The notes beneath the pieces were generated by a model. The model did no database searches, was not told the origin of the DNA, and saw nothing but the letters and a program-made list of their open reading frames with translations. Positions 1 through 64,000 of a DNA stretch of 64,000 bases are shown here, in pieces (position 1 is the stretch's first letter; every line of letters starts with the position of its first letter). Location of the stretch: NCBI GenBank assembly GCA_016191845.1, contig JACPVF010000006.1, forward strand, positions 62,001 to 126,000, read 5' to 3'. This stretch comes from Chloroflexota bacterium. GTDB taxonomy: Bacteria; Chloroflexota; Anaerolineae; Anaerolineales; Villigracilaceae. The position numbers were made by a program, and so were the translations under genes.

Positions 1-1637
<1,637 letters not shown>

Positions 1638-1670
1638 CGGAAGGCTGGATTAGCTCCAGCCTTCCGTTTT
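1638..1670 (+). terminator. Rho-independent terminator after the ABC-F gene
   Basis: A perfect 11-bp stem (1638-1648 with 1656-1666) and 7-nt loop are followed by TTTT. It begins directly at the stop codon of the ABC-F gene. Confidence 0.85.
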
Positions 1671-1795
1671 AGCTTTGTCGAACGGTATGTGATACCCTGA
1701 ACCGCATTACAATTCCCTTACTGTGCCGTTTGTCCCATGGAAAACAGGCGGGGACAGCTTAAAATAAGCCTTGCTTTTAAACGCAAGGAGTGTGT

Positions 1796-2200
1796 ATGAA
1801 AACACGAACCATGAAAATGTTGGGGATGTATATCATCCTGGGAATCCTGTTCGGGCTGTCGATCGCGCATATTATCCCGTCGGTGGCGGTGGCTCCACTG
1901 TTTTTGGTGGTGCTGATCGTTATGGTGATTTACATCTTTGCACCGTACATTCCACCCTCCTGGGCCAAACGCGTGGCCCGAGATGGGAAACAGGCGCAGG
2001 CCACCGTGCTGGTCAACGACTTTGCCGACGCACGCGGCGCGGACCTGTGGGTGGCCGTTCCCGTGGAGGTGAAACCCGGCGACGGTCCCGCCTTCAAGGC
2101 GCAGATGCGCTGCAAATCCTCGCAGGCTGCCAGGTTGACGGCGGGCGCTTCGGTGTCCGTCCGCTATGACCCTGTCAAGAAACTGGCCTTGCTGGCTTAA
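1796..2200 (+). CDS. small membrane protein with C-terminal soluble domain
   Basis: 134 residues. The start ATG is preceded by AAGGAG at 1785-1790; an in-frame GTG at 1790 overlaps that ribosome site and is rejected. Residues ~8-26 and ~28-48 form two hydrophobic helices. A ~75-residue basic beta-rich domain follows (HDxR-like start WAKRVARDGKQAQATVLV, ending in VSVRYDPVKKLALLA). That pattern resembles DUF3592-type proteins, in which a small beta domain follows membrane helices, but I do not recognise the family with certainty. It is monocistronic and is ended by a strong bidirectional terminator. Function unknown. Confidence 0.75.
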   Translation: MKTRTMKMLGMYIILGILFGLSIAHIIPSVAVAPLFLVVLIVMVIYIFAPYIPPSWAKRVARDGKQAQATVLVNDFADARGADLWVAVPVEVKPGDGPAFKAQMRCKSSQAARLTAGASVSVRYDPVKKLALLA

Positions 2201-2218
2201 CCCTCCCCATGAAGATTT

Positions 2219-2249
2219 GCGGGCGGACCGTTCGGTCCGCCCGCTTTTT
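2219..2249. terminator. bidirectional hairpin terminator
   Basis: A 12-bp GC-rich perfect stem (2219-2230 with 2233-2244) is followed by TTTTTA on the + strand. It lies between the convergent small membrane-protein gene and the CDF transporter gene and can serve both. Confidence 0.85.
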
Positions 2250-3168
2250 ATTTCTCGTGGATATCTTCCATCGAGATCTCGTCATCGATGGGTTCGAGGT
2301 GGGTGTGGACGATGGTCTCAGGCAATATCCTGCGGATGTCGCCTTCGAAGTCCTCAGCCACATGATGGGCATCGTGGAGCGTCCATGCGCCGGGCACCAG
2401 CACGTGCACTGAGACGAAACGCCGCGCCGCCGACTGCCGCGTGCGCAAGGCATGGAATTCCACCCCGCGCTGGCGGTATTGGGCAATGACCTCCTCGATC
2501 TGCTTCTGCTCCTCGGGCGGCAGCGACCCATCCATCAGCCCTTCCACCGAGCGGCGGATGAGGTGATAGGCTGTCCAGACGATGTTCAACCCCACAGCGA
2601 TGGCGATGATCGGGTCGAGGATCAGCCAACCCGTCAGCCCGACCACACCGATGGCGGCCACCACGCCCACCGAGGTCCACACGTCGGTCATCAGGTGGTG
2701 CGAGTCCGCTTCGAGGGTGATTGAGTTGTTTTTCTTCCCCGCCCGCAATAGGATCTGCGCCACGGCCAGGTTGATGAGCGAAGCGCCCACCGAAACGGCC
2801 AACCCGACCCCGACCTGTTCCAGTTCCTTTGGCTGGAACAACCGCCCAGCCGCCGTCCAGATGATGCCGCCCGCCGCGACGAGGATAAGGATGCCCTCCA
2901 CCACGCTGGCAAAGTATTCCGCTTTGCTGTGGCCGTAGGCGTGGTTGTCGTCCTCAGGGCGCGCAGCCACGGTCAACATGGCCAGCGCCATCAGCGCCGC
3001 CACCAGGTTTACGCCCGATTCGATGGCGTCCGAGAGCAGACCCACCGAACCCGTCAACAGGTATGCGCCCGATTTGAGCGCAATGGTCACCACCGCCGCA
3101 GCAATGGATAACCACGCATAGCGCGTCAGGGAGGTGCGGCTTTCATTTTTTGGACTTTGATGAGACAT
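2248..3168 (-). CDS. cation diffusion facilitator (CDF) metal efflux transporter
   Basis: 306 residues, normal CDF length. Six hydrophobic helices span ~residues 17-215. The transport-site residues are recognisable: helix 2 carries LLSDAIES, where FieF-type proteins have DxxxD, and helix 5 carries the classic HHLMTD (HxxxD). The C-terminal ~85 residues form the cytoplasmic ferredoxin-like dimerisation domain (VSVHVLVPGAWTLHDAHHVAEDFE) with the usual His/Asp metal ligands. It should export Zn, Fe, Mn or Cd in exchange for protons; specificity cannot be read with confidence. It follows the VIT-family gene by 32 bp on the same strand, so the two probably form a metal-homeostasis operon. Confidence 0.93.
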   Translation of the reverse strand: MSHQSPKNESRTSLTRYAWLSIAAAVVTIALKSGAYLLTGSVGLLSDAIESGVNLVAALMALAMLTVAARPEDDNHAYGHSKAEYFASVVEGILILVAAGGIIWTAAGRLFQPKELEQVGVGLAVSVGASLINLAVAQILLRAGKKNNSITLEADSHHLMTDVWTSVGVVAAIGVVGLTGWLILDPIIAIAVGLNIVWTAYHLIRRSVEGLMDGSLPPEEQKQIEEVIAQYRQRGVEFHALRTRQSAARRFVSVHVLVPGAWTLHDAHHVAEDFEGDIRRILPETIVHTHLEPIDDEISMEDIHEK

Positions 3169-3200
3169 GTTTGTTTACCTGAGGAATGGGATGTGTGCGC

Positions 3201-3947
3201 TCAAGGCACGGCCGGGACCTTGAGCAGGGCCCCGACTGCATAGCCCGCCAGCGCCGATAGCGTGCCGATCACCGCCATCTCCAGCCCGCTGCGGCCCGGG
3301 TGACCCACCGTCAGCCTGCTCTTGTACGCGCCGATGCCGAACAGCACCAACGCGGTCACCAGCACGGAGGCCCACATGCTGGTCGAGACGGACAGGAACA
3401 GGAACGGGGCCAGCGGCACCAGCGACCCAATCACCGCCGAGAGGCCCACCACCAGCGCCGCGCGCACGGCCGATTTGCGGTCCACGGGCGCGAGCTGGTG
3501 CTCCTCCGCCATCATCACTGCCACCCACACATCCTGGTTGGAGGTGATGGTCTCGATGATGCGCTCGAGCAGGTCGCCGTGAAAGCCCTTCTTCTCGTAG
3601 ATCTCGCGTATTTCCTGGATCTCCAGGTTGGGAATCCTTTCGATGTGGCGGTACTCGCGTTCGCGCTCACTCTGATACAGGTCCGCATCGGCCAGGGTGG
3701 TGGTGTAGGCCACTGCCCCCATCGAGATGGATTCGGCGAAGGTGGTGGCAAGTCCGGCCACCAGCACCAGGTAGGCGTCATTGGTGGCGGCAGCGATGCC
3801 AAGGATCACACCCAGCACGTTGACCAATCCGTCCTGTGCGCCCAGGATGAAATCTGAAAGCCCTGATGCGCGGCGGTGCGGATCGCCGTGCAGGTGATGG
3901 GATACATCGTCTGCCAGATAGGCATGGCTGGTGGAAGCAGGTGACAT
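3201..3947 (-). CDS. VIT1/CCC1-family iron/manganese transporter
   Basis: 248 residues. The N-terminal hydrophobic segment contains the VIT1/CCC1 signature (SDFILGAQDGLVNVLGVILG, then TTFAESISMGAVAYTTT). A cytoplasmic helical metal-binding insert rich in Glu follows (~residues 90-150, with EIREIYEKKGFHGDLLERIIE), then three more helices to the C-terminus. Family members move Fe2+ or Mn2+ out of the cytosol in exchange for protons. A GAGG ribosome site sits 4 nt upstream of the ATG. The CDF exporter downstream suggests a shared role in divalent-metal detoxification. Confidence 0.92.
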   Translation of the reverse strand: MSPASTSHAYLADDVSHHLHGDPHRRASGLSDFILGAQDGLVNVLGVILGIAAATNDAYLVLVAGLATTFAESISMGAVAYTTTLADADLYQSEREREYRHIERIPNLEIQEIREIYEKKGFHGDLLERIIETITSNQDVWVAVMMAEEHQLAPVDRKSAVRAALVVGLSAVIGSLVPLAPFLFLSVSTSMWASVLVTALVLFGIGAYKSRLTVGHPGRSGLEMAVIGTLSALAGYAVGALLKVPAVP

Positions 3948-4095
3948 GGTTTCCTCAGTTTCTCAGGTTGAGGACGCCTGTCGTATTCAGTTGACCGCTG
4001 GTTGTGGGGGGAAGATGTCGCGGCTACGACTTTGATATGCTGGCGCCGATGTTGAAATCATACCCGTTCGCATCGGGTTTGAGAATGGACGAATG

Positions 4096-4431
4096 TCACA
4101 AAGTTCCCGCGGCCAGCATGCCGACGAAGAGCGAGACCAGGGATAACCCCAGCCCGAGCACTGTCCCTGCGACGACGGCCAGTGCAACGGCCAGGATCTT
4201 GTTCCAGTTGAATCTCTCAACGAACAGACGGGTCAACATCATGGCCAGCCCGCCCGAGAGCAGGATGCCTGTCCCCTGGCAGACCAGCGAAAGGCCCAGG
4301 ACGGCAGTCCCCTGACGTTCGCTGAACCCGTTCAGCGCCAGCATCTGTATCAGTATGAACAAAAAGCCACTGATGACTAATAAGATGACCGTGATGATCG
4401 TTGCAAGGATGGCTGGTCTTTTGTGGGACAT
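4096..4431 (-). CDS. small three-helix membrane protein, function unknown
   Basis: 111 residues, almost entirely hydrophobic. There are helices at ~8-30, ~42-66 and ~78-105, with short polar loops containing RLFVERFNWNK. I do not recognise the family. Its 3' end is 148 bp upstream of the VIT-family start on the same strand, so it could belong to the same transcript. The 148-bp gap holds no other ORF I can support. Confidence 0.65.
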   Translation of the reverse strand: MSHKRPAILATIITVILLVISGFLFILIQMLALNGFSERQGTAVLGLSLVCQGTGILLSGGLAMMLTRLFVERFNWNKILAVALAVVAGTVLGLGLSLVSLFVGMLAAGTL

Positions 4432-4573
4432 GATTTTCTCTTGTAGAATTATTGAGTGCGAAGTATATCAAATCGTATCACAAAGTAATACCAGCCGATC
4501 GTTGCCTTGAAATTCGTTTTTGATTTCAGGGTTAAGAATGCTACAATTTCCAAAAAAATAGGAGGTATGATTA

Positions 4574-6463
4574 ATGGTGAAGTCTCCCTTATCACGTCTT
4601 GTCATATCCACGATCCTTGCATCTTATCTTTATGTTTTCATGGAATGGCTTTTTTACGTGACCAAGCCATCTTTTTTTGATGCGATCGATTTGGGTGGAA
4701 AACTCAGTATCTTGTTCAAGACCAGCCTGCTGCTGTCTCTGTTTGGTTGTGCGGTACTCTTCCTTTTGGTACTGATCGGCTGGATGCTTTCGCGTTTTTT
4801 GTCCAGCTGGAAAGTTCAATTTTTGGCAGTGGCGGTCCCTGCATGGATTCTGGCTGCGCTTGCCCTGTTGACTGTCGATAATTTCACATACACCCTTTTC
4901 AAGGTGGGTATTGTCACAACTTCAGGTATAGGGCGCGGCATATATGCGGCTGTTCTCTTTTTGACTTTTTTATTCATCTGCCGCTGGTTGTTGGTGAAGA
5001 TCAACTCGGAGAGCCGGTTCAAGGATCGCCTCCTCGGGCCGCTCTCTTTTATCTTGATAATTATATCGGTCGGACTTGTTTTGACAGGCCATTCTGCCAC
5101 TGCTGTTGAGGGCGATGACATGCAAAATGCCAGCCTGGAGAGTCTCCCTAATATCATCATCCTGGGCGGGGACGGCATCAATGCGTCCCACGTCTCTGCT
5201 TATGGGTATTCTAGGGAAACGACACCCATCATGAATAACTTGGCAAAAGAAACCCTCTTTGCGGAAAATGCCTTTACCAATGCTGGCAACTCCTCGGGTT
5301 CAACAGCCGCCATCCTGACGGGTAAGAATGCCACCACTACTCGTGTATTATATCCTCCCGATATTCTTACCGGTGTGGATGCATTCCAGCATTTACCAGG
5401 CATTCTGCGTCAGCAGGGATATTACACGGTTCAGTTGGGCGTGACGCAATTTATCGACGCCTATAATTTGAACTTTCAGGATGCGTTTGATGAGGTCAAC
5501 GGTAATACGATCCAGGGGACAGTTGTGCTGCACCTTTTCAAGCCGCTTGGTTACGATGTGGCGTACTTTTCTTCGAAGATCTATAAGCGTGTCACAGACA
5601 GGCTGATGCATATCTTCTATATTCGCACAATGAAATATGCTTTTGGCGCCATCATGGAACCTACCCCGGAATCCAATGATGACAGTGCCAAGGTTGCACG
5701 TCTGCTTGACCTGATTTCCAATACAGACCAACCATTGTTTGTCCACATCCATACCATGGGGACTCATGGCCCCACTTTCTTCCCGCGTGAACAGATATTC
5801 TCTAAAGGTGAAGAACAGAGCGATTTATGGATGGAAGACTTTTATGATGATGGCATCTTGACTTTCGACACGTACGTGGGGGAGGTGTTGGATCGATTGG
5901 CCGTGACGGGTAAATTGGATAACACCATCCTGGTTATTTACTCCGATCACAACCAGCAATATCTCACGAATCAACGGGTGCCGCTCCTCATTCGTTTTCC
6001 AAATGGGGAACATGCGGGCGTTATCCAGAATAATGTACAAAATATAGACATTGCTCCCACTTTACTCGATTATGTGGGTTTGCCAATTCCTGATTGGATG
6101 GAGGGTCAGTCCTTGTTGAAAGGTGAACCCGATGCAGGTCGACTGATATTCAGCACGGGCGCAGCTTACATTAAGGAGATCAATGGTATCTTCATGGTGG
6201 ACCCCAAACAGCGAAAGCCCCCCTTTTATCAACTTGGTTTTCTGGGGATCATTGATTGCCAAACCTGGTATCGTTATGACCTTGTCAATCACGTCTGGTC
6301 CTCGGGCCTTATCTTTGAACACACAACATCTTGCCAAAAAGATCAATTGTTGTCCCCTGAACAGATTAGTGATGCTCTCCTGACCCACCTGGCCAAAAGG
6401 GGATTTGATGTTTCCTCCTTACAAGCTGAGATCGGCGTCTCCAATTCCGCTGTTTCTCCCTAA
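4574..6463 (+). CDS. membrane-anchored sulfatase / LTA-synthase-like phosphotransferase
   Basis: 629 residues. A strong AGGAGGT ribosome site ends 7 nt before the ATG. The N-terminus has about five membrane helices (~1-165). An extracytoplasmic alkaline-phosphatase-superfamily domain follows, with NIIILGGDG (metal Asp near residue 200), the nucleophile region NSSGSTAAILTGK (~240-252), HIHTMGTHGP and SDHNQQY (~458). This architecture matches LtaS and phosphoethanolamine/phosphoglycerol transferases, which act on polyol or lipid-linked glycans outside the membrane. The exact substrate is unknown. The gene is clearly more A+T-rich than its neighbours and stands alone, which suggests horizontal acquisition. 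Confidence 0.85.
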   Translation: MVKSPLSRLVISTILASYLYVFMEWLFYVTKPSFFDAIDLGGKLSILFKTSLLLSLFGCAVLFLLVLIGWMLSRFLSSWKVQFLAVAVPAWILAALALLTVDNFTYTLFKVGIVTTSGIGRGIYAAVLFLTFLFICRWLLVKINSESRFKDRLLGPLSFILIIISVGLVLTGHSATAVEGDDMQNASLESLPNIIILGGDGINASHVSAYGYSRETTPIMNNLAKETLFAENAFTNAGNSSGSTAAILTGKNATTTRVLYPPDILTGVDAFQHLPGILRQQGYYTVQLGVTQFIDAYNLNFQDAFDEVNGNTIQGTVVLHLFKPLGYDVAYFSSKIYKRVTDRLMHIFYIRTMKYAFGAIMEPTPESNDDSAKVARLLDLISNTDQPLFVHIHTMGTHGPTFFPREQIFSKGEEQSDLWMEDFYDDGILTFDTYVGEVLDRLAVTGKLDNTILVIYSDHNQQYLTNQRVPLLIRFPNGEHAGVIQNNVQNIDIAPTLLDYVGLPIPDWMEGQSLLKGEPDAGRLIFSTGAAYIKEINGIFMVDPKQRKPPFYQLGFLGIIDCQTWYRYDLVNHVWSSGLIFEHTTSCQKDQLLSPEQISDALLTHLAKRGFDVSSLQAEIGVSNSAVSP

Positions 6464-6673
6464 TAAAATACTCCACCATAACTTCAGGAAAGCAAAAAAA
6501 CGGATCGATCAGATTTTGCCCCCCCAAACTTTGATGAGATCTAAGAGAATTGTGAACAGTTCCCGCCTATAGGGGAGAGTTAGAACAGTATTAACCTCCC
6601 CGCTTGTCCAGTTGCAGGATCGCCGCCTTGGGCGTATAGTCTCATTACTCGAAAATGACGAGGAGATAACTTT

Positions 6674-8620
6674 ATGCACGGAGCATGGTTTCAATACATG
6701 CGTGCGGGCGACCAAAAGCCCAAGGTGACCAGGGAACTTTTACTGCGTGTGCTCACCTACGCCAGACCTTACTGGAAACACATCGGTGGGATGCTGGTAA
6801 CGATCCTGCTTGGGACGGGTGTCAGCCTGGTCTCACCGCTGATCTTCCGCACCATGATCGACACGGTGCTGCCGCAGAAGAACGTCAATCAGCTCATCCT
6901 GCTGGCAGTGGCGTTGTTGCTGCTGCCGATCCTCAACGGCGGCATCTCGGTCGTCCAGCGCCGACTGAACTCGGTTGTGGGCGAAGGCGTGATCTACGAC
7001 CTGCGCTCGTCACTGTTCGCGCGCTTGCAACGCATGTCGCTGCGCTTCTTCACCAATACCAAGGTTGGTGAGATGATGTCGCGCCTCAACAATGACGTGG
7101 TCGGCGCGCAAAATGCCATCAGCAACACCATCGTCAACATCGTGACCAACATCATCGAGGCAGCCGCCATCCTGGCGGTGATGCTCTCGCTGGAATGGAA
7201 GCTGACCCTGTTGAGCGTCATCATCCTGCCCGTCTTCATTTACGTGGCGCAAAAGCTGGGTACCGTGCTGCGCGACATCGCGCGCGAAGGCATGGACCTC
7301 AACGCGCAGATGAACGCGCACATGAACGAGACGCTCAACATCGGCGGCGCGCTGCTGGTCAAGTTGTTCGGGCGCGCCAAGGAAGAAGAGACACGCTTCC
7401 GTCAGCGCGCGGCGGGTGTGCGCGATGTGGGCGTCAAACGCGCCGTGATCGGCTCGACCTTCTTTGTCATCCTCGGGCTGGTCAGCGCGGTGGGCACGGC
7501 GCTGGTCTACGGCCTGGGCGGCTGGTACGTCATCCAGGGCACATTCACGGTCGGCACCATCGTGGCCTTCGGCTCGTATCTCGGTCAACTCTACAGCGCG
7601 CTGCAGGGGCTGGCGGGGGCGCCTGTCGAGTTCAGCACCAGCATGGTCTCGTTCGAGCGCGTCTTCGAGGTCATCGACCTGCCGCAGGACATTGCCGAGA
7701 AAGAGGATGCATTAGTTCTGCACGATGTCCACGGCGACCTGAGTTTTGAGGACGTCACCTTCAAGTACGATGTGGACGATACCAAACTGCTCAGCGAGGT
7801 CAAGCGCTACGGCAGCATGGATAACGTCAAGGCGGTGATGTCTTTGACGGATAAAAGCAACGGCAGGAAAAAGGCCGTCGAAACGGAATCGGCCGACGGG
7901 GAAGCTGGTCCCGTTTCCCAGGCGCGGACCGTCGCCCTGGAGGGCATCTCCTTCCAGGCCCAGGCGGGCAGCCTGGTCGCATTGGTCGGACCTTCGGGCG
8001 CAGGCAAGACCACGGTCACATATCTCATCCCGCGCCTCTACGACCCGACCAGCGGCACCATCCGCATCGACGGCCACGACCTGCGCGACGTGACCCTCGA
8101 CTCGCTCTCCGCTGCCATCGGCATGGTGACCCAGGAGACGTACCTGTTCCACGACACCATCCGCACCAACCTGACCTATGCCAAGACCGACGCGACCCAG
8201 GACGAGATCGAGTCGGCGGCGCGCGCGGCCAACATCCACAACTTCATCATGGACCTGCCCGACGGCTATGACACCATCGTCGGCGAACGCGGATATCGCC
8301 TGAGCGGCGGGGAGAAGCAGCGCATCGCACTGGCACGCGTCATCCTCAAGAACCCGCGCATTCTTGTGCTCGATGAAGCCACCAGTTCGCTCGACAGTGA
8401 ATCGGAGTCGCTCATTCAGGAAGCGCTCAAGCGCGTGATGGCGGGTCGTACCAGCATCGTCATCGCGCATCGCCTGAGCACCATCCTCGCCGCAGATTTG
8501 ATCCTGGTGATGGATCGCGGCCAGATCGTGGAGCAGGGCACGCACGAGCAATTGCTGGCGCTGGGCGGGCTGTATCGTCAGTTGTATGAGACGCAGTTCC
8601 GTGGGGATAAGGTTTCGTAA
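6674..8620 (+). CDS. ABC exporter (fused permease-ATPase) with insert in the NBD
   Basis: 648 residues. AGGAG at 6661-6665 supports the ATG. The N-terminal six-helix ABC exporter permease (~25-330) is followed by an ATPase domain with Walker A (GPSGAGKTT), Q-loop (TQETYLFHDT), signature (LSGGEKQRIALAR), Walker B (ILVLDEATSSLDS) and H-loop (IVIAHRLST). It should act as a homodimer exporting lipids, peptides or drugs. Oddity: about 65 charged residues are inserted between the A-loop strand (FEDVTFKYD) and the next strand (ALEGISFQAQ), where related exporters have only a few. The insert includes SLTDKSNGRKKAVETES. The gene is monocistronic. Confidence 0.92.
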   Translation: MHGAWFQYMRAGDQKPKVTRELLLRVLTYARPYWKHIGGMLVTILLGTGVSLVSPLIFRTMIDTVLPQKNVNQLILLAVALLLLPILNGGISVVQRRLNSVVGEGVIYDLRSSLFARLQRMSLRFFTNTKVGEMMSRLNNDVVGAQNAISNTIVNIVTNIIEAAAILAVMLSLEWKLTLLSVIILPVFIYVAQKLGTVLRDIAREGMDLNAQMNAHMNETLNIGGALLVKLFGRAKEEETRFRQRAAGVRDVGVKRAVIGSTFFVILGLVSAVGTALVYGLGGWYVIQGTFTVGTIVAFGSYLGQLYSALQGLAGAPVEFSTSMVSFERVFEVIDLPQDIAEKEDALVLHDVHGDLSFEDVTFKYDVDDTKLLSEVKRYGSMDNVKAVMSLTDKSNGRKKAVETESADGEAGPVSQARTVALEGISFQAQAGSLVALVGPSGAGKTTVTYLIPRLYDPTSGTIRIDGHDLRDVTLDSLSAAIGMVTQETYLFHDTIRTNLTYAKTDATQDEIESAARAANIHNFIMDLPDGYDTIVGERGYRLSGGEKQRIALARVILKNPRILVLDEATSSLDSESESLIQEALKRVMAGRTSIVIAHRLSTILAADLILVMDRGQIVEQGTHEQLLALGGLYRQLYETQFRGDKVS

Positions 8621-8644
8621 GGCGGAAACTCTTCCACCCTGCGG

Positions 8645-8669
8645 CAGGTTATGACGTTAACATAACCTG
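8645..8669. terminator. inverted repeat between convergent genes
   Basis: A perfect 9-bp stem (CAGGTTATG at 8645-8653 with CATAACCTG at 8661-8669) contains the stop codon of the minus-strand gene and lies 24 bp after the exporter stop. There is no T-run, so termination is plausible rather than certain. Confidence 0.45.
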
Positions 8670-9071
8670 TAACAAGACCAATCCGCTGAAGCAAGCGCAT
8701 AGGCCGAGGATCGCAAATACAATGACCAGCCCGGGAACCCAGCCAGACCGCCCGAACCTGCGTAAGGCGGTCTTCTGATCTTGATCGAATTCAAGAACAA
8801 CGTTTTCAGATGGCGCAGGTTCTTTGGGCAGGAGTCGCATGATCAAAAAAGCCAGCCCTGCACCGGCAGCTGCACCTGCCAGGGCTGTAAGGTAGACGAC
8901 CCAACCTGTGTTTTCGCTGGAGAATGCACCGCCGATAAAAGCTCCGCTAATTTCACCGGTGAGCCATAGTACAACTAACATAATCTGATACCAGATCTTT
9001 TTCAAACCCTTCTGAGCGGCAAGGGTGCCAATGGTGCCTGCCAATTTCCAGATAATGAAGATTTCCAGCAT
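8649..9071 (-). CDS. hypothetical four-helix membrane protein
   Basis: 140 residues. The start is supported by GGAGG 7 nt upstream of the ATG. Hydrophobic helices lie at about residues 1-15, 28-55, 62-88 and 113-138. A cytoplasmic loop (LPKEPAPSENVVLEFDQDQK) sits before the last helix. I do not recognise the family. It is convergent with the ABC exporter and appears to be transcribed alone. Confidence 0.7.
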   Translation of the reverse strand: MLEIFIIWKLAGTIGTLAAQKGLKKIWYQIMLVVLWLTGEISGAFIGGAFSSENTGWVVYLTALAGAAAGAGLAFLIMRLLPKEPAPSENVVLEFDQDQKTALRRFGRSGWVPGLVIVFAILGLCACFSGLVLLQVMLTS

Positions 9072-9158
9072 GGGGGTTCCTCCATCTCGGGTAGATGAAA
9101 ATATTATAGCATCCAGCTCTTTCTTAAAAAATCCTCATTCAGCTCGTATTGCAATCGT

Positions 9159-9190
9159 CTGGACGGCGTAGGGGAGCCGTCCAGCAGTCT
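9159..9190 (+). terminator. hairpin followed by a T-run in a gene-free stretch
   Basis: A 9-bp stem (9159-9167 with 9176-9184) is followed by CAGTCTTTTT. It lies in the 285-bp gap 9072-9356, which has no supportable gene. A second strong hairpin lies at 9252-9278. No promoter is obvious, so a small RNA is possible but unsupported. Confidence 0.45.
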
Positions 9191-9251
9191 TTTTCTCCCC
9201 GTGATAAAGTTGACGTCGCAAGGTGATTTCTCTTCTCCTCCTCTTGAAAGG

Positions 9252-9278
9252 GAAAGCCAGGTCAGGACCCTGGCTTTC
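9252..9278. repeat. 10-bp stem hairpin
   Basis: GAAAGCCAGG (9252-9261) pairs perfectly with CCTGGCTTTC (9269-9278) around a 7-nt loop. No T-run follows on either strand. It sits between the hypothetical membrane-protein gene and the end of the PD40 lipoprotein gene. Confidence 0.5.
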
Positions 9279-9356
9279 TCGCATTTAATAGGAATGGCGA
9301 ACAAGAAAATGATTGTTGTCCAGTAATTGGCAGAGGTCAAAATTCAGTTTGCCCAG

Positions 9357-10280
9357 CTATGGAATCCAAACCGCCGCTGAATTATTTGCCGTCCCATTCG
9401 TCACGCGGACCTGGTTCGAGCCATCCGCGTCCATGAGGTAGACCTCTTCGTGGCCGTCGCGGTCGGATGTGAAGGCAATATGTTTTCCGTCTGGTGACCA
9501 GGTACCGCAGATGTTGTTGTGCCCACCGTCGGTGAGTTGACGAATGTTCGATCCATCCGGGTTCATCAGGTAGATTTGGGTGAATCCGCTGCGGTCGGAA
9601 GAGAAGAGAATGCCCGAGCCGTCTGGCGACCAGTTGGGACAGCCATCCTTGGCGGGATCATCGATCAATTGGTTCTGGTCCGAACCGTCTGCGTTCATCA
9701 GGCACACGTCATCGTTTTGCTTGAGATAACATCCGTATGCGATTTTGGAACCATCCGGCGACCAGGCGGGATAGCCATTGTAGGTGCGGTCGTGGGTCAG
9801 CATAACCTTGTCCGTCCCGTCCACGTTGACAACACATACATCGCGCACGGAAAGGGATGAGGAAGCATACAGGTTGCAGGCATAGGCGATCTGCTTCCCA
9901 TCTGGCGACCAGGCGGGAAAACCGCCACCCTGTTCTGTGACCTGAACCTGCTTCGTGCCGTCGATGTTCATGATGTACACGGCGCGGTCGAAAAAGGCCA
10001 CGGTTCCGTCACGGTCGGAGGCAAAGGCAACCTGTTGACCATCTGGAGAACTGGTTGGGAACCACTCATTGGCGGGATTATTGGTCAGGTTCCGTTGCCC
10101 TGTGCCATCCTGATTCATGATGTAAATTTCTTGGTTCCCGTCCCGATCCGAGGTGAAGACGAGGCGGTAGGTCGGCTCTACGGGAGAGGCCGTCTGGTTA
10201 ACCGTGCAACCGATGACCCCGATCAACGCGAACACCAAGGCCAAGAGCAAGGCAGGCATGAGCTTCTCTGGATGTTTCAT
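9357..10280 (-). CDS. PD40/TolB-like beta-propeller lipoprotein
   Basis: About 307 residues from the second ATG, which I prefer because the AAGGA site is too close to the first. The signal peptide ends in a lipobox (LIGVIGC), so the protein is lipid-anchored on the outer face of the membrane. The rest is about six repeats of a ~43-residue PD40 unit, each with a W/F-x-PDGxxIAF strand and SDRDG-x-x-E-x-Y-x-MN/DxDG. These resemble the TolB propeller, but the TolB N-terminal domain is absent. Such proteins are abundant in Chloroflexota. The ligand is unknown. No partner genes are adjacent. Confidence 0.88.
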   Translation of the reverse strand: MKHPEKLMPALLLALVFALIGVIGCTVNQTASPVEPTYRLVFTSDRDGNQEIYIMNQDGTGQRNLTNNPANEWFPTSSPDGQQVAFASDRDGTVAFFDRAVYIMNIDGTKQVQVTEQGGGFPAWSPDGKQIAYACNLYASSSLSVRDVCVVNVDGTDKVMLTHDRTYNGYPAWSPDGSKIAYGCYLKQNDDVCLMNADGSDQNQLIDDPAKDGCPNWSPDGSGILFSSDRSGFTQIYLMNPDGSNIRQLTDGGHNNICGTWSPDGKHIAFTSDRDGHEEVYLMDADGSNQVRVTNGTANNSAAVWIP

Positions 10281-10358
10281 TTTTGGCATTATCCTTGGGT
10301 AGATATTCCAAAACGATTATACGATCTTCCTTTCGCGCCTGCTTGATCGCGATTTACC

Positions 10359-11354
10359 TTAATACGTCATCACCAGTCCGCCGATGGAGAGGCCCGCACC
10401 TGTGCCGACCATCAGCACCTTGTTCCCACGCTGGATTTTCCCATCGCGCACGGCCTGATACAGCGTGGATGGGATCGAGGCGGCCACGCAGTTACCCAGC
10501 GTTTCGAGCGTGCTCATGATGCGGTCCTGCGGCCAGCCGAAGCGCGAGAGCATCATCAAGCCGACCTTGCTGGCCTGATGCGGCACGACCACGTCGATAT
10601 CCACCAGGCTTTTCGAGAGGCCTGGGTATAACTCTTCGAGGTAGTCGGGCGCAATGCCGCGCGCCATGCGCAGCACGGCAGGGCCGTCCATGTGGAACAG
10701 GTCATCGTCGGGGTTATGATTCGGCTTTCCAGGATGCCGCCCCGAGCCGCCGCCCATGATGGCGGTCAGGTAGGCGCCATCGCCGTAGGTCTTGAGGTGC
10801 GCATTGTGGACCATCGATCGGTCGCCCGCGCCCGAGCGGGTCACGACGACTGCCGCAGCGGCGTCTCCCACCAACGAAGCGGATTCAGGCTCCTTGGGGT
10901 TGATCCCACACGAGGCCACGTCCGCACTGGCGATGAGGATGTGCTTGTAACGTCCCGCGCTGAGGAAGTTGGCGGCCACGTCCATGGCGGCCACAAAGCT
11001 CAGGCAGGTGTTGTGGACCGTCATGGCGGGGATGCCCGATTTGCCCAGCCCAAGCTGACGCTGGATCAGTGCGCCCGTGTCGGGGATGGCCTGCTCGCCC
11101 GTGCCCGAAGCATTGATGATCAGGCTCAGGTCGCTCGGCTTGAGACCCGCCTCGTCGAGCGCTTCGCAGGCCGCCTGAGCCGCCATGTAGGACGAGGTCT
11201 CGTCCGTCACCCAGCGGCGCTCGCGCACCCCGTTGTGACGCTCCACCCAGCCCGCAGGCAGGTTGCAGATTTTTTCCAGTTCTGAGCTGGGAACAATACG
11301 TGCGGGCAAATAACGCCCAAGGCCGATAATTTTGAGGGGCAGGTTAACTTCCAT
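10359..11354 (-). CDS. FabH-like 3-oxoacyl-ACP synthase III family enzyme
   Basis: 331 residues, normal length for the thiolase-fold KAS III family. The complete catalytic triad is visible: Cys117 in HNTCLSF, His259 in VVVPHQAS and Asn288 in LGNCVAAS. A glycine-rich C-terminal GTGAGLSIGG is also present. Family members perform decarboxylative or head-to-head Claisen condensation of acyl-CoA/ACP. It lies at the end of a minus-strand group with a FemAB/GNAT-like protein, an MBL hydrolase and an OleD-like reductase, with no other fatty-acid genes nearby. This argues for a specialised acyl metabolite rather than housekeeping FabH. OleA-type chemistry is possible but OleB and OleC are absent. Upstream lies a repeat element. 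Confidence 0.88.
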   Translation of the reverse strand: MEVNLPLKIIGLGRYLPARIVPSSELEKICNLPAGWVERHNGVRERRWVTDETSSYMAAQAACEALDEAGLKPSDLSLIINASGTGEQAIPDTGALIQRQLGLGKSGIPAMTVHNTCLSFVAAMDVAANFLSAGRYKHILIASADVASCGINPKEPESASLVGDAAAAVVVTRSGAGDRSMVHNAHLKTYGDGAYLTAIMGGGSGRHPGKPNHNPDDDLFHMDGPAVLRMARGIAPDYLEELYPGLSKSLVDIDVVVPHQASKVGLMMLSRFGWPQDRIMSTLETLGNCVAASIPSTLYQAVRDGKIQRGNKVLMVGTGAGLSIGGLVMTY

Positions 11355-11373
11355 GGAATCTCCTTTTAATTAT

Positions 11374-11491
11374 GTCGTTGCGAGGAGGCCCGTAGGGCCG
11401 ACGAAGCAACCTCCTAATAACCAACATCTTTTATGCTATCAGTAGTTTGCTTCGAGTCTCGACGCTACAGCATCCCGAACCTCGCAACGAC
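11374..11491. repeat. 118-bp MITE-like inverted-repeat element, copy 1
   Basis: The element has perfect 12-bp terminal inverted repeats (GTCGTTGCGAGG at 11374-11385, complement at 11480-11491). Inside the left end is a small palindrome (GGCCCGTAGGGCC). Inner arms (CGACGAAGCAA and TTGCTTCG) form a second level of pairing. It has no coding capacity. It shares ends, inner arms and orientation with the copy at 13456-13565. It starts 1 bp beyond the stop codon of the FemAB/GNAT-like gene. Confidence 0.88.
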
Positions 11492-11492
11492 A

Positions 11493-12629
11493 TCAAAAAT
11501 CCATTTTCTTAAAATACGGGATCATCAAATCGCCGATCCACTGGATGACCTGCCACGGGCGTTGACGCGCGCGTGGCAGGTGCTTCGTGTACACCGCATT
11601 GTATTCCGTCTCACTGCGCCCGCCGCGGATCTTCTTGAACTTGCCCACGCCGCCGCTGGCGTGGACCATCAGTCCGCGCGCCAGGCCTTCCTGCAAGGTG
11701 ACCAACGTCAATAGTCGGTACAGCCCTTCGTCCAGCGGCAGCGCTGTGTCGTAGCCGAACAGCGGCTGGGTCATCAGGCCGTTGCGCGCGAAGTATCCCA
11801 TGATGCCGTTCAACTTCCCATCCCGCCGAAGTCCTCTCAGGGTCAGTGTGCCCTTATCACGCGCCAGGCGCAAAAAGGACTCTGTAAACTGCGGGTTGTA
11901 ATACGAATACTTTTCGAGATACAGCAGGTTATACAACTCCACCGCGCGGTACAGGTCGTCGTCGCTCAACGATCCCCCATCCACGACCTCATAGCCGTGA
12001 CGACGCAGTACGCGCGCATCCTCCTTATACTGGCGCGTGCGCCGCGCCTCCTCGGGGTCCATGAACCAGACCTGTCGGCTGAGGACCAGGTCATAGCCAC
12101 GCGTTTCGAGCGTCTGGCGGATATGCGGATCGCGTGACCCATTCACCGAGCGGAAGACGATGGCGCGCTCTGGAAACCAGCCGATCAGCGCTTCGCTCAA
12201 GACCTCAAGCTGGGTCGCCGTTATGGATGGATATAGATTCGTCGAAAGCAGCCAGTTGTTGACGAAGACCACGCGGTCGAAGTCGCTGCGGCGTAACCAG
12301 TCTGCCACGGGATACAGAGCCAGTTTGATCAACGCCTCGACGGGTGGATTCTCCAGATGGCGCACTTCCTCATAACCGCCATACGAAACGTAATGACTGT
12401 ACGGCGAGCAAGTATAGGTGTTCTCAGAGTGAAAGTCCGTGACCGTGATGGGAAGCAACGTCTCATCCACTTTGGCGATCATCACCTCGGTGTTATGCAC
12501 GTTGCGGATGTACTTCTGCGGACCGTCCTGGATCATCGGCAACAGGTAATTGCGCGCATATTCCCCATCGGGCGTGGATGGCCAGTGCAGCGAGTCGATA
12601 TTCTCGCGGGTGTATAGTTCAGCGTTCAT
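11493..12629 (-). CDS. FemAB/GNAT-like acyltransferase-like protein
   Basis: 378 residues from the ATG that overlaps the end of the upstream MBL gene by 11 bp. An in-frame ATG 90 bp earlier lies deep in the MBL gene and is less likely. The C-terminal ~150 residues look like a GNAT/FemAB acyltransferase fold: LNGIMGYFARNGLMTQPLFG, then a helix with EGLYRLLTLVTLQEGLARG, then GGVGKFKKIRGG and a conserved EYNAVYTKHLP tail. The N-terminal half (NYLLPMIQDGPQKYIRNV) is not one I can assign. Translational coupling to the MBL gene implies that they act together. The function proposed, acyl or amino-acyl transfer in the FabH-like cluster, is inference. Confidence 0.75.
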   Translation of the reverse strand: MNAELYTRENIDSLHWPSTPDGEYARNYLLPMIQDGPQKYIRNVHNTEVMIAKVDETLLPITVTDFHSENTYTCSPYSHYVSYGGYEEVRHLENPPVEALIKLALYPVADWLRRSDFDRVVFVNNWLLSTNLYPSITATQLEVLSEALIGWFPERAIVFRSVNGSRDPHIRQTLETRGYDLVLSRQVWFMDPEEARRTRQYKEDARVLRRHGYEVVDGGSLSDDDLYRAVELYNLLYLEKYSYYNPQFTESFLRLARDKGTLTLRGLRRDGKLNGIMGYFARNGLMTQPLFGYDTALPLDEGLYRLLTLVTLQEGLARGLMVHASGGVGKFKKIRGGRSETEYNAVYTKHLPRARQRPWQVIQWIGDLMIPYFKKMDF

Positions 12630-13452
12630 GGGGAGAAAACTTTGCAAGGGTCTCTTCGCAGTGCGAAGGGATGACCTCCACGCTGGGATGAGATTGATGA
12701 TAGGTGTGCAAGTCCGCAAGCGTGGCGCGATAGGCTTGGGAATCAGCGAAGATCAGATTCGCCAATGGATGCGGCGGACGATGCTCTGTGACCGAACGTG
12801 CCTGCCAGGCCGCATCGGCCACGAAGAAATAGGTGCGCGAGTCATCGCGGACGAAGAGTCCCATCTGGCCGATGGCATGTCCAGGCAGTTCGACCGCGAT
12901 GACCGACTCATCGCCCAGCAGGTCGTATCCGCGCGTGAAGGGCGCGTACTCAGGCGGCAGCGGGATGGCGGCATTGACATCCACGGGCGTGGCGCGCTGG
13001 TCGAAGTCGTGCGGGATCAGGTCGGGCAGGAAGGCGCGGGTCAGGGCATCCAGCCCGCGCTTTTGACGGACAGATTCATAAGCGTGGGGCAGGTACACAT
13101 AACGGGACCTGCTGAAGGCGTCCAGTGCGGAGATGTGATCCGCATGGAAGTGGGAGATAAAGATGCGGGTGATGTCGGAAGGTTGCAAGCTCAGGGTTGA
13201 AAGCTGATGGACTGCAAGTTCATCCTTCCGCAGAGTCACGGGTGTGGCGTGACGATAGAGTTGATACGGGAATTTTTGCGTCGCGTCGAAGAAACGCTGC
13301 GAGTAACCCGTGTCGAACAGCATCGGCCCGAAGCGCGGATGCTCCAGCACGGCGAACATGGCGGGGAAATGGATATGCCGCCATGCGCCGCCCTGAATGG
13401 CGATGTGTTCGGGGGCAGTGCAATAACCAGCGTGAAGGATGGTGATTTTCAT
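12619..13452 (-). CDS. metallo-beta-lactamase-fold hydrolase
   Basis: 277 residues. The zinc signature SHFHADH is complete (His101, His103, Asp105, His106). It is followed by ELPGHAIGQMGL, FVADAAW with the bridging Asp, and a late His in IPSHCEE. The pattern resembles lactonase-like MBL enzymes that hydrolyse (thio)esters or lactones. Its 3' end overlaps the start of the FemAB/GNAT-like gene by 11 bp. Within the cluster it could release or edit an acyl thioester made by the ketosynthase (inference). Repeat copy 2 ends 3 bp upstream of the start codon and therefore occupies the position of its ribosome site. Confidence 0.9.
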   Translation of the reverse strand: MKITILHAGYCTAPEHIAIQGGAWRHIHFPAMFAVLEHPRFGPMLFDTGYSQRFFDATQKFPYQLYRHATPVTLRKDELAVHQLSTLSLQPSDITRIFISHFHADHISALDAFSRSRYVYLPHAYESVRQKRGLDALTRAFLPDLIPHDFDQRATPVDVNAAIPLPPEYAPFTRGYDLLGDESVIAVELPGHAIGQMGLFVRDDSRTYFFVADAAWQARSVTEHRPPHPLANLIFADSQAYRATLADLHTYHQSHPSVEVIPSHCEETLAKFSPHER

Positions 13453-13455
13453 AAT

Positions 13456-13565
13456 GTCATTGCGAGGAGGCCGTAGGCCGACGAAGCAATCTCATGGTTG
13501 ATGGTTACTTGAGATTGCTTCGTCGGGTCTCGACGCTATCGCGTCTCAACCCTCCTCGCAATGAC
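13456..13565. repeat. 110-bp MITE-like inverted-repeat element, copy 2
   Basis: The element has perfect 15-bp terminal inverted repeats (GTCATTGCGAGGAGG at 13456-13470, complement at 13551-13565). The inner palindrome and arms match copy 1 and have the same orientation. The right end overlaps the last codons and stop of the reductase gene at 13536-14549. The left end abuts the MBL start codon. Confidence 0.9.
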
Positions 13566-14549
13566 GTCTACCTTCCACCAATCAATGAACTTCTCGAAAC
13601 CTTCCTCGACCGAGATGCGTGGATGGTATCCGAGGTCGCGGCGGGCGGCGGAGATGTCGAGTGTGGTGCTGTTGGCGATCACGCCGACAGTATAACGTGT
13701 CAGCGGCGGCTCGGGCTGGGATGGGAGCAAACGATGGGTCATTTCCAGCAACCCCGCGAAAGCATCTGCAATGCGGTAGGGGATGTGTCCGCGCGGCGGC
13801 GGGTATCCGAGCGCGGCGGCCACCTTGCGGACCATGTCCCACAGGACGACGGGCTGGCCGTTGGTGATGTTGTACTTTTTGCCCAGGGTAGATTTTGGCG
13901 ACTCAGCGCACAGCAGCAACGCATCCACCACGTTCTCGACGTAGGACAGGTCGGCGATGTTTTTTCCGTCGCCGATGACGGGCAGCCGCCCCGAGGCCAG
14001 CCGCTGAATCAGCCGCGGCAGGATGGTCGTGTCGCCTGGACCGAAAATGGCGCGCGGACGAATTGTCACCACGGGCAGGCCGTCTGCATGGGCGCGGTCT
14101 ACTTCGGCCTCGGCCAGCAGCTTGGTGCGCGCATACTCGTTGACAGGTTTTGCGGGCAGCGGGTCGGTTTCTCTGACGTTCAGGCGCGGCTCGTAACGGA
14201 AGTAAATACTGGGCGTGGACACATGCAGCAGCCGCTGGACATTCGCGTCCTGACAACCGCGCACGACATGGCGTGTGCCCAGCACATTGGCGCGGTAAAA
14301 ACCCTCGCCCCGCCCCCACGGCGCGGATAGTGCCCCCGAGTGGAAGACGATCTCCTGTCCCTGGCACGCCGCGCGGATGGCGGCCTCGTCCGCCAGGTCC
14401 GCCTGAAGCGTGCGGATGCCTTCCGCATTGAGCGCAGCCAACGCGCGCGGATTGCGTCCCAGCGCGGTGACGTCCCAGCCCATACCGTGCAACCGCCGCG
14501 CCAGCGCTCCGCCAAGAAATCCTGTGGCTCCTGTGATGAGGGTTTTCAT
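13536..14549 (-). CDS. NAD(P)-dependent epimerase/reductase (extended SDR, OleD-like)
   Basis: 337 residues. The nucleotide-binding motif GATGFLGG (residues 7-14) and the catalytic Y139-A-R-T-K143 with upstream Ser in HVSTPS are intact. RPRAIFGPGD and the C-terminal region resemble 3-beta-hydroxysteroid dehydrogenase/OleD-type reductases. In the neighbouring cluster it would reduce a beta-keto product of the FabH-like enzyme (inference). The last ~10 residues (DVIARRVETR) and the stop codon are encoded by the repeat element at 13456-13565, so the native C-terminus has been replaced. It is divergent from the ATP-grasp gene across only 49 bp. Confidence 0.9.
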   Translation of the reverse strand: MKTLITGATGFLGGALARRLHGMGWDVTALGRNPRALAALNAEGIRTLQADLADEAAIRAACQGQEIVFHSGALSAPWGRGEGFYRANVLGTRHVVRGCQDANVQRLLHVSTPSIYFRYEPRLNVRETDPLPAKPVNEYARTKLLAEAEVDRAHADGLPVVTIRPRAIFGPGDTTILPRLIQRLASGRLPVIGDGKNIADLSYVENVVDALLLCAESPKSTLGKKYNITNGQPVVLWDMVRKVAAALGYPPPRGHIPYRIADAFAGLLEMTHRLLPSQPEPPLTRYTVGVIANSTTLDISAARRDLGYHPRISVEEGFEKFIDWWKVDVIARRVETR

Positions 14550-14598
14550 GTTGATTTATCCCGAAATCAAGTCTATACTTTACCCCATTATAAATCTC

Positions 14599-15759
14599 AT
14601 GGCCAATATCCTTTTCACGGGCGGGCGCTCGCCTGCGGCTCTCGAACTGGCTCGCACCTTTCGTCGCGCGGGGCATGTCGTTTGCATGGCCGAGAGCCTG
14701 CGCGGACATCTCTCCGCGCCCAGCCGCTGCATCGCGCACAACTTCCTTGTCCCGCCGCCGCGCCAACAGACGGCGGCTTTCCTCGATGCGCTGAGCGAGA
14801 TCGTCAGCCGCCAACGTATCGATTTAGTCATCCCTGTCAACGAGGAGACCTTCTACGTTGCGATGGGACGCGATCACCTGCCTGCCTTCGTCGAGCCGCT
14901 CAACACCCTGCGCACTCTCCACAATAAATGGGACTTCACCTTTTACGCCGCCTCGCTGGGACTCTCCGTGCCCGACTCGATCCTGGTGCAGACGCGCGAT
15001 GACCTGCTCTCCGCGTACGCCCGTTGGCGCGGACTGGTCCTCAAACCCGTCTACTCCCGCTTCGCTTCGCGGACCCTGATCCTGCCGACCCTCAACCAGG
15101 CATTTTCCACGCTGACGTTCGATCCCGCTTCCCCGTGGGTGGCGCAGGAGTTCGTCCACGGCGCGCAGGTCTGCACCTACAGCGTCGTCCACCGTGGACG
15201 CATCTCCGCGCATGCCGCCTATCGCTCTGAGTTCACCGCGGGCCAGGGCGCGACGGTGGCCTTCCAGCATGTGGACCATCCCGCCGCCTTCGAGTGGGTG
15301 CGGACTTTCGTTGAGGTGGTGCAGTTCACGGGTCAGATCTCATTCGATTTCATTGAAGATGCCCAGGGCGCGGTCACAGCCTTGGAGTGTAATCCGCGCG
15401 CCACGAGCGGCGTCCACTTGCTCGCCTCGCATCCGCGCTTTCCTGACGCCTTTTTCGATTCTGAAATACCGCTTATCACTCCCGACGGTCCCAACTCATC
15501 CATGCTCTCGACTGCCATGCTGGTCTATGCAATGCCCGAGGCATTGCGCAAGAAAAAGTTTCAACAATGGCTGGACACCTTCATCCGTAGCCGCGATGTC
15601 CTCTTCGATGTGCATGATTCCTTGCCGGCCTTGTTGCAGGGACGGAGCATCCTTCATTATGTGAGCCTTGCCCGCCGGCACGACATCAGTCCGCTGCAAG
15701 CCTCCACCTTTGACATCGAGTGGAATGGCGAAATGCCTTTGAATATTCACCAAAGATAA
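14599..15759 (+). CDS. ATP-grasp ligase-like protein
   Basis: 386 residues from ATG 14599. The open frame extends upstream, but that part is antisense to the reductase gene. The start MANILFTGGRSPAALELAR is a Rossmann-like pre-ATP-grasp domain. The ATP-grasp core follows, with LVLKPVYSRFASR (ATP-binding Lys), WVAQEFVHGAQVCTYS (hinge Glu) and SFDFIEDAQGAVTALECNPR (Mg ligands D/E/N). Such enzymes ligate a carboxylate to an amine, thiol or imino acid through acyl-phosphate. The divergent arrangement with the reductase, sharing a 49-bp promoter region, suggests co-regulation with the FabH-like cluster. The substrate is unknown. Confidence 0.85.
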   Translation: MANILFTGGRSPAALELARTFRRAGHVVCMAESLRGHLSAPSRCIAHNFLVPPPRQQTAAFLDALSEIVSRQRIDLVIPVNEETFYVAMGRDHLPAFVEPLNTLRTLHNKWDFTFYAASLGLSVPDSILVQTRDDLLSAYARWRGLVLKPVYSRFASRTLILPTLNQAFSTLTFDPASPWVAQEFVHGAQVCTYSVVHRGRISAHAAYRSEFTAGQGATVAFQHVDHPAAFEWVRTFVEVVQFTGQISFDFIEDAQGAVTALECNPRATSGVHLLASHPRFPDAFFDSEIPLITPDGPNSSMLSTAMLVYAMPEALRKKKFQQWLDTFIRSRDVLFDVHDSLPALLQGRSILHYVSLARRHDISPLQASTFDIEWNGEMPLNIHQR

Positions 15760-15827
15760 TTGGGGATGAACAAAAAATTATCCCTATTTACCTCTGTTCA
15801 TCTCTAGTGATTCTGCGCACGACCGAA

Positions 15828-15854
15828 AACAAAAACACGCCCTCACGGACGTGT
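15828..15854 (-). terminator. terminator of the tRNA-Ser(GCT) transcript
   Basis: On the minus strand an 8-bp stem (15854-15847 with 15842-15835, one G-U pair) is followed by TTTTTGTTTT. It sits 9 nt beyond the encoded CCA of the tRNA. Confidence 0.75.
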
Positions 15855-15862
15855 CTTCGCTG

Positions 15863-15952
15863 TGGCGGGGAGGGCGGGATTCGAACCCGCGACCGAGTTA
15901 CCCCGGCACTCACTTAGCAGGCGAGCCCATTCAGCCACTCTGGCACCTCCCC
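15863..15952 (-). tRNA. tRNA-Ser (anticodon GCT)
   Basis: A type II tRNA of 90 nt including an encoded 3' CCA (TGG on the + strand at 15863-15865). The acceptor stem GGGGAGG/CCTCCCC, a GGTTCGAATCC T-arm, a long variable arm and an anticodon loop CTGCTAA are present. It reads AGC/AGU. Confidence 0.95.
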
Positions 15953-16044
15953 AAATTCGATTGTCGAAAGTTCACAAACTCGAATGTTGACACGTTATAC
16001 CCGCAAGCGGCGAACCCGTCAACATGCAAACTTGCAACTTCCAG

Positions 16045-16129
16045 CGGAGGGAGTGGGATTCGAACCCACGTTGGTGTGAACCAAACATGTTTTCAAGACA
16101 TGCGCCTTCAGCCGCTCGGCCATCCCTCC
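16045..16129 (-). tRNA. tRNA-Ser (anticodon TGA)
   Basis: A type II tRNA of about 85 nt without an encoded CCA. The acceptor stem is GGAGGGA/TCCCTCC and the T-arm is GGTTCGAATCC. The anticodon stem-loop CATGT-CTTGAAA-ACATG reads UCA. The A36-A37-A38 sequence is the recognition motif for MiaA/MiaB-type modification of A37, and a MiaB-family gene starts 58 bp away on the other strand. Confidence 0.95.
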
Positions 16130-16168
16130 AGGCGCAGGCGATTTTACCATAAAAAACGTGGACAACAT

Positions 16169-16177
16169 TGGTATAAT
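16169..16177 (+). promoter_or_regulatory. extended -10 promoter of the miaB-like gene
   Basis: TGGTATAAT at 16169-16177 is a perfect extended -10. No -35 is evident. The expected start of transcription (6-8 nt downstream) almost coincides with the ATG at 16187, implying a leaderless or near-leaderless mRNA. Confidence 0.65.
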
Positions 16178-16186
16178 TCACGCCCT

Positions 16187-17524
16187 ATGAAATACCATAT
16201 CTGGACCGAAGGCTGTCAGATGAATGTGGCCGACTCCCAGCGGGTCGGCTCGTCGCTGGAGCATCTTGGCTACTCATTTACCGATAGACCCGAAGAAGCG
16301 GACGTGATCGTCCTCAACACCTGTGTTGTGCGTCAGTCCGCCGAGGACAAGGCCTACGGCCGCCTGTCGTCGCTCAAACCGCTCAAGGACAAGAATCCCA
16401 ATCTGATCATCAACCTGATGGGCTGTCTGGTCGGTGTACGTGGCACGGAGAAGTTGAAACAGCGCCTGCCCTTCGTGGACGTCTTCTCGCCGCCCTCCGA
16501 CCCGGGGCCGTTGATCTCGCACCTGACCCAGGGCGAGATCCGTTCGCTCGAAGATGCCGAGACCACACGCCGCTTCCTGATGATGGATGAGGAACTCATC
16601 CTGCCTGCCGCCGAACGCGGCAACCTCGTCATGGCGCATGTGCCCGTCGTATATGGCTGCTCGCATGCCTGCACCTTCTGCATCATCCCCTACAAGCGCG
16701 GCGTCGAACGCTCGCGTCCCGTTGGCGATATCGTGGCTGAGGTCCGTTCGTTGGCGAAACAGGGCGTCAAGGAAATCACCCTGCTCGGCCAGATCGTGGA
16801 CCGCTACGGGAAGGACGTCCCTGATGGCCCCAATCTGGCGGGATTGCTGCGCCTCGTCCACGAGGTGGAAGGCATCGAGCGCATTCGCTTCCTGACCTCG
16901 CATCCCAACTACTTTGGCGATGACCTGATCGATGCCATTGCCGAGCTCCCGCGCGTGATGCCGCACATCGAACTGCCCATCCAGGCGGGCGATGACGAGG
17001 TGCTGTCCAATATGAAGCGTGGTTACACCCAGCAGGATTATCGTGACTTGGTGGCCAAGATCCGCCAGCGCCTGCCCGATTGTTCCATTGCCACCGACAT
17101 CATCGTCGGCTTCCCCGGCGAGACCGAGGAACAGTTCATGCAGACCTATCAGGTGCTTGCGGACCTCAAGCTGGATGTGGCCCACCTGGCCCGTTACTCC
17201 GTCCGCGAGGGGACCGTGGCCACCCGCCGCATGGAAGACGACGTCAGCGACGAGGAGAAGATGCGCCGCTTCCGCATGCTGGAGCAATTGCAGGAGCAGG
17301 TTGTGGGCGAGATCAATAAGAAGTACCTTGGCCAGAGTGTGGATGTGCTCTTCGAGGACAAGGTCAAGAACCGCTGGCGTGGACGCACCCCCACCAATAA
17401 ACTGGTCTTCGTCGAATCCGATGAAAATCTGCGCGGCAAACTGCTGCCCGTCACCGTTACCTGGACGGGACCCTGGTCCATGCAGGCCACGCTGACCCGA
17501 CAGTCTGCGTTAGTTACTTTATGA
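16187..17524 (+). CDS. miaB: MiaB-family tRNA methylthiotransferase
   Basis: 445 residues. The UPF0004 domain at the N-terminus carries the auxiliary-cluster cysteines (TEGCQMN, LNTCVVRQ, LMGCLV). The radical-SAM motif C158-x3-C162-x2-C165 lies in YGCSHACTFCIIPYKRG, and a TRAM domain ends the protein (VLFEDKVKNRWRGRTPTNK). The enzyme adds the 2-methylthio group to i6A37 of tRNAs reading UNN codons, using S-adenosylmethionine and Fe-S clusters. The frame is open far upstream through the tRNA genes, but the first residue of the conserved domain and the promoter fix the start at 16187. A member of the related MtaB group is less likely because of the TEGCQMN start. Confidence 0.92.
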   Translation: MKYHIWTEGCQMNVADSQRVGSSLEHLGYSFTDRPEEADVIVLNTCVVRQSAEDKAYGRLSSLKPLKDKNPNLIINLMGCLVGVRGTEKLKQRLPFVDVFSPPSDPGPLISHLTQGEIRSLEDAETTRRFLMMDEELILPAAERGNLVMAHVPVVYGCSHACTFCIIPYKRGVERSRPVGDIVAEVRSLAKQGVKEITLLGQIVDRYGKDVPDGPNLAGLLRLVHEVEGIERIRFLTSHPNYFGDDLIDAIAELPRVMPHIELPIQAGDDEVLSNMKRGYTQQDYRDLVAKIRQRLPDCSIATDIIVGFPGETEEQFMQTYQVLADLKLDVAHLARYSVREGTVATRRMEDDVSDEEKMRRFRMLEQLQEQVVGEINKKYLGQSVDVLFEDKVKNRWRGRTPTNKLVFVESDENLRGKLLPVTVTWTGPWSMQATLTRQSALVTL

Positions 17525-17560
17525 AAGAATGGCGGATCTTGTATCCGCCGTTCTTATTTC
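17524..17560 (+). terminator. terminator after miaB
   Basis: The stem 17525-17537 with 17543-17555 (one G-U pair) is followed by ATTTCTT. It begins at the miaB stop. Confidence 0.75.
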
Positions 17561-17566
17561 TTGCAA

Positions 17567-17590
17567 TAAAAACTCCCGCCGTAGCGGGAG
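17567..17590 (-). terminator. terminator after the Flp pilin gene
   Basis: On the minus strand the stem CTCCCGC/GCGGGAG (17590-17584 with 17579-17573) is followed by TTTTTATTGC. It lies 12 nt beyond the pilin stop. Confidence 0.8.
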
Positions 17591-17601
17591 CTTTGCAACG
17601 A

Positions 17602-17757
17602 TCATGATCCGGCGAGACTACTATTAATGCCACTAAAAATGTTGCCGAGCAGGGGGCCAAAGATGAGCAGCGCCACAAAAACGGCCAGCGAAACCAAAAC
17701 AAGGATCAATGCATATTCAACAAGGCCCTGTGCCCTTTCTTTCGTGTATAGTAGCAA
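17602..17757 (-). CDS. Flp/Fap-type class IVb prepilin
   Basis: About 51 residues from a TTG start. That start is chosen because AAAGGAGGT lies 8 nt upstream; an ATG-like extension would place the ribosome site inside the coding sequence. The short leader (LLYTKERAQG) precedes the prepilin cleavage region and hydrophobic pilin helix GLVEYALILVLVSLAVFVAL, with the conserved Glu-Tyr pair. Flp pilins assemble into thin adhesive tad-type fibres after processing by a prepilin peptidase. No tad secretion genes are in the window, so the assembly machinery must lie elsewhere. Confidence 0.85.
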   Translation of the reverse strand: MLLYTKERAQGLVEYALILVLVSLAVFVALLIFGPLLGNIFSGINSSLAGS

Positions 17758-17846
17758 GGCAGCCACCTCCTTTCGTTGGAATATTTCGAACACCCCCCAA
17801 GAGGTACTTTAACATGGCCTGCCTGAAAACGCAACTTTCAGTTTTA

Positions 17847-18509
17847 TTAGGTGGCGGAAGGCACCCCTCGTAAACGATGCTCACTCTCGCGCGCCAGGTC
17901 CATGATGCGTTCCATGATGGCGCGTGTGACTGAGACCACCTGCTCGCGGTCTTCGGGGTTGCCTTCGAAGCGCATGGGCTGACCCACCGTCAGCGCATAC
18001 GGACCGCACAGGTACCAGTAGCCCACCGTCGGTCGGCCCGCCAATTTCGAGGAAATGCGCAGACTGCGTTCGCGCGGCAGGTAGATGCCCACGGGCACCA
18101 CGTGCGCGCCTGTCGTCAGGGCGAGGCGGGCGGCCCCATTGCGCGGTTCGCCGAATCCGCCTGCCTGCGGGCTGAAGGTCCCCTCCGGGAAAATACCGAT
18201 GGAGCGTCCTGCACGCAGCAGGTGGGTGGCCTGTTCCAGCGCATCCCCGCCTGGCTCCACCGCGATCTGCTCCCCGCGGCGCAGAATCGACCCAAAGATC
18301 GGGAATCGGAACGCGTTGACGGTGATGAGCACGCTCATCCGATCCAGCAGGTGCAGCAGGAACGGATCGGTGGCGCTGGGGTGATTGGCGACGAACAGAA
18401 TGGGACCCCTCGGCAGGTCAGAGTATTTGTGAATGTCCAACTTCAACATCAGTCTGGCGTATGCCTGGATGAACTTGCGGCCCGTTTCGTACACGATGTT
18501 TCGCTTCAT
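17847..18509 (-). CDS. 1-acyl-sn-glycerol-3-phosphate acyltransferase (PlsC family)
   Basis: 220 residues from ATG 18509. The acyltransferase box HPSATD (H-x4-D) and the second motif FPEGTFS are intact, with the substrate-binding AVEPGGDALE between them and VVPVGIY after. The enzyme should acylate lysophosphatidic acid at the cytoplasmic membrane face in phospholipid synthesis. The frame is open upstream but would overlap the recG leader region. It is divergent from recG with about 106 bp between the starts. Confidence 0.9.
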   Translation of the reverse strand: MKRNIVYETGRKFIQAYARLMLKLDIHKYSDLPRGPILFVANHPSATDPFLLHLLDRMSVLITVNAFRFPIFGSILRRGEQIAVEPGGDALEQATHLLRAGRSIGIFPEGTFSPQAGGFGEPRNGAARLALTTGAHVVPVGIYLPRERSLRISSKLAGRPTVGYWYLCGPYALTVGQPMRFEGNPEDREQVVSVTRAIMERIMDLARESEHRLRGVPSAT

Positions 18510-18615
18510 GGTGCCCTTCCATTTTGAGGTGTGCCAAAGATAACAAAGAAAAGGGCGATTGTACATGGCTTGCAAGTCCCCCGTCCTCCGTCCTGCCCAT
18601 GATAAAATACCTCCC

Positions 18616-21120
18616 ATGCAGCAATCCCTGGAAAAACTCAGAAAATTCTTTCGACTCGAACACGGAAATGGTTATAACAACACCGCCATTATCGGCGGCC
18701 TTGCCAAAATGCTCGATTATTGGGAGGGGGAAGCCCGCGCCGACGACCTGACCGAAGAGGTCATCCAGGCCGTGGTCCAGCGCCTGCGCTCCTACGAAAG
18801 CCTCAGCCCCACCTCTCGCGCCGACGCACTCAAAGGCCTGTGGAAGCGGATCGGGGAGACCTACCCCGAGGTCGGTCAGAAACAGCAGTCCCAGACGCCC
18901 ACCACCCCGAGACCCGCGCCGCAGTCTGCCCCGAAGCCTGCCTCCGATAAACCTGCTGACTCCCAGCCCCAGCCTGCTCCGCGTCCGCGCCCTGCGGCGC
19001 CCGCCCGTTCGGATGTGGTGCCCGGTGCGAAGACCTCCGCCACCCCCGCCGCCCTCAATGCCGCGCTGACTGTGTTGCAGGGCGTCGGTCCACGCCACGC
19101 CGAGACGCTCAAGCAACTTGGCCTGCACACGCTCGGCGACATGCTGTACTACTTCCCGCGCCGCTACGAGGATTACAGCCAGCTCAAGCCGATCAAGTCC
19201 ATCTGGTACGGCGAACAATTGACCGTGTTGGGCATGATCCAGAGCGTGGCGCTGCGTCCCATCCGCGGCGGCAAGGCCCAGGTGGTGGAAGCCATCCTCA
19301 CCGACGGCACGGGCTCCCTGCGCCTGACCTGGTTCAACCAACCGTGGGTCGCCAACCGTTTGAAGGCGACCGACCAGATCACCGTCTCGGGCAAGGTCGA
19401 GCAATATCTTGGCAAGCTCATCATGAACAACCCCGACTTCGAACCCGTCGAAGCCGAGAACCTGCACACTAACCGCATCGTCCCAATCTACCCGCTGGCC
19501 GAGAAGATCACGCAGAAATGGCTGCGCAACCTGATGGGGCAGGTCATCAACTACTGGGCGCCTTCAGTGGCGGACCCGTTGCCGGAGAGTGTGCGCAAGT
19601 CCGCAGGGTTGATGCCGTTGGGCGAGGCGTTGATCCAGGCGCATTTTCCCAAGACGCAGGACAGCCTCAAGGCGGCGCGCGCACGCCTGGCCTTCGATGA
19701 GATCTTTTACCTGCAAGTCGGCGTGCTACGCCAGAAACGCGACTGGAAGTCGGTCGAGGCACGCGTCTTCGAGGTGGATAACGCCTGGTTTGGGGCGCGC
19801 ATCTCCGCGCTGCCTTTCATGTTGACGGAAGCCCAACAGCACGCCCTGGCCGACATCCGCAATGACCTGAAGTCGGGCAAGCCCATGAACCGTTTGCTGC
19901 AAGGCGACGTCGGCTCCGGCAAGACCGTGGTCGCGGCGCTGGCAGCGGCCATGATCGTCAGTCACGGGGCGCAGGCCGCCATCATGTCGCCTACGTCCAT
20001 TCTGGCGGAGCAGCATTATCGCAACTTCGTCAAACTCCTGGCGGGCGAGAACGGAGTCTTGCAAGAGGGTCAGATCCGCCTGCTGGTTGGAGACACCCCC
20101 GAGGCAGAGAAGAACGAGATCAACGAGAAGCTGGCGGCGGGTGAGGTCAAGATCGTCATCGGCACACATTCGTTGATCGAGGATCCCGTCACCTTCCAGG
20201 ATCTGCAATTCGCCGTCATCGACGAGCAGCACCGCTTCGGCGTGGACCAGCGCGCGGCGCTGCGCCAGAAGGGTAACAATCCGCACCTGCTGGTGATGAC
20301 CGCCACGCCCATCCCGCGCTCGTTGGCGCTGACCCTGTACGGCGACCTCGACCTGTCCATCATGGACGAGATGCCCGCGGGCCGACAGCCCATCAACACC
20401 TACGTGTTGCGCCCGCAGGAACGCGAGCGCGCCTTCACGCTCATCCGCTCGCAGATCAAGGATGGACGTCAGACTTTCATTATCTATCCGCTGATCGAAG
20501 AAAGCGACAAGATCGAGGCGCGTGCTGCCGTGGACGATTACGAAACGCTCTCGAAGGAAATCTTCCCCGACCTCAAGCTGGGTCTGCTGCACGGACGCAT
20601 GAAGCCCGCCGAAAAAGACGAGGCCATGCTCAAGTTCCGCGACCGTCAGTACGATATCCTGGTCTCGACCACGGTGGTCGAGGTGGGCGTGGATGTGCCC
20701 AACGCGACCGTGATGCTGATCGAAGGCGCAGACCGCTTCGGCCTGGCGCAGCTCCATCAGTTACGTGGACGCGTAGGTCGCGGCTCGGCGCAGTCATACT
20801 GTCTGCTCATCCCCACCCACGAGGATGCGACCGAGAACGAGCGTCTGCAGGCCATGGCCGAATCCAATGACGGCTTCGTGCTGGCCGAGCGTGATTTGCA
20901 ACAACGCGGCCCAGGAGAATTCCTCGGCACGCGCCAATCGGGCTATGGCAGCGGATTGCGTATGGCCAGCCTGACCGATGTGGCCCTGATCGAGAAAGCC
21001 CGCGCCCAGGCGCAGACTCTCTTCGAGCAGGATGCCGACCTGTCCCAACCCGACCATGCCCTGCTCTCCGAAGCCTTTGGCCGCTTCTGGGGGATGACGG
21101 GCAAGGGCGATGTAAGTTAA
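18616..21120 (+). CDS. recG: ATP-dependent DNA helicase RecG
   Basis: 834 residues. RecG proteins are usually about 690-800, and the excess is an N-terminal helical domain (~1-90) joined by a Pro/Ala/Gln-rich linker (~93-138). The wedge/OB domain follows (GVGPRHAETLKQLGLHTLGD, then LTVLGMIQSV). The helicase core has Walker A GDVGSGKT (~residue 431), the DEQH box (~535), ATPIPRSLAL, and the C-terminal motifs VVEVGVDVPNA and QLRGRVGRG, then the TRG wedge. The enzyme remodels stalled forks and branched DNA. It is followed by an inverted repeat and coaD. Confidence 0.96.
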   Translation: MQQSLEKLRKFFRLEHGNGYNNTAIIGGLAKMLDYWEGEARADDLTEEVIQAVVQRLRSYESLSPTSRADALKGLWKRIGETYPEVGQKQQSQTPTTPRPAPQSAPKPASDKPADSQPQPAPRPRPAAPARSDVVPGAKTSATPAALNAALTVLQGVGPRHAETLKQLGLHTLGDMLYYFPRRYEDYSQLKPIKSIWYGEQLTVLGMIQSVALRPIRGGKAQVVEAILTDGTGSLRLTWFNQPWVANRLKATDQITVSGKVEQYLGKLIMNNPDFEPVEAENLHTNRIVPIYPLAEKITQKWLRNLMGQVINYWAPSVADPLPESVRKSAGLMPLGEALIQAHFPKTQDSLKAARARLAFDEIFYLQVGVLRQKRDWKSVEARVFEVDNAWFGARISALPFMLTEAQQHALADIRNDLKSGKPMNRLLQGDVGSGKTVVAALAAAMIVSHGAQAAIMSPTSILAEQHYRNFVKLLAGENGVLQEGQIRLLVGDTPEAEKNEINEKLAAGEVKIVIGTHSLIEDPVTFQDLQFAVIDEQHRFGVDQRAALRQKGNNPHLLVMTATPIPRSLALTLYGDLDLSIMDEMPAGRQPINTYVLRPQERERAFTLIRSQIKDGRQTFIIYPLIEESDKIEARAAVDDYETLSKEIFPDLKLGLLHGRMKPAEKDEAMLKFRDRQYDILVSTTVVEVGVDVPNATVMLIEGADRFGLAQLHQLRGRVGRGSAQSYCLLIPTHEDATENERLQAMAESNDGFVLAERDLQQRGPGEFLGTRQSGYGSGLRMASLTDVALIEKARAQAQTLFEQDADLSQPDHALLSEAFGRFWGMTGKGDVS

Positions 21121-21124
21121 ATCC

Positions 21125-21184
21125 TGTAGAGGCACGGCGGGGAACTGGATCGTCAAGGCAAAGCAGTCCTGCCGTGCCCCTACA
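21125..21184. repeat. imperfect intergenic inverted repeat
   Basis: TGTAGAGGCACGGC near 21125 and GCCGTGCCCCTACA ending at 21184 are inverted repeats with one mismatch in 14, separated by about 30 bp. The whole fills the recG-coaD gap. It could act as a terminator or be a REP-like dispersed element. Confidence 0.6.
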
Positions 21185-21200
21185 CTTTTATGGAGATTCA

Positions 21201-21719
21201 ATGGTTCGAGCATTGTTCCCTGGCACGTTCGACCCCATCCACTACGGGCACATGGATATCGCAGCACGCGCCTCGCGGCTGTTCGACGAAGTCATCCTGG
21301 CGGTGTACGACAAGCCGCTCAAAACCTTGATGTTCTCCCCCGAAGAGCGTATCGCGCTGGTGACCGAGTCGTTTAAGGATCATCCCAAGGTCAAGGTGAC
21401 CGGGTACAGCGGCCTGACCATCGACTTTGCGCGCAAGATTGATGCGCAGGTCATCGTGCGTGGGTTGCGCGTCTTCTCGGATTTTGAGTTTGAGTTCCGC
21501 ATGGCGCTGGCCAATCAGCGTCTCGCCACCGATATCGAGACCGTGGCGCTGATCACCGCCGAGCAGCACACCTTCCTATCGTCCAGCACGGTGCGCGAGA
21601 TTGCCATGTTGAACGGCGACGTGTCGAGCATGGTCCCGCCGCATGTGCATGCGGCGCTCAAGCGCAAATTGAACGAGATGACCGAGAAACACAGTCCGCC
21701 CAATGCGTTGCGGGATTAA
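21201..21719 (+). CDS. coaD: phosphopantetheine adenylyltransferase
   Basis: 172 residues, typical of CoaD. The nucleotidyltransferase motif GTFDPIHYGH near the N-terminus and the C-terminal FLSSSTVREIA are diagnostic, with RGLRVFSDFEFEFRMA between. It transfers AMP from ATP to 4'-phosphopantetheine, the penultimate step of coenzyme A synthesis, in the cytoplasm. The ATG at 21201 lies where the conserved domain begins and is preceded by GGAG. The coiled-coil gene downstream starts 44 bp after its stop and is probably co-transcribed. Confidence 0.96.
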   Translation: MVRALFPGTFDPIHYGHMDIAARASRLFDEVILAVYDKPLKTLMFSPEERIALVTESFKDHPKVKVTGYSGLTIDFARKIDAQVIVRGLRVFSDFEFEFRMALANQRLATDIETVALITAEQHTFLSSSTVREIAMLNGDVSSMVPPHVHAALKRKLNEMTEKHSPPNALRD

Positions 21720-21763
21720 AAATGAGATAGAATTGGAATCATCCGTGTCTGCGGAGGAGCCTT

Positions 21764-22243
21764 ATGGATATTCTGCAACTGATTGACCGACTCGAAGAAC
21801 TCTTCAACGAAAGCAAGGCCTTGCCATTCACCCACAATGTGGTGGTGGATGAGGATCGCATGCTGGAGTTGATCGACCAGATGCGCATTGCCATCCCTGA
21901 TGAGGTGAAGAAGGCCCAGCAATTGATTGCCCAGCGTGACCGTGTGATGGCTCAGGCGCAGGAAGAGGCCAACCGCACCCTGGCGCTGGCGCGCGAGAAG
22001 GCCGACCAGTTGGTTCAGAAGGACAGCATTGTAGCGGATGCCCAGCGCCGCGCCGACCAGGTCAAGGCCCAGGCCCTGGTTGAGGCTGATAACATCCGTG
22101 CGGAAGCGGATAACTATGTGCTCGACAGCCTGACCAAGCTGCAGGCCGAGTTGGACAAGCTCAGCAATCAGGTGCGGAATGGCATCCGCACCGTGGAAGA
22201 CGAGCAGATGCGCAAGGCTGCCAGTCCGTCCAACGCGGATTAG
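21764..22243 (+). CDS. coiled-coil protein (DivIVA/ATPase-stalk-like), function unknown
   Basis: 159 residues, with GGAGG 6 nt before the ATG. The first ~45 residues are a compact acidic segment (ILQLIDRLEELFNESKALP). The rest is a long Ala/Glu/Gln-rich coiled coil, e.g. AQQLIAQRDRVMAQAQEEAN and ADQVKAQALVEADNIRAEAD, similar in texture to DivIVA tails and V/F-type ATPase stalk subunits. The gene follows coaD closely, and coiled-coil genes next to coaD are known in other Gram-positive-like lineages. I infer a cell-division or envelope scaffold role only weakly. Confidence 0.8.
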   Translation: MDILQLIDRLEELFNESKALPFTHNVVVDEDRMLELIDQMRIAIPDEVKKAQQLIAQRDRVMAQAQEEANRTLALAREKADQLVQKDSIVADAQRRADQVKAQALVEADNIRAEADNYVLDSLTKLQAELDKLSNQVRNGIRTVEDEQMRKAASPSNAD

Positions 22244-22254
22244 GTGAACGATCC

Positions 22255-22290
22255 CAAAAAACAACGACCGCCTTCAAGGCGGTCGTTTGA
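22255..22290. terminator. bidirectional terminator
   Basis: AACGACCGCC (22263-22272) pairs with GGCGGTCGTT (22278-22287). T-rich runs occur on both sides; on the minus strand TTTTTT serves the SMP-30 gene. Confidence 0.85.
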
Positions 22291-22304
22291 TTCTCGCGGG
22301 AGGA

Positions 22305-23162
22305 TCATCCAGCAAACTGGAACGTGGGTATCCCCGTTGCTTCTGTGATGATTTTGAACACCCCACCCGAGAGCGGATACGCCTGCAGCTTTTCCGGGCT
22401 CAAGCCTTTGCGCGCCGAGGTGACGTATAGTTCGTTCAGATCCGCGCCGCCGAAGATGCAGGAAGAGGGCTGCAGGGCAGGCATGGGAATCTGTTCGAGC
22501 AGACGTCCCGTGTGTGGGTCCCACTTCGTGACCTGTGCGCCGCCCCACATGGCGATCCACAAGTTGCCGTCCATGTCAGAGGTCATGCCATCGGGCCAGC
22601 CCAGTCCGTCTGGCACGCGGACGGCGGGACGCGGGTTCGCGATCTGGCCTGTGGACAGGTCGTAGTCGAAGGCGGTCACCTGGCGGGTGGGTGTGTCGGT
22701 GTAGTAGAAGGTCCTGTGGTCGGGACTCCACGTCAGGCCGTTGGAGATGGTGATGCCCGAGAGCAGTTTTGTGACGGTCTTCCCGTCGAACGAGTACAAC
22801 GCGCCCGTGGGATCGGTCTCGTTCATGTCCATGCTGCCTGCCAGGAAACGCCCTGCGGGGTCGCATTTCCCATCGTTGAGACGGTTGTTTGCCGGCTCGC
22901 TCAAAGTGGCGAGGATGGCTGGTTTAACGGAATCGGGCTTGAGGTCCACGATGGAATTTTTCAGGGCCAGGATCAGGCCGCCGTCACGGCGGAAAGCGGC
23001 ACATCCGATGAATTCGTCCAGTTGGGCCAGCAGGTCTGCTCCCGCGTAGACACGTTTGTTGAGAATGTCCAGCCAGTGGAGGGTCTGGGTGCGCGCATTC
23101 CAAAAGGGACCTTCGCCGAGTTCGGCGCGGACATCGAAGAGGAGTTGAGGGGTGTTTGTCAT
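22305..23162 (-). CDS. SMP-30/gluconolactonase family hydrolase
   Basis: 285 residues from the ATG preceded by CGGAG (5-nt spacing). The six-bladed propeller signatures are clear: RAELGEGPFWN with the metal-binding Glu, NRLNDGKCDPAGRFLAGSMD with Asn and Asp ligands, NGLTWSPD, and PDGLGWPDGMTSDMDGNLWI. Family members hydrolyse sugar lactones or related esters with a divalent metal. It may form part of a sugar-acid oxidation route, but no sugar dehydrogenase is adjacent. Gluconolactonase and L-arabinolactonase cannot be separated by sequence here. Confidence 0.9.
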   Translation of the reverse strand: MTNTPQLLFDVRAELGEGPFWNARTQTLHWLDILNKRVYAGADLLAQLDEFIGCAAFRRDGGLILALKNSIVDLKPDSVKPAILATLSEPANNRLNDGKCDPAGRFLAGSMDMNETDPTGALYSFDGKTVTKLLSGITISNGLTWSPDHRTFYYTDTPTRQVTAFDYDLSTGQIANPRPAVRVPDGLGWPDGMTSDMDGNLWIAMWGGAQVTKWDPHTGRLLEQIPMPALQPSSCIFGGADLNELYVTSARKGLSPEKLQAYPLSGGVFKIITEATGIPTFQFAG

Positions 23163-23211
23163 GAAGTCTCCGAAGCGAGTAGAAGTAGGATGGGCCCGGC
23201 CGGCGTGTTGC

Positions 23212-24141
23212 CTAGAACCAATCGCGCTTGTAGAATACGAAGGTGGCGATGGCAGTGATGCTGATCGAAATGGCGAAGACCCACACAAAGGCCAGCGGAT
23301 GTTCCTCGCCGGGCAGGTGCACGTTCATGCCATAGAAGGAGGCCACGATGGTCGGCAGGTTGAGGATGATGGTCAGGGCGGCCAGGGCCTTCATCACGCC
23401 GTTGAGGTTGTTCGAGATGATCGAGGCGAAGGCATCCATCATGCCCGAGAGGATCTCGGTGGCAATGCTGGTCATCTGGATGGCCTGCTGGTTTTCCGTC
23501 AACACGTCTTCGAGCAGGTCCTGGTCCTCCTCGTAGTAGTTGAAGATCTGGGTCTTCTGCACGCGTTCCATCATCACTTCGTTCGAGCGCAGGGCGGTGG
23601 CGAAGTAGGTGAGGCTCTTCTGCTGTTTGAGCAGTTCCAGTACCTCGCGGTTGCGCGTGGATTTTTGTAACTGGTCCTCGATGATCTCGGTGGTCTTGTT
23701 GATGTCACGCAGACAGTTGAGGTAACGCACGGCTGTTTCGAGGAAGATGTACAGCGCCATGCGATAACGCTTGCCGGTCTTCAGGCCGCGGTACTTGCCG
23801 TTGGTCAGCACCTTGAAGATGTCACTCTCATAGCGGCAGACTGTGAAGATCAGGTTGCCCTGGATGTAGATGCCGAGCGGCACGGTGATGTAGGGAATGT
23901 CGGAGGTGTCGCCCTGAAAGTAAGGGATGCGCAACAGGATGAAGGTGTACTCCTCATCCCGTTCCATGCGCGCCATTTCATCCTGGTCGAGCGAATAATT
24001 GATGTAATCGGCATCCATCCCCCAATCGATCAGCTTGTTGATCTCTTCGGGCGTTGGGTCCACGGCGTTGACCCAGGCGCCGTTCACGGCTGTCTCCAGC
24101 CTTTCCAACCCCTGCTCGGTATTCTTGTAGATGCTGAGCAT
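23212..24141 (-). CDS. corA: CorA-family magnesium/cobalt channel
   Basis: 309 residues. AGGAGG lies 5 nt upstream of the ATG at 24141; an in-frame ATG 42 bp further upstream has no such site. A soluble N-terminal alpha/beta domain is followed by long charged helices (DQDLLEDVLTENQQAIQMTS) and two C-terminal membrane helices. The GMN selectivity motif is intact (SFYGMNVHLPGEE), and the C-terminus is basic (VFYKRDWF). It forms a pentameric channel for Mg2+ entry. The 5' leader is strongly structured (see 24166-24248). Confidence 0.94.
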   Translation of the reverse strand: MLSIYKNTEQGLERLETAVNGAWVNAVDPTPEEINKLIDWGMDADYINYSLDQDEMARMERDEEYTFILLRIPYFQGDTSDIPYITVPLGIYIQGNLIFTVCRYESDIFKVLTNGKYRGLKTGKRYRMALYIFLETAVRYLNCLRDINKTTEIIEDQLQKSTRNREVLELLKQQKSLTYFATALRSNEVMMERVQKTQIFNYYEEDQDLLEDVLTENQQAIQMTSIATEILSGMMDAFASIISNNLNGVMKALAALTIILNLPTIVASFYGMNVHLPGEEHPLAFVWVFAISISITAIATFVFYKRDWF

Positions 24142-24165
24142 GGCAGCCTCCTGTGCGTGAAATCT

Positions 24166-24248
24166 CATCGCGCAGGAAGCCATGCTTCTTACGCGATGCG
24201 GTACGTTTTGTCCTGATACGCGTGCCGCCCTCCCAGGGTACTGGGAGG
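24166..24248 (-). promoter_or_regulatory. structured 5' leader of corA (candidate metal-responsive RNA)
   Basis: On the minus strand the leader contains a perfect 8-bp hairpin with a 4-nt loop (24248-24241 with 24236-24229). A larger two-level hairpin follows: outer 7-bp stem 24198-24192 with 24172-24166, inner stem GAAGC/GCTTC. It ends about 16 nt before the corA ribosome site. I could not fit it to the M-box or NiCo riboswitch consensus by eye. Confidence 0.45.
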
Positions 24249-24350
24249 TTGACTGTCCGCGGAACCTAGATCGCTCTCGTCCTGATTCATCCTATCATCC
24301 TTGTTGCAGGGCAATTGTACGCGGATTGAACAAATCACACAACAGACCTG

Positions 24351-24920
24351 TCATTCGCGTTTCAACAGAAAGGTGCCGAGGTCGCCGGCGTGCGGCGGCA
24401 TTTTGTACACGAAGATCAACTCGTCTTCGTCGAAGGCATCGGGTTCCCAATTGGAGAAATCGAACGAGATGGTTACTACGCGTGCGCCAGGTTTGAGTTG
24501 CGATGCCAGTTTGGTTTCGAGTTTCGGGACGTAATCGGAGGTGAGGTAGGCGAAGACCACGTCCGCGTTGGAGAGATCCGCTTTGAGGAAATTTCCCCAG
24601 CGCACCTGGACCTGTGCGCTGACTCCGTTAAATTGGCTGTTGGCCCACGCCCGGGCGACCTGCACCGGCCCCGCGTCGATGCCGATCGCCTGTGCCCTGA
24701 ATTCTTTCGCCGCGATGACCAGCACCCGCCCATCCCCGCAGCCCAGATCGATCAGGGTCTCGTCCGCGCGTAGGCCCGCCAACTTGAGCGCTTTGCGAAT
24801 ACGGGCATGTCTCGTTGGCTTGGCGGGCAGGCCGTAGAAGAAGGGCACCAGATAGTCGACGAGAACGTAGACCATCCATAGGGCGGCCAGTGCAACGAGG
24901 ATGAGTTTGAGGGAGTCCAT
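24351..24920 (-). CDS. membrane-anchored class I SAM methyltransferase-like protein
   Basis: 189 residues. One N-terminal membrane helix (LILVALAALWMVYVLVDYLV) precedes a short class I methyltransferase domain: motif I LIDLGCGDGRVLVIAA, acidic motif II GIDAGPVQVARA, and motif IV-like ADVVFAYLTSDY. Small enzymes of this shape (about 190 residues) are known as FkbM-independent lysine or lipid methyltransferases. The substrate cannot be told. The start ATG is 13 bp after the stop of the glycosyltransferase gene on the same strand, so it is the last gene of that operon. Confidence 0.82.
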   Translation of the reverse strand: MDSLKLILVALAALWMVYVLVDYLVPFFYGLPAKPTRHARIRKALKLAGLRADETLIDLGCGDGRVLVIAAKEFRAQAIGIDAGPVQVARAWANSQFNGVSAQVQVRWGNFLKADLSNADVVFAYLTSDYVPKLETKLASQLKPGARVVTISFDFSNWEPDAFDEDELIFVYKMPPHAGDLGTFLLKRE

Positions 24921-24933
24921 GAGATCCAGCGAT

Positions 24934-26961
24934 TCAGCGGGGATGGCAGTCGTAGAGGTCCAGGTCTGGGGGAATTTCCACGTTGGTGAGCAGGGTGCAG
25001 TTTGCAATCAGCCAATCCATGTTGTCCGAGATTTCCATCTGGACGAGGTTACGTTGTTCCACATGCCCCAAAAGGAAGAAGCGCACATCGCCATCGGCCA
25101 CGCGCTGGGACAGTTCGTCCACAGTCAAGATCGGGTCCGCACCCGTGAATCCGCCCAGGGCCATGACAGGCTTCTGGGTCAACAGTTGCAGGGGCGAGGC
25201 GACCACGGCGTTCTCGGTGGCGACCAGGAAAGTTTCGTCCTCGAACTGCGCTTGCAAAAATCCCGCCAGCCACTCATACTTGCTCAAGTGGTCTCGTTGC
25301 CCGCCATAGTAGACCAGGTCTGGCGAGGCGTGGGGCAGGGTAACGTCACCACCGATCCACAAGGGGGTGGTGGCCCACACGAAAGGCACAAGCAGCATCG
25401 AGAACAGGATCGGAATGAGGATGGTCTTATTCATGGAGCGGAAGCGGAAGATCAGGTAGATGCTGCCACCCAGTCCCAGGACCAGGATGGGCAGGAAGAC
25501 CGGGTTCATCCTGGGAAGGAATCCGAGGGCGGACAAGGCTAACGTCAGAATGGCCGCCGTAATCAGCGCAGCCCGCCAACCGGCTCGCTGGCCTTTGAAG
25601 AATCCCACGGACCAGAATGCCAGTGCGGCTGTCGAAGGGACAGTCAGCCCCATCAGGAGTTCGTCGAAATATTCCTTTTCGTAATATCCGAGGAAGAAGA
25701 TGGCCGTGGCCACGGTGAGGAGAATGGCAAGTGGCATCAACCAGGCGGAGCGGCGTTTGGCATTGAAATCTTCCATCCAGGTGGACAGGCCCACAGCCGA
25801 GAGGGCGGCTACGGGCGGCGCCAGCATGTCGAGGTAGTAGCGATGGATCAATCCGCCGTAGCTGAAGAACAGCGCGGCAGGGATGAGCCAGCCTGCCCAC
25901 ATCGAGTAGAACAGGGCCTCCTTGCCGAGCGGCAACTTCCACGAAGTGCGGACCATGCCGCTGACCAGGGCCAGCAGCGCCAGCGGCAGCAGCCAGGAGA
26001 CTTGTCCTGCCATCTGCGGGTTGAACAGGCGCAGCAGGCCCGGGTCGCCCACTTCGGGCAGGCCGCCGTCAGGCCAGATTTTGATGGAGTCCGCTGCGGG
26101 TGGAGGAGTGACCGGTTGCGTGGGAGCGGGCGTGGGCGTCGGCGTTGCGGGCGTGGGATTCTTTTCGCGGATCCCGAAGATGGCCACGATCTTGCCCAGT
26201 CGGCGCACACCGTTGTGGACGGCCACCAGTTCCATTTCGTTGTTGGTGGAGGTGGAGCCCACATAGGGACGCTGGTCGGCGGGCGTGGAATCCACGGCGA
26301 TGGGCCAGGCAAACGAGACTGCAAACATCACCAGCATGGCCAGGGTCAGTTGGCCCATGCGCTTGAGCAATCCATGCGGAGGGGGCAGGAAGAGGAACAG
26401 CGCAGGGACCACGAGATAGGCTTGCAACATCTTGATGTTGAAGCCGATTCCCACCAGCGCGGCGGAGGCCAGCAGCCAGCGCAGCTTGCCTGTCTCGGCG
26501 GCTTTGATCGCCGCCCAGGCCGCCAGCAGCACGACGAAGGTCAACAGGCTGTCGGGGGTGTTGTTGCGGGCGGTGGCCACGCTGATGGGGGTGACGGCCA
26601 GGATCAGGGCGGCCAGCAGCCCCGCCGTTTTGCCGAAGGTGCGCTGGACGAGTTTGTATAGCACCAGCACGGAGAGGGATCCCGCCAATGCCTGCGGCAG
26701 GATCAGCGACCAACCGTGGAAGCCGAAGACCAAAACGCTCAAGGCCTGGATCCAGAAGCCGAGCGGGGGTTTGTCCACGCTCACGAAGCCAGACGGGTCG
26801 AACGAGGCAAAGAAGAAGGCATGCCAGCTCGTCAGCAGACTCTGCACCGTGGCGGCATAATACAGGTTGCCGAAGCCGTCCTGGCCGATGCGGAAGAAAC
26901 GCAGGGAGAAGGCCAGGAGGAAGAGGAGGACCAGCAGGACTTGCGTTTTGGTGAAGCGCAT
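24934..26961 (-). CDS. GT39/PMT-family membrane glycosyltransferase (ArnT-like)
   Basis: 675 residues from ATG 26961; longer readings run into neighbouring genes. About 12 membrane helices are visible. The first extracytoplasmic loop carries DGFGNLYYAA and SFDPSGFVSVDKPPLGFWIQ, matching the acidic catalytic loop of PMT_2/ArnT enzymes that use polyprenyl-phosphate sugars. A Thr/Pro-rich stretch (TPATPTPTPAPTQP) lies in a large loop near residue 290. The C-terminal ~130 residues form a soluble domain (YYGGQRDHLSKYEWLAGFLQ). It should glycosylate proteins or lipids outside the membrane. The six-helix gene upstream starts only 5 bp away from this start. Confidence 0.88.
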   Translation of the reverse strand: MRFTKTQVLLVLLFLLAFSLRFFRIGQDGFGNLYYAATVQSLLTSWHAFFFASFDPSGFVSVDKPPLGFWIQALSVLVFGFHGWSLILPQALAGSLSVLVLYKLVQRTFGKTAGLLAALILAVTPISVATARNNTPDSLLTFVVLLAAWAAIKAAETGKLRWLLASAALVGIGFNIKMLQAYLVVPALFLFLPPPHGLLKRMGQLTLAMLVMFAVSFAWPIAVDSTPADQRPYVGSTSTNNEMELVAVHNGVRRLGKIVAIFGIREKNPTPATPTPTPAPTQPVTPPPAADSIKIWPDGGLPEVGDPGLLRLFNPQMAGQVSWLLPLALLALVSGMVRTSWKLPLGKEALFYSMWAGWLIPAALFFSYGGLIHRYYLDMLAPPVAALSAVGLSTWMEDFNAKRRSAWLMPLAILLTVATAIFFLGYYEKEYFDELLMGLTVPSTAALAFWSVGFFKGQRAGWRAALITAAILTLALSALGFLPRMNPVFLPILVLGLGGSIYLIFRFRSMNKTILIPILFSMLLVPFVWATTPLWIGGDVTLPHASPDLVYYGGQRDHLSKYEWLAGFLQAQFEDETFLVATENAVVASPLQLLTQKPVMALGGFTGADPILTVDELSQRVADGDVRFFLLGHVEQRNLVQMEISDNMDWLIANCTLLTNVEIPPDLDLYDCHPR

Positions 26962-26966
26962 GAGAC

Positions 26967-27569
26967 TTAATCGGTGAACGTGAGGAACCATTTCGTGAGG
27001 AAGAACGTCGCCACCCAGGTCAACAGGTTGAGCGCCACGAAGAACCCGATGATGACATAGTTGCCCGAATTGAAGATGGGTGAGGGCGGCGGGTGCATCA
27101 CGTTGGCGGCGGTGGCAAAGATGACCCGCAGCACGACGATGTAGGCGATGTTGGCGGCCGAAGTCAACAGCTTGTTGCTCATCATCCACAAGCCGACCTG
27201 GAGCAGGACGCCCACCACTGCGAAGGTCACCGCCAGGCGGAAGCGCGGCTCGGACAGGAACAGGCCGTTCCAGTTGGTCTGCATGGCCAGCAGCGAGAGC
27301 GGCAGATACGTCACCCAGAAGACGATGCCCGCCCGTCCCAGCGCGGCGGAACAATGATGGAAGACATCCCGTCGGGTGATGAGCCCCGCCAACCCGGCCA
27401 GTGCGGCGGCGATGAAGGCGATCTCGGCGGTCAGCACCCAGGCGCCGTGCAGGTACACGATGCGCACGTTGGCACCCAGCGACTGCTCCTCGGGCCCGAA
27501 AAGTGCCAGCACGGCAATGGCCAGCACCACGACAAAGAAAAGCATAAGGGGAGATTTGAGTTTGGACAT
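26967..27569 (-). CDS. six-helix membrane protein with distant CcmC-like pattern
   Basis: 200 residues with about six membrane helices. The segment NVRIVYLHGAWVLTAEIAFI and the HxxP-rich loop (NVMHPPPSPIF) recall the heme-handling CcmC/CcsA proteins. The WWD signature is not present, so I do not call it a cytochrome c maturation factor. It is the first gene of a tight minus-strand set with the GT39 enzyme and the methyltransferase. The set may act in envelope glycolipid or glycoprotein modification. Confidence 0.7.
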   Translation of the reverse strand: MSKLKSPLMLFFVVVLAIAVLALFGPEEQSLGANVRIVYLHGAWVLTAEIAFIAAALAGLAGLITRRDVFHHCSAALGRAGIVFWVTYLPLSLLAMQTNWNGLFLSEPRFRLAVTFAVVGVLLQVGLWMMSNKLLTSAANIAYIVVLRVIFATAANVMHPPPSPIFNSGNYVIIGFFVALNLLTWVATFFLTKWFLTFTD

Positions 27570-27593
27570 GACTGGATTGTACCCAAAAATAGT

Positions 27594-28319
27594 CTACGGG
27601 ATGCAATTCGCCACGAATTGCACCTGCACCACCATGTCGTTTGGCGTGAGGATGTGCAGTTGCGCCCAGTAATTGTTCGGTCCGTAAATGACCAGCGATT
27701 TCTGCACCGTCTGTGTGGCGGCCTCGGTGAAGACGCGCGGCTCCTCGTGCGTAACCTCCCCCGCATTGGTCTCCCAGCGCCAATCCACCAGGGCGGGTCC
27801 CTCCGTGGTGATCTCGCCGATGATGAGGACGTACTGCGGGAAGGCCTCACACCCGACCGTGATGCGCGGCGGCTCGGCGCGGACCTCCAGCTTGCTGACC
27901 GTCACATAGGGCGGATCCACCACGGGCAGCGACTCCGTTTCCCCGTCCAGGTCGGTGGCGCTGGCCGCCACCCAGCAGAGTTCTCCGGGAAAGTTCGGAT
28001 TATGCAGGTACCACCACGAGCCTGTGAAATCCTTGCCTGCGACCTGCGCCGTCTGGAACGGGGCGAGATTGTCCACCACGGCGTAGATGGTACCAGGCCC
28101 AAAGCGGCAGTTGACGGGGAATTCGCGCGCCGCGGCGTAGACGGTCGGCGGGCGTGGGGTGCGGGTGGGGACGAGCGTGGGGGTGGATGATGGAATCGAA
28201 ACGGTGACAGTTATGGGCGCAGGGGTGAAGGTGGGCGTAGATGAATCCTCCGCAGGGAAGCGGCAGCCTGCCAATCCCAGCGCAAGCGCGAGGGCGGCGA
28301 ACCAGACACGCGGTCGCAT
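27594..28319 (-). CDS. lipoprotein with SH3-like domain
   Basis: 241 residues. The signal peptide ends in LGLAGC, so it is lipid-anchored. A Thr/Pro-rich linker (STPTLVPTRTPRPP) leads to an SH3_3-type bacterial domain (NCRFGPGTIYAVVDNLAPFQ, then WWYLHNPNFPGELCWVAAS). A beta-sandwich of about 110 residues ends the protein. This is a common Chloroflexota surface-lipoprotein layout that often binds cell-wall or glycan material. Function unknown. It ends 24 bp upstream of the six-helix gene and could be co-transcribed. Confidence 0.82.
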   Translation of the reverse strand: MRPRVWFAALALALGLAGCRFPAEDSSTPTFTPAPITVTVSIPSSTPTLVPTRTPRPPTVYAAAREFPVNCRFGPGTIYAVVDNLAPFQTAQVAGKDFTGSWWYLHNPNFPGELCWVAASATDLDGETESLPVVDPPYVTVSKLEVRAEPPRITVGCEAFPQYVLIIGEITTEGPALVDWRWETNAGEVTHEEPRVFTEAATQTVQKSLVIYGPNNYWAQLHILTPNDMVVQVQFVANCIP

Positions 28320-28460
28320 GATGTCTCCTCCTGGACTTCAAATTCGGCGTTTGAAAATGACCTTGTGTTCTTGCTTATTGTATAACAAACCCACCTCGGA
28401 TATGATGCGAAAATGTCACTTTCCCGCTTTGGGTGTGTTTTAATAAACCATTATCAAATC

Positions 28461-28492
28461 TTGACAAGTTTTTTACAACCGCGTGCTATCCT
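28461..28492 (+). promoter_or_regulatory. sigma-70-type promoter
   Basis: TTGACA at 28461-28466 is a perfect -35. Two -10 candidates follow: TGCTAT at a 17-bp spacing (28484), or the extended TGCTATCCT ending at 28492. Transcription would enter the Gly/Trp-rich membrane-protein gene at 28519. Confidence 0.6.
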
Positions 28493-28518
28493 TTGTGCTG
28501 TCAACAAAAGGAGAAACT

Positions 28519-28902
28519 ATGAAAAATATCTGGAAATGGATCCTTGGGGTTTTAGTGGTTGTGCTGGTCCTGGGCGCGGTGAGCTTCGCAGCCTACATGT
28601 GGACCAGTCACTCGGCCTTCATGTCTGGGAATTACGCCCGCGGTTGGGATGGCCCGATGATGCGCGGCAATGACGGCTGGAACCGCGGCTGGAACAATGG
28701 TCCGATGATGATGACGGGACGCGGCGGTTTCCTGCCCTTCTTGGGTCCGTTCGCCCTGCTAGGCGGGCTGGTGAAACTGGCTTTCTTCGGCGCGCTGCTC
28801 TACGGGGCATACTGGTTGGGCAAACGCAACGCCCGCGTGGTGGTGGATACTCTGCCTGCGGCTCCTGCTGAACCCGCTCCCCAGGCTGACAAGCCTGCCT
28901 AA
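28519..28902 (+). CDS. small membrane protein with Gly/Trp/Met-rich loop
   Basis: 127 residues. AAAGGAG lies upstream of the ATG with good spacing. There are two membrane helices (~6-28 and ~78-98). The loop between them is made of GW/GN/MM-rich sequence (NDGWNRGWNNGPMMMTGRGG). A Pro/Ala-rich tail ends the protein. Methionine- and histidine-rich loops of this kind are sometimes found in copper-handling membrane proteins, but here the loop has few His, so the role is open. It is monocistronic with a clear promoter and terminator. Confidence 0.75.
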   Translation: MKNIWKWILGVLVVVLVLGAVSFAAYMWTSHSAFMSGNYARGWDGPMMRGNDGWNRGWNNGPMMMTGRGGFLPFLGPFALLGGLVKLAFFGALLYGAYWLGKRNARVVVDTLPAAPAEPAPQADKPA

Positions 28903-28922
28903 ATCCCCAATCCAACATACGG

Positions 28923-28957
28923 ACCGTCCCGTGAGATCCTCACGGGACGGTTTTATT
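28923..28957 (+). terminator. strong Rho-independent terminator
   Basis: A perfect 13-bp stem (28923-28935 with 28939-28951) with a 3-nt loop is followed by TTTATTT. Confidence 0.9.
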
Positions 28958-28980
28958 TAAAACTTATCCAAAAAATCTTT

Positions 28981-29064
28981 TTCGTCCTGAGCGGTGGGAC
29001 TGCGTGTTCGTAGCAGTCCCGTAGTCGAAGGACAAGGGTGTTTCGACTGCGCTCCGCTCAACGG
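28981..29064. repeat. dispersed palindromic repeat, family 2, copy 1
   Basis: The segment starts TTCGTCCTGAGCGG, holds an inner palindrome (GGGACTGC...GCAGTCCC), ends GTCGAAGGAC, and is followed by TTTCGACTGCGCTCCGCTCA. The ends match, in opposite orientation, the element at 61924-61967. It fills the gap between the small membrane-protein gene and the chagasin-like gene. Confidence 0.7.
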
Positions 29065-29095
29065 AAGAGTTTTAATTTTTGGATAGATGCTTGTT

Positions 29096-29497
29096 TCACT
29101 TAACCTTCACGGTGAAGGTCTGTGTCTGCTCGGGGTCGACGGGATCGTTCGAGGGCGGATAGTAGCCGAGGGTGATGGTGGCCTCGCCCGCGCCGACCGC
29201 CTGGAAGGTCCACACGTCCACACCGCCGCCGCCCACCAGTCCAGGCTCGCTGGTGGATTTGTAATCCTTGCTGACGAATTTCACCACGGTCTCATCCAGG
29301 GCACCGACGATCTCCCAGTGATAGCCCGTGGTGGGGTTGGATGCGAGCATGAGCTTGAACATGCTGCCTGCCGTCGCCTCCAGTTGACGGGCGGGGTCGG
29401 AGATCGCGATGGTCGGCGCGGGGGTGGGGGAGGAGGCTCCGCCGCAGGCCGTGAGCAGCAGGGACAACGCAAGTGTGAAGAAGAGGATTCGTTTCAT
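29096..29497 (-). CDS. chagasin-like (I42) cysteine-protease inhibitor lipoprotein
   Basis: 133 residues. A lipoprotein signal peptide ends in LLLTACG. The mature domain carries the three I42 loops: NPTTGYHW, the glycine-rich VGGGGVDVWTFQAVGAGE, and a late YYPPSNDP loop. Chagasins are tight-binding inhibitors of papain-like proteases. Here it would act outside the membrane, perhaps against predator or host enzymes, or as regulator of an own enzyme. It is 9 bp downstream of the upstream lipoprotein gene's stop, so the two are likely co-transcribed. Confidence 0.88.
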   Translation of the reverse strand: MKRILFFTLALSLLLTACGGASSPTPAPTIAISDPARQLEATAGSMFKLMLASNPTTGYHWEIVGALDETVVKFVSKDYKSTSEPGLVGGGGVDVWTFQAVGAGEATITLGYYPPSNDPVDPEQTQTFTVKVK

Positions 29498-29506
29498 TTT
29501 GACTCC

Positions 29507-30097
29507 TTATGAGATCCAGACCATGATCTGTTCTTTCAAGATCCATTCGCCATTCTGCTTTTCGAGCAGATAATACGTGCCATCGCCCATCAGCGGTCCG
29601 CCCACCCAGCCGACGTAGACCAGCGCCTGGTCGAGGGTGCGGTTGAAGCCCACGCGCGAGAACTCCGTGTAGCCTGCCATCGAATACTTCTTGTAGAAAG
29701 CGTCCCAACCGTCGGACTGTTTGAAGATGGCGCTTCGTTCTTCATCGCTCAAGAGTACATATTTCACGCCCAGGTCCATATCGGGTGAAAGCTGGCTGGG
29801 CTGGGCGTTGCGCTCCATGTAATTGTCGATTGTGTCCTTCGATACGCTCTTCAACCCAGATTTGATATAGTCGAGCATTTGTTTCGGGTTGTCGAGGTCC
29901 ATGTTGGTGGACGTGTCCTGCAGGATTACCATCGGTCCGTTCAGGTCATTGGCGAAGAAGGCATATACTGCCTGCTCCTCCTTTTCGATGTCGGCCTGGC
30001 TGGGCTGGGATTGGGGCGTGAACAACCCGCAGGCTGACTGGGCCAGGGTCAGGATGAGCAGGGCGATCAGGGCGGGGCGGAACAGGCGTGTGGACAT
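29507..30097 (-). CDS. lipoprotein of unknown function
   Basis: 196 residues from ATG 30097, chosen because GAGGAG lies 7 nt upstream. The lipobox is AQSACG. The mature part (~160 residues) contains helices with charged faces (ADIEKEEQAVYAFFANDLNG) and a C-terminal beta stretch (GDGTYYLLEKQNGEWILKEQ) resembling NTF2-like or DUF4878-type domains. I do not make a firm family call. It is paired with the chagasin-like inhibitor gene. Confidence 0.75.
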   Translation of the reverse strand: MSTRLFRPALIALLILTLAQSACGLFTPQSQPSQADIEKEEQAVYAFFANDLNGPMVILQDTSTNMDLDNPKQMLDYIKSGLKSVSKDTIDNYMERNAQPSQLSPDMDLGVKYVLLSDEERSAIFKQSDGWDAFYKKYSMAGYTEFSRVGFNRTLDQALVYVGWVGGPLMGDGTYYLLEKQNGEWILKEQIMVWIS

Positions 30098-30133
30098 GGG
30101 CACTCTCCTCTGGATGATTTGTATCATACCCAC

Positions 30134-30181
30134 GGGCAAAAATTGCGCTTTCCATCATCTAAAAGGGCGCAATTTTTGCCC
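30134..30181. repeat. 15-bp perfect inverted repeat
   Basis: GGGCAAAAATTGCGC (30134-30148) and its complement (30167-30181) flank an 18-nt loop, between the lipoprotein start and the end of the ABC-2 permease gene on the same strand. It may be the terminator of the ABC transcript or an operator for the lipoprotein pair. The rest of 30098-30269 is empty. Confidence 0.65.
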
Positions 30182-30269
30182 GAGTGCGGTATACACCCAA
30201 AGGATGATCCCCGTCCACGATTTGTTCCGCGTCTTTCATGGGACGTTGGTCATGGCCCCGTTTCGGAGC

Positions 30270-32051
30270 CTATTCCTCGCCCAGGCGTTCCACCCGCTTG
30301 CGGACCAGCATCAACGGGCCAACGGCGCAGCCCAAACCCACGCTCCCGCCGATCAGCAATCCGCCCAGGTAGCCGTAGACCAGCGGCAGGTGGAAGAAAC
30401 TGACCAGTCCCAGCGGGGCGATGAAGAGCAGGAAGGAGATCGGCAGGAAGAGCATGGTCACGATCTGGCCGAGGCAGCCCATCCCACCGGCATTGATCTT
30501 GCGCGGATCATCCCAGGTGAAGTTGGCGCCCGCCACGCCAAAGGCCAGCAGGATACCTGCCATGCCCGCCTGACACAACAGCATGGCGACCAGCCCATAC
30601 CCGAAGTCCACGAGGGACATACGTTGGAGGATCGCGATGCCGACCAGGAAGATCGACCCCAACGCGACGGTGGGCAGGTACGCCACCAGGAACTTGGCGG
30701 CCAGCAATTGCGAACTACGCACGGGCGCGACCTTTAAGATCCAGTAGTTTTTGCCCTCCTGCGAGAAGCCCATGCCCGCCAGGCGCGAGAGCAGCGTCCA
30801 GCCGACGAACAGGGACATGCCCACGTTGCCGTAGGCCAGCATCAGGCGCATCGAGTCCATGAACCAATCGGGGGCCTCGCCGCGCCCTGCAGGGACCTCG
30901 CCCGCGCCGCGGAACAGGATGAAGCTGTAGATGACACCCATGATGAGCGGCGTGATCAGCTGCGACAGGTTGCGCAGGTCGCGCCACAGGGTGGTGAAAT
31001 CTTTTTGCACCAGGCCCAGCACGGGGGCGGATAGCAGCCGCGTCAACCCCGCCGAAACGGGGGTGGACTCCGCCTGGATGGGGCGCGGGGTGCGGACCGT
31101 CTTCTTCTTCCGCTCGATGACCTGCATGCCCGCCCAGCCCGTGTAGTACCAGCGCTCGGCGGTATTCAGCGATGCCATGAATACGACGGCGGCGATTCCC
31201 ACGGTGAGGACGACCAGCCCCAGGCCTTCGAGCCAGCGGCCTTCGCCCACCGCCGTCAACCCGCGGCCCGCCCAGTTGAGCGGAAGCCAAGGCGTGCTGG
31301 CGGCCATCATCATTCCGCTGATGCGCGCGCCTGAGATGCTGCTGGCGTGATCGCCGTAGGCATTGGCCAGGTTGCCCATCTGTGAGCAGGTAAAGCCGAA
31401 GATGGCGCCGATGAACCCGAGGATCTCGGCCGCGCGGCGTGGCGGCAGGACCCGCACCACCAGCATGACCAGCAGTGCAGAGATGCCCGCCGCGGCCAGC
31501 GCCAGCAGGATCATCACGACGATCACCAGCGGGTAGAAGAGCAGGTTGTAATGCTGCGACCAGCCCAGTCCGTAGAGGATCGGCAGGCCGAAGAAACTGA
31601 CCAATGCAAAGTTGGGCAGGATGGCCTGCAACAGCTTGGCGACGAACACCGCGCGGATCGGCACGGGCGAGGCCAGCAGGAAGTCCATGTCGCCTGAAAG
31701 GTACAGAGCCTGTAACAGCACGCCGAAACTGGTCAGCAGGATGCCCATGAACAGCGCGGTCAGCGTCAGGGCAGGGATCATGCGCAGGAAGGGCCGCAGG
31801 TCCATCTGCATGTACTGGGTCAGGTCGGGCGAGGTCAGCAGGCCCAGCAGGTATTGACTCAGCATGAACAGGCCGAAGGCGATGGACAGGATCATCAGCC
31901 ACAGCGCAATCAGGCCGATCTTGCGGCGGAGCTTGGCATGGCGGAACCCATTGAAGGTCAGGCGCACGCGCAGGCCCAGCAGTTTCCAGACCGCGGGCAG
32001 GATGCGCGGGTCGGGCCCAAGGAGGGTGGGGTGGAGCGGGGCGTCGTTCAT
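30270..32051 (-). CDS. ABC-2-type transporter permease (large)
   Basis: 593 residues from the ATG that overlaps the ATPase stop (ATGA). About 12 hydrophobic segments are grouped into two halves separated by a basic cytoplasmic linker (VIERKKKTVRTPRPIQAEST, ~residues 305-325). Such double-length permeases occur with a single ATPase subunit in many Gram-positive-like bacteria. PVPIRAVFVAKL and PVRSSQLLAAKFLVAYLPT are the repeated amphipathic coupling-helix motifs of the family. It would pump an unknown substrate out with the ATPase encoded upstream. Confidence 0.87.
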   Translation of the reverse strand: MNDAPLHPTLLGPDPRILPAVWKLLGLRVRLTFNGFRHAKLRRKIGLIALWLMILSIAFGLFMLSQYLLGLLTSPDLTQYMQMDLRPFLRMIPALTLTALFMGILLTSFGVLLQALYLSGDMDFLLASPVPIRAVFVAKLLQAILPNFALVSFFGLPILYGLGWSQHYNLLFYPLVIVVMILLALAAAGISALLVMLVVRVLPPRRAAEILGFIGAIFGFTCSQMGNLANAYGDHASSISGARISGMMMAASTPWLPLNWAGRGLTAVGEGRWLEGLGLVVLTVGIAAVVFMASLNTAERWYYTGWAGMQVIERKKKTVRTPRPIQAESTPVSAGLTRLLSAPVLGLVQKDFTTLWRDLRNLSQLITPLIMGVIYSFILFRGAGEVPAGRGEAPDWFMDSMRLMLAYGNVGMSLFVGWTLLSRLAGMGFSQEGKNYWILKVAPVRSSQLLAAKFLVAYLPTVALGSIFLVGIAILQRMSLVDFGYGLVAMLLCQAGMAGILLAFGVAGANFTWDDPRKINAGGMGCLGQIVTMLFLPISFLLFIAPLGLVSFFHLPLVYGYLGGLLIGGSVGLGCAVGPLMLVRKRVERLGEE

Positions 32052-32815
32052 TTCAGGATTTCGGCGATCTCGGCCTCTTCGGCGCCGCCCGTCAGGCCGA
32101 GGAAGATGTCTTCGAGGCTGGCTTCGCCGGTCTGGTCGAGGGTGCGCAGTTCGTCCATGGTGCCGACGGCCACCAGCTGGCCCTTGTTGATGATGCCGAT
32201 GCGGTCGCACATGCGCTCGGCGATCTCGAGGATGTGCGTCGAGAGCATCACCGCTGCGCCGCGGTCGGCCATCTGGCGCAGGATGTCCTTGATCAGGCGG
32301 GCCGACTTCGGGTCCAGGCCGACGGTGGGCTCGTCGAGGACGAGCACTTTCGGGTCGTGCATCAGCGCGGCAGCCAGCGAAGCCTTCTGCTGCATGCCGT
32401 GGCTGTACGAGTCGACGGTGTCATCGGCGGCGGCCGTCAGGTCGAAGGTCTTGAGCAGTTCGTCGATGCGGCGGGCGGTCTGCTGGCGGTCGAGGTTGTA
32501 CAGGTCGCCCACGAAGCGCAGCAATTCGCGTCCGCTCAGTTTGGCGTACAGGTTGGGCGTATCGGGCACATATCCGCTCGAGGCCTTGGACAGCATGGGC
32601 TGGGCCTGGACGTCGTATCCCGCCACTTTGACGGTGCCCGCCGTCGGCTGGAGCAGCCCGACGATCATCTTGATGGTGGTGGTCTTGCCGGCTCCGTTCG
32701 GGCCGAGGAATCCGAACACCTCGCCGCTGTACACTTCGAAGCTGACGTCGTTCACGGCGACCTTGTCGCCGTAGCGTTTGATCAGGTGACTGGTTTCGAT
32801 CAGAGTTTCAGGCAT
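32048..32815 (-). CDS. ABC transporter ATP-binding subunit
   Basis: 255 residues. Walker A GPNGAGKTTT, Q-loop and the signature (SYSHGMQQKASLAAALMHDP, a degenerate SHGMQQ type common in ABC-2 exporters), Walker B VLVLDEPTVGLDP and STHILEIAERMCD H-loop are all present. A short C-terminal extension follows. GGAG lies 5 nt before the ATG. The stop overlaps the permease start by 4 bp, so the two are translationally coupled. Starts of this gene and the sigma factor are divergent across 133 bp. Confidence 0.94.
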   Translation of the reverse strand: MPETLIETSHLIKRYGDKVAVNDVSFEVYSGEVFGFLGPNGAGKTTTIKMIVGLLQPTAGTVKVAGYDVQAQPMLSKASSGYVPDTPNLYAKLSGRELLRFVGDLYNLDRQQTARRIDELLKTFDLTAAADDTVDSYSHGMQQKASLAAALMHDPKVLVLDEPTVGLDPKSARLIKDILRQMADRGAAVMLSTHILEIAERMCDRIGIINKGQLVAVGTMDELRTLDQTGEASLEDIFLGLTGGAEEAEIAEILK

Positions 32816-32948
32816 GGGGGCTCCAGAAATTTTGGGTAAGTATCCTAATTGTATACGCAAGTGGCGGGGACGGGGATGCGAAAACGTCCACTATCCTTTT
32901 TGCGTTCCGGGGATAATATACATAGAGAATTCTCCGAAAGTTCCATGC

Positions 32949-33503
32949 ATGGATGACTTATCCGCAATCACCCGCATCAAACAAGGCGATTTGAACGGCC
33001 TGGAGCCCCTGGTGCACCGCTATCAGGCGCAAGCCGTCCAGGCTGCGTACCTGATCGTGTACGATCGCGCGCTGGCAGAGGACGTGGCCCAGTCGGCGTT
33101 CGTCACGGTGGCCGAACGCATCCACCAGTTCGACGAGGGACGCCCGTTCGCTCCCTGGTTCTTCCGCATTGTGGTCAATGCCGCGCTCAAGGCGGCTGCC
33201 AGACAGAAACGCAGCCGCTCGCTGGAAGAGTTGGACGAATCCGCCGCTTCGCTGGCCCATTGGTTGACCGATCCCAGCCCCAGGCCTGAACAGGCTCTGG
33301 AGGAAAAACAGGTCCGCGCCCACGTACTGGATGCCATCCATAGCCTGCCTCCCGAGGGACGTGCCGTGATCGTAATGCGCTACTACCTCGACCTGAGCGA
33401 AGCGGAAATGTCGGCCCGCCTGGAACGTCCGCTCAGCACCATCAAATGGTGGCTGCGAGACGCGCGCAAGCGCCTGGCCGGCCTGATGAACGGAAGGAAT
33501 TGA
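32949..33503 (+). CDS. ECF sigma-70 family RNA polymerase sigma factor
   Basis: 184 residues. Region 2 (residues ~5-85) has RYQAQAVQAAYLIVYDRALA, EDVAQSAFVTVAERI and the -10-recognition FAPWFFRIVVNAALK. Region 4 is near the C-terminus (LPPEGRAVIVMRYYLDLSEA, MSARLERPLSTIKWWLRDAR). There is no region 1 or 3, as expected for ECF factors. The start is the first in-frame ATG of the conserved domain. The partner gene begins 2 bp after its stop, the usual sigma/anti-sigma order. The promoter may be autoregulated: GGATAATATA lies 35 bp upstream. Confidence 0.93.
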   Translation: MDDLSAITRIKQGDLNGLEPLVHRYQAQAVQAAYLIVYDRALAEDVAQSAFVTVAERIHQFDEGRPFAPWFFRIVVNAALKAAARQKRSRSLEELDESAASLAHWLTDPSPRPEQALEEKQVRAHVLDAIHSLPPEGRAVIVMRYYLDLSEAEMSARLERPLSTIKWWLRDARKRLAGLMNGRN

Positions 33504-33505
33504 AC

Positions 33506-34924
33506 ATGGACAAGCAAACCATCCAGTCCATTTTGCAGGACGCGCTGGAAGAGCAGATTCCTTCTGCAGAGATCGACCTCTGGCGTGCCGTCGAGCAGGG
33601 CCTTGTTGCGGGAACCGCCAAACAACAAGGAGTAAACATGAACACAACTCAACCGCGCCGCATTCCGCGTGCCGCCTTTGCCCTGATCATCATGGCCATC
33701 CTGCTGGCGTTGACCTTCATCACGCCACAGGGACGTGCCTTCGCACAAAGCATCCTAAGGTTTTTCATCCGCTCCAGCAGTGACTCGATTTCTGTACCGA
33801 CGGCTGAACCTTATCGATGGATAACGACCACACCCGGCGCACCCCTGCCGACCAGCACTCCCCGCCCGGCGGAGGCTGCCTTTGCGGCCGAGTGCGGTGA
33901 TTTCTCCAACCCAACCTGTTCAGTGGAACAAATTCGGGGCATGGTGAATTTCCCGGTCAAGGAACTTGGGAAGATCCCCGAAGGCTTTTACTTGGCCGGT
34001 GCAACGGGCGGACCCGACAGCGTGATCCTGACCTATTACTACGAAGAACAAAACGGCAGCATCACAATTACCATCGAACGTTGGACGGGCGCTCCCTCTT
34101 CGCAGTCGGATCTTGTCGGCTCCAGCGCCGAGGTCGAGAAGGTGCAAGTCGGTTCCATTGAAGGCGAGTATTTCAAAGGTGTCTTTGCATACGAGGACGG
34201 AAGCGACACCGCCACATGGGACCCCGATTTCGGGAACGAAACCTTGCGCTGGGTCGATGGCGATGTCTCCTATACCATCCTGTATTTCTATCCGCCCATC
34301 CCGATGGGAAAGGAAGGCATGGTTGCCCTGGCGGAAACCATGACCACGGAGGTGGTGGAGAAACTCCCCACCCCCACGCCGGGCCCCTTCGACATGGCTT
34401 GGGATCCGCGGGACATGTACAACCTGGGCATTCCTGAAGCAGAGGAGAAGGCCGGGTTCACCCTCCTGTTGCCCACGAGACTGCCCGATATTTTCATCCT
34501 CATCGGCGCTCATTATGAAGAGGAAAACAACACGGTTTGGGTTTATTACCAGCTCGACCCGAATCGATCAGGCGACACCTCCAACGGGCTGGTGCTCCGC
34601 GAACAGTCTGCAACGAACCCTGAAGACAGCGCCCTTGGCGACATCATAATCGGCGACTACAACACGTTGCCCGAGGGAAATCCCGAAAACCTCATGGTCG
34701 TCCCTGCCGACGCCAGGTTGGAGACGGTGCAAATCGGCGACAATACCGGGAAATACATCGAAGGTGTGTGGAGTGGAACGGATTGTTGCGGCTGGCAGTG
34801 GGATCCGATGCCCTGCATGAAAACCCTGCGCTGGTGGGCGAATGGCCGTGCCTTCGAATTGACCTACACGGGGACGGAGCTTCAAAAGGAGGATCTGCTG
34901 TCCATTGCAGCCAGCATCCAATGA
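33506..34924 (+). CDS. membrane-anchored anti-sigma-like protein with large ectodomain
   Basis: 472 residues. GGAAGG precedes the ATG, which is 2 bp after the sigma-factor stop. A short cytoplasmic N-terminus (~50 residues, DKQTIQSILQDALEEQIPSA), where anti-sigma binding is expected, leads to one membrane helix (~55-72). Two similar extracytoplasmic DUF4367-like domains follow a Pro/Thr linker: FPVKELGKIPEGFYLAGATG (~150-320) and TLLLPTRLPDIFILIGAHYE (~330-470). A CxxxC zinc-binding motif is absent in the cytoplasmic part. The tandem ectodomain may sense an envelope signal. The anti-sigma role is inferred from position and topology. Confidence 0.8.
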   Translation: MDKQTIQSILQDALEEQIPSAEIDLWRAVEQGLVAGTAKQQGVNMNTTQPRRIPRAAFALIIMAILLALTFITPQGRAFAQSILRFFIRSSSDSISVPTAEPYRWITTTPGAPLPTSTPRPAEAAFAAECGDFSNPTCSVEQIRGMVNFPVKELGKIPEGFYLAGATGGPDSVILTYYYEEQNGSITITIERWTGAPSSQSDLVGSSAEVEKVQVGSIEGEYFKGVFAYEDGSDTATWDPDFGNETLRWVDGDVSYTILYFYPPIPMGKEGMVALAETMTTEVVEKLPTPTPGPFDMAWDPRDMYNLGIPEAEEKAGFTLLLPTRLPDIFILIGAHYEEENNTVWVYYQLDPNRSGDTSNGLVLREQSATNPEDSALGDIIIGDYNTLPEGNPENLMVVPADARLETVQIGDNTGKYIEGVWSGTDCCGWQWDPMPCMKTLRWWANGRAFELTYTGTELQKEDLLSIAASIQ

Positions 34925-34931
34925 GTGAAAG

Positions 34932-34960
34932 AACAGGGCGGCCTATGGGCCGCCCTGTTT
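34932..34960. terminator. bidirectional terminator
   Basis: A perfect 12-bp stem (34932-34943 with 34948-34959) lies between the convergent anti-sigma-like and AlkZ-like genes. TTT follows on the + strand. Confidence 0.85.
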
Positions 34961-36033
34961 CATTCCTTGACGCTCAAGAAGGGGAGCTTTCCCAGAAATG
35001 CACCGTAGCGGATGGCTTCCGCCTCGATCTGCCTTTGCGCGGCGGGTGTGATCGGGACAAAATATTCGGCCTGGACCTGTACCTGGTCCCGTTTGAGAGT
35101 CCGCTTCCACACTCCCACCGCCCGCCCGTCCACCGCGATCACGGGATGAAAGATGCCGTTGCTTGAGAAGGCGCGTTTTTGATGTTCGAGCGTGATGGTG
35201 GCGGAGCGATCCTTATAGCTGATGAGGAACTCGTCGAAGGCGGGCAGCAGGAAGGCCGTCTCTTTCGGCTGGACCTTCGCTGCGGCGAACCAGTACGTTT
35301 TTTCTCCCACGGCCTCGGACCGTAATTCCGCTTTTGCCATGTCCAACGCGCGCCGTGCGTCGCTCACGGTCAGGCCCGACCACCAGGTGAAATCCTCCAG
35401 CGTGGCGGGACCGTGACTGGTGAAATAACGTTTCGCCAGCCGCGCCAGCGCCTCATCCCGTTCGATGGGCGGGCTGGGCGGCACCCACTCTTCGAACAGG
35501 GCAAAGGTCTGTTTTCCCTGTTGGGTTTTGCCGCTGCAGATCAGGCCTTCCAACTCGGCCGCCGCAAAGAGATGGGAGGCGCGGTTTTCGTCGGTGGCGA
35601 TGCCCGCCTGTTCCAGAGCGCGGATCAGGGTCTCGCGTGGGGCGTGGTTTCCGCCGCGCAGGGTCTTCTCGATCACCTTGCGGCTCTTCGAGAGCGTCCC
35701 CGCATCCAGACCAAGCTCGCTGTGGCGTGACTTCATCCCCGCCTGGATGCGCGGCGCGGTCAGACTCAACATCCAGCGCAGGTCGTCGGCGCTGACGATG
35801 TGCCAGGTGGGCCGCAGCACGTGCGTGCGGAGGATCTCGCCCCGATCCAGCGCCGCCTCCACGTCCTTTTCCGTGGCGTTCGGCAGGCGTACTCCCACAG
35901 CCCACTTGACCATCAGGGCATCCTGCGCCTGCATTGCACCCATCCACGCGACGAGCTCTTTCACGGATGTGAATTTTGTCCCATCGATTTGCTGACTGAC
36001 CAGACGGAGGTGGGCAATCTCTTGGAGGTTCAT
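34960..36033 (-). CDS. AlkX/AlkZ-like HTH_42 winged-helix DNA glycosylase family protein
   Basis: 357 residues. The N-terminal LRLVSQQI and the QxQ motif (Gln35-Ala-Gln37 in GAMQAQDALM) match the catalytic Q-x-Q/D of AlkZ interstrand-crosslink glycosylases. The body contains winged-helix repeats (FTSHGPATLEDFTWWSGLTV) and a conserved LLPAFDEFLISYKDRS near the C-terminus. AlkX proteins excise alkylated bases, often from nitrogen-mustard-like damage. The QxQ form is also found in dedicated self-resistance proteins of antibiotic clusters, but none is adjacent here. ATG 36033 is preceded by GGAGG. Confidence 0.87.
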   Translation of the reverse strand: MNLQEIAHLRLVSQQIDGTKFTSVKELVAWMGAMQAQDALMVKWAVGVRLPNATEKDVEAALDRGEILRTHVLRPTWHIVSADDLRWMLSLTAPRIQAGMKSRHSELGLDAGTLSKSRKVIEKTLRGGNHAPRETLIRALEQAGIATDENRASHLFAAAELEGLICSGKTQQGKQTFALFEEWVPPSPPIERDEALARLAKRYFTSHGPATLEDFTWWSGLTVSDARRALDMAKAELRSEAVGEKTYWFAAAKVQPKETAFLLPAFDEFLISYKDRSATITLEHQKRAFSSNGIFHPVIAVDGRAVGVWKRTLKRDQVQVQAEYFVPITPAAQRQIEAEAIRYGAFLGKLPFLSVKE

Positions 36034-36129
36034 GCAGTAATCATACTGGATGGGTCGACCCTCGTCCATTCCCGCCCAGGTCCTGTCATTTTTTGTCCCG
36101 CAGGTGGATTCCTTCATATGAAAGAACCA

Positions 36130-36158
36130 GCAAGGGCGACCCGTCGGGTCGCCCTTGC
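36130..36158 (-). terminator. terminator of ettA
   Basis: A stem of about 13 bp (36130-36142 with 36146-36158) lies just after the ettA stop at 36165. The loop is short and a TTCTTTC run follows on the minus strand. Confidence 0.7.
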
Positions 36159-36164
36159 AATAAA

Positions 36165-37859
<1,695 letters not shown>

Positions 37860-38200
37860 GGTTTCTTTTCTAATAAGGAAGGAATATTTGTTTCCGGGAA
37901 ACGAAGGAGGAACGAATGGGCGGGGGTCCTTTTATCACGAAGACGATGGTACATCAAGGGGGAGAGGAGGGTTTAGGTTGGAGGATGGTGGATTGTTTTG
38001 AAGATCAATTAAGGGATAAATCCTCTGGCTGAGGATGCGGGAAGCCCGAATTTCGTGCACTGTTTTTTGAAACGACGAAAAACGAATGCCATGTGGTATG
38101 GGGAGAGACAGCAAGAGGGCAGGTCGATGCCCTGCTTTGTTCGTGGAGTAGGCGCTCAGGGGATTATAGATCATAACGCCAAGATTCTATCAGAGAGCGG
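37860..38200. other. gene-free gap between ettA and abiEii
   Basis: 341 bp without a supportable gene. ORFs here are short and run against codon bias. It contains a short AGGGCA...TGCCCT inverted repeat near 38112-38134 that could be the AbiE terminator. Confidence 0.5.
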
Positions 38201-39115
38201 CTATTTCCAGCCTTTTTCCGGCGTCCATTTTTGGGCGGATCGTGTTTTACTGAGGATCGCCTGCAAAGGCGGCCAGATGAATTCCCACACCTGCTCCACG
38301 ACATCCGAAAAGTTATCGTTGTCCTGATTCGCAAGTTCCATCCTTTTCAAGAAGTTTGCCCAATGGGTTTGATTACGGGATGCAAATTCTGCTGTCAGGG
38401 AAATGGGGCGTTCGGCGGGCAGGACCGTATCGCGGTTCTTGAAAGTGGTCTCCAATGCCTTTTGCAGTGATAGACTGTCGAATTCAAATGTCGCAGACAT
38501 CAGCCAGAGATCATAAAAATCCTTCAAGCGGCTGTTCAAATCCCCGAATCGAGTCATGGCATGGAATTTTTCGGCGACTACAGATTCCTTTGGGTACCCT
38601 TTCATGTGAACCGTCTTCAAGCCGGGCAGGATGTTCGGATATTCGATGGCTTCTGCCTTCGATGTGAGCTCGTCCGAAAAGCCGATGTCGATTTGTACCG
38701 GGATACGGGTGCGCTCCAGCATGGCAATCAGCCTGACGCGGACCCCTCGATAATCGGCCTCCAGTTGTGTTTCTTCAGCCGAAACAGATTTTGGATCGAA
38801 AACAAGCCCATCCTCAGGCGCGGAAACTTCCATCACCGCGGTGACAATTTTCAGGAGGTTTTCGCGATCGCCTGAAACATAGCCGCGGAAATCAATATCC
38901 CGCGTGGGGCGACGCATGGGCAGATCCCAAACATAAAATAACAGGCCGCCTTTGAGAACGAATTTACCGGCATATTTTGTTTTCGAGAGCCGATACAAAA
39001 AGCGCTCCATAGCGTAATACTGGAGTATTTCTGCAAAGGGACGATTCATCTCGTCTGCCTGCTTTCGCAATCGAGCCAAAATGGACGCAGCAATGTTTTT
39101 GACGGGCTCTTTCAC
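38201..39115 (-). CDS. abiEii: AbiEii-type nucleotidyltransferase toxin (type IV TA)
   Basis: 304 residues. The DUF1814/AbiEii motifs are in order: KFVLKGGLLFY, RPTRDIDF (the D-x-D metal pair), RIPVQIDIGFSD, and VAEKFHAMTRFGDLNSRLKD with FYDLW. This toxin is a nucleotidyltransferase that blocks growth by adding nucleotides to tRNA acceptor ends and can abort phage infection. Its GTG start overlaps the antitoxin stop (GTGA), giving translational coupling. Confidence 0.93.
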   Translation of the reverse strand: MKEPVKNIAASILARLRKQADEMNRPFAEILQYYAMERFLYRLSKTKYAGKFVLKGGLLFYVWDLPMRRPTRDIDFRGYVSGDRENLLKIVTAVMEVSAPEDGLVFDPKSVSAEETQLEADYRGVRVRLIAMLERTRIPVQIDIGFSDELTSKAEAIEYPNILPGLKTVHMKGYPKESVVAEKFHAMTRFGDLNSRLKDFYDLWLMSATFEFDSLSLQKALETTFKNRDTVLPAERPISLTAEFASRNQTHWANFLKRMELANQDNDNFSDVVEQVWEFIWPPLQAILSKTRSAQKWTPEKGWK

Positions 39116-39702
39116 AGCAGCGCCTCCAGATAGGGGCGCATGACCTTTTCCACGCGGTTGATCTTTGCATACTCCAGCAGTTTTTGCACATCCACCTTCG
39201 GCTGTCGAAGATAGTCCCTGACAGCTTCAATGGCCACGTCCATGCCCACTTTTTGACGGAATTTGAAGCAATCTGCGACGGTTTTTTCGCGGTCGTAGAT
39301 CCTGACCTTAACTCCATCCAGATCGTGTTCGACAATGCCCGCGTGATAGGACTCCTGTGAGTAGTGAAAGACCCGAATCGGCGGACGGGAAATCTTCGGT
39401 GTTTTGACACCACGCGGCAGGGCAAAGTACACCGAGTGGGGGATTTGCGTGGTCAGTTCGTGGAAATACAGCGCAGAGATGAGACAGAACACCGCCTGCG
39501 GCACGCGCAGGCTGAGATTCACCAGGTCGGGATTGCCTGGCATGGGGGTCTCGCGCAGGCGGTACACCCCTTGCGCCTCGCGGACGAGTTCGCCCGTTTT
39601 CACCATTTCGTACAGGATGTGCTTGGGCACACCCAACTCAATGGCGGTGGAGGCTCGCAGTATGCCGTGACGTTGGACAAAGATCTTCCTGTACTCTTCC
39701 AT
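39112..39702 (-). CDS. abiEi: AbiEi-type antitoxin / transcriptional repressor
   Basis: 196 residues from ATG 39702. The N-terminal winged helix (GILRASTAIELGVPKHILYE) and the VKTGELVREAQGVYRL wing are typical of AbiEi_4. The C-terminal domain (VRIYDREKTVADCFKFRQKV, GMDVAIEAVRDYL) neutralises the toxin indirectly. AbiEi represses its own operon by binding inverted repeats, and such a palindrome lies 19 bp upstream (39721-39752). A perfect TATAAT only 6 bp before the ATG means that the message is leaderless from this start; a longer TTG-initiated reading would begin upstream of the transcription start. Confidence 0.92.
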   Translation of the reverse strand: MEEYRKIFVQRHGILRASTAIELGVPKHILYEMVKTGELVREAQGVYRLRETPMPGNPDLVNLSLRVPQAVFCLISALYFHELTTQIPHSVYFALPRGVKTPKISRPPIRVFHYSQESYHAGIVEHDLDGVKVRIYDREKTVADCFKFRQKVGMDVAIEAVRDYLRQPKVDVQKLLEYAKINRVEKVMRPYLEALL

Positions 39703-39708
39703 GCAGGT

Positions 39709-39714
39709 ATTATA
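39709..39714 (-). promoter_or_regulatory. -10 box (TATAAT) of the abiE operon
   Basis: A perfect TATAAT on the minus strand. Transcription would start within 1-2 nt of the ATG at 39702, consistent with the absence of a ribosome site. No clear -35. Confidence 0.6.
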
Positions 39715-39720
39715 CAACAA

Positions 39721-39752
39721 AAATACCACACTTTATGCAAAGTGTGGTATTT
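39721..39752. promoter_or_regulatory. palindromic operator of the abiE operon
   Basis: A perfect 14-bp inverted repeat (AAATACCACACTTT and its complement) with a 4-bp centre lies immediately upstream of the -10. It fits the known AbiEi autorepression site type. It overlaps the expected -35 zone. Confidence 0.75.
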
Positions 39753-39777
39753 TTGTTTTTTGGATTTTCAAGCGCCA

Positions 39778-39907
39778 TTAAGACAGCACGCTGAGGTAGA
39801 AGCTGAGGGATGCTTCGCAATCACGCAGGGTCTGTTTGTCGGGAGCGCTAGCGCGCGATCTTGCCCACTTTGTTCATGGAGTAAATTACGAGGGATTCGT
39901 TTGACAT
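39778..39907 (-). pseudogene. decayed duplicate of the ettA 5' end
   Basis: Read on the minus strand, ATG at 39907 gives MSNESLVIYSMNKVGKIA, nearly the first 18 residues of the EttA encoded at 36165-37859 (MSNETAQVIYSMNRVGKIV). A stop follows. A second frame continues the homology as DKQTLRD, an insertion, then SLSFYL (EttA has NKQILRDISLGFYLG). It is therefore a frameshifted remnant about 40 codons long. It lies on the far side of the AbiE operon from the intact ettA and marks the outer edge of the insertion. Confidence 0.85.
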
Positions 39908-40006
39908 GGGATTCCAGATATTTGAGAGTAGATAATTAGGAGTGAGACGGGGCGTATTGTATCAGAAGAAGGACTTAACAAATCTTCTAAAGTTAGGGAA
40001 GAGATA

Positions 40007-40768
40007 TTATTTACAAGAAATGTTTCTCGAGGATTCTTCAATAACAACACTGACTAATTGGTTATCTGGAATAATATACACTTGAATAGGTTTACAAGAA
40101 ACTGGGTCAAGCTCCCTGAAAAAATAATATTTTTCATTATTGTATGTAAGCAAATATAAACCTGAAGTCATGCGTAGAGATGAATTAGACACATGAGTCG
40201 AATCACCTATAGGTAAAAGATCACCATTTGAGTAAATAGTAACAGACTTGCTCTCAGTGAGGATATTATTTGCCGCAGCTTGTCCGTTATTATAGGCAAT
40301 AAAAAAAGTTAGCAAAAAGAAAGTGATTGTAGAAATGATAACAAAGTTTTGATTTATCTTATCTAATTTCAGCACAGCCTCTTTAATCTTGAGCGTTTTA
40401 TAAATGTTTTGAATAAGACGCAGCAAAAGAGCTGTAAAGGCAATCAAAACTAATACAGCTAAGATATTCCAGATGTTGGCCTCTATAATAATCATAATAG
40501 TCGACAACACCGAGGTCATATAAACTTCAGCATATTCTCCAGGAGTAAAGGCCAGAAAGTAAATTGGAATATTCATTCGCTCAAAGTAGCCATAAGCATA
40601 AAAACGTCCGCCTAGCCACAAAACCCCAGCAAGCACACCTGATATTGTGCCCAGTGTAACTACAAAGTTTTTTACTCTCTGCCATGAACTTGAAACATTT
40701 TCATTCACGCCTTTATCAATGGCTTGTTTAGTATGCTTCAATGTTTGGCTATATATTTTTCTTTGCAT
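40007..40768 (-). CDS. multi-pass membrane protein paired with the nuclease-helicase
   Basis: 253 residues, distinctly A+T-rich. AAGGG lies ~9 nt upstream of the ATG, which is 21 bp after the stop of the DUF2075 gene. Helices lie at ~33-54, ~82-97, ~99-118 and ~140-160; a ~90-residue soluble C-terminal domain follows with beta strands (SVTIYSNGDLLPIGDS, GLYLLTYNNEKYYFF). I do not recognise the family. Its position as the second gene of a two-gene A+T-rich unit suggests a membrane effector or sensor working with the nuclease-helicase. That role is inference. Confidence 0.75.
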   Translation of the reverse strand: MQRKIYSQTLKHTKQAIDKGVNENVSSSWQRVKNFVVTLGTISGVLAGVLWLGGRFYAYGYFERMNIPIYFLAFTPGEYAEVYMTSVLSTIMIIIEANIWNILAVLVLIAFTALLLRLIQNIYKTLKIKEAVLKLDKINQNFVIISTITFFLLTFFIAYNNGQAAANNILTESKSVTIYSNGDLLPIGDSTHVSNSSLRMTSGLYLLTYNNEKYYFFRELDPVSCKPIQVYIIPDNQLVSVVIEESSRNISCK

Positions 40769-40789
40769 AAATCGAATCCCTTCCAGACT

Positions 40790-42766
40790 TCAAATAATAT
40801 CAAAACCAATTTGGCTTAAGTACTCAAAAATCGGGTCATAAAATTCGCTATTTCTGGTGTGGTCTTCTTTATCACCTGAAGGAACAACTATTACCATCCC
40901 TTGTCTTGCACGTGTTAAAAGAACACGATATGCATTCTTCAAGTAGTTTTGTCTTTCAGGCTTTCTAATCCGATTCCACTTATCACCAACAAAGGAAAAG
41001 TGTTCCCAATTATCTTTAGCATAACGAAAATCAGCATCCCAAGTTACACATGCCCAATCGAGTTCAAGTCCTTGAACTTGAAATTCAGTAACAACATCCT
41101 CAAGATAATAGGATGAACGCACATCTTCTTTTCCATCAAGAAACCAGTGGATCGGATCGACTGGAGATTTCACATCGATAGCATGTGGTTTCAATCGTTC
41201 TGCTTGAGAAGAAACAATGATACCGTACCGTTCAGAGCCACGTGCTTGTGTCTTGAGCCATTGCTTAGCTTTTGCTAAATCACGAGTAAGCACAATTGGG
41301 TATTTCTCCTTTATTTTTTCGAGAGTCTTTTGTGCTTCGGTAGGCTGTAGGTCCAAAATTTGCTTTACCAAAAGAGATACATGCTCTGCGCGGAAAGAGC
41401 GCATCGATACAGCAAGGTGTAACTCATTCTTGAAATTCACATTTTGGCGTCTTTTGATTGCTTCTAAAACCTTCTCTGTTCCATATTCGCTATCTGTAAG
41501 ACGGGAAGAAATAAAAACATGCCAATCAGGAAAAGAACGCTCAAGAGATTCAATCCATTCACTAATCCCTGCTTCACCAGTGTTAATTTCTTGTCCACCA
41601 CCTACCAGGCAAACAACAACTGCCCAATCACGGTGACGATCAAGACATGAAATCAAGAATTCTGGCTCTGATGCATGAAAATTTGAATGCCCACGTTTCC
41701 TGTGCATGAAATTTGCTGTTTGCTGTAAATCCCAAGCTCGCTGCGCTTCATCAAATAGAGCAACATGCTCAATGGGAGGCTTTTTCATGTCAATCAAGCC
41801 TTCATCACGGAAGTTATGGACATTTTGAATAAACATCTTTACTTCACTCATCACCTCCCCTTTTTTAACTTTCTGCCCATTCTCTTTGCCTTTTTGAACC
41901 TTATTTCGCGCTAATGCCTCGCGGAGTATATCTACAAGCGGTCCATTACCAGAGAGAAATACGCTATAAAGATCATTATCTTTATCAATATGCTTTGTAG
42001 CAATATTTAATCCAACTAATGTTTTTCCTGCACCAGGAACACCTGTAACAAAGCAAATGGATTTGACAGAATTATCTCTTGAAAACTGAATAATCTCTGA
42101 AACCGCATCTGACGTTTGGCTTAGATTTATCGCACTTGCGTCACTTCTGGAAATTTCTTGAACAGAATGCCCGCTATATAAAGCCATTGCTGCTTCAATA
42201 ATATTAGGCGTTGGTTGATAGCGTCCAGACTCCCAAAAGTTCAAGTCGACTTCATCACCATCGGCGAAGCTCAAGACATCTGATAATACTTGTGGAAGTA
42301 AATCTTTATTACTCTTTATGGGAATAAGCAGTTTGTCATTATGAAGAGTAGTAGATATTACTGCCGAATCTGCTTTTGCGTTTGTAGCAATCAAGATAGG
42401 CGCAATAAAAGAATGATGGCTAGTTTCATGGAAGTTTTTCAGATCAAGTGCATAATCCCAAACTTGATCAATTGCATAAGATGGGAACTCTTTCTCTCCA
42501 ACTTTGAATTCAAGCACAAAAATTACAGGGCCAATAATAAGAACCGCATCAATCCTGCGTCCCATCCTCGGGATTGAATACTCAAAATAAACTGAGCCTG
42601 TGTAAGGTTGCAAAACGCTTTTTAAGATATGAATTTCTTCAATCCAAGCATCGCGCTGGGTCTGCTCTAAAGAAAATTCATTTCCTTGTGCAAGCTTGCC
42701 GAGAACTTCATCTTCACTTCGGTTTAGAAAATCTGAAATTTTATCTGAATAATATGCTCGTCTCAT
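40790..42766 (-). CDS. PD-(D/E)XK-like nuclease / DUF2075 helicase fusion
   Basis: 658 residues from ATG 42766 (GGAGGG 3 nt upstream). The N-terminal ~190 residues carry a restriction-like pattern: Glu62 in YFEYSIP, Asp73 in RRIDAVLI, Glu86 and Lys88 in FVLEFKVG, then an Asp/Gln-rich helix ([16 protein letters not shown]). A superfamily 1 DUF2075/Schlafen-like helicase follows: Walker A GVPGAGKT (242-249), DEAQ (339-342), SMRSFRAEH, and the late motif [16 protein letters not shown]. Such fusions are usually anti-phage proteins. The gene is A+T-rich, and its 5' end abuts a truncated vsr gene. Nuclease activity is inferred from motif spacing. Confidence 0.85.
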
Positions 42767-42801
42767 TTTCCCTCCAGCTTGAGAGGATTGTGTGGTACTA
42801 A

Positions 42802-43131
42802 GGATATAGTGTAATACAAATATGGACAAGTTTAAGGTTTCTTGTTCCCAAATACAAGATCGCCCTGTTCGTAGATGGCTGTTTCTGGCATGGATGTCCG
42901 CTGCACGCCAATATGCCGAGGAACAATCAGGAATTCTGGGCAAAGAAATTGCAAAAGAACAAGGATCGAGACAAGTTCGTAAAGAAGGAACTGCACAAAC
43001 TGGGCTGGACCGTCATCCGCGTGTGGGAGCATGAATTGCGCGACCCTGCAAAGGTAGCCAAAAAGCTGCAGCGCATCCTCGACCGTTTCCGCCCTGTGGA
43101 GGAAGGTCCCAGCGAGGCGGCGCTGGGGTAA
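42802..43131 (+). pseudogene. vsr: truncated very-short-patch-repair (Vsr) endonuclease
   Basis: The frame is open from 42802. From 42841 it reads [20 protein letters not shown], then [20 protein letters not shown] and [12 protein letters not shown], the C-terminal two thirds of Vsr including the zinc/DNA-contact WHGC. The first ~50 residues, including the catalytic Asp of the PD-I/LVF motif, are replaced by unrelated A+T-rich sequence. No start codon or ribosome site fits. No DNA-cytosine methyltransferase is in the window. It is an inactivated remnant whose 5' part was lost when the nuclease-helicase unit was inserted. Confidence 0.85.
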
Positions 43132-43196
43132 ATTGGTCTCCTGCCGCACCGCAGGAAGGGTCAAAAGAGGAATCAAACGGGGATTTGGGAAAACAA

Positions 43197-43314
43197 GTCA
43201 GTACATCTTTCCAAACATGTCAGTACATCTTTTCAAACGAGTCAGTACTTGTTTGTCAACGAGTCAGTACATCTTTTCAAACATGTCAGTACTTGTTGGC
43301 CAGCAAGTACTGAC
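43197..43314. repeat. 22-bp tandem repeat array ending in a hairpin
   Basis: Five head-to-tail units of 22 bp start at 43197, 43219, 43241, 43263 and 43285, all beginning GTCAGTAC. Units 1, 2 and 4 are ATCTTTYCAAACRW; units 3 and 5 are variants (TTGTTTGTCAAC, TTGTTGGCCAGC). The last unit runs into its own inverted copy (GTCAGTACTTG at 43285-43295 with CAAGTACTGAC at 43304-43314). No spacer sequence separates units, so this is not a CRISPR array. Confidence 0.9.
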
Positions 43315-43362
43315 ATGTTGGGACCTCTCCCCGATGATGGTATTAATCGCCATGTCCGCTTG

Positions 43363-43384
43363 CCCCTCTCCCAGGGGAGAGGGC
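43363..43384. repeat. 9-bp GC hairpin 5' of the DUF559 gene
   Basis: CCCTCTCCC/GGGAGAGGG (43364-43372 with 43375-43383). A related hairpin lies at 43461-43476. Such CT/GA-rich hairpins flank the DUF559 gene only here in the window. Confidence 0.55.
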
Positions 43385-43460
43385 ATGGGCATGCTTTTCT
43401 TCTGTACCAATGAGACATGTTGATTTTCAAAAGCGCATTCTGACCCAGCAGAAAAAGCTC

Positions 43461-43476
43461 CTCCCCCTTGGGGGAG
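43461..43476. repeat. 7-bp GC hairpin 5' of the DUF559 gene
   Basis: CTCCCCC/GGGGGAG (43461-43467 with 43470-43476) lies 27 bp before the DUF559 start, inside a longer purine-rich tract. Confidence 0.5.
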
Positions 43477-43503
43477 GCGGGGGAGGGGTAAAATGACGAT
43501 ATT

Positions 43504-43872
43504 ATGCCCGTCAAGAACATCATCCCAGGCCAGCAAGTCACCAAAGAAAAACTCCAACGCGCAAAGGAACTGCGCCGCGAGATGACGCCCGCCGAAAAAA
43601 TCCTCTGGCAAGAACTTCGCGCCAACAAACTGGGCATACACTTTCGGAGGCAGCAGGTCATTCAGGGATTTATTGTCGACTTTTACTGTCACAGGGCGGG
43701 GTTGGTCATTGAGGTGGATGGTGACATTCACGGCTTGCAGAAAGAAGAAGATGAACGGCGGGAGAAGGTGTTGAGTGAGATGGGACTAAAGATCGTCCGA
43801 TTCGGGAATGATGAGGTGATGAGGGACCTGGCTTTAGTCGTTGGGCGAATCAAAGAGTGGATTGCAGAATAA
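43504..43872 (+). CDS. DUF559-family endonuclease-like protein
   Basis: 122 residues. The DUF559 pattern is complete: REMTPAEKILWQELRANKLG, FRRQQVIQGFIVDFYCHRAG, VIEVDGDIHG and KIVRFGNDEVM. The fold is Vsr/PD-(D/E)XK-like, with the acidic residues in FIVDFY and VIEVDG. These small proteins are frequent in mobile or repeat-rich gaps of environmental bacteria; their function is not settled. No partner gene is nearby. Confidence 0.85.
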   Translation: MPVKNIIPGQQVTKEKLQRAKELRREMTPAEKILWQELRANKLGIHFRRQQVIQGFIVDFYCHRAGLVIEVDGDIHGLQKEEDERREKVLSEMGLKIVRFGNDEVMRDLALVVGRIKEWIAE

Positions 43873-43910
43873 AAGGCTCATGCCGACATTCATTCCATGT
43901 ACCGTTCCTT

Positions 43911-44219
43911 CTATTTTTTACTTTTTCTGCTGAGGACATATTGCACCGAAGGGCCGATCGCCTTGTCGGTGCGATGAATGCAGCCTATCCAGCAGCACGG
44001 TCGACGCATCCCTTCCTTGAGTTCGCTGACCACCCTTGCCACATGTTCTTTTCTCGTTTCGTCTTTCTTGACGAAGGTCACCCAACAGATCCACTCGTTG
44101 CGTGCCAGGGGGGTAAGTCCCTCCCAAAGGGCGAGGGCTTGTGGGTCAACGGTGAGAGCTTCCCGTAAATCCTTGGGCAGTTTGTGTACTGTTCCTCCAG
44201 AAATTGTCCTTTTGACCAT
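43911..44219 (-). CDS. YdeI/OmpD-associated family protein (short)
   Basis: 102 residues. It carries the C-terminal signature of the YdeI/OmdA family (NEWICWVTFVKKDETRKEHV, then ELKEGMRRPCCWIGCIHR), preceded by LPKDLREALTVDPQALALWE. Full-length YdeI proteins are longer and include a DUF1905 domain, which is missing here. GAGGAG precedes the ATG. The family has been linked with resistance to antimicrobial peptides, but the mechanism is not known. Confidence 0.8.
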   Translation of the reverse strand: MVKRTISGGTVHKLPKDLREALTVDPQALALWEGLTPLARNEWICWVTFVKKDETRKEHVARVVSELKEGMRRPCCWIGCIHRTDKAIGPSVQYVLSRKSKK

Positions 44220-44335
44220 GGGTGATCTCCTCTTGAAAATTATATCGATAATACGCTAATTGCAGTCCCATGGGGATGCTTCGCGATCCACGGTGGTGGG
44301 GAGGATCAAAGCACGGGGCGCGGAGCGTTCTTCCC

Positions 44336-44728
44336 CTACCTCGGATCTCCCAGCGTGTACACCTTGAGGACACTCTTCCACTCCTGCCAATTGAAGCTAT
44401 AGTACGCGATCACATACTGTTCCTTGTCCGCATCGACGGGGAAACTGGTATCCGCCGTATTGATATCGTCCCAGAACCATATCTTGCATTTTTCGAACTC
44501 TGTGCACAGATAATCGCCGATTTTCTGGAGCCCCTCCCGGTCTGTGTTGCTCTTGGGGTCCACAAGAACCATGCTGGTGTATTTGGTCTCCCCGATGATC
44601 TGATACGCGAGGGTGGGGGTGGGGCGCGGCGCAAGGTAATCTGGGGTGGGGGTTGGGGTAATTTGGCTGGTCGTACAGGCACTGAGCAGGAACAGGACTG
44701 CCAGAAGTACCGGTATGTTTTTTCTCAT
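44336..44728 (-). CDS. small lipoprotein of unknown function
   Basis: 130 residues from ATG 44728. Signal peptide with lipobox FLLSACT; a Thr/Pro linker (TPTPTPDYLAPRPTPT); a ~90-residue globular domain (YQIIGETKYTSMVLVDPKSN) with a pattern of charged beta strands. No family assigned. It lies between the YdeI-like gene and the large kinase gene. Confidence 0.75.
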   Translation of the reverse strand: MRKNIPVLLAVLFLLSACTTSQITPTPTPDYLAPRPTPTLAYQIIGETKYTSMVLVDPKSNTDREGLQKIGDYLCTEFEKCKIWFWDDINTADTSFPVDADKEQYVIAYYSFNWQEWKSVLKVYTLGDPR

Positions 44729-44870
44729 GGTCGTCTCCGATCCTTGATATGGTGGAGCAATGGTGATGGCAACATCCAGGCTCATTATAGGTCACCCGAT
44801 TTCAATTTCAAGGAGGGAATCCGGGGCGACCGTATGTGGATTGTATCAGCCGGCTGGCTTCGGCGCGCTT

Positions 44871-47800
44871 CTACATCAGAAGTTGGCGGATCAGGGCGGC
44901 CAATTCCGCCAGCTTGACCGGCTTGCTGAGGTAATCGGTGGCGCCAGCCTCCAGGCAGCGCTCGCGGTCGCCTTTCATGGCGTAGGCGGTGAGGGCGATG
45001 ATGGGCTTGGCGGCAAACTGGGGATCGGCCCGCAGGCGGCGGGTGGCCTCCAGCCCGTCCATCCCGGGCATCTGGATATCCATCAAGATCAGGTCGGGGG
45101 AACATTCGACCGCCTTTTCCAGCGCCTCGTAGCCGTCGGCGGCGTACACCATGCTGTACCCCTTGCTATCCAGATATTCTCCGATCACCATGACATTGGT
45201 CGGGTTGTCTTCCACCAACAGGATGGTGGCAATGCTCTTTCGATCGGCGAGCGCCCCGGCTTTCTCTGTGGGGGGAGCTTCCGCTTCGAGCGGCGCCTGC
45301 GAAGTGGGCTCTGGCTCCTGCCAGGGCAGTGAGACGGTGAAGCGGCTGCCCTTCCCCGCCTCGCTTTCGACGGAGACGCTGCCCCCGTGCAACTCGGTCA
45401 GGCGTTTCACCAGGGTCAGCCCCAGGCCGGTGCCTTCATAGCTGCGCGTCAGGCTGTTATCCGCCTGGACGAAGGGGGAGAAGATCCGTTGCTGATCCTC
45501 GGCCGAGATGCCGATGCCCGTGTCGGTGACAGACAGGTCGATGCGGCCCCTGGCCCGGTCCGCGCGGACCTCGAGCCTGACCCTGCCCTCTGCAGGGGTG
45601 AACTTGACGGCGTTGCTCAACAGGTTGACCAGGATCTGTTTCAGCCGCCGCGCATCGGCCTGGATGCTGGTCACAGTTTTGTCCTTTGTGAACTCGACCT
45701 GAATGCCTTTTTCCGCGGCCGTTTCCTTGATGAAGGCCAGGCTGGCCTGGCACAGATCATCTGCCGACACCTCTTCGAGGTGCAGCTCCATTTTGTCCGC
45801 TTCGATCTTGGACAGGTCGAGGACGTCGTTGATCAGGCTGAGCAGGTGACGCCCACTGGCTTCGATCGTCGTGACATAGGTGCGCTGGCGCTCGTTGAGG
45901 GGGCCGCGATACCCTGTGAGCAGGATCTCGGCCATCCCCAGGATGCCGTTCAGCGGGGTGCGCAGTTCGTGGCTCATGTTGGCCAGGAAGTCGTCCTTGG
46001 CGCGCAGGGCGTGTTCCAGGGCGAGGTTGACCTGGCGCAGGTCGTTGCCCGCGCGGACGCGTTCGATGGCCACGGCCGACTGGTTGGCGATCGCCTGCAC
46101 CAGGTTGAGGTCTTCGGCGCGAAATGGCTTGTCCTCCGGCTTGTTGATGATGGTGATGGTGCCCAGGGGGTGATCCTGATAGAGGATCGGCGCCACGATG
46201 ATGTCGCCCGCCTGGGTGGCTTTGCGGCGACCCTGCACGGCGGGACTTTCGCGGCGGTCGGGGGACTCGCCAGAGGACCATGCGAGCTCCTTTTCACGCA
46301 ATACCCAGCCTGAGAGCCCTTCCCAGGCCTCCTCGAAGGAAACCTCCACGATGTTGGATGCGCCCGGGCCGCTCATGCATGCGAACTCGATCTTTCTGTT
46401 CGGCACGTCCATGAACATGATATTGACCCGATCCGCGGAAAGGGTTTCCACCAGCGTATCGGCGACCAGGCTGAGCAGGCTTTTCAACTCGGTGGTGGAA
46501 ATGGCTTCCTGGCTGATGGTATGCAGGGCCCTGACGCGCTTGAGGTTTTCACGCAGGGCTGCTTCGGCTCGCTTGCGTTCGGTGTTGTCGAAGAAGGAGA
46601 CGATATAGATCGTCTTGTCCTGGAATTTCATCGAGACGCCGCTGGAAACCACGTGAATATCCTGTCCGTTCAATTTGACATAGACGGTTTCGATGGCGGG
46701 CGCTCCCCCCTCGTTGTTGGTTACGGCCCGCATCCTTTCGAGGGTCAGGGCTCGATAGTCTGGATGGACGAACTCGAGGATCGGTTTCCCGGCAAAATCT
46801 TCGAAGGAGGTCCCGCCCAATAGCTCGATCGCTTTGCGGTTGATGATCGTCAAGCGGGCCTCCCTGTCGAAGCCGGCGATCGCCATCGGCGAGTACTCGA
46901 TCAGGGTGCGGTATCGTTCCTCGCTGTCGCGTAATACCTGTTCAGCCTGTTTGCGCTCGGTGTTGTCGAAGACGGTGGAGCGGCTCATCAAATAGTTGCC
47001 GTCTGCATCGTAGATGGCAGCGGCGTTCACCAAAGCCTGGAAGGCGGTCCCATCCTTGCGCAGGAATTCCAATTCAAGATCGTTCAGCCAGCCGCGTTGC
47101 TTGAAGATCGGGAATTTGGTTTGAAATAGCGACAGGCTGTCTGGCGTGATGAACTCCCCGAGCGGATGGCCGATCACCTCTTCACGTGTATGGCCCAGCC
47201 AGTTCAATGCGGTTTGGTTGATCTGGAGGAAACATCCCTTCGCATCCAGTGAATGGTAGCCGGCGGGCGCGTTGTCGTACAGATCCTGGATTTCTGCTGT
47301 TGCCCGTTGGATGCGCTCTTCCAGCGTGCGGTTCAGTTCGGCCAATTCCTGTTGGGCGGACTTGATGTCATCGATGTCAGTCGCATTGACCAGGACCTGG
47401 GTCACATCCCCCTTCTCATTGTGGATGGGCTGGTAAGCAATATGGTACCAGCGCGGTTTGCCCTGCACGAAGTTTTGCGTCTCGCGGATCAGCGCACGGT
47501 TTTCACAGATGGCCTGCCGGATGATGTCCATTTCCCCAGCTGCATATTCCGGCGGAAAGACATCGTACATCGCTTTGCCGATCAAGGTCTCGGCATTGCC
47601 GCCCAATTGGTGCACTGCGGGGTCATTCATATACAGGATGGTGCCATCGAAATCCACGCTCGTGATCAAGCTGTCCAGGCTTTCCATCAAACCGCGGTAT
47701 TTCTCCTCGCTTGCGCGCAGCTTTTCTTCCGTCCGCTTGCGCTCGTCGAGTTCGGCCTGTGCCTGGGCATACAGGCGGGCGTTTTGTTCGGCGGAGGCAA

Positions 47801-50795
47801 TGTGAACCGCCAGCGCTTCCAGCAGGTTTAACTGATCTTCGGTGTAGGCATTCTGAAGGTTACTGAATAGTTGGAGCACGCCGGTCACAGCCCCGCCGGT
47901 TTTCAGGGGCACCACCAGCGCTGAACCAGGCAGTTCCTGCTGCTCTTCTTCACTGGTATCTTCTGTGATGTTCGCGAGCTCGCCGGTCTCAGAGTCATAG
48001 ATATAACGGGTGCTGGCCGTCTTTTGATAGGCTCGATAGTCGTTCAACAGCATGGGCTTGCCGGTGTGGATGACCCTGCTTTGGGTGCCCCGGCCTTCCC
48101 CCTCCAGCGGGATGGGCGGGAACTCATCCACATCCTGCCACTCCTGGTCCAGTTTGTATGCCCGGCAGGTGATCAGGCGGCTCTGCGGGTCGAAGTTGGA
48201 GATCATGAAACCGTTGTTGGGGGCAATTTCTCCCATGAAATCGTTGACCAGTTCATAGATCGTGTTCAGGTCGAGGGTGCTGCTCAATCTCTGGCTGGCC
48301 TCGCGCAGCGCCTGCAAATTCTCGGTTTGCTGCTTCAGCGATTGTTCCGCCTGTTTGCGCTCGGTGATGTCCTGGAAGATGCCCTGGACCTTCACGACGC
48401 GCTCCTGTTCGAACACCGGCATCCCCATGGTGTGCACCCATTTCTTCACCCCGGTGGCATCCACCAGTTCCAGGGTCAGGTCGTAGGGTTTTCCTTCTGT
48501 GATCGCTTCTTCGATGGCCTTTTCGATCATTGCACGAGACTCTTCCAAATAGAAGCTCAATCCCAGCGCCACGCTGGTGGCCTGCGCGGGGTCGAGCCCG
48601 TGGATGCGGGCCACCTCGTCGGTCCAGGTGCCTTCCTTGGTGCGGGTGTCGAACTCCCAGCCGCCGACGTTGGCCATGGCACTGGTCATTTGCAGCAGCC
48701 GATCCTTGATGCGAACCTGCTCCTCGGCCTGCTTGCGCTCGGTAATGTCGATCTGTACCCCCACCAACTGGACGACTTGATCACCCTCCACGATTGGCGT
48801 CATGCTGTTGTAGACCCATTTCATGCGCCCATACTTGTCGAAGATACGCAATTCTTGATTGGCAGTGTGGCGGTTTTGAATGATGTCGATAAATGCCTCT
48901 TCGACGAGGTGCAAATCGTCTGGATGCACGGCTTGTTTGAAAACTTTGAAGGTCGGTTCGATCTCATTCGGCTCAAAGCCATACAGGTTGCAACAGTTTT
49001 CCGACCAATCCGCTTTGTTTGTCGATAGGTCAAGCCGCCAGCTGCCCATCTTGGCGATGCGCTGCGATTCCTTCAGGAACTGTTCGCTTTCGCTCAGTTT
49101 CTTCTCCGCCTGTTTGCGCTCGGTGATGTCATGCGCCACTATCATGGCCCCGGTGATCGTGCCGTCCGCATCGCGCAGTGGCGAGATTTCATTCACATAC
49201 ACGCGCGGCTGGCCCTCAATATCTATCCAGGCCGATTCCACCCGCGAGGCCTCGCCCTGGAAGGCACGGTCATACACGGCGCGCCAATCGGCCAGCACCT
49301 TGGGTGGGTAATCGGGCGAGAGGATATTTTCCCCCACTTCAAACAGATGTCCGCCGGTGGCGACCAGTTCTTGTTGATGTGCCTCATTGTTGACCAGCAG
49401 GCGATACTCCCGGTCAATGGCAAAGACGGCGTCCTGCGTGCTCTCCAGCACCTGGCGCAGAAGTGTTTCGCTCCTGCGCAGCTTCTCTTCCGCCTGCCTG
49501 CGCTCGGTGATGTCCTGTCCCGCGCCGATGATACGGACGATCCGTGTATGCCCCTCATCCCAGATGGGGCGGGAGTAAGCGCGGGCCCAGCGCGTCTCTC
49601 CGCTTTTCACGATCATTTGAACTTCGGTTACAACGGTTTCCCCTTGCAGGGTCCGCGCCGAATCGGCAAGAAACGCAGCCTTACTCTCGGGGGGAACGAG
49701 CGCCATAGGGCCGCCCATGGCCTGTACCTCCGCGGTGGAGTAGCCGCTGAACCTCTCGAAGGAACCGCTGATCCATTCCGGTACAAATTGGTTGCCGGGT
49801 TCCACCCGCAGGATGTATACATAATCTGAGATGAGTTCGGCAATCAGACGGTGACGTTCTTCACTCTCGCGCAGTTTTTCCTCGGCCTGCTTGCGTTCGG
49901 TGATGTCGAGCAGACTCGAGAGGACACAGGTCTCTCCCCCCAGGTGGATCGGCTCAGCCGACATCAACACACGGAGCTCTTTCCCGGAATGCGTGGTAAG
50001 CAAGATCTCAAGGTCGCGGATCATGTTATGTGCCCCCAGTTCTTCACGAATCCTGTGCAGCGTTTCTGGAGTAGCCAGTCCCAATTCGGTGGATGTGTGC
50101 CCGACGGCCTGCCCGCGCGTATAACCCGTTAATTCGCACCAGGCGTCGTTTACTTCCATAATTTCGAGACCGGGCTGGCGGGTAATGCCAACGGCAGTGG
50201 GATTGGCGTGAAACAAGGTGACAAACCGTTCCTCAGATTCATGGATGGCGTTCTCTGCATGTTTGCGATCGGTCACATCGTGCAAAATGCAATGTGTGCG
50301 GATGAATTGCCCCTGCTCGTCGCGCTGCACACCGCCATTCAATACCACTTCGCGCACATTGCCGTCTTTACATGCCAATTGCAGGTCAGCCTGGATGTAA
50401 TTTTCTCGTTTAAGGGTGTCGAAGGCTTGGGCGAACAGGGAGCAGGTTGCCGGGGTCCACAGGTCGCCGAAATTCCTGCCGAGTAGTTCCTCTTCGGAAT
50501 AACCGGTAAGCTCGCAATAAACCGGGTTGACGTCAAGAAAATTCCCCTGTTCGTCCAGGGATTGGTAGGCCACTGGGGCATGCTCGAATAAACTGCGGAA
50601 GCGGTCTTTATTTTTTTCGTTCTTGCAGGCCGCTAGTTGATTCTCCAATTCGGCAATGCGTTGATGCAATTCATCGTTTTTCTGTTGAAGCGCTGCTTTT
50701 GTAACCATTTCATTGACCTTTTCTAATGAAAAGCGGCTTTGTGTCGTGCTGACTGGTGATTCGAGGCAGACATCAAAAGGATGATCTTTTGACAT
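44871..50795 (-). CDS. multi-PAS/GAF hybrid sensor histidine kinase with receiver
   Basis: 1974 residues, very large. A coiled coil (~35-60) leads into six PAS domains (~65-850), a GAF domain, three more PAS domains (~1040-1440), a second GAF, HisKA with phospho-acceptor His1609 (NMSHELRTPLNG), HATPase_c (NLLSNAVKF, DTGIGIS, GTGLGL), and a C-terminal receiver with Asp1906 in LILMDIQMPG. There are no membrane helices, so it senses cytoplasmic signals. PAS/PAC linkers repeat DITERKQAEE almost identically. GGAGGAGG lies 13 nt upstream of the chosen ATG; an ATG 87 bp downstream with AAGG is possible. No output regulator is adjacent. Confidence 0.92.
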   Translation of the reverse strand: MSKDHPFDVCLESPVSTTQSRFSLEKVNEMVTKAALQQKNDELHQRIAELENQLAACKNEKNKDRFRSLFEHAPVAYQSLDEQGNFLDVNPVYCELTGYSEEELLGRNFGDLWTPATCSLFAQAFDTLKRENYIQADLQLACKDGNVREVVLNGGVQRDEQGQFIRTHCILHDVTDRKHAENAIHESEERFVTLFHANPTAVGITRQPGLEIMEVNDAWCELTGYTRGQAVGHTSTELGLATPETLHRIREELGAHNMIRDLEILLTTHSGKELRVLMSAEPIHLGGETCVLSSLLDITERKQAEEKLRESEERHRLIAELISDYVYILRVEPGNQFVPEWISGSFERFSGYSTAEVQAMGGPMALVPPESKAAFLADSARTLQGETVVTEVQMIVKSGETRWARAYSRPIWDEGHTRIVRIIGAGQDITERRQAEEKLRRSETLLRQVLESTQDAVFAIDREYRLLVNNEAHQQELVATGGHLFEVGENILSPDYPPKVLADWRAVYDRAFQGEASRVESAWIDIEGQPRVYVNEISPLRDADGTITGAMIVAHDITERKQAEKKLSESEQFLKESQRIAKMGSWRLDLSTNKADWSENCCNLYGFEPNEIEPTFKVFKQAVHPDDLHLVEEAFIDIIQNRHTANQELRIFDKYGRMKWVYNSMTPIVEGDQVVQLVGVQIDITERKQAEEQVRIKDRLLQMTSAMANVGGWEFDTRTKEGTWTDEVARIHGLDPAQATSVALGLSFYLEESRAMIEKAIEEAITEGKPYDLTLELVDATGVKKWVHTMGMPVFEQERVVKVQGIFQDITERKQAEQSLKQQTENLQALREASQRLSSTLDLNTIYELVNDFMGEIAPNNGFMISNFDPQSRLITCRAYKLDQEWQDVDEFPPIPLEGEGRGTQSRVIHTGKPMLLNDYRAYQKTASTRYIYDSETGELANITEDTSEEEQQELPGSALVVPLKTGGAVTGVLQLFSNLQNAYTEDQLNLLEALAVHIASAEQNARLYAQAQAELDERKRTEEKLRASEEKYRGLMESLDSLITSVDFDGTILYMNDPAVHQLGGNAETLIGKAMYDVFPPEYAAGEMDIIRQAICENRALIRETQNFVQGKPRWYHIAYQPIHNEKGDVTQVLVNATDIDDIKSAQQELAELNRTLEERIQRATAEIQDLYDNAPAGYHSLDAKGCFLQINQTALNWLGHTREEVIGHPLGEFITPDSLSLFQTKFPIFKQRGWLNDLELEFLRKDGTAFQALVNAAAIYDADGNYLMSRSTVFDNTERKQAEQVLRDSEERYRTLIEYSPMAIAGFDREARLTIINRKAIELLGGTSFEDFAGKPILEFVHPDYRALTLERMRAVTNNEGGAPAIETVYVKLNGQDIHVVSSGVSMKFQDKTIYIVSFFDNTERKRAEAALRENLKRVRALHTISQEAISTTELKSLLSLVADTLVETLSADRVNIMFMDVPNRKIEFACMSGPGASNIVEVSFEEAWEGLSGWVLREKELAWSSGESPDRRESPAVQGRRKATQAGDIIVAPILYQDHPLGTITIINKPEDKPFRAEDLNLVQAIANQSAVAIERVRAGNDLRQVNLALEHALRAKDDFLANMSHELRTPLNGILGMAEILLTGYRGPLNERQRTYVTTIEASGRHLLSLINDVLDLSKIEADKMELHLEEVSADDLCQASLAFIKETAAEKGIQVEFTKDKTVTSIQADARRLKQILVNLLSNAVKFTPAEGRVRLEVRADRARGRIDLSVTDTGIGISAEDQQRIFSPFVQADNSLTRSYEGTGLGLTLVKRLTELHGGSVSVESEAGKGSRFTVSLPWQEPEPTSQAPLEAEAPPTEKAGALADRKSIATILLVEDNPTNVMVIGEYLDSKGYSMVYAADGYEALEKAVECSPDLILMDIQMPGMDGLEATRRLRADPQFAAKPIIALTAYAMKGDRERCLEAGATDYLSKPVKLAELAALIRQLLM

Positions 50796-51202
50796 GTGGA
50801 GCAGCCAACCCTCCTCCAGCCTGCTCGAATCATGGGGCCGCGCCTCATGGACACGAAAGCCATGCCCGAAGATGGCGGCATGGCTTTGATGAATGCGTCT
50901 GGCGCATCAAGTCTGCTGGTTGAGGTGCCAATTTCAGCGAGGTAAGGAGCGGAAACGTATAAGCTCATTGATGCTTCTTCTTTCATCCGAAATTGCGCGC
51001 CGCTGGCTCTCAAGGGTCTGAAAAAATCCTGAATATGACCGGTTCATCTACTATATCACTACTTGTAATGGTTATATTTCCTCGAGTCAATGCGGGTTTT
51101 CCCTACTTGTGCATGTTCGGTGGAATTCCCAATGATCCGCATGCGCCTTCCCTTTGTGTGCCCGGCCTCGGAGGGGAGGGACACAAGCCTTCTCGGAAGA
51201 TT
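50796..51202. other. gene-free gap upstream of the large kinase
   Basis: 407 bp without a supportable gene. On the minus strand it forms the leader of the kinase gene and includes a strong hairpin, 11-bp stem AAAGCCATGCC/GGCATGGCTTT (50856-50866 with 50877-50887). I could not match it to a c-di-GMP or other riboswitch consensus. Confidence 0.55.
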
Positions 51203-53749
51203 TTATTTCGTAGGTACCGCGCTTGGCCTGGGTTCAAAGTTGCTTTTTGTCCGTCGTGGCACCCATAGACCATTTAGGTTATCTTGTCCCATTGAAATAA
51301 GTAATTCGCTGAAAGGATATTCTTGTATGTTATTGATATAAGGATGATAGATGACTGCGCGGGGTTCATCGCGATCCGATATGATCCGATCCAGAACTAC
51401 CCATGTGCCTACGGCTCCCCGCAGGCGATAGGGGTAGGATTTTGGATCAATAAAGACCCCCACGATCAAATAGTGGGTTTCCAGCATTTTTGAAAAAAGA
51501 GCAGGTAAAACACCCTGATTTTTAGGAACACCCTTGAAGACATCTTCCAGGTTTATAAGCTCACCGGTACCCTCCTGATACCCATACACCTTCAGCATAT
51601 CCTTGATAGCCCCTATTCCAGTAGGTTTGTCATTATCCCCACCCAGGACCCTGGCATACTCTGTGGGAGAGGCCTTCTTCCATTTTTCCAGGAAGTCATA
51701 AATCCCATCCTCGGCCACATAGGCAACACAAAATTCTCCAGCCAGGTTGTGTTTCACTTTCCCATCGACGACAATATACTCGATTGGGGTTGGTGGGATG
51801 GTTTTGACCGGAGCGGGTTCCATCGAACCTAACTGCTCGACCATCGGCCAGCTTTTTCGAACAGGAGGCTGAGCTTCGCCGGGTCCCTTGGGTACGAATG
51901 GGGCAATCACGTGAACACTGGGCATGACCTTCAATACGTGAGACAGGTTGATGGTCGACAGATCCCATGCGCCTGAAGCAACTCCCCCTGTTGCTGCTGA
52001 GGGAGGTGAGCCAAGGGCCAGGAAGTTCATCAGGTCCCGCCGCGTTCTCCAAAGTTCCACGCGCGGCGAGAGGGTTTGAGGAGAAATTCCGTAGGCCAGT
52101 TGCTGCAATTCAGTCAATGTGTTTTCCTCCCCCTGAATATCTGTCATGAAGATGGGCCAGCGCAATTCCAGGGCAGTGAGTTTGGCGAATTTCTCGAGCG
52201 TGAACGCCTGGCCTCCCTTTTCGCCGGGGGTTTCGTCAAAGAGACCGGTCTCGGCCGCGATATAGACCCTGAGACGGAATAGGTTGATGAATTGTTTTAT
52301 TCGCCTGGGGTTGTAATCGAAAGCGACTGCCACCTGTTTGATCAGCGAGAGGAAGGTAGGGGTCTCTGGGCCCACCTGAATGATGACATGCTCGCGCCGC
52401 CTGAGTTTATCGGTCTCTTCCTGGCTCTTGGGCGGTTCAGGCTGTCCCTGTTCCCTGCCTGGCGGAGTCTGGCTGTCTCCTGGGGCTGCGGCGGTTGATT
52501 TGTTTCGTCGAAGTAGTCGCATGACCCGGGTGTATCGATCCCTGAACCAAAGCCGCCAGCGATGAGATCGGGTCTCTTGAGGTACAGCCTCCTGCTTGAG
52601 TTCTTTTAACAGGTCGTCGATTTTGTTGATATCCAGGCGGGGAATTCGGAACGGTAATTGGACGAATTTTTCGATGAACTCATATCCAAACTCCAACCCG
52701 ATGAGTTCGCGGTTCGAAAATGTGGAACCCTGATGGGAACGCGAGGCCAGGATGTAGGGCAGGAGCTTTTCATATTTCACTGCCAGGCCCGCAGCGACCT
52801 TTTCCCGATCCATGGCGATGAGGAAGATCACTCTTTTGTCGTCGCCGACCATCAGGTTGATCGCGCTCATCACATCGGCGGCCTTGGGCACCTCGCAGCG
52901 GTCGAGATCGTCCACGAACACAAAGACCTTTTTCTGCCCGACATAGATATCGAGGATTTCCTTGAAGTCTCTGTGGAATTTACTGATGAAGGGAACCCGT
53001 TCTTCATAATTGGTGGAGGAAATATACTTCCGTAGATCCACCTTGAGCGGATCTTCGATCAGAGGCAGGATCTTGCCCAGAACGTAAGCCAGGAGGATGG
53101 TGAAGCCTGCAACCCCGCCCAGTTCGATCCCGCTTTCCAGGAAGAGCTTCAGAGGGTCGAAATCCTTGGAGCTTGCAAATTGATAAAGGTCCTGGATCCA
53201 TTGGTTGCCCAGCATATAGGCGTATCGGCCCATCACAATGACCAGGATCAGCAGTCCCACCCATACAATGGTTTTGAGGGTCAGGTCGAGCCAGCCCTCC
53301 CTCCATTGATACCTTCGAAGGAAGCGTTTGGCATGGCCGATGACACGCTGTCCAGGGGGCGCGCTATGGATGATCCCGTCGATGAAACGGGATGCAAAAA
53401 CCGCCCATAACTCTTCTTCCTTGTCGTAGTGCCAGGGATCGAACCAGATGAGGGGATAACCTGCCAACTGTCTTTTCAATTGCAGCATGAACGAGGTTTT
53501 CCCGCTGCCCCATTCCCCCTCGATGGATAACACCAGGGGCGGCTTGGTGTCTGGGTTGGTTAGGAACTTGGCAATGGCCTTTACATACGGCTCGAAGCCA
53601 AGCCTGTCCCGATCTGTGGCCTGGTCTTCGAAGGTTTGTACGGAGATGTTTTCCTCTCTGGGGGAAAAAGATCTCACGCTGACAACAGGCTTTTTCCCCA
53701 TGCTCTTCCTGGGCGCGGAGTCTGGATTTTGGCGGGTCCTGGTGGCCAT
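51203..53749 (-). CDS. KAP-family P-loop NTPase, membrane-associated
   Basis: 848 residues from ATG 53749 (GGAG 6 nt upstream). Walker A GEWGSGKT (78-85), WFDPWHYDKEEELWAVFASR, two membrane helices (~156-176 and ~211-231) inserted between Walker A and Walker B, then Walker B VFVFVDDLDRC (Asp280/Asp281) and the sensor stretch LIAMDREKVAAGL: the KAP layout. A Pro/Gln-rich linker lies at ~430-460. The C-terminal ~380 residues are globular and family-unassigned. KAP NTPases organise membrane complexes and several act in anti-phage defence. No partner is adjacent. Confidence 0.88.
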   Translation of the reverse strand: MATRTRQNPDSAPRKSMGKKPVVSVRSFSPREENISVQTFEDQATDRDRLGFEPYVKAIAKFLTNPDTKPPLVLSIEGEWGSGKTSFMLQLKRQLAGYPLIWFDPWHYDKEEELWAVFASRFIDGIIHSAPPGQRVIGHAKRFLRRYQWREGWLDLTLKTIVWVGLLILVIVMGRYAYMLGNQWIQDLYQFASSKDFDPLKLFLESGIELGGVAGFTILLAYVLGKILPLIEDPLKVDLRKYISSTNYEERVPFISKFHRDFKEILDIYVGQKKVFVFVDDLDRCEVPKAADVMSAINLMVGDDKRVIFLIAMDREKVAAGLAVKYEKLLPYILASRSHQGSTFSNRELIGLEFGYEFIEKFVQLPFRIPRLDINKIDDLLKELKQEAVPQETRSHRWRLWFRDRYTRVMRLLRRNKSTAAAPGDSQTPPGREQGQPEPPKSQEETDKLRRREHVIIQVGPETPTFLSLIKQVAVAFDYNPRRIKQFINLFRLRVYIAAETGLFDETPGEKGGQAFTLEKFAKLTALELRWPIFMTDIQGEENTLTELQQLAYGISPQTLSPRVELWRTRRDLMNFLALGSPPSAATGGVASGAWDLSTINLSHVLKVMPSVHVIAPFVPKGPGEAQPPVRKSWPMVEQLGSMEPAPVKTIPPTPIEYIVVDGKVKHNLAGEFCVAYVAEDGIYDFLEKWKKASPTEYARVLGGDNDKPTGIGAIKDMLKVYGYQEGTGELINLEDVFKGVPKNQGVLPALFSKMLETHYLIVGVFIDPKSYPYRLRGAVGTWVVLDRIISDRDEPRAVIYHPYINNIQEYPFSELLISMGQDNLNGLWVPRRTKSNFEPRPSAVPTK

Positions 53750-53882
53750 GGTCTCTCCTAAGCCTGTCAACACGCACAAAGAGACTTTTGATGTTTAATT
53801 CATTATACACATCCCATGAATTGACGCATTAAAGCCCATCACGGCTTCTGTCCACGAATTAGTGCAAGCGTTCCTGCTTGGC

Positions 53883-54410
53883 CTATTTTCCGCTCTTCCA
53901 TTCCTCCCTTGTCACATTTCCTGCCAGGTCCCAGGCCTCCACCAGGATGCTCCCTGCCTGTTGCGCCTGATATTGCCAGGTTTCTCCCCCTGCCTGGATC
54001 GCCTCGCCTTGTTCCACCACATGCCCTGCTTCATCCAGGATCGTCACCCGCACGCCCGCCACCCTTACGTCATCCGTGGCGTGGATTTGCACGACAGGTC
54101 CGATCCATTCCACGCGATGGATCACGGGCGGGTGGAAGAAATCAGCCAGCGCCACGTTATAGGCGGTCTTCATCGTGCCTGCCGCCAGTTTTGCGTATAG
54201 CGGTTCGGCTTGCGCAGCGTGACGGGCGTAGGCTGCCGCCTGCTTGAATTTGGTGTGATGCGCCTTCTGGTCCTGACTGAGCACGCGCCTGCTGAAATCG
54301 GGCTTTGTACATACGATGGTTCGGCCATCCCGCAGCCTGCGGAACATCAGTTGGTCCCCCAATAGCCCGCTCAACCCCTGCACAACCATATTCTTGCGGA
54401 TTTTCGCCAT
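53883..54410 (-). CDS. conserved-looking hypothetical protein with Ig-like C-terminus
   Basis: 175 residues. The N-terminal half (VVQGLSGLLGDQLMFRRLRD, GRTIVCTKPDFSRRVLSQDQ, then KFKQAAAYAR) resembles DUF6266-like proteins that occur near adhesin or phage-like loci. The C-terminal half has a beta-sandwich pattern with aromatic/Asp spacing (VRVTILDEAGHVVEQGEA, ILVEAWDLAGNVTREEW). No signal peptide. Function unknown. The region upstream contains a 33-bp tandem repeat. Confidence 0.7.
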   Translation of the reverse strand: MAKIRKNMVVQGLSGLLGDQLMFRRLRDGRTIVCTKPDFSRRVLSQDQKAHHTKFKQAAAYARHAAQAEPLYAKLAAGTMKTAYNVALADFFHPPVIHRVEWIGPVVQIHATDDVRVAGVRVTILDEAGHVVEQGEAIQAGGETWQYQAQQAGSILVEAWDLAGNVTREEWKSGK

Positions 54411-54430
54411 CCTGCCTATCCTCCTTTTAT

Positions 54431-54515
54431 GTAGCTGTATGCTAGCTGTAACCTAGCCATATCTTGGCTGTATGGTAGCTGTATCCTACCCATATCCTGA
54501 CTGCATGATAGCTCC
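54431..54515. repeat. 33-bp tandem repeat
   Basis: About 2.6 copies of a 33-bp unit rich in GCTGTATG-GTAGCTGTA and CCATATC. Copies begin near 54431, 54464 and 54497. It lies just upstream of the hypothetical-protein start at 54410 (minus strand) and could include its promoter. Confidence 0.65.
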
Positions 54516-54616
54516 GTCCCGCCCTTGGCAATCAGCTGGACGCCTTCCAGGGTCTCGTACTCGAACTTTATGTAACTACTTGGGGTGAGATTTTTCGTGC
54601 TTTGGCCCGACGCGAA

Positions 54617-54796
54617 CTAGTCCCCTCCGACCCAGTGCGCGCCATCCTGGTTCCTGGTCGCCACGGCCCCCAGGATGATGGTTTGTTGCAGGGTGTTGTG
54701 TTTCTTTCTGGCTGGATCCCGCACCACGAACACAAGCGGATACCCCAGGATGGCCGCGAGGCCCAACAAGCCGAGGACGTGATTTACTTTGTCCAT
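54617..54796 (-). CDS. possible small single-helix membrane protein
   Basis: 59 residues if started at ATG 54796. One hydrophobic helix (VLGLLGLAAILGYPLVFVV) is followed by a basic segment (RDPARKKHNTLQQTI). No ribosome site is evident and it stands alone, so it may be a chance ORF. The remainder of 54516-54907 holds no other gene I can support. Confidence 0.3.
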   Translation of the reverse strand: MDKVNHVLGLLGLAAILGYPLVFVVRDPARKKHNTLQQTIILGAVATRNQDGAHWVGGD

Positions 54797-54907
54797 GGAC
54801 TGGCGGTTTCCATGACGACCCTGAAAAAGATGCGACACGACCCAAATGTGACAGAATCAGTATATACTGGCGAAAACAGCCTTGTCAAGCATTTCTCCGG
54901 GTGACAA

Positions 54908-55576
54908 ATGTCTATTTCTGTCGAATTTCACTGCCATACCATCGCCTCGAAAGATTCGCTCACCCGTCCCGCCGACCTGGTGGCGACGGCGCGCCGCAAG
55001 GGATTGGACCACGTCATCGTGACGGACCACAACACCATCGCGGGTGCGCGTGCGGCCCAGGTCCTGGACCCTGAGTTGGTCATCGTGGGAGAGGAGATTC
55101 TCACCACCCAGGGCGAGATCCTGGCCGCCTTCGTGACCGAGGAGGTGCCTCCCTTCCTGGCGCCGCAGGAGACCATCCGCCGCCTGCGTGAGCAGGGAGC
55201 CTTCATCAGCGTCTCGCATCCATACGACCTGCAGCGTCACGGCTGGACGGAGCCTCAACTGATGGAGATCCTGCCGCTGGTGGACGCCATCGAAGTATTC
55301 AACTCACGCTGCATGAATCCCGTTCACAACCGCAAGGCGCGGGAGTTTGCCGAGGCGCACGATGTCGCGGGCACCGTCGGCTCGGACGCGCACGCCGCCT
55401 TCGAGTTGGGGCGGTCCGTCCTCGTGCTGGAGCCGTTCGAGGGCCCAGACGGGCTGCGGCAGGTCATCCGCCGGGGCGCCCCGCAGACGCGCTGGTCACC
55501 GCCGTGGGTGCATCTCACATCCCGCTATGCCACCCTCCGCAAGAAGCTTAAATTCGGACTTGACATGACTTTTTAG
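54908..55576 (+). CDS. PHP-domain phosphoesterase
   Basis: 222 residues. The four PHP metal motifs are clear: FHCHT, VTDHNT, SHPYDLQ and [24 protein letters not shown] supplies the conserved Glu. Family members hydrolyse phosphoesters such as 3'-5' short oligonucleotides (YciV/RNase AM) or histidinol phosphate with Mn/Zn/Fe centres; this short stand-alone form cannot be assigned. A hairpin follows and the cold-shock gene starts 89 bp downstream. Confidence 0.9.
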
Positions 55577-55600
55577 GCATGATAACCTTGCCTCCGTCGT

Positions 55601-55634
55601 GCCCGAGCACCTGTGAACGTGCGAGTGCCCGGGC
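55601..55634 (+). terminator. hairpin between the PHP gene and the cold-shock gene
   Basis: GCCCGAGCAC pairs with GTGCCCGGGC (one mismatch) around a 14-nt loop, followed by GAATTTTATTTT. It may terminate the PHP transcript or form a leader structure of the cold-shock mRNA. Confidence 0.6.
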
Positions 55635-55665
55635 GAATTTTATTTTCCAGCAGGAGAAAAGCAAG

Positions 55666-55878
55666 ATGTCAGAACGTTTCGTTGGAACCGTCAAATGGTT
55701 CAATGCGACCAAGGGCTACGGCTTCATTGGGCGCGAGGGCGGCGAGGATGTTTTCGTCCATTACACCGCGATCCAGACCGATGGCTACCGCAAGTTGGAA
55801 GCTGAGCAGAAGGTGGAGTTCTCCGTCGAGGATGGCCCCAAGGGTCTGCAGGCCGCCAACGTGGTTCCGCTCTCGTAA
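55666..55878 (+). CDS. cold-shock protein (CspA family)
   Basis: 70 residues, the usual length. [20 protein letters not shown] carries RNP1, DVFVHYTAI carries RNP2, and [18 protein letters not shown] completes the OB fold. It binds single-stranded RNA/DNA and melts secondary structure at low temperature. AGGAG precedes the ATG. A terminator lies 24 bp downstream of the stop. Confidence 0.95.
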
Positions 55879-55901
55879 GACTGCAAGGTTTTGCGAACAG
55901 A

Positions 55902-55936
55902 CAGGGTTGTCGTGAGACAGCCCTGTTTTTATTTTG
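55902..55936 (+). terminator. terminator of the cold-shock gene
   Basis: The 10-bp stem (55902-55911 with 55916-55925, one G-U pair) is followed by TTTTTATTTT. Confidence 0.9.
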
Positions 55937-56026
55937 TAAACTCCCAGTTGGGGAAACGGGTCTATAATTTTCCAAACGAGCCATAACTTTTATTCGTGGT
56001 GGGCGACTACTTCTTCGGAGGCGCAG

Positions 56027-56293
56027 GTGTCTTTCATTAATCCATTTAAGAGCGATACAAAACGACGCACGGTGTTGACCTCGGGACAGGTGGTGCCTGA
56101 GCCGTCCCGCTGCGTACAGTGCGGGATTTGCTCCTACAACTGTCCCATCGGCATCGACGTGCGCGCCCATGCCTGGCGCAACGAACCCGTCAAACACAGC
56201 GAGTGCCTGACCTGTGGCGAATGCGTGGCGCGCTGTCCGCGCGGGGTGTTGCGCTTCGCCCAGACTGACCTGTTCGAGGGGAGGGACGCATGA
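56027..56293 (+). CDS. 2[4Fe-4S] ferredoxin-like protein (HdrC/GlpC-like)
   Basis: 88 residues. A GTG start has GGAGG 5 nt upstream. Two complete cluster motifs: Cys29/32/35/39 (CVQCGICSYNCP) and Cys60/63/66/70 (CLTCGECVARCP). The spacing and the IGIDVRAHAW stretch between resemble the ferredoxin domain of HdrC, GlpC and related electron-bifurcating or quinone-linked subunits more than a free clostridial ferredoxin. Its stop overlaps the next ATG (ATGA). It should relay electrons to or from the FAD oxidoreductase. Confidence 0.9.
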   Translation: MSFINPFKSDTKRRTVLTSGQVVPEPSRCVQCGICSYNCPIGIDVRAHAWRNEPVKHSECLTCGECVARCPRGVLRFAQTDLFEGRDA

Positions 56294-57603
56294 GGTACGT
56301 CATCATCGGCTCGGGCGTGGCAGGCATGTCCGCCGCGGAGGCCATCCGTTCGGTGGATGGGGCGGGCGAGATCGTGATGGTCAGCGAGGACCCGCACGGA
56401 TATTATTCCCGCCCCGGGCTGGCCTATTATCTGACGGGGGAACTGCCCGACAAGGCGCTCTACCTGCGTTCCCGCGAGGATGCCAGAAAACTGAAGCTGA
56501 CCTTTCTCAACGCGTGCGTTACGCGCATCCTGCGCGCAGAGCACGCCCTCGAACTGGATGGAGGCAAATCGCGCCTGACCTACGACAAGCTGCTGATCGC
56601 CGTTGGTGCACAGGCTGTGCCGTTGCAAGTGACGGGCGCAAACCTGCAAGGGGTGGTCAAACTGGATCACATGAACGATGCCCGCTCCATCCTTAGCCAG
56701 GCCAGGCGCGGGCGGACGGCCGTGGTGGTCGGTGGAGGTATCACGGCCCTCGAACTGACCGAGGGCCTGCTGGCGCGCGGCATGAAGGTCATTTACCTGC
56801 TGCGCGGCGACCGGTATTGGGGCAACGTGCTCGATCCGCACGAATCACAGATCGTGGAGAAGCGGCTGGCGGAGGAGGGCGTGAGCCTGCGTCATCATGC
56901 CGACCTGGCTGAGATTCTTGGCAAAGGGGGGAAGGTGGCGGGCGTCCGTCTGAAGGATGGGCAGACGATCCGTTGCGACCTGCTGGCCTATGCCATCGGC
57001 ATCCGTCCGCGCATGGAACTGGTGACCGAGGCGGGTCTCGATTTCGAGCGGGGCATCCTGGTGGATGAGCATTTACAGACCAATGATCCCGATATCTTCG
57101 CTGCGGGCGACGTGGCCCAGGCCTTCGACCCGCTCTCGGGGCGGGCGGTGCTGGACAGCCTGTGGAATCCCGCACGGGAGCAGGGTCATGCCGCAGGGTT
57201 GAACATGGCGGGACGCAGGACGGCCTACCTGAAGTCCGCGCCGTTCAACGTCACACGGCTGGCCGGGTTGACCACCACCATCATCGGCGCAGTGGGGCAT
57301 GGCCTCGATGAGGATGTGTTCGGCATTGCTCGCGGCGACAGCGAGACCTGGCGCGACCTGCCGCACGCGCTCGTGGCGCAGAGCGGCTTCGACGTCAATC
57401 ATATGCGCCTGTTGGTGGGCGAGCAGACCCTGGTCGGTGCAGTGTTGATGGGCGATCAAACCCTGTCCTGGCCGCTGCAAAAGATGGTGGCGGGCGGTGC
57501 CGATATCTCGTCCATCCGCGACAAGCTGCTGGCTCCCGATGCGCCCATCGCCGACCTGATCGCCGCGTATTGGATGGAGTGGCGGAAACAAATCGCTTTG
57601 TGA
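56290..57603 (+). CDS. FAD-dependent NAD(P)-disulfide-type oxidoreductase
   Basis: 437 residues. FAD-binding IIGSGVAGMSAAEAI at the N-terminus, NAD(P)-binding VVVGGGITALELTEGL near residue 145, and the FAD motif DIFAAGDVAQ (~262) define a class similar to rubredoxin/nitrite-reductase NADH oxidoreductases. The CxxxxC redox-disulfide is absent, so it works by hydride-to-one-electron transfer. The C-terminal ~110 residues (VNHMRLLVGEQTLVGAVLMG) is the dimer domain. It would oxidise NAD(P)H and pass electrons to the ferredoxin and cytochromes (or the reverse). Coupled to the ferredoxin gene by a 4-bp overlap. Confidence 0.93.
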   Translation: MRYVIIGSGVAGMSAAEAIRSVDGAGEIVMVSEDPHGYYSRPGLAYYLTGELPDKALYLRSREDARKLKLTFLNACVTRILRAEHALELDGGKSRLTYDKLLIAVGAQAVPLQVTGANLQGVVKLDHMNDARSILSQARRGRTAVVVGGGITALELTEGLLARGMKVIYLLRGDRYWGNVLDPHESQIVEKRLAEEGVSLRHHADLAEILGKGGKVAGVRLKDGQTIRCDLLAYAIGIRPRMELVTEAGLDFERGILVDEHLQTNDPDIFAAGDVAQAFDPLSGRAVLDSLWNPAREQGHAAGLNMAGRRTAYLKSAPFNVTRLAGLTTTIIGAVGHGLDEDVFGIARGDSETWRDLPHALVAQSGFDVNHMRLLVGEQTLVGAVLMGDQTLSWPLQKMVAGGADISSIRDKLLAPDAPIADLIAAYWMEWRKQIAL

Positions 57604-57633
57604 GTGAACAAAACCGCAAGTGGAGAATGCAGA

Positions 57634-58188
57634 ATGCTTCGAGGAAATCGCGAATTATGGGCGGCGTTCCTGACGGGAGTGTTGATCACGGGCCTGTATG
57701 CGGCCGTGGTCTTCTTCACCCGCCAGATTCCCGCCGCGGGGGAGTTCTTCGGTCATGCGTTGGGAATCTTCGGTTTCATCTTGATGCTGATGACCGAGGT
57801 GTTGTATAGCCTGCGCAAACGCAGCCGCAGCGCGCGCTGGGGCAGGATGTCGTCCTGGCTGCAATTTCACATCTACACCGGGCTGGTGGGACCCTTCATA
57901 GTGCTGCTGCACACCTCGTGGAAGTTCAACGGGCTGGCGGGCGCCACCACGCTGCTGACGGTCATCATCGTGGTCAGCGGCTTCATCGGGCGCTACATCT
58001 ACACCCGCATCCCGCGCACGCTGGACGGGCTGGAGATCGAGGGTTCGCTTTCGGAGGCGGCCCTGCGTCAGGCGCGGCGGCTGATGGCGCTCTGGCACAC
58101 GATCCACATCCCGATCGGCATGGCCTTGTTCCTGTCGGCGTTCGTGCATATCGGCGCGGCGTTATATTACGCCACGTTCCTGCGATAG
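57634..58188 (+). CDS. membrane cytochrome b-like protein
   Basis: 184 residues from the ATG with GGAG upstream; an alternative GTG at 57604 directly follows the previous stop but has no ribosome site. Four membrane helices carry regularly placed histidines: FFGHALG, LQFHIYTG, LLHTSWKF, LWHTIHIP and FVHIGAAL, enough for two b hemes as in cytochrome b561/NarI-like proteins. A basic loop (LRKRSRSARWGRM) marks the cytoplasmic side. It ends 9 bp before the multiheme cytochrome gene. It probably connects the cytoplasmic flavoprotein/ferredoxin to the extracytoplasmic cytochrome. Confidence 0.85.
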   Translation: MLRGNRELWAAFLTGVLITGLYAAVVFFTRQIPAAGEFFGHALGIFGFILMLMTEVLYSLRKRSRSARWGRMSSWLQFHIYTGLVGPFIVLLHTSWKFNGLAGATTLLTVIIVVSGFIGRYIYTRIPRTLDGLEIEGSLSEAALRQARRLMALWHTIHIPIGMALFLSAFVHIGAALYYATFLR

Positions 58189-58197
58189 GGGGCTGCC

Positions 58198-59436
58198 ATG
58201 CAAAACAACCGACTTGGCTGCCTCACAAGCACGGGCATTGTCGCCGCCCTGGTGACCATTGCTGCGATCCTGGGCTTCGCCTTTTTCAATGGGAACCAAA
58301 TGTTCTCGCCGGGGCCATTGAATGCCCAGGCAGGCGAGGAAACCCTGGGCGGTGTAACCTCCCATGCGCAGATCCGCGATTGTTCGGCCTGCCATGCGGG
58401 ACTGCGCCCGTCTGACCACATGGCCGACCACTGCGTGACCTGCCACACCGAGATCGCTGCGCAGATGATGGACGTGGCCAAGCTGCATGGCTCGATCACA
58501 AAGAAGAGTCCTGCGCTGGCCTGCCGCGATTGTCATCCCGATCACCGTGGTTCCACCGCTGCGCTGACCGAACTGGGCTCGAACGCCTTCCCGCACGAAG
58601 CGCTGGGTTTCTCGCTGGCGGCCCATCCGCGCACGTCGGCGGGTCAACCCTTCACCTGTGCGGACTGTCACCCGGGCGATATCACGGCTTTCACCGCCTC
58701 GACCTGCGAGGATTGTCACCGCCAAATGGACTCGGTCTTCTCCCAGGCCCACACCATTTCGTATGGGACAGCCTGTCTCGATTGTCACGATGGCGTGGAC
58801 CGTTTCGGCAAGGCATTCAGCCATGCGGGTTTCTCCTTCAAGACCGAGGGCGGCCATGCCGGCGTAGCCTGTGCCAAGTGCCACACGGATGCGCGTTCCC
58901 TGGCTGATTTCCCCAAGGCCCCGACAGATTGTTATTCCTGCCATCGCGTGGATGATGAGCACGGCGGTCAATTCGGTACGGATTGCGCCGCCTGCCATAA
59001 TCCCTCCCGCTGGGACGACGCCACCTTCGACCACAGCCGCTCCAACTTCCCGCTGACGGGTGCGCATGTCAACGTCAAGTGCGAGCAGTGCCACACGAAC
59101 GGACAGTTCAAGGGCCTGGCATCCACATGTGTTTCATGCCATGCGGAACCCACACAGCATATGGGCCAATTCGGCACCGACTGCGCCGCCTGTCACAGCA
59201 CCAATGCCTGGAAGCCTGCTTCGTTCAATGGGAAGCATACCTTCCCGCTCAATCATGGAGAGAGCGGACAGGTCTCCTGTACCACCTGTCACCCGGTCAG
59301 TTATAACGCGTACACATGTTACGGCTGCCATGAGCATAATGAAGCAGAAATCGCCAGCAAGCACCGCGAAGAGGGTATCTCCGACTTCCAGGACTGTGTG
59401 CGCTGTCATGCCGACGGCCGCGAGCACGACGATTAG
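58198..59436 (+). CDS. 15-heme c-type cytochrome
   Basis: 412 residues with an N-terminal signal anchor (TGIVAALVTIAAILGFAFFN). Fifteen CxxCH motifs: CSACH, CVTCH, CRDCH, CADCH, CEDCH, CLDCH, CAKCH, CYSCH, CAACH, CEQCH, CVSCH, CAACH, CTTCH, CYGCH, CVRCH, one per ~25 residues. Segments such as FGTDCAACHNPSRWDDATFDH and FGTDCAACHSTNAWKPASFN repeat, so it grew by internal duplication of a cytochrome c3/c7-like unit. It lies outside the membrane and can form a long heme wire. The cytochrome c maturation genes are not in this window. It is the last gene of the ferredoxin operon. Confidence 0.95.
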   Translation: MQNNRLGCLTSTGIVAALVTIAAILGFAFFNGNQMFSPGPLNAQAGEETLGGVTSHAQIRDCSACHAGLRPSDHMADHCVTCHTEIAAQMMDVAKLHGSITKKSPALACRDCHPDHRGSTAALTELGSNAFPHEALGFSLAAHPRTSAGQPFTCADCHPGDITAFTASTCEDCHRQMDSVFSQAHTISYGTACLDCHDGVDRFGKAFSHAGFSFKTEGGHAGVACAKCHTDARSLADFPKAPTDCYSCHRVDDEHGGQFGTDCAACHNPSRWDDATFDHSRSNFPLTGAHVNVKCEQCHTNGQFKGLASTCVSCHAEPTQHMGQFGTDCAACHSTNAWKPASFNGKHTFPLNHGESGQVSCTTCHPVSYNAYTCYGCHEHNEAEIASKHREEGISDFQDCVRCHADGREHDD

Positions 59437-59459
59437 ACGCGGTTCCCTTGTTAAACGGA

Positions 59460-59498
59460 ATCAGGCCCGAAGTCCAGAAAGTGGACTTCGGGCCTGAT
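59460..59498. terminator. long perfect bidirectional terminator hairpin
   Basis: A perfect 16-bp stem (59460-59475 with 59483-59498) and a 7-nt loop lie between the convergent cytochrome and MFS genes. Confidence 0.85.
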
Positions 59499-59513
59499 CT
59501 GTTGTGAGGAGAC

Positions 59514-60806
59514 TCAATCAGCGGAAGTCAGCGCGGCCTGCACAGGGAGGTCTGCCGCGCCTTCGCGGTTGTTTTCCACGTTCATCACGGCGGGGAGGAA
59601 GAAGCCGGCCAGCCCCATCAGGATGGTCAGCAGTCCTGCCACCCAATACCAGGCGCGGATGCCGAACAAGTCCGAGAACGGCCCGGCGATCATCAGGCCG
59701 AGTGGGGTCATGGCGGTGGCCACGCTGTTGACCAGGGCCATGACGCGTCCCTGCATGTCCGGGCGGACGTTGGCCTGCAGGATGGCGCCCAGCGGGCCAT
59801 TGGTGATGGGGGACATGAAACTGCTCAGCGCCGAGCCAACCACGGCCAGCCAGAACAACCCGGCCGGGGCCGCGCCACTCAACATCACGCCCGCGCCGAT
59901 GCCGACGATGCCGGTCAGGGAGGTGACGACCCGTTTCTTGAAGCCGCCCCAAATGCTCAGGGTCAGCCCGCCGATGATCATACCCAGCCCGGAGACCGAG
60001 TCCATCAGGCCGAACTCCAACGCGCCCTTTCCGAAGTGCTTGGTGATGAGCAGCGGCATGAGCGAGCCTGTGGGGGTGAGCAGGAAATTGAGGAAGAAAG
60101 CCATGCCCAGGATGGCCATCAGCCCGGGCCAGCTGCGCACATAACGGAAACCCTCACGCACGTCGCTGAACAGGCTGGGCTTTTCCTCGTGGGCTTCGCG
60201 TGCCTGACGTTCGGGCTGTGGGATATTGAAGAAGAATAACGGCAGAATGGCAATGGCGGCGGTGACCACGTCGATCATCAGCACACCCTGGGTGGACAGC
60301 ACCCCAATCAGCATGGCGCCCGCAGGCGGGGCGATCATGGCCATCAGGCCCTGCAGGGTCTGGTTCATGCCGCTGATGCGGGTCAGATGTTTCTCGGGGA
60401 CCATCAACGGCGTGGAGGCGGACATGGCGGGGAAGTGGAATGCACCGCCCAACGCCCGGATGGCAAGGATGACGTACACGTGCCAGACCTGCGCCTGTCC
60501 CGTGGCGAACAGCCAGGCCAGCAGCAATGTGAAGGCTGCGATCGAACCGTCGGCCAGCATCATGATCAGGCGGCGGTTTCCGCGATCCACCACGGCGCCG
60601 GCGAAGGGCCCCAGTACGACCTGGGGCAACATACCGACCAGGGTGGCCATGGTCAGCACCACGGCGGAACCTGTCTTTTCGGTCAGCCACCAGATCAGGG
60701 CGAACTGCACCAGGGCGGAGCCAAACAAAGAGAAAGCCTGGCCTGTCCAGATGGTAAAGAAGCGAATGGCCCAGTGCTGGGGGACGGATTGCTCAGGATT
60801 TTTCAT
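59514..60806 (-). CDS. MFS efflux transporter (MFS_3, macrolide/enterobactin exporter-like)
   Basis: 430 residues with 12 membrane helices. The first helix region (WAIRFFTIWTGQAFSLFGSA), GPFAGAVVDRGNRRLIMMLAD (motif A) and the mid-linker (PQPERQAREAHEEKPSLFSD) are typical of the Mef/EntS group that expels macrolides or siderophores by proton antiport. The substrate is unknown. GAGG lies before the ATG. It is monocistronic. Confidence 0.92.
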   Translation of the reverse strand: MKNPEQSVPQHWAIRFFTIWTGQAFSLFGSALVQFALIWWLTEKTGSAVVLTMATLVGMLPQVVLGPFAGAVVDRGNRRLIMMLADGSIAAFTLLLAWLFATGQAQVWHVYVILAIRALGGAFHFPAMSASTPLMVPEKHLTRISGMNQTLQGLMAMIAPPAGAMLIGVLSTQGVLMIDVVTAAIAILPLFFFNIPQPERQAREAHEEKPSLFSDVREGFRYVRSWPGLMAILGMAFFLNFLLTPTGSLMPLLITKHFGKGALEFGLMDSVSGLGMIIGGLTLSIWGGFKKRVVTSLTGIVGIGAGVMLSGAAPAGLFWLAVVGSALSSFMSPITNGPLGAILQANVRPDMQGRVMALVNSVATAMTPLGLMIAGPFSDLFGIRAWYWVAGLLTILMGLAGFFLPAVMNVENNREGAADLPVQAALTSAD

Positions 60807-60956
60807 GGCAGCCTCAATAATCTCAAAATCATCTTCCTGTATTTTTAATTATTATAAATATTAATTTAACTTTGTCAAGATTCCAGAAGGATATTTTAGG
60901 ATTTTGAAGCTAATTTTTAGAAAATTCAACCCTCTGGGGAATGATTTTGATGAATC

Positions 60957-60988
60957 AAAAAGAGCCAGTCAAACGACTGGCTCTTTTT
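60957..60988. terminator. strong terminator hairpin
   Basis: AAAAAGAGCCAGTC (60957-60970) pairs perfectly with GACTGGCTCTTTTT (60975-60988). It ends the DUF4405/105-residue operon on the minus strand; T-runs exist on both sides. Confidence 0.9.
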
Positions 60989-60991
60989 ACG

Positions 60992-61309
60992 TCAAGCCTG
61001 TTGTGGGATAAAGCGCTTACGGCGATCGATCCATTTCAGAAGCTGGTAGAAGAGATTAATCATCACACCGATCACGCCGATGTTCTTGACCAGTTCGAGC
61101 AGACCGAAGGCGCCGCCTCCGCCGCCGTCATGGTCGCCGCCTTCGGGCCGTTCCATTCCTGTGGGCGGATTGCCTGCGCTGAATTGACCGTTGGGCTGGT
61201 CCCCATTTGACGTGTTGCTGGAAACGGTCAGCGAGAAGCCTGCAATGACAATGCTTGCGATGACCAGGATGATCAGGATACGTCCGAGTGTAGAGAATGT
61301 CGATTTCAT
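60992..61309 (-). CDS. small membrane protein with glycine-rich loop
   Basis: 105 residues. Two hydrophobic helices (~9-30 and ~70-90) flank a Gly/Asp/His loop (GMERPEGGDHDGGGGGAFG), the C-terminus is basic (KWIDRRKRFIPQQA). It starts 4 bp after the DUF4405 gene, so they share a message. No family recognised; a metal or heme link through the His/Asp-rich loop is only a guess. Confidence 0.75.
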   Translation of the reverse strand: MKSTFSTLGRILIILVIASIVIAGFSLTVSSNTSNGDQPNGQFSAGNPPTGMERPEGGDHDGGGGGAFGLLELVKNIGVIGVMINLFYQLLKWIDRRKRFIPQQA

Positions 61310-61313
61310 GAGA

Positions 61314-61826
61314 TTACCTTTCGTTGATCTTGACGGGCATGGCCTGCGGCTGCAGTGACTGAGGCTGGCGGTGGTGGAGGAGATTGCCGATGGGCTGAAG
61401 CATGTGGCGCATGACCCATTTCCAGTTGACGGCCAGGTGCAGGCCGACGATGAACAGGGTGGCGTCAGATGACAGGCTGTGCAGGCTCTTCCAGCCCATG
61501 CCGCCCGTGATGGACAGTCCCAGCGTGGGCAGGGCCACCTTCGAGATCATCAGTCCCGAGTAGAACGCGACCGTCATGGCGATGAACAGCAGGGCGCTGA
61601 AGAGGTAGTTCAGACGGGTCTGCAACGATTGCTTCTGGAAGAAGCGCTTGGTGACCGCGGCGAACCAGTCGAAGCTGAGCAGCAGGTGGGTGAGGACGGC
61701 GGCCAGAGCAGCGACACCCAGCCATTCGTGGATGGCGGTACCCGTCAGTTTCTCCGAGAGCAGAGTGACAGTGGCAGCAGCCACGATGAGGTCAGTGATA
61801 ATTTTGTTGCGAGTTTTGGAATTCAT
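61314..61826 (-). CDS. DUF4405-family four-helix membrane protein (cytochrome b561-like)
   Basis: 170 residues. AAGGAG lies 6 nt before the ATG. Four membrane helices have His at heme-like positions: IHEWLG, VLTHLLLS, KSLHSLSS and VGLHLAVNWKW, the hallmarks of DUF4405. Such proteins are thought to be small membrane cytochromes. A His-rich C-terminal tail (LLHHRQPQSLQPQ) follows. It may take part in quinone-linked electron transfer. Confidence 0.87.
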   Translation of the reverse strand: MNSKTRNKIITDLIVAAATVTLLSEKLTGTAIHEWLGVAALAAVLTHLLLSFDWFAAVTKRFFQKQSLQTRLNYLFSALLFIAMTVAFYSGLMISKVALPTLGLSITGGMGWKSLHSLSSDATLFIVGLHLAVNWKWVMRHMLQPIGNLLHHRQPQSLQPQAMPVKINER

Positions 61827-61923
61827 GGTTGTCTCCTTTGCGTTGTTTACAGAGACAATATTAATTTCCGCATGTTTTGTGAAGGTGTGGTAAAGGTGGA
61901 GAAAATGTGTACTTTTAGAATCC

Positions 61924-61967
61924 CGTCCTTCGACTGTGCCGCAGAGAGCGCGGCTCCGCTCAGGACG
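61924..61967. repeat. dispersed palindromic repeat, family 2, copy 2
   Basis: Starts GTCCTTCGACTGTGCCGCAGAGAGCG and ends CGGCTCCGCTCAGGACGA. It is the inverted relative of 28981-29031 (TCGTCCTGAGCGG...GTCGAAGGAC). It overlaps the next terminator by one base. Confidence 0.7.
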
Positions 61968-62001
61968 AAAGACCTCCCGCCATTCCTGGTCGGGAGGTCT
62001 T
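61967..62001. terminator. terminator hairpin next to etfA
   Basis: AAAGACCTCCCG (61967-61978) pairs with CGGGAGGTCTTT (61990-62001); TTTT follows on the + strand. On the minus strand it lies 31 nt after the etfA stop. Confidence 0.75.
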
Positions 62002-62032
62002 TTATTACTCTCTACTTTCTACTCTCTATTTT

Positions 62033-63022
62033 CTACTTCCCCAATTTTTTCTTGAACGCCTCAGTCAAGGCAGGCAGGATCGCGAACAGATCACCGACCA
62101 CGCCGTAGCGCGCCTGGGTGAAGATCGGGGCGTCAGCGTCCTTGTTGATGGCCACGATCAGCTTGGCGTTGCGCATGCCCACCAGATGCTGGATCGCGCC
62201 CGAGATGCCCGCCGCGATGTACAGATCGGGGCTGACGACTTTGCCCGTCTGGCCGACCTGGTTGGAGTAGGGGATGTAACCCGCGTCGACGGCTGCGCGC
62301 GAAGCGCCGACCGCACCGTCCAACACGGAGGCCAACTCACCAACCAACTCGAAGCCTTTGTGCGCGGTGGCCATCTCGTCCAGGCCGAGCGATGGGTTGT
62401 TTGACACGCCGCGCCCGCCCGAGACGATCACGCCCGCGTCGGTCAGGTTGACGACGTTCTCGGCTACGGCGTAGCCTTCCACGTTGGTCAGAGACTCGGC
62501 TTTCGCCTCAGCCTTGGTCAACGTGCCTGTGCGTCCTGCCTCGGCGGCGGGTTTGGGGAAGGCGCGTGCGCGCAGGGTAGCCATCACAGGCTTGCTCGAG
62601 CAAACGGATTTCTCCAGCACCTTGCCTTCGTAGATCGGGCGCGTGGCGACCAGGTTGTCACCGTCCGCTTCCAGCGCGATGACGTCGGTCAGCACGCCTG
62701 TGCCCAGGTCCACGGCGGACATGGCGGCCAGCTCACGGGTGCGGGCGGTCGTCGGGAACAGGATCAGGTCAGGGGTCGCTGCGTGAGCCAGCGCCGAAAG
62801 GGTGGAGGCAAACGGCTCGGCGCGATAATCCAACAGGGCGGGATCATCCACCAGCAGAACCTCATCCGCACCAGCCTCGAACGCCGACTGCGCGATCGAC
62901 TCCACACCCGAGCCGAACACCAGCGCGACGGTGCTGCCGAAGCTTTTGGCCAGGCCGAGCGCCTCCCACGAAGCAGGCTGGACCGCGCCCTTGAAATGGT
63001 CGATGTAGACAAAAGTTTTCAT
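62033..63022 (-). CDS. etfA: electron transfer flavoprotein subunit alpha
   Basis: 329 residues from ATG 63022, which overlaps the etfB stop (ATGA). N-terminal EtfA/B domain ([20 protein letters not shown], then [20 protein letters not shown]). The C-terminal FAD domain has [32 protein letters not shown] and [13 protein letters not shown]. With the beta subunit it accepts electrons from acyl-CoA or related dehydrogenases and delivers them to an ETF:quinone oxidoreductase. No bcd or fixC genes are in the window. It is not clearly of the bifurcating type. Confidence 0.95.
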
Positions 63023-63789
63023 AGCACCTTCTCCGCCAGGATCTTGTCGGCCAGTTTGTCGGCGATCTCTGCGGGGCTTTCGCCCGTGATGATCTCGACC
63101 GTCGTCTCGCGGCTGGGCGGGTTCATCAGCTCGGCGCGTGTCACCACGGCGGCGGGAGCGGCGATGCCCAGGTCGGCCAGCGTCCAAACGGGGATGGTGG
63201 CCTTCGAGGCTTTGCGGATGCCCATGAACGACGGGTAACGCGGTTCGCCGATGCTCTGCACGACGCTCAACACGGCGGGCAGTTTGGCGCTGACGGTTTG
63301 ACGGCCTTCCTCGATGACGCGCTCGACCGTGACGTTCCCATCCTGGACCTTGATCTGGCCTGCCAGCCCAAGCATCGGCCACGCGAGGACGCGAGCGGTC
63401 TGCGCGGGGGTCAGGCCTGCGCCGTTGTCGAGGGTCTGACGGCCGAAGACGACCATGTCTGCGCCGCCGATCTTCTGGATGGCAGCCGCCAGGACGCGTG
63501 CCGCGCCCAGCGTATCCAGACCATCCAGCGCGGGATCAGAGACGAGGACCGCCTCATCGGCGCCCATGGCCAGTGCGTGCTTGAGCGCTTCCTTGGCCGA
63601 CTCAGGCCCGATGCACAAGGCCGTGACCGTGCCGTCGGTGGCCTCCTTCTGCTGAAGCGCGCCTTCGACGGCATACTCGTCGAACGGGTTGATCACCAGC
63701 GGCGCGTCCCCCCACGATACTTGTCCGTTCTCGGCCTTGACCTTCGCTTCCGAGTCAGGCACTTGCTTGATACAGGCGATGATTTTCAA
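63019..63789 (-). CDS. etfB: electron transfer flavoprotein subunit beta
   Basis: 256 residues from a TTG start. That start is chosen because AAAGGAGG lies 6 nt upstream and the conserved KIIACIKQVPDSE begins there; the open frame runs 7 codons further without support. VINPFDEYAVEGAL and MGADEAVLVSDPALDGLDTL match the AMP/FAD-binding EtfB domain, with the signature VERVIEEGRQTVSAKLPAVL near the C-terminus. It is co-translated with etfA. Confidence 0.95.
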   Translation of the reverse strand: MKIIACIKQVPDSEAKVKAENGQVSWGDAPLVINPFDEYAVEGALQQKEATDGTVTALCIGPESAKEALKHALAMGADEAVLVSDPALDGLDTLGAARVLAAAIQKIGGADMVVFGRQTLDNGAGLTPAQTARVLAWPMLGLAGQIKVQDGNVTVERVIEEGRQTVSAKLPAVLSVVQSIGEPRYPSFMGIRKASKATIPVWTLADLGIAAPAAVVTRAELMNPPSRETTVEIITGESPAEIADKLADKILAEKVL

Positions 63790-63863
63790 GACGATCCTCC
63801 TTTGTGGCACATCTTATCGGATGTTTGGATACCGTTTTCATAATTCGTTATCAAACAGGAAAC

Positions 63864-64000
63864 TTATTCGCTCTGACACCAGTAGAACTCATTTGGACCC
63901 CATTTCTGGGTCGCTGAATCGTAGCAGAATGAATAACCAGTAAAGTCTCTGTATGACAAAATATATCTTTGGCTTTCTTTTAATAAATAGTAATCGAATT
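63864..64000 (-). CDS. 3' end of an unknown gene (cut by the window end)
   Basis: The minus-strand frame is open from the window edge to TAA at 63866-63864. It reads as an aromatic-rich C-terminus (SYRDFTGYSFCYDSATQKWG, then PNEFYWCQSE). The composition looks protein-like but there is too little to identify it. It lies upstream of etfB on the same strand, separated by 74 bp. Confidence 0.35.
   Translation of the reverse strand, partial: FDYYLLKESQRYILSYRDFTGYSFCYDSATQKWGPNEFYWCQSE

Follow-up and report, generated by a model that had tools for sequence, protein, structure and literature searches.

In enzymes of the NOX type, electrons from NAD(P)H pass by way of a flavin to a stack of two b hemes that spans a single membrane, and CbcL, CymA/MtrCAB, and Cbc of Geobacter and Shewanella take electrons from quinol in cells that have an outer membrane. 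DUF4405 proteins with flavinylated partners are described as small membrane heme-b proteins of extracytosolic electron transfer, and heme binding was shown for one DUF4405 protein (PMC11334425). Sludge, sediments, and groundwater are habitats of the Anaerolineae and their kin. These bacteria are suspected of extracellular electron transfer, and large multiheme cytochromes are already known from Anaerolineales bioanode genomes, in which homologues differ in heme number, by pairs or multiples, and in which, according to the accessible part of the report, no porin–cytochrome complex was found (PMC7399161). In the literature that we searched, some of it available in part and most subscription journals being outside its scope, neither a complete electron route for this group nor a description of the four-gene operon analyzed here was found; the operon is probably undescribed so far. 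It lies in the window, the whole 64,000-nucleotide stretch of DNA that was analyzed, with the following features.

55899–55928, + strand: terminator-like hairpin in the gap separating the operon from the cold-shock gene upstream of it (terminator scan)
56027–56293, + strand: 2[4Fe-4S] ferredoxin with 8 Cys, 88 aa from a GTG start (ORF list, motifs)
56290–57603, + strand: pyridine-nucleotide FAD oxidoreductase, 437 aa (PF07992 profile)
57634–58188, + strand: di-heme b-type membrane protein (b-protein), 184 aa from ATG 57634 (ORF, start of relatives, conserved His)
58198–59436, + strand: cytochrome c with 15 hemes in five triheme groups, 412 aa, membrane helix at the N-terminus (CXXCH motifs)
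59460–59498, no strand assigned: perfect hairpin (17-bp stem, 5-nt loop) without a T run, in the space separating two convergent genes

All four ORFs of the segment 56027–59436 are on the + strand. The ferredoxin and FAD protein genes overlap by 4 bp, and 9 bp separate the stop of the b-protein gene from the cytochrome start; the longest b-protein ORF begins at GTG 57604, and ATG 57634 is the start common to most close relatives. An earlier reading of this DNA from sequence only (hereafter the sequence-only reading) had proposed a single four-gene unit with a 4-bp overlap and short gaps, which these positions bear out, and had ended it with a 16-bp terminator. The hairpin itself is present at 59460–59498, with its 17-bp stem, but its role as a terminator is likely rather than certain, because it has no T run and is absent from the list of the terminator scan. 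The hairpin at 55899–55928 ends in a T tail, and the scan gave 4 such sites in the region versus 2.9 expected by chance. The genome itself encodes one b-protein and one cytochrome (each at E ≤ 0.001), one flavoprotein (E ≤ 1e-60), and cytochrome c assembly genes.

A scan of named genomes with the b-protein, which covers close relatives so that confinement of the four-gene form to Chloroflexota is not deducible from it, yielded 79 loci in the best 80 of 215 confirmed stretches, all titled Chloroflexota. Among these 79 loci from the best 80 stretches, the four genes stand in the same order in 70, including L152 and L159, in which 2.7 and 0.7 kb, respectively, separate the FAD gene from the b-protein gene that follows it; the remaining 9 are all cut at the contig 5′ end, and the flavoprotein or ferredoxin is absent solely at contig ends. 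The cytochrome was expected to adjoin the other genes, and a multiheme cytochrome follows the b-protein gene in 79/79 of the same loci. A separate draw of 40 genomes, overlapping with the first, had all four genes within the stretch in 38, with the same order in 33 and a different order in 5 (L078, L091, L095, L096, and L097), and parts were missing in 2: L074, where the ferredoxin was not found and the FAD gene was partial, and L100, where neither was found. The cytochrome (E ≤ 0.001) and the flavoprotein (E ≤ 1e-60) occur in an identical set of 30 of 61 relatives, the operon being absent from the other 31. That several families of Chloroflexota retain these genes as a set points to more than chance. 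A cytoplasmic carrier, a membrane heme b protein, and an extracytoplasmic multiheme cytochrome c kept as a unit would fit the class of extracellular electron-transfer conduits. The sludge-floc setting first suggested for the operon does not hold as a specific one, since sludge is one source among several in the record titles of relatives, next to lakes, mines, soil, sediments, and groundwater.

Taking together the gene set, cofactor motifs, conservation, co-occurrence, His count, and loop charge read from the sequences, we propose, with a probability of roughly 0.6, that the operon encodes a four-subunit, porin-free transmembrane conduit from NAD(P)H to the cell exterior; the conduit idea of the sequence-only reading is upheld to this extent. 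The four proteins would form a complex. In the cytoplasm, NAD(P)H would donate hydride to the FAD protein, whose flavin would pass single electrons to the 2[4Fe-4S] ferredoxin, and from the ferredoxin the electron would reach a membrane protein of five helices, first at its heme b facing the cytoplasm (H79/H158). It would then cross the membrane to the outer heme b (H93/H172) and leave along a membrane-anchored ladder of 15 putatively bis-His c hemes to the cell surface, where an electrode, a second cell, minerals, or humic matter may be the end acceptors; metal reduction and interspecies exchange are conceivable roles. Such a system would be a sink for excess reductant and not a pump, because electrons leaving a negative-inside cell would spend membrane potential.

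Since every cofactor involved is reversible, the conduit could also run inward, the ladder taking electrons from Fe(II), reduced humics, or partner cells and the ferredoxin and FAD protein reducing NAD(P)+ or feeding biosynthesis. This flow, however, would oppose the negative-inside membrane potential, and it would need an external donor about as reducing as NADH. We consider it unlikely, although less so than the other alternatives below; both anodic and cathodic transfer were shown for Ardenticatena maritima, another member of Chloroflexota (PMC5808234).

The outward conduit depends on the b-protein as the membrane step. Its candidate heme ligands, H79, H93, H158, and H172 (numbered from ATG 57634), are invariant in 15 of 15 aligned b-proteins from three phyla and form two pairs, 14 residues apart, which agrees with the di-heme protein proposed earlier; the two pairs would hold two b hemes, with the ligand pairing given above as the predicted one. 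Lys and Arg residues cluster in the two loops placed inside. The structure model is moderate (pLDDT 73), and Foldseek returned no match to it at E ≤ 0.001. VIA-align placed the di-heme proteins CybB, b561, STEAP2, and SpNOX at the top, but weakly: at Z values of 8.2 to 8.9, unrelated helical proteins (HlyD, F-BAR) scored equally among the top matches, which may reflect a shared arrangement of helical bundles and perhaps nothing more. The b-protein resembles NOX, ferric reductases, and STEAP (SpNOX 8qq7, STEAP2 7tai) in its two His pairs for b hemes and in a weak fold match, and the proposed path from NAD(P)H over a flavin to two b hemes would be analogous to theirs. NOX and ferric reductases, by contrast, have a fused FNR-type FAD/NAD domain, whereas the operon has a separate PF07992 protein of the disulfide-oxidoreductase type and a ferredoxin, and electrons exit from NOX, ferric reductases, and STEAP to O2 or ferric ion and not, as proposed here, to a heme c ladder. 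DUF4405 proteins are likewise small membrane heme-b proteins, but their partners are FMN proteins according to the accessible part of PMC11334425, unlike the heme c ladders here, and the PF14358 match of the b-protein (E 0.03, 15.3 bits) is below the cut-off of 26.7.

The b-protein might instead exchange electrons with menaquinol, as CbcL or hydrogenase b subunits do, so that the ferredoxin and FAD protein would be a side entry. The match to PF01292 (Cytochrome b561 / Ni_hydr_CYTB; E 2e-6, 28.0 bits), slightly below the cut-off of 30.1, points in this direction, and so do two further His, H41 and H155, which are kept in the four-gene Chloroflexota forms and the Bacteroidota form and not in the other aligned forms. 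The near-strict linkage to the ferredoxin and FAD protein genes argues against it, however, and FNR-type relatives, described below, indicate NAD(P)H as the donor; we therefore regard a quinone-linked branch as rather improbable. CbcL, CymA/MtrCAB, and Cbc share with the proposed conduit a heme-containing membrane entry that feeds a multiheme cytochrome c, but the operon has separate subunits and a flavin/ferredoxin module, and no β-barrel porin gene of the MtrCAB type was found among its four genes.

In the proposed conduit, the ferredoxin and FAD protein would form the NAD(P)H entry. The ferredoxin contains two CX2CX2CX3C motifs, and its 8 Cys were intact in 70 of 70 scored homologues. The FAD protein matches PF07992 with an E value of 5e-54, and its best solved relative is 8c0z_E, the FAD subunit of an Fe-S aldehyde oxidoreductase (AorC), at 128 bits, compared with 125 bits for NADH oxidase NoxA-3 and 115 bits for rubredoxin reductase 3fg2. 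The sequence-only reading would have been refuted by a best alignment to a soluble peroxide- or rubredoxin-linked enzyme, a test that it passes narrowly. In NCBIfam, PadH (phenylglyoxylate dehydrogenase epsilon, NF045765) scored 187 bits against a cut-off of 475, barely ahead of NirB (nitrite reductase large subunit, TIGR02374; 184 bits, cut-off 578), both being below the cut-off. PadH and AorC are the highest-scoring relatives, but no gene for an enzyme acting on oxo acids or aldehydes lies in the operon. Nox, CoA-disulfide, and CoA-persulfide reductases in the alignment carry a Cys that is replaced by Pro in the FAD protein, within an SRPGL motif, and of the 71 homologues scored, just 1 contains a Cys anywhere in the 14-residue stretch around it, which is evidence against a peroxide- or disulfide-linked type. 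Rubredoxin reductase 3fg2 likewise has Pro there, which gives no discrimination, and a rubredoxin-linked type is unlikely solely because of the gene linkage and the co-occurrence with the cytochrome.

The acceptor might also be a peroxidase or an oxidase, terminal or at the surface, and not a solid, in which case the operon would serve oxygen or redox stress. Of the 30 genomes with the operon, 28 had COX1 over the cut-off, versus 19 of the 31 without it (Fisher p 0.005, kinship ignored); most bacteria with the operon can therefore use oxygen and are not simple fermenters in need of a sink, a point that also weighs against the outward conduit. Superoxide oxidase CybB and NADPH oxidases are among the weak structural matches of the b-protein. 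The operon contains no oxidase or peroxidase gene, however, and a soluble acceptor would need no long, extensible heme ladder, which makes this function distinctly improbable.

The cytochrome contains exactly 15 CXXCH motifs, the number claimed earlier, and one N-terminal hydrophobic helix, from which we place it outside the membrane. It is built from triheme repeats of ~66 residues, and heme counts of the homologues range from 11 to 33, with 15, 18, and 21 among close relatives. Across 12 homologues, 15 further His are conserved besides the 15 motif His; in a second, overlapping set of 15-heme cytochromes, the extra conserved His number 16 (H380) and not 15. Since there is one extra conserved His per heme in a triheme ladder, the cytochrome is probably a wire rather than an enzyme. 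Multiheme nitrite reductases exist, and nitrite or metal reduction by a cytochrome fed by the other three genes had been proposed by the sequence-only reading, but every heme appears bis-His, no evident open site is left, and gain or loss of whole units is ill-suited to a fixed active site, which makes a catalytic reductase very improbable. Profile searches gave PF14522 (Cytochrome c7-type; E 2e-19, 4 stretches, above the cut-off) and, marginally, the MtrC/MtrF domain II/IV (PF22113; residues 244–410, E 8e-8, 32.4 bits versus a cut-off of 30), the latter match being missed by the proteobacterial 7-heme relative. The N-terminal helix and first hemes align with 6lod and 8k9e (E 1e-5 and 2e-4, respectively; entries titled multiheme or c7-like proteins), which we take to be ActA of Alternative Complex III; unlike that complex, the operon has no other Alternative Complex III genes, and its cytochrome carries many more hemes. 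At least 57 of the 79 loci from the best 80 of 215 stretches have a literal RLGC motif at the N-terminus; the number is a minimum, since for some loci the frame taken began too far upstream. The structure model of the cytochrome is poor (pLDDT 54). The bioanode cytochromes are similar in being large multiheme Anaerolineales proteins of variable heme number for which no porin–cytochrome complex was found, but the accessible part of the report makes no mention of a donor route, of a 66-residue unit, or of genes for a ferredoxin, an FAD protein, and a b-protein next to the cytochrome (PMC7399161).

Relatives of the b-protein also occur with other partners. In 4 loci (of the L185, L189, L191, and L192 type), the only ones with an FNR-type protein beside it, the relative adjoins a 7-heme cytochrome and a flavoprotein of the FNR type that carries a 2Fe-2S domain, and in 1 locus a fused ferredoxin–flavoprotein and two large cytochromes. 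Five Chloroflexota loci have a related FAD–ferredoxin–b set with no multiheme cytochrome nearby, and the partner there must therefore be something else. The four His stay invariant even beside other flavin modules or without a cytochrome. We lean slightly toward the view that these proteins are a family of plug-in membrane gates, in which a di-heme b-protein would combine with varied flavin modules inside and a growing heme ladder outside, porin-free in Chloroflexota. The flavin modules are of three kinds, namely, the disulfide-reductase type with ferredoxin, the fused ferredoxin–flavoprotein, and FNR with 2Fe-2S. The ladder would lengthen by 66-residue triheme units, and the b-protein, present in three phyla, would belong to a family without a name.

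The operon, in which no porin gene occurs, offers the Anaerolineae a compact, testable route that would begin with NAD(P)H and might do without quinones. The series of ladders with 15, 18, and 21 hemes in close relatives suits the study of how a heme wire lengthens.

The four genes lie on the + strand of the window at positions 56027-59436, downstream of a hairpin:

55899-55928: terminator-like hairpin, 5′ of the operon
from 56027 (operon start), + strand: ferredoxin, 88 amino acids, 8 Cys
between the ferredoxin and b-protein genes, + strand: FAD oxidoreductase, 437 amino acids
from the conserved ATG at 57634, + strand: membrane b-protein, 184 amino acids
to 59436, + strand: cytochrome c, 412 amino acids, 15 CXXCH motifs, one N-terminal hydrophobic helix

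The ferredoxin and FAD genes overlap by 4 bp, the FAD stop codon and b-protein start are separated by 30 bp, and the b-protein and cytochrome genes are 9 bp apart; the operon is followed by a hairpin that has a 17-bp stem and lacks a T run. In the host genome, which is 99% complete (4.63 Mb in 18 contigs), the b-protein and the cytochrome are each matched once. PF01578 (cytochrome c assembly family) is matched twice, as it is, exactly or nearly, in 59 of 61 relatives. A literature search found no account of the four-gene operon.

Of 400 genomes drawn from the phylum, 59 gave a b-protein match (E ≤ 0.001). These included 14 of the draw's 25 members of the host's own family (E ≤ 1.2e-87); many of the other matches were weak, with approximately 30% identity. 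We fetched 40 loci from 40 genomes, selected because the b-protein or the cytochrome had a match in them. The complete set of four genes was present in 38, following the window's order in 33 and a different order in 5; the other 2 loci were incomplete. A scan of named genomes gave 79 loci from the best 80 of 215 confirmed stretches, sharing many organisms with the 40 fetched loci. All 79 were titled Chloroflexota, mostly Anaerolineales, Anaerolineae, or plain Chloroflexi, and 70 had the four genes in the window's order. The remaining nine lacked the ferredoxin (four loci) or both the ferredoxin and the FAD protein (five) because the contig ends there, each starting less than 1.4 kb from the b-protein gene. 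In two of the 70 ordered loci, the FAD gene was 0.7 kb (locus L159) or 2.7 kb (locus L152) from the b-protein gene; across the 70, the ferredoxin–FAD junction was a 4-bp overlap in 44 and a 1-bp overlap in 20. In the 61 relatives, the cytochrome (E ≤ 0.001) and the flavoprotein (E ≤ 1e-60) were both found in the same 30 genomes and neither in 31, counts that ignore kinship. One fetched locus, L083, carries the ferredoxin, FAD, and b-protein genes twice on one stretch, with a multiheme cytochrome after each copy.

The FAD protein scored highest with AorC (8c0z_E) and PadH, both of which are FAD subunits linking NAD to Fe-S subunits, although the PadH match was far below the PadH cut-off and NoxA-3 and NirB were close behind. 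The FAD protein has SRPGL at the site of the Cys found in the aligned Nox and CoA-disulfide-type enzymes, and rubredoxin reductase likewise has Pro at this position. Every one of the 70 ferredoxin homologues scored retains all 8 Cys.

Other flavin modules were found beside the b-protein. Five loci from Chloroflexota families whose b-protein matches were weak (L182-L184, L186, and L187) showed the order FAD-ferredoxin-b-protein, and no frame with at least three heme motifs occurred within the 9.5 to 10.5 kb read. In L185, from a 77% complete genome of the same phylum, and in the Pseudomonadota plasmid loci L189, L191, and L192, the b-protein is accompanied by a flavoprotein related to an FNR/2Fe-2S protein and by a 7-heme cytochrome. 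L190, on an Emticicia plasmid (Bacteroidota), encodes a fused ferredoxin-flavoprotein and two large cytochromes alongside the b-protein. At L188 the b-protein is paired with an 8-heme cytochrome, and neither the ferredoxin nor the FAD protein had a match there. The plasmid loci represent 4 of 30 plasmid records with a match. Pfam was applied to L189, L190, and L187, and their b-proteins gave no match above cut-off. These swapped flavin modules are the best evidence for the proposed route, in which electrons would pass from NAD(P)H through flavin, Fe-S, and heme b to heme c. The FNR/b/c form adjoins NiFe hydrogenase genes in L192 (Glaciecola plasmid) and lies near ccm genes in L189 (Methylophaga plasmid).

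Six His of the b-protein (H41, H79, H93, H155, H158, and H172, numbered from ATG 57634) were invariant in 29 homologues. Four of these, H79, H93, H158, and H172, remained invariant across 15 sequences drawn from three phyla (Chloroflexota, Bacteroidota, and Pseudomonadota), forming two pairs 14 residues apart; H41 and H155 were kept in the four-gene-set forms and the Bacteroidota form and in no other aligned form. With helix limits taken from a model (pLDDT 73), Lys/Arg are more numerous in the two loops placed inside, with 6 in each for the window protein (means 5.8 and 11.1; distant members carry an insertion that inflates the second mean). By comparison, there are 2 at the N-terminus (mean 1.6) and 1 in each outer loop and at the C-terminus (means 0.8-0.9). 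The loops placed inside are longer as well, and together these features suggest an N-in, C-out topology, in which H79 and H158 would be near the inside and H93 and H172 near the outside. The best structural alignments of the model were with CybB, b561, a designed di-heme bundle, STEAP2, and SpNOX, at Z 8.2-8.9, a range of common arrangement that also included HlyD. The b-proteins of two fetched loci (L075 6315-7148 and L097 3403-4218) have approximately 80 added residues between helices 4 and 5, in a loop placed inside, which might contact the ferredoxin or flavoprotein.

The 15 motifs of the window cytochrome are spaced as five triplets, and in longer homologues a 16/18/32 spacing recurs as a 66-residue triheme unit. 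Among the 77 of 79 first cytochromes with closed frames (loci from the best 80 of 215 stretches), motif numbers ranged from 11 to 33: 15 and 18 (17 each), 17 (13), and 20 (12) were commonest, followed by 14 (5), 21 and 30 (4 each), 23 (2), and 11, 19, and 33 (1 each). At least one extra multiheme cytochrome, with up to 47 motifs, lay downstream in 20 of the 79 loci. A 1155-residue frame in locus L067 (9471-12938) has 47 CXXCH, chiefly in triheme units. In 12 homologues chosen for similar heme number (11 with 15 and one with 14), the 15 motif His and exactly 15 non-motif His were conserved in at least 11, which is the number that a predicted chain of 15 bis-His hemes would require. In another set, which overlaps the first and comprises 18 cytochromes of 15 hemes each, the same 15 non-motif His plus H380 exceeded 90%. 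The cytochrome matched Cytochrome_C7, Cytochrom_c3_2, and class III cytochrome c above cut-offs, and the MtrC/MtrF domain narrowly. Its N-terminus weakly matched the solved proteins 6lod and 8k9e, which we take to be ActA of Alternative Complex III. Ahead of the membrane helix, a Cys in an N-terminal RLGC motif (window 58198-58236) was invariant across 12 aligned cytochromes, and the literal RLGC occurred in at least 57 of the 79 loci.

Nearby on the − strand are a DUF4405 membrane protein gene (61314-61826, E 7e-13), a putative second heme b gene approximately 2 kb from the operon; a 105-residue ORF after it (60992-61309), for which Pfam gave nothing at E ≤ 0.001; ORFs resembling, by eye, electron-transfer flavoprotein subunits (63019-63810 and 62033-63382); a KAP-family P-loop NTPase of 858 residues (51203-53779, PF07693, E 8e-34); and a hybrid sensor kinase of 1974 residues with many PAS-like repeats by eye (44871-50795).

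One report describes Anaerolineales as having large cytochromes of variable heme number and no porin complexes (PMC7399161); another describes electrode transfer in both directions and a seven-heme surface protein in Ardenticatena maritima (PMC5808234). The operon's owners are, judged by gene content, mostly oxygen-capable, since COX1 scored above cut-off in 28 of the 30 relatives that carry the operon and in 19 of the 31 that lack it. This distribution would fit facultative cells using the system as an accessory outlet for electrons and, equally, an oxygen-linked role. Electrons moving outward from a negative-inside cell would use up membrane potential, so the operon would be expected to act as a redox valve.
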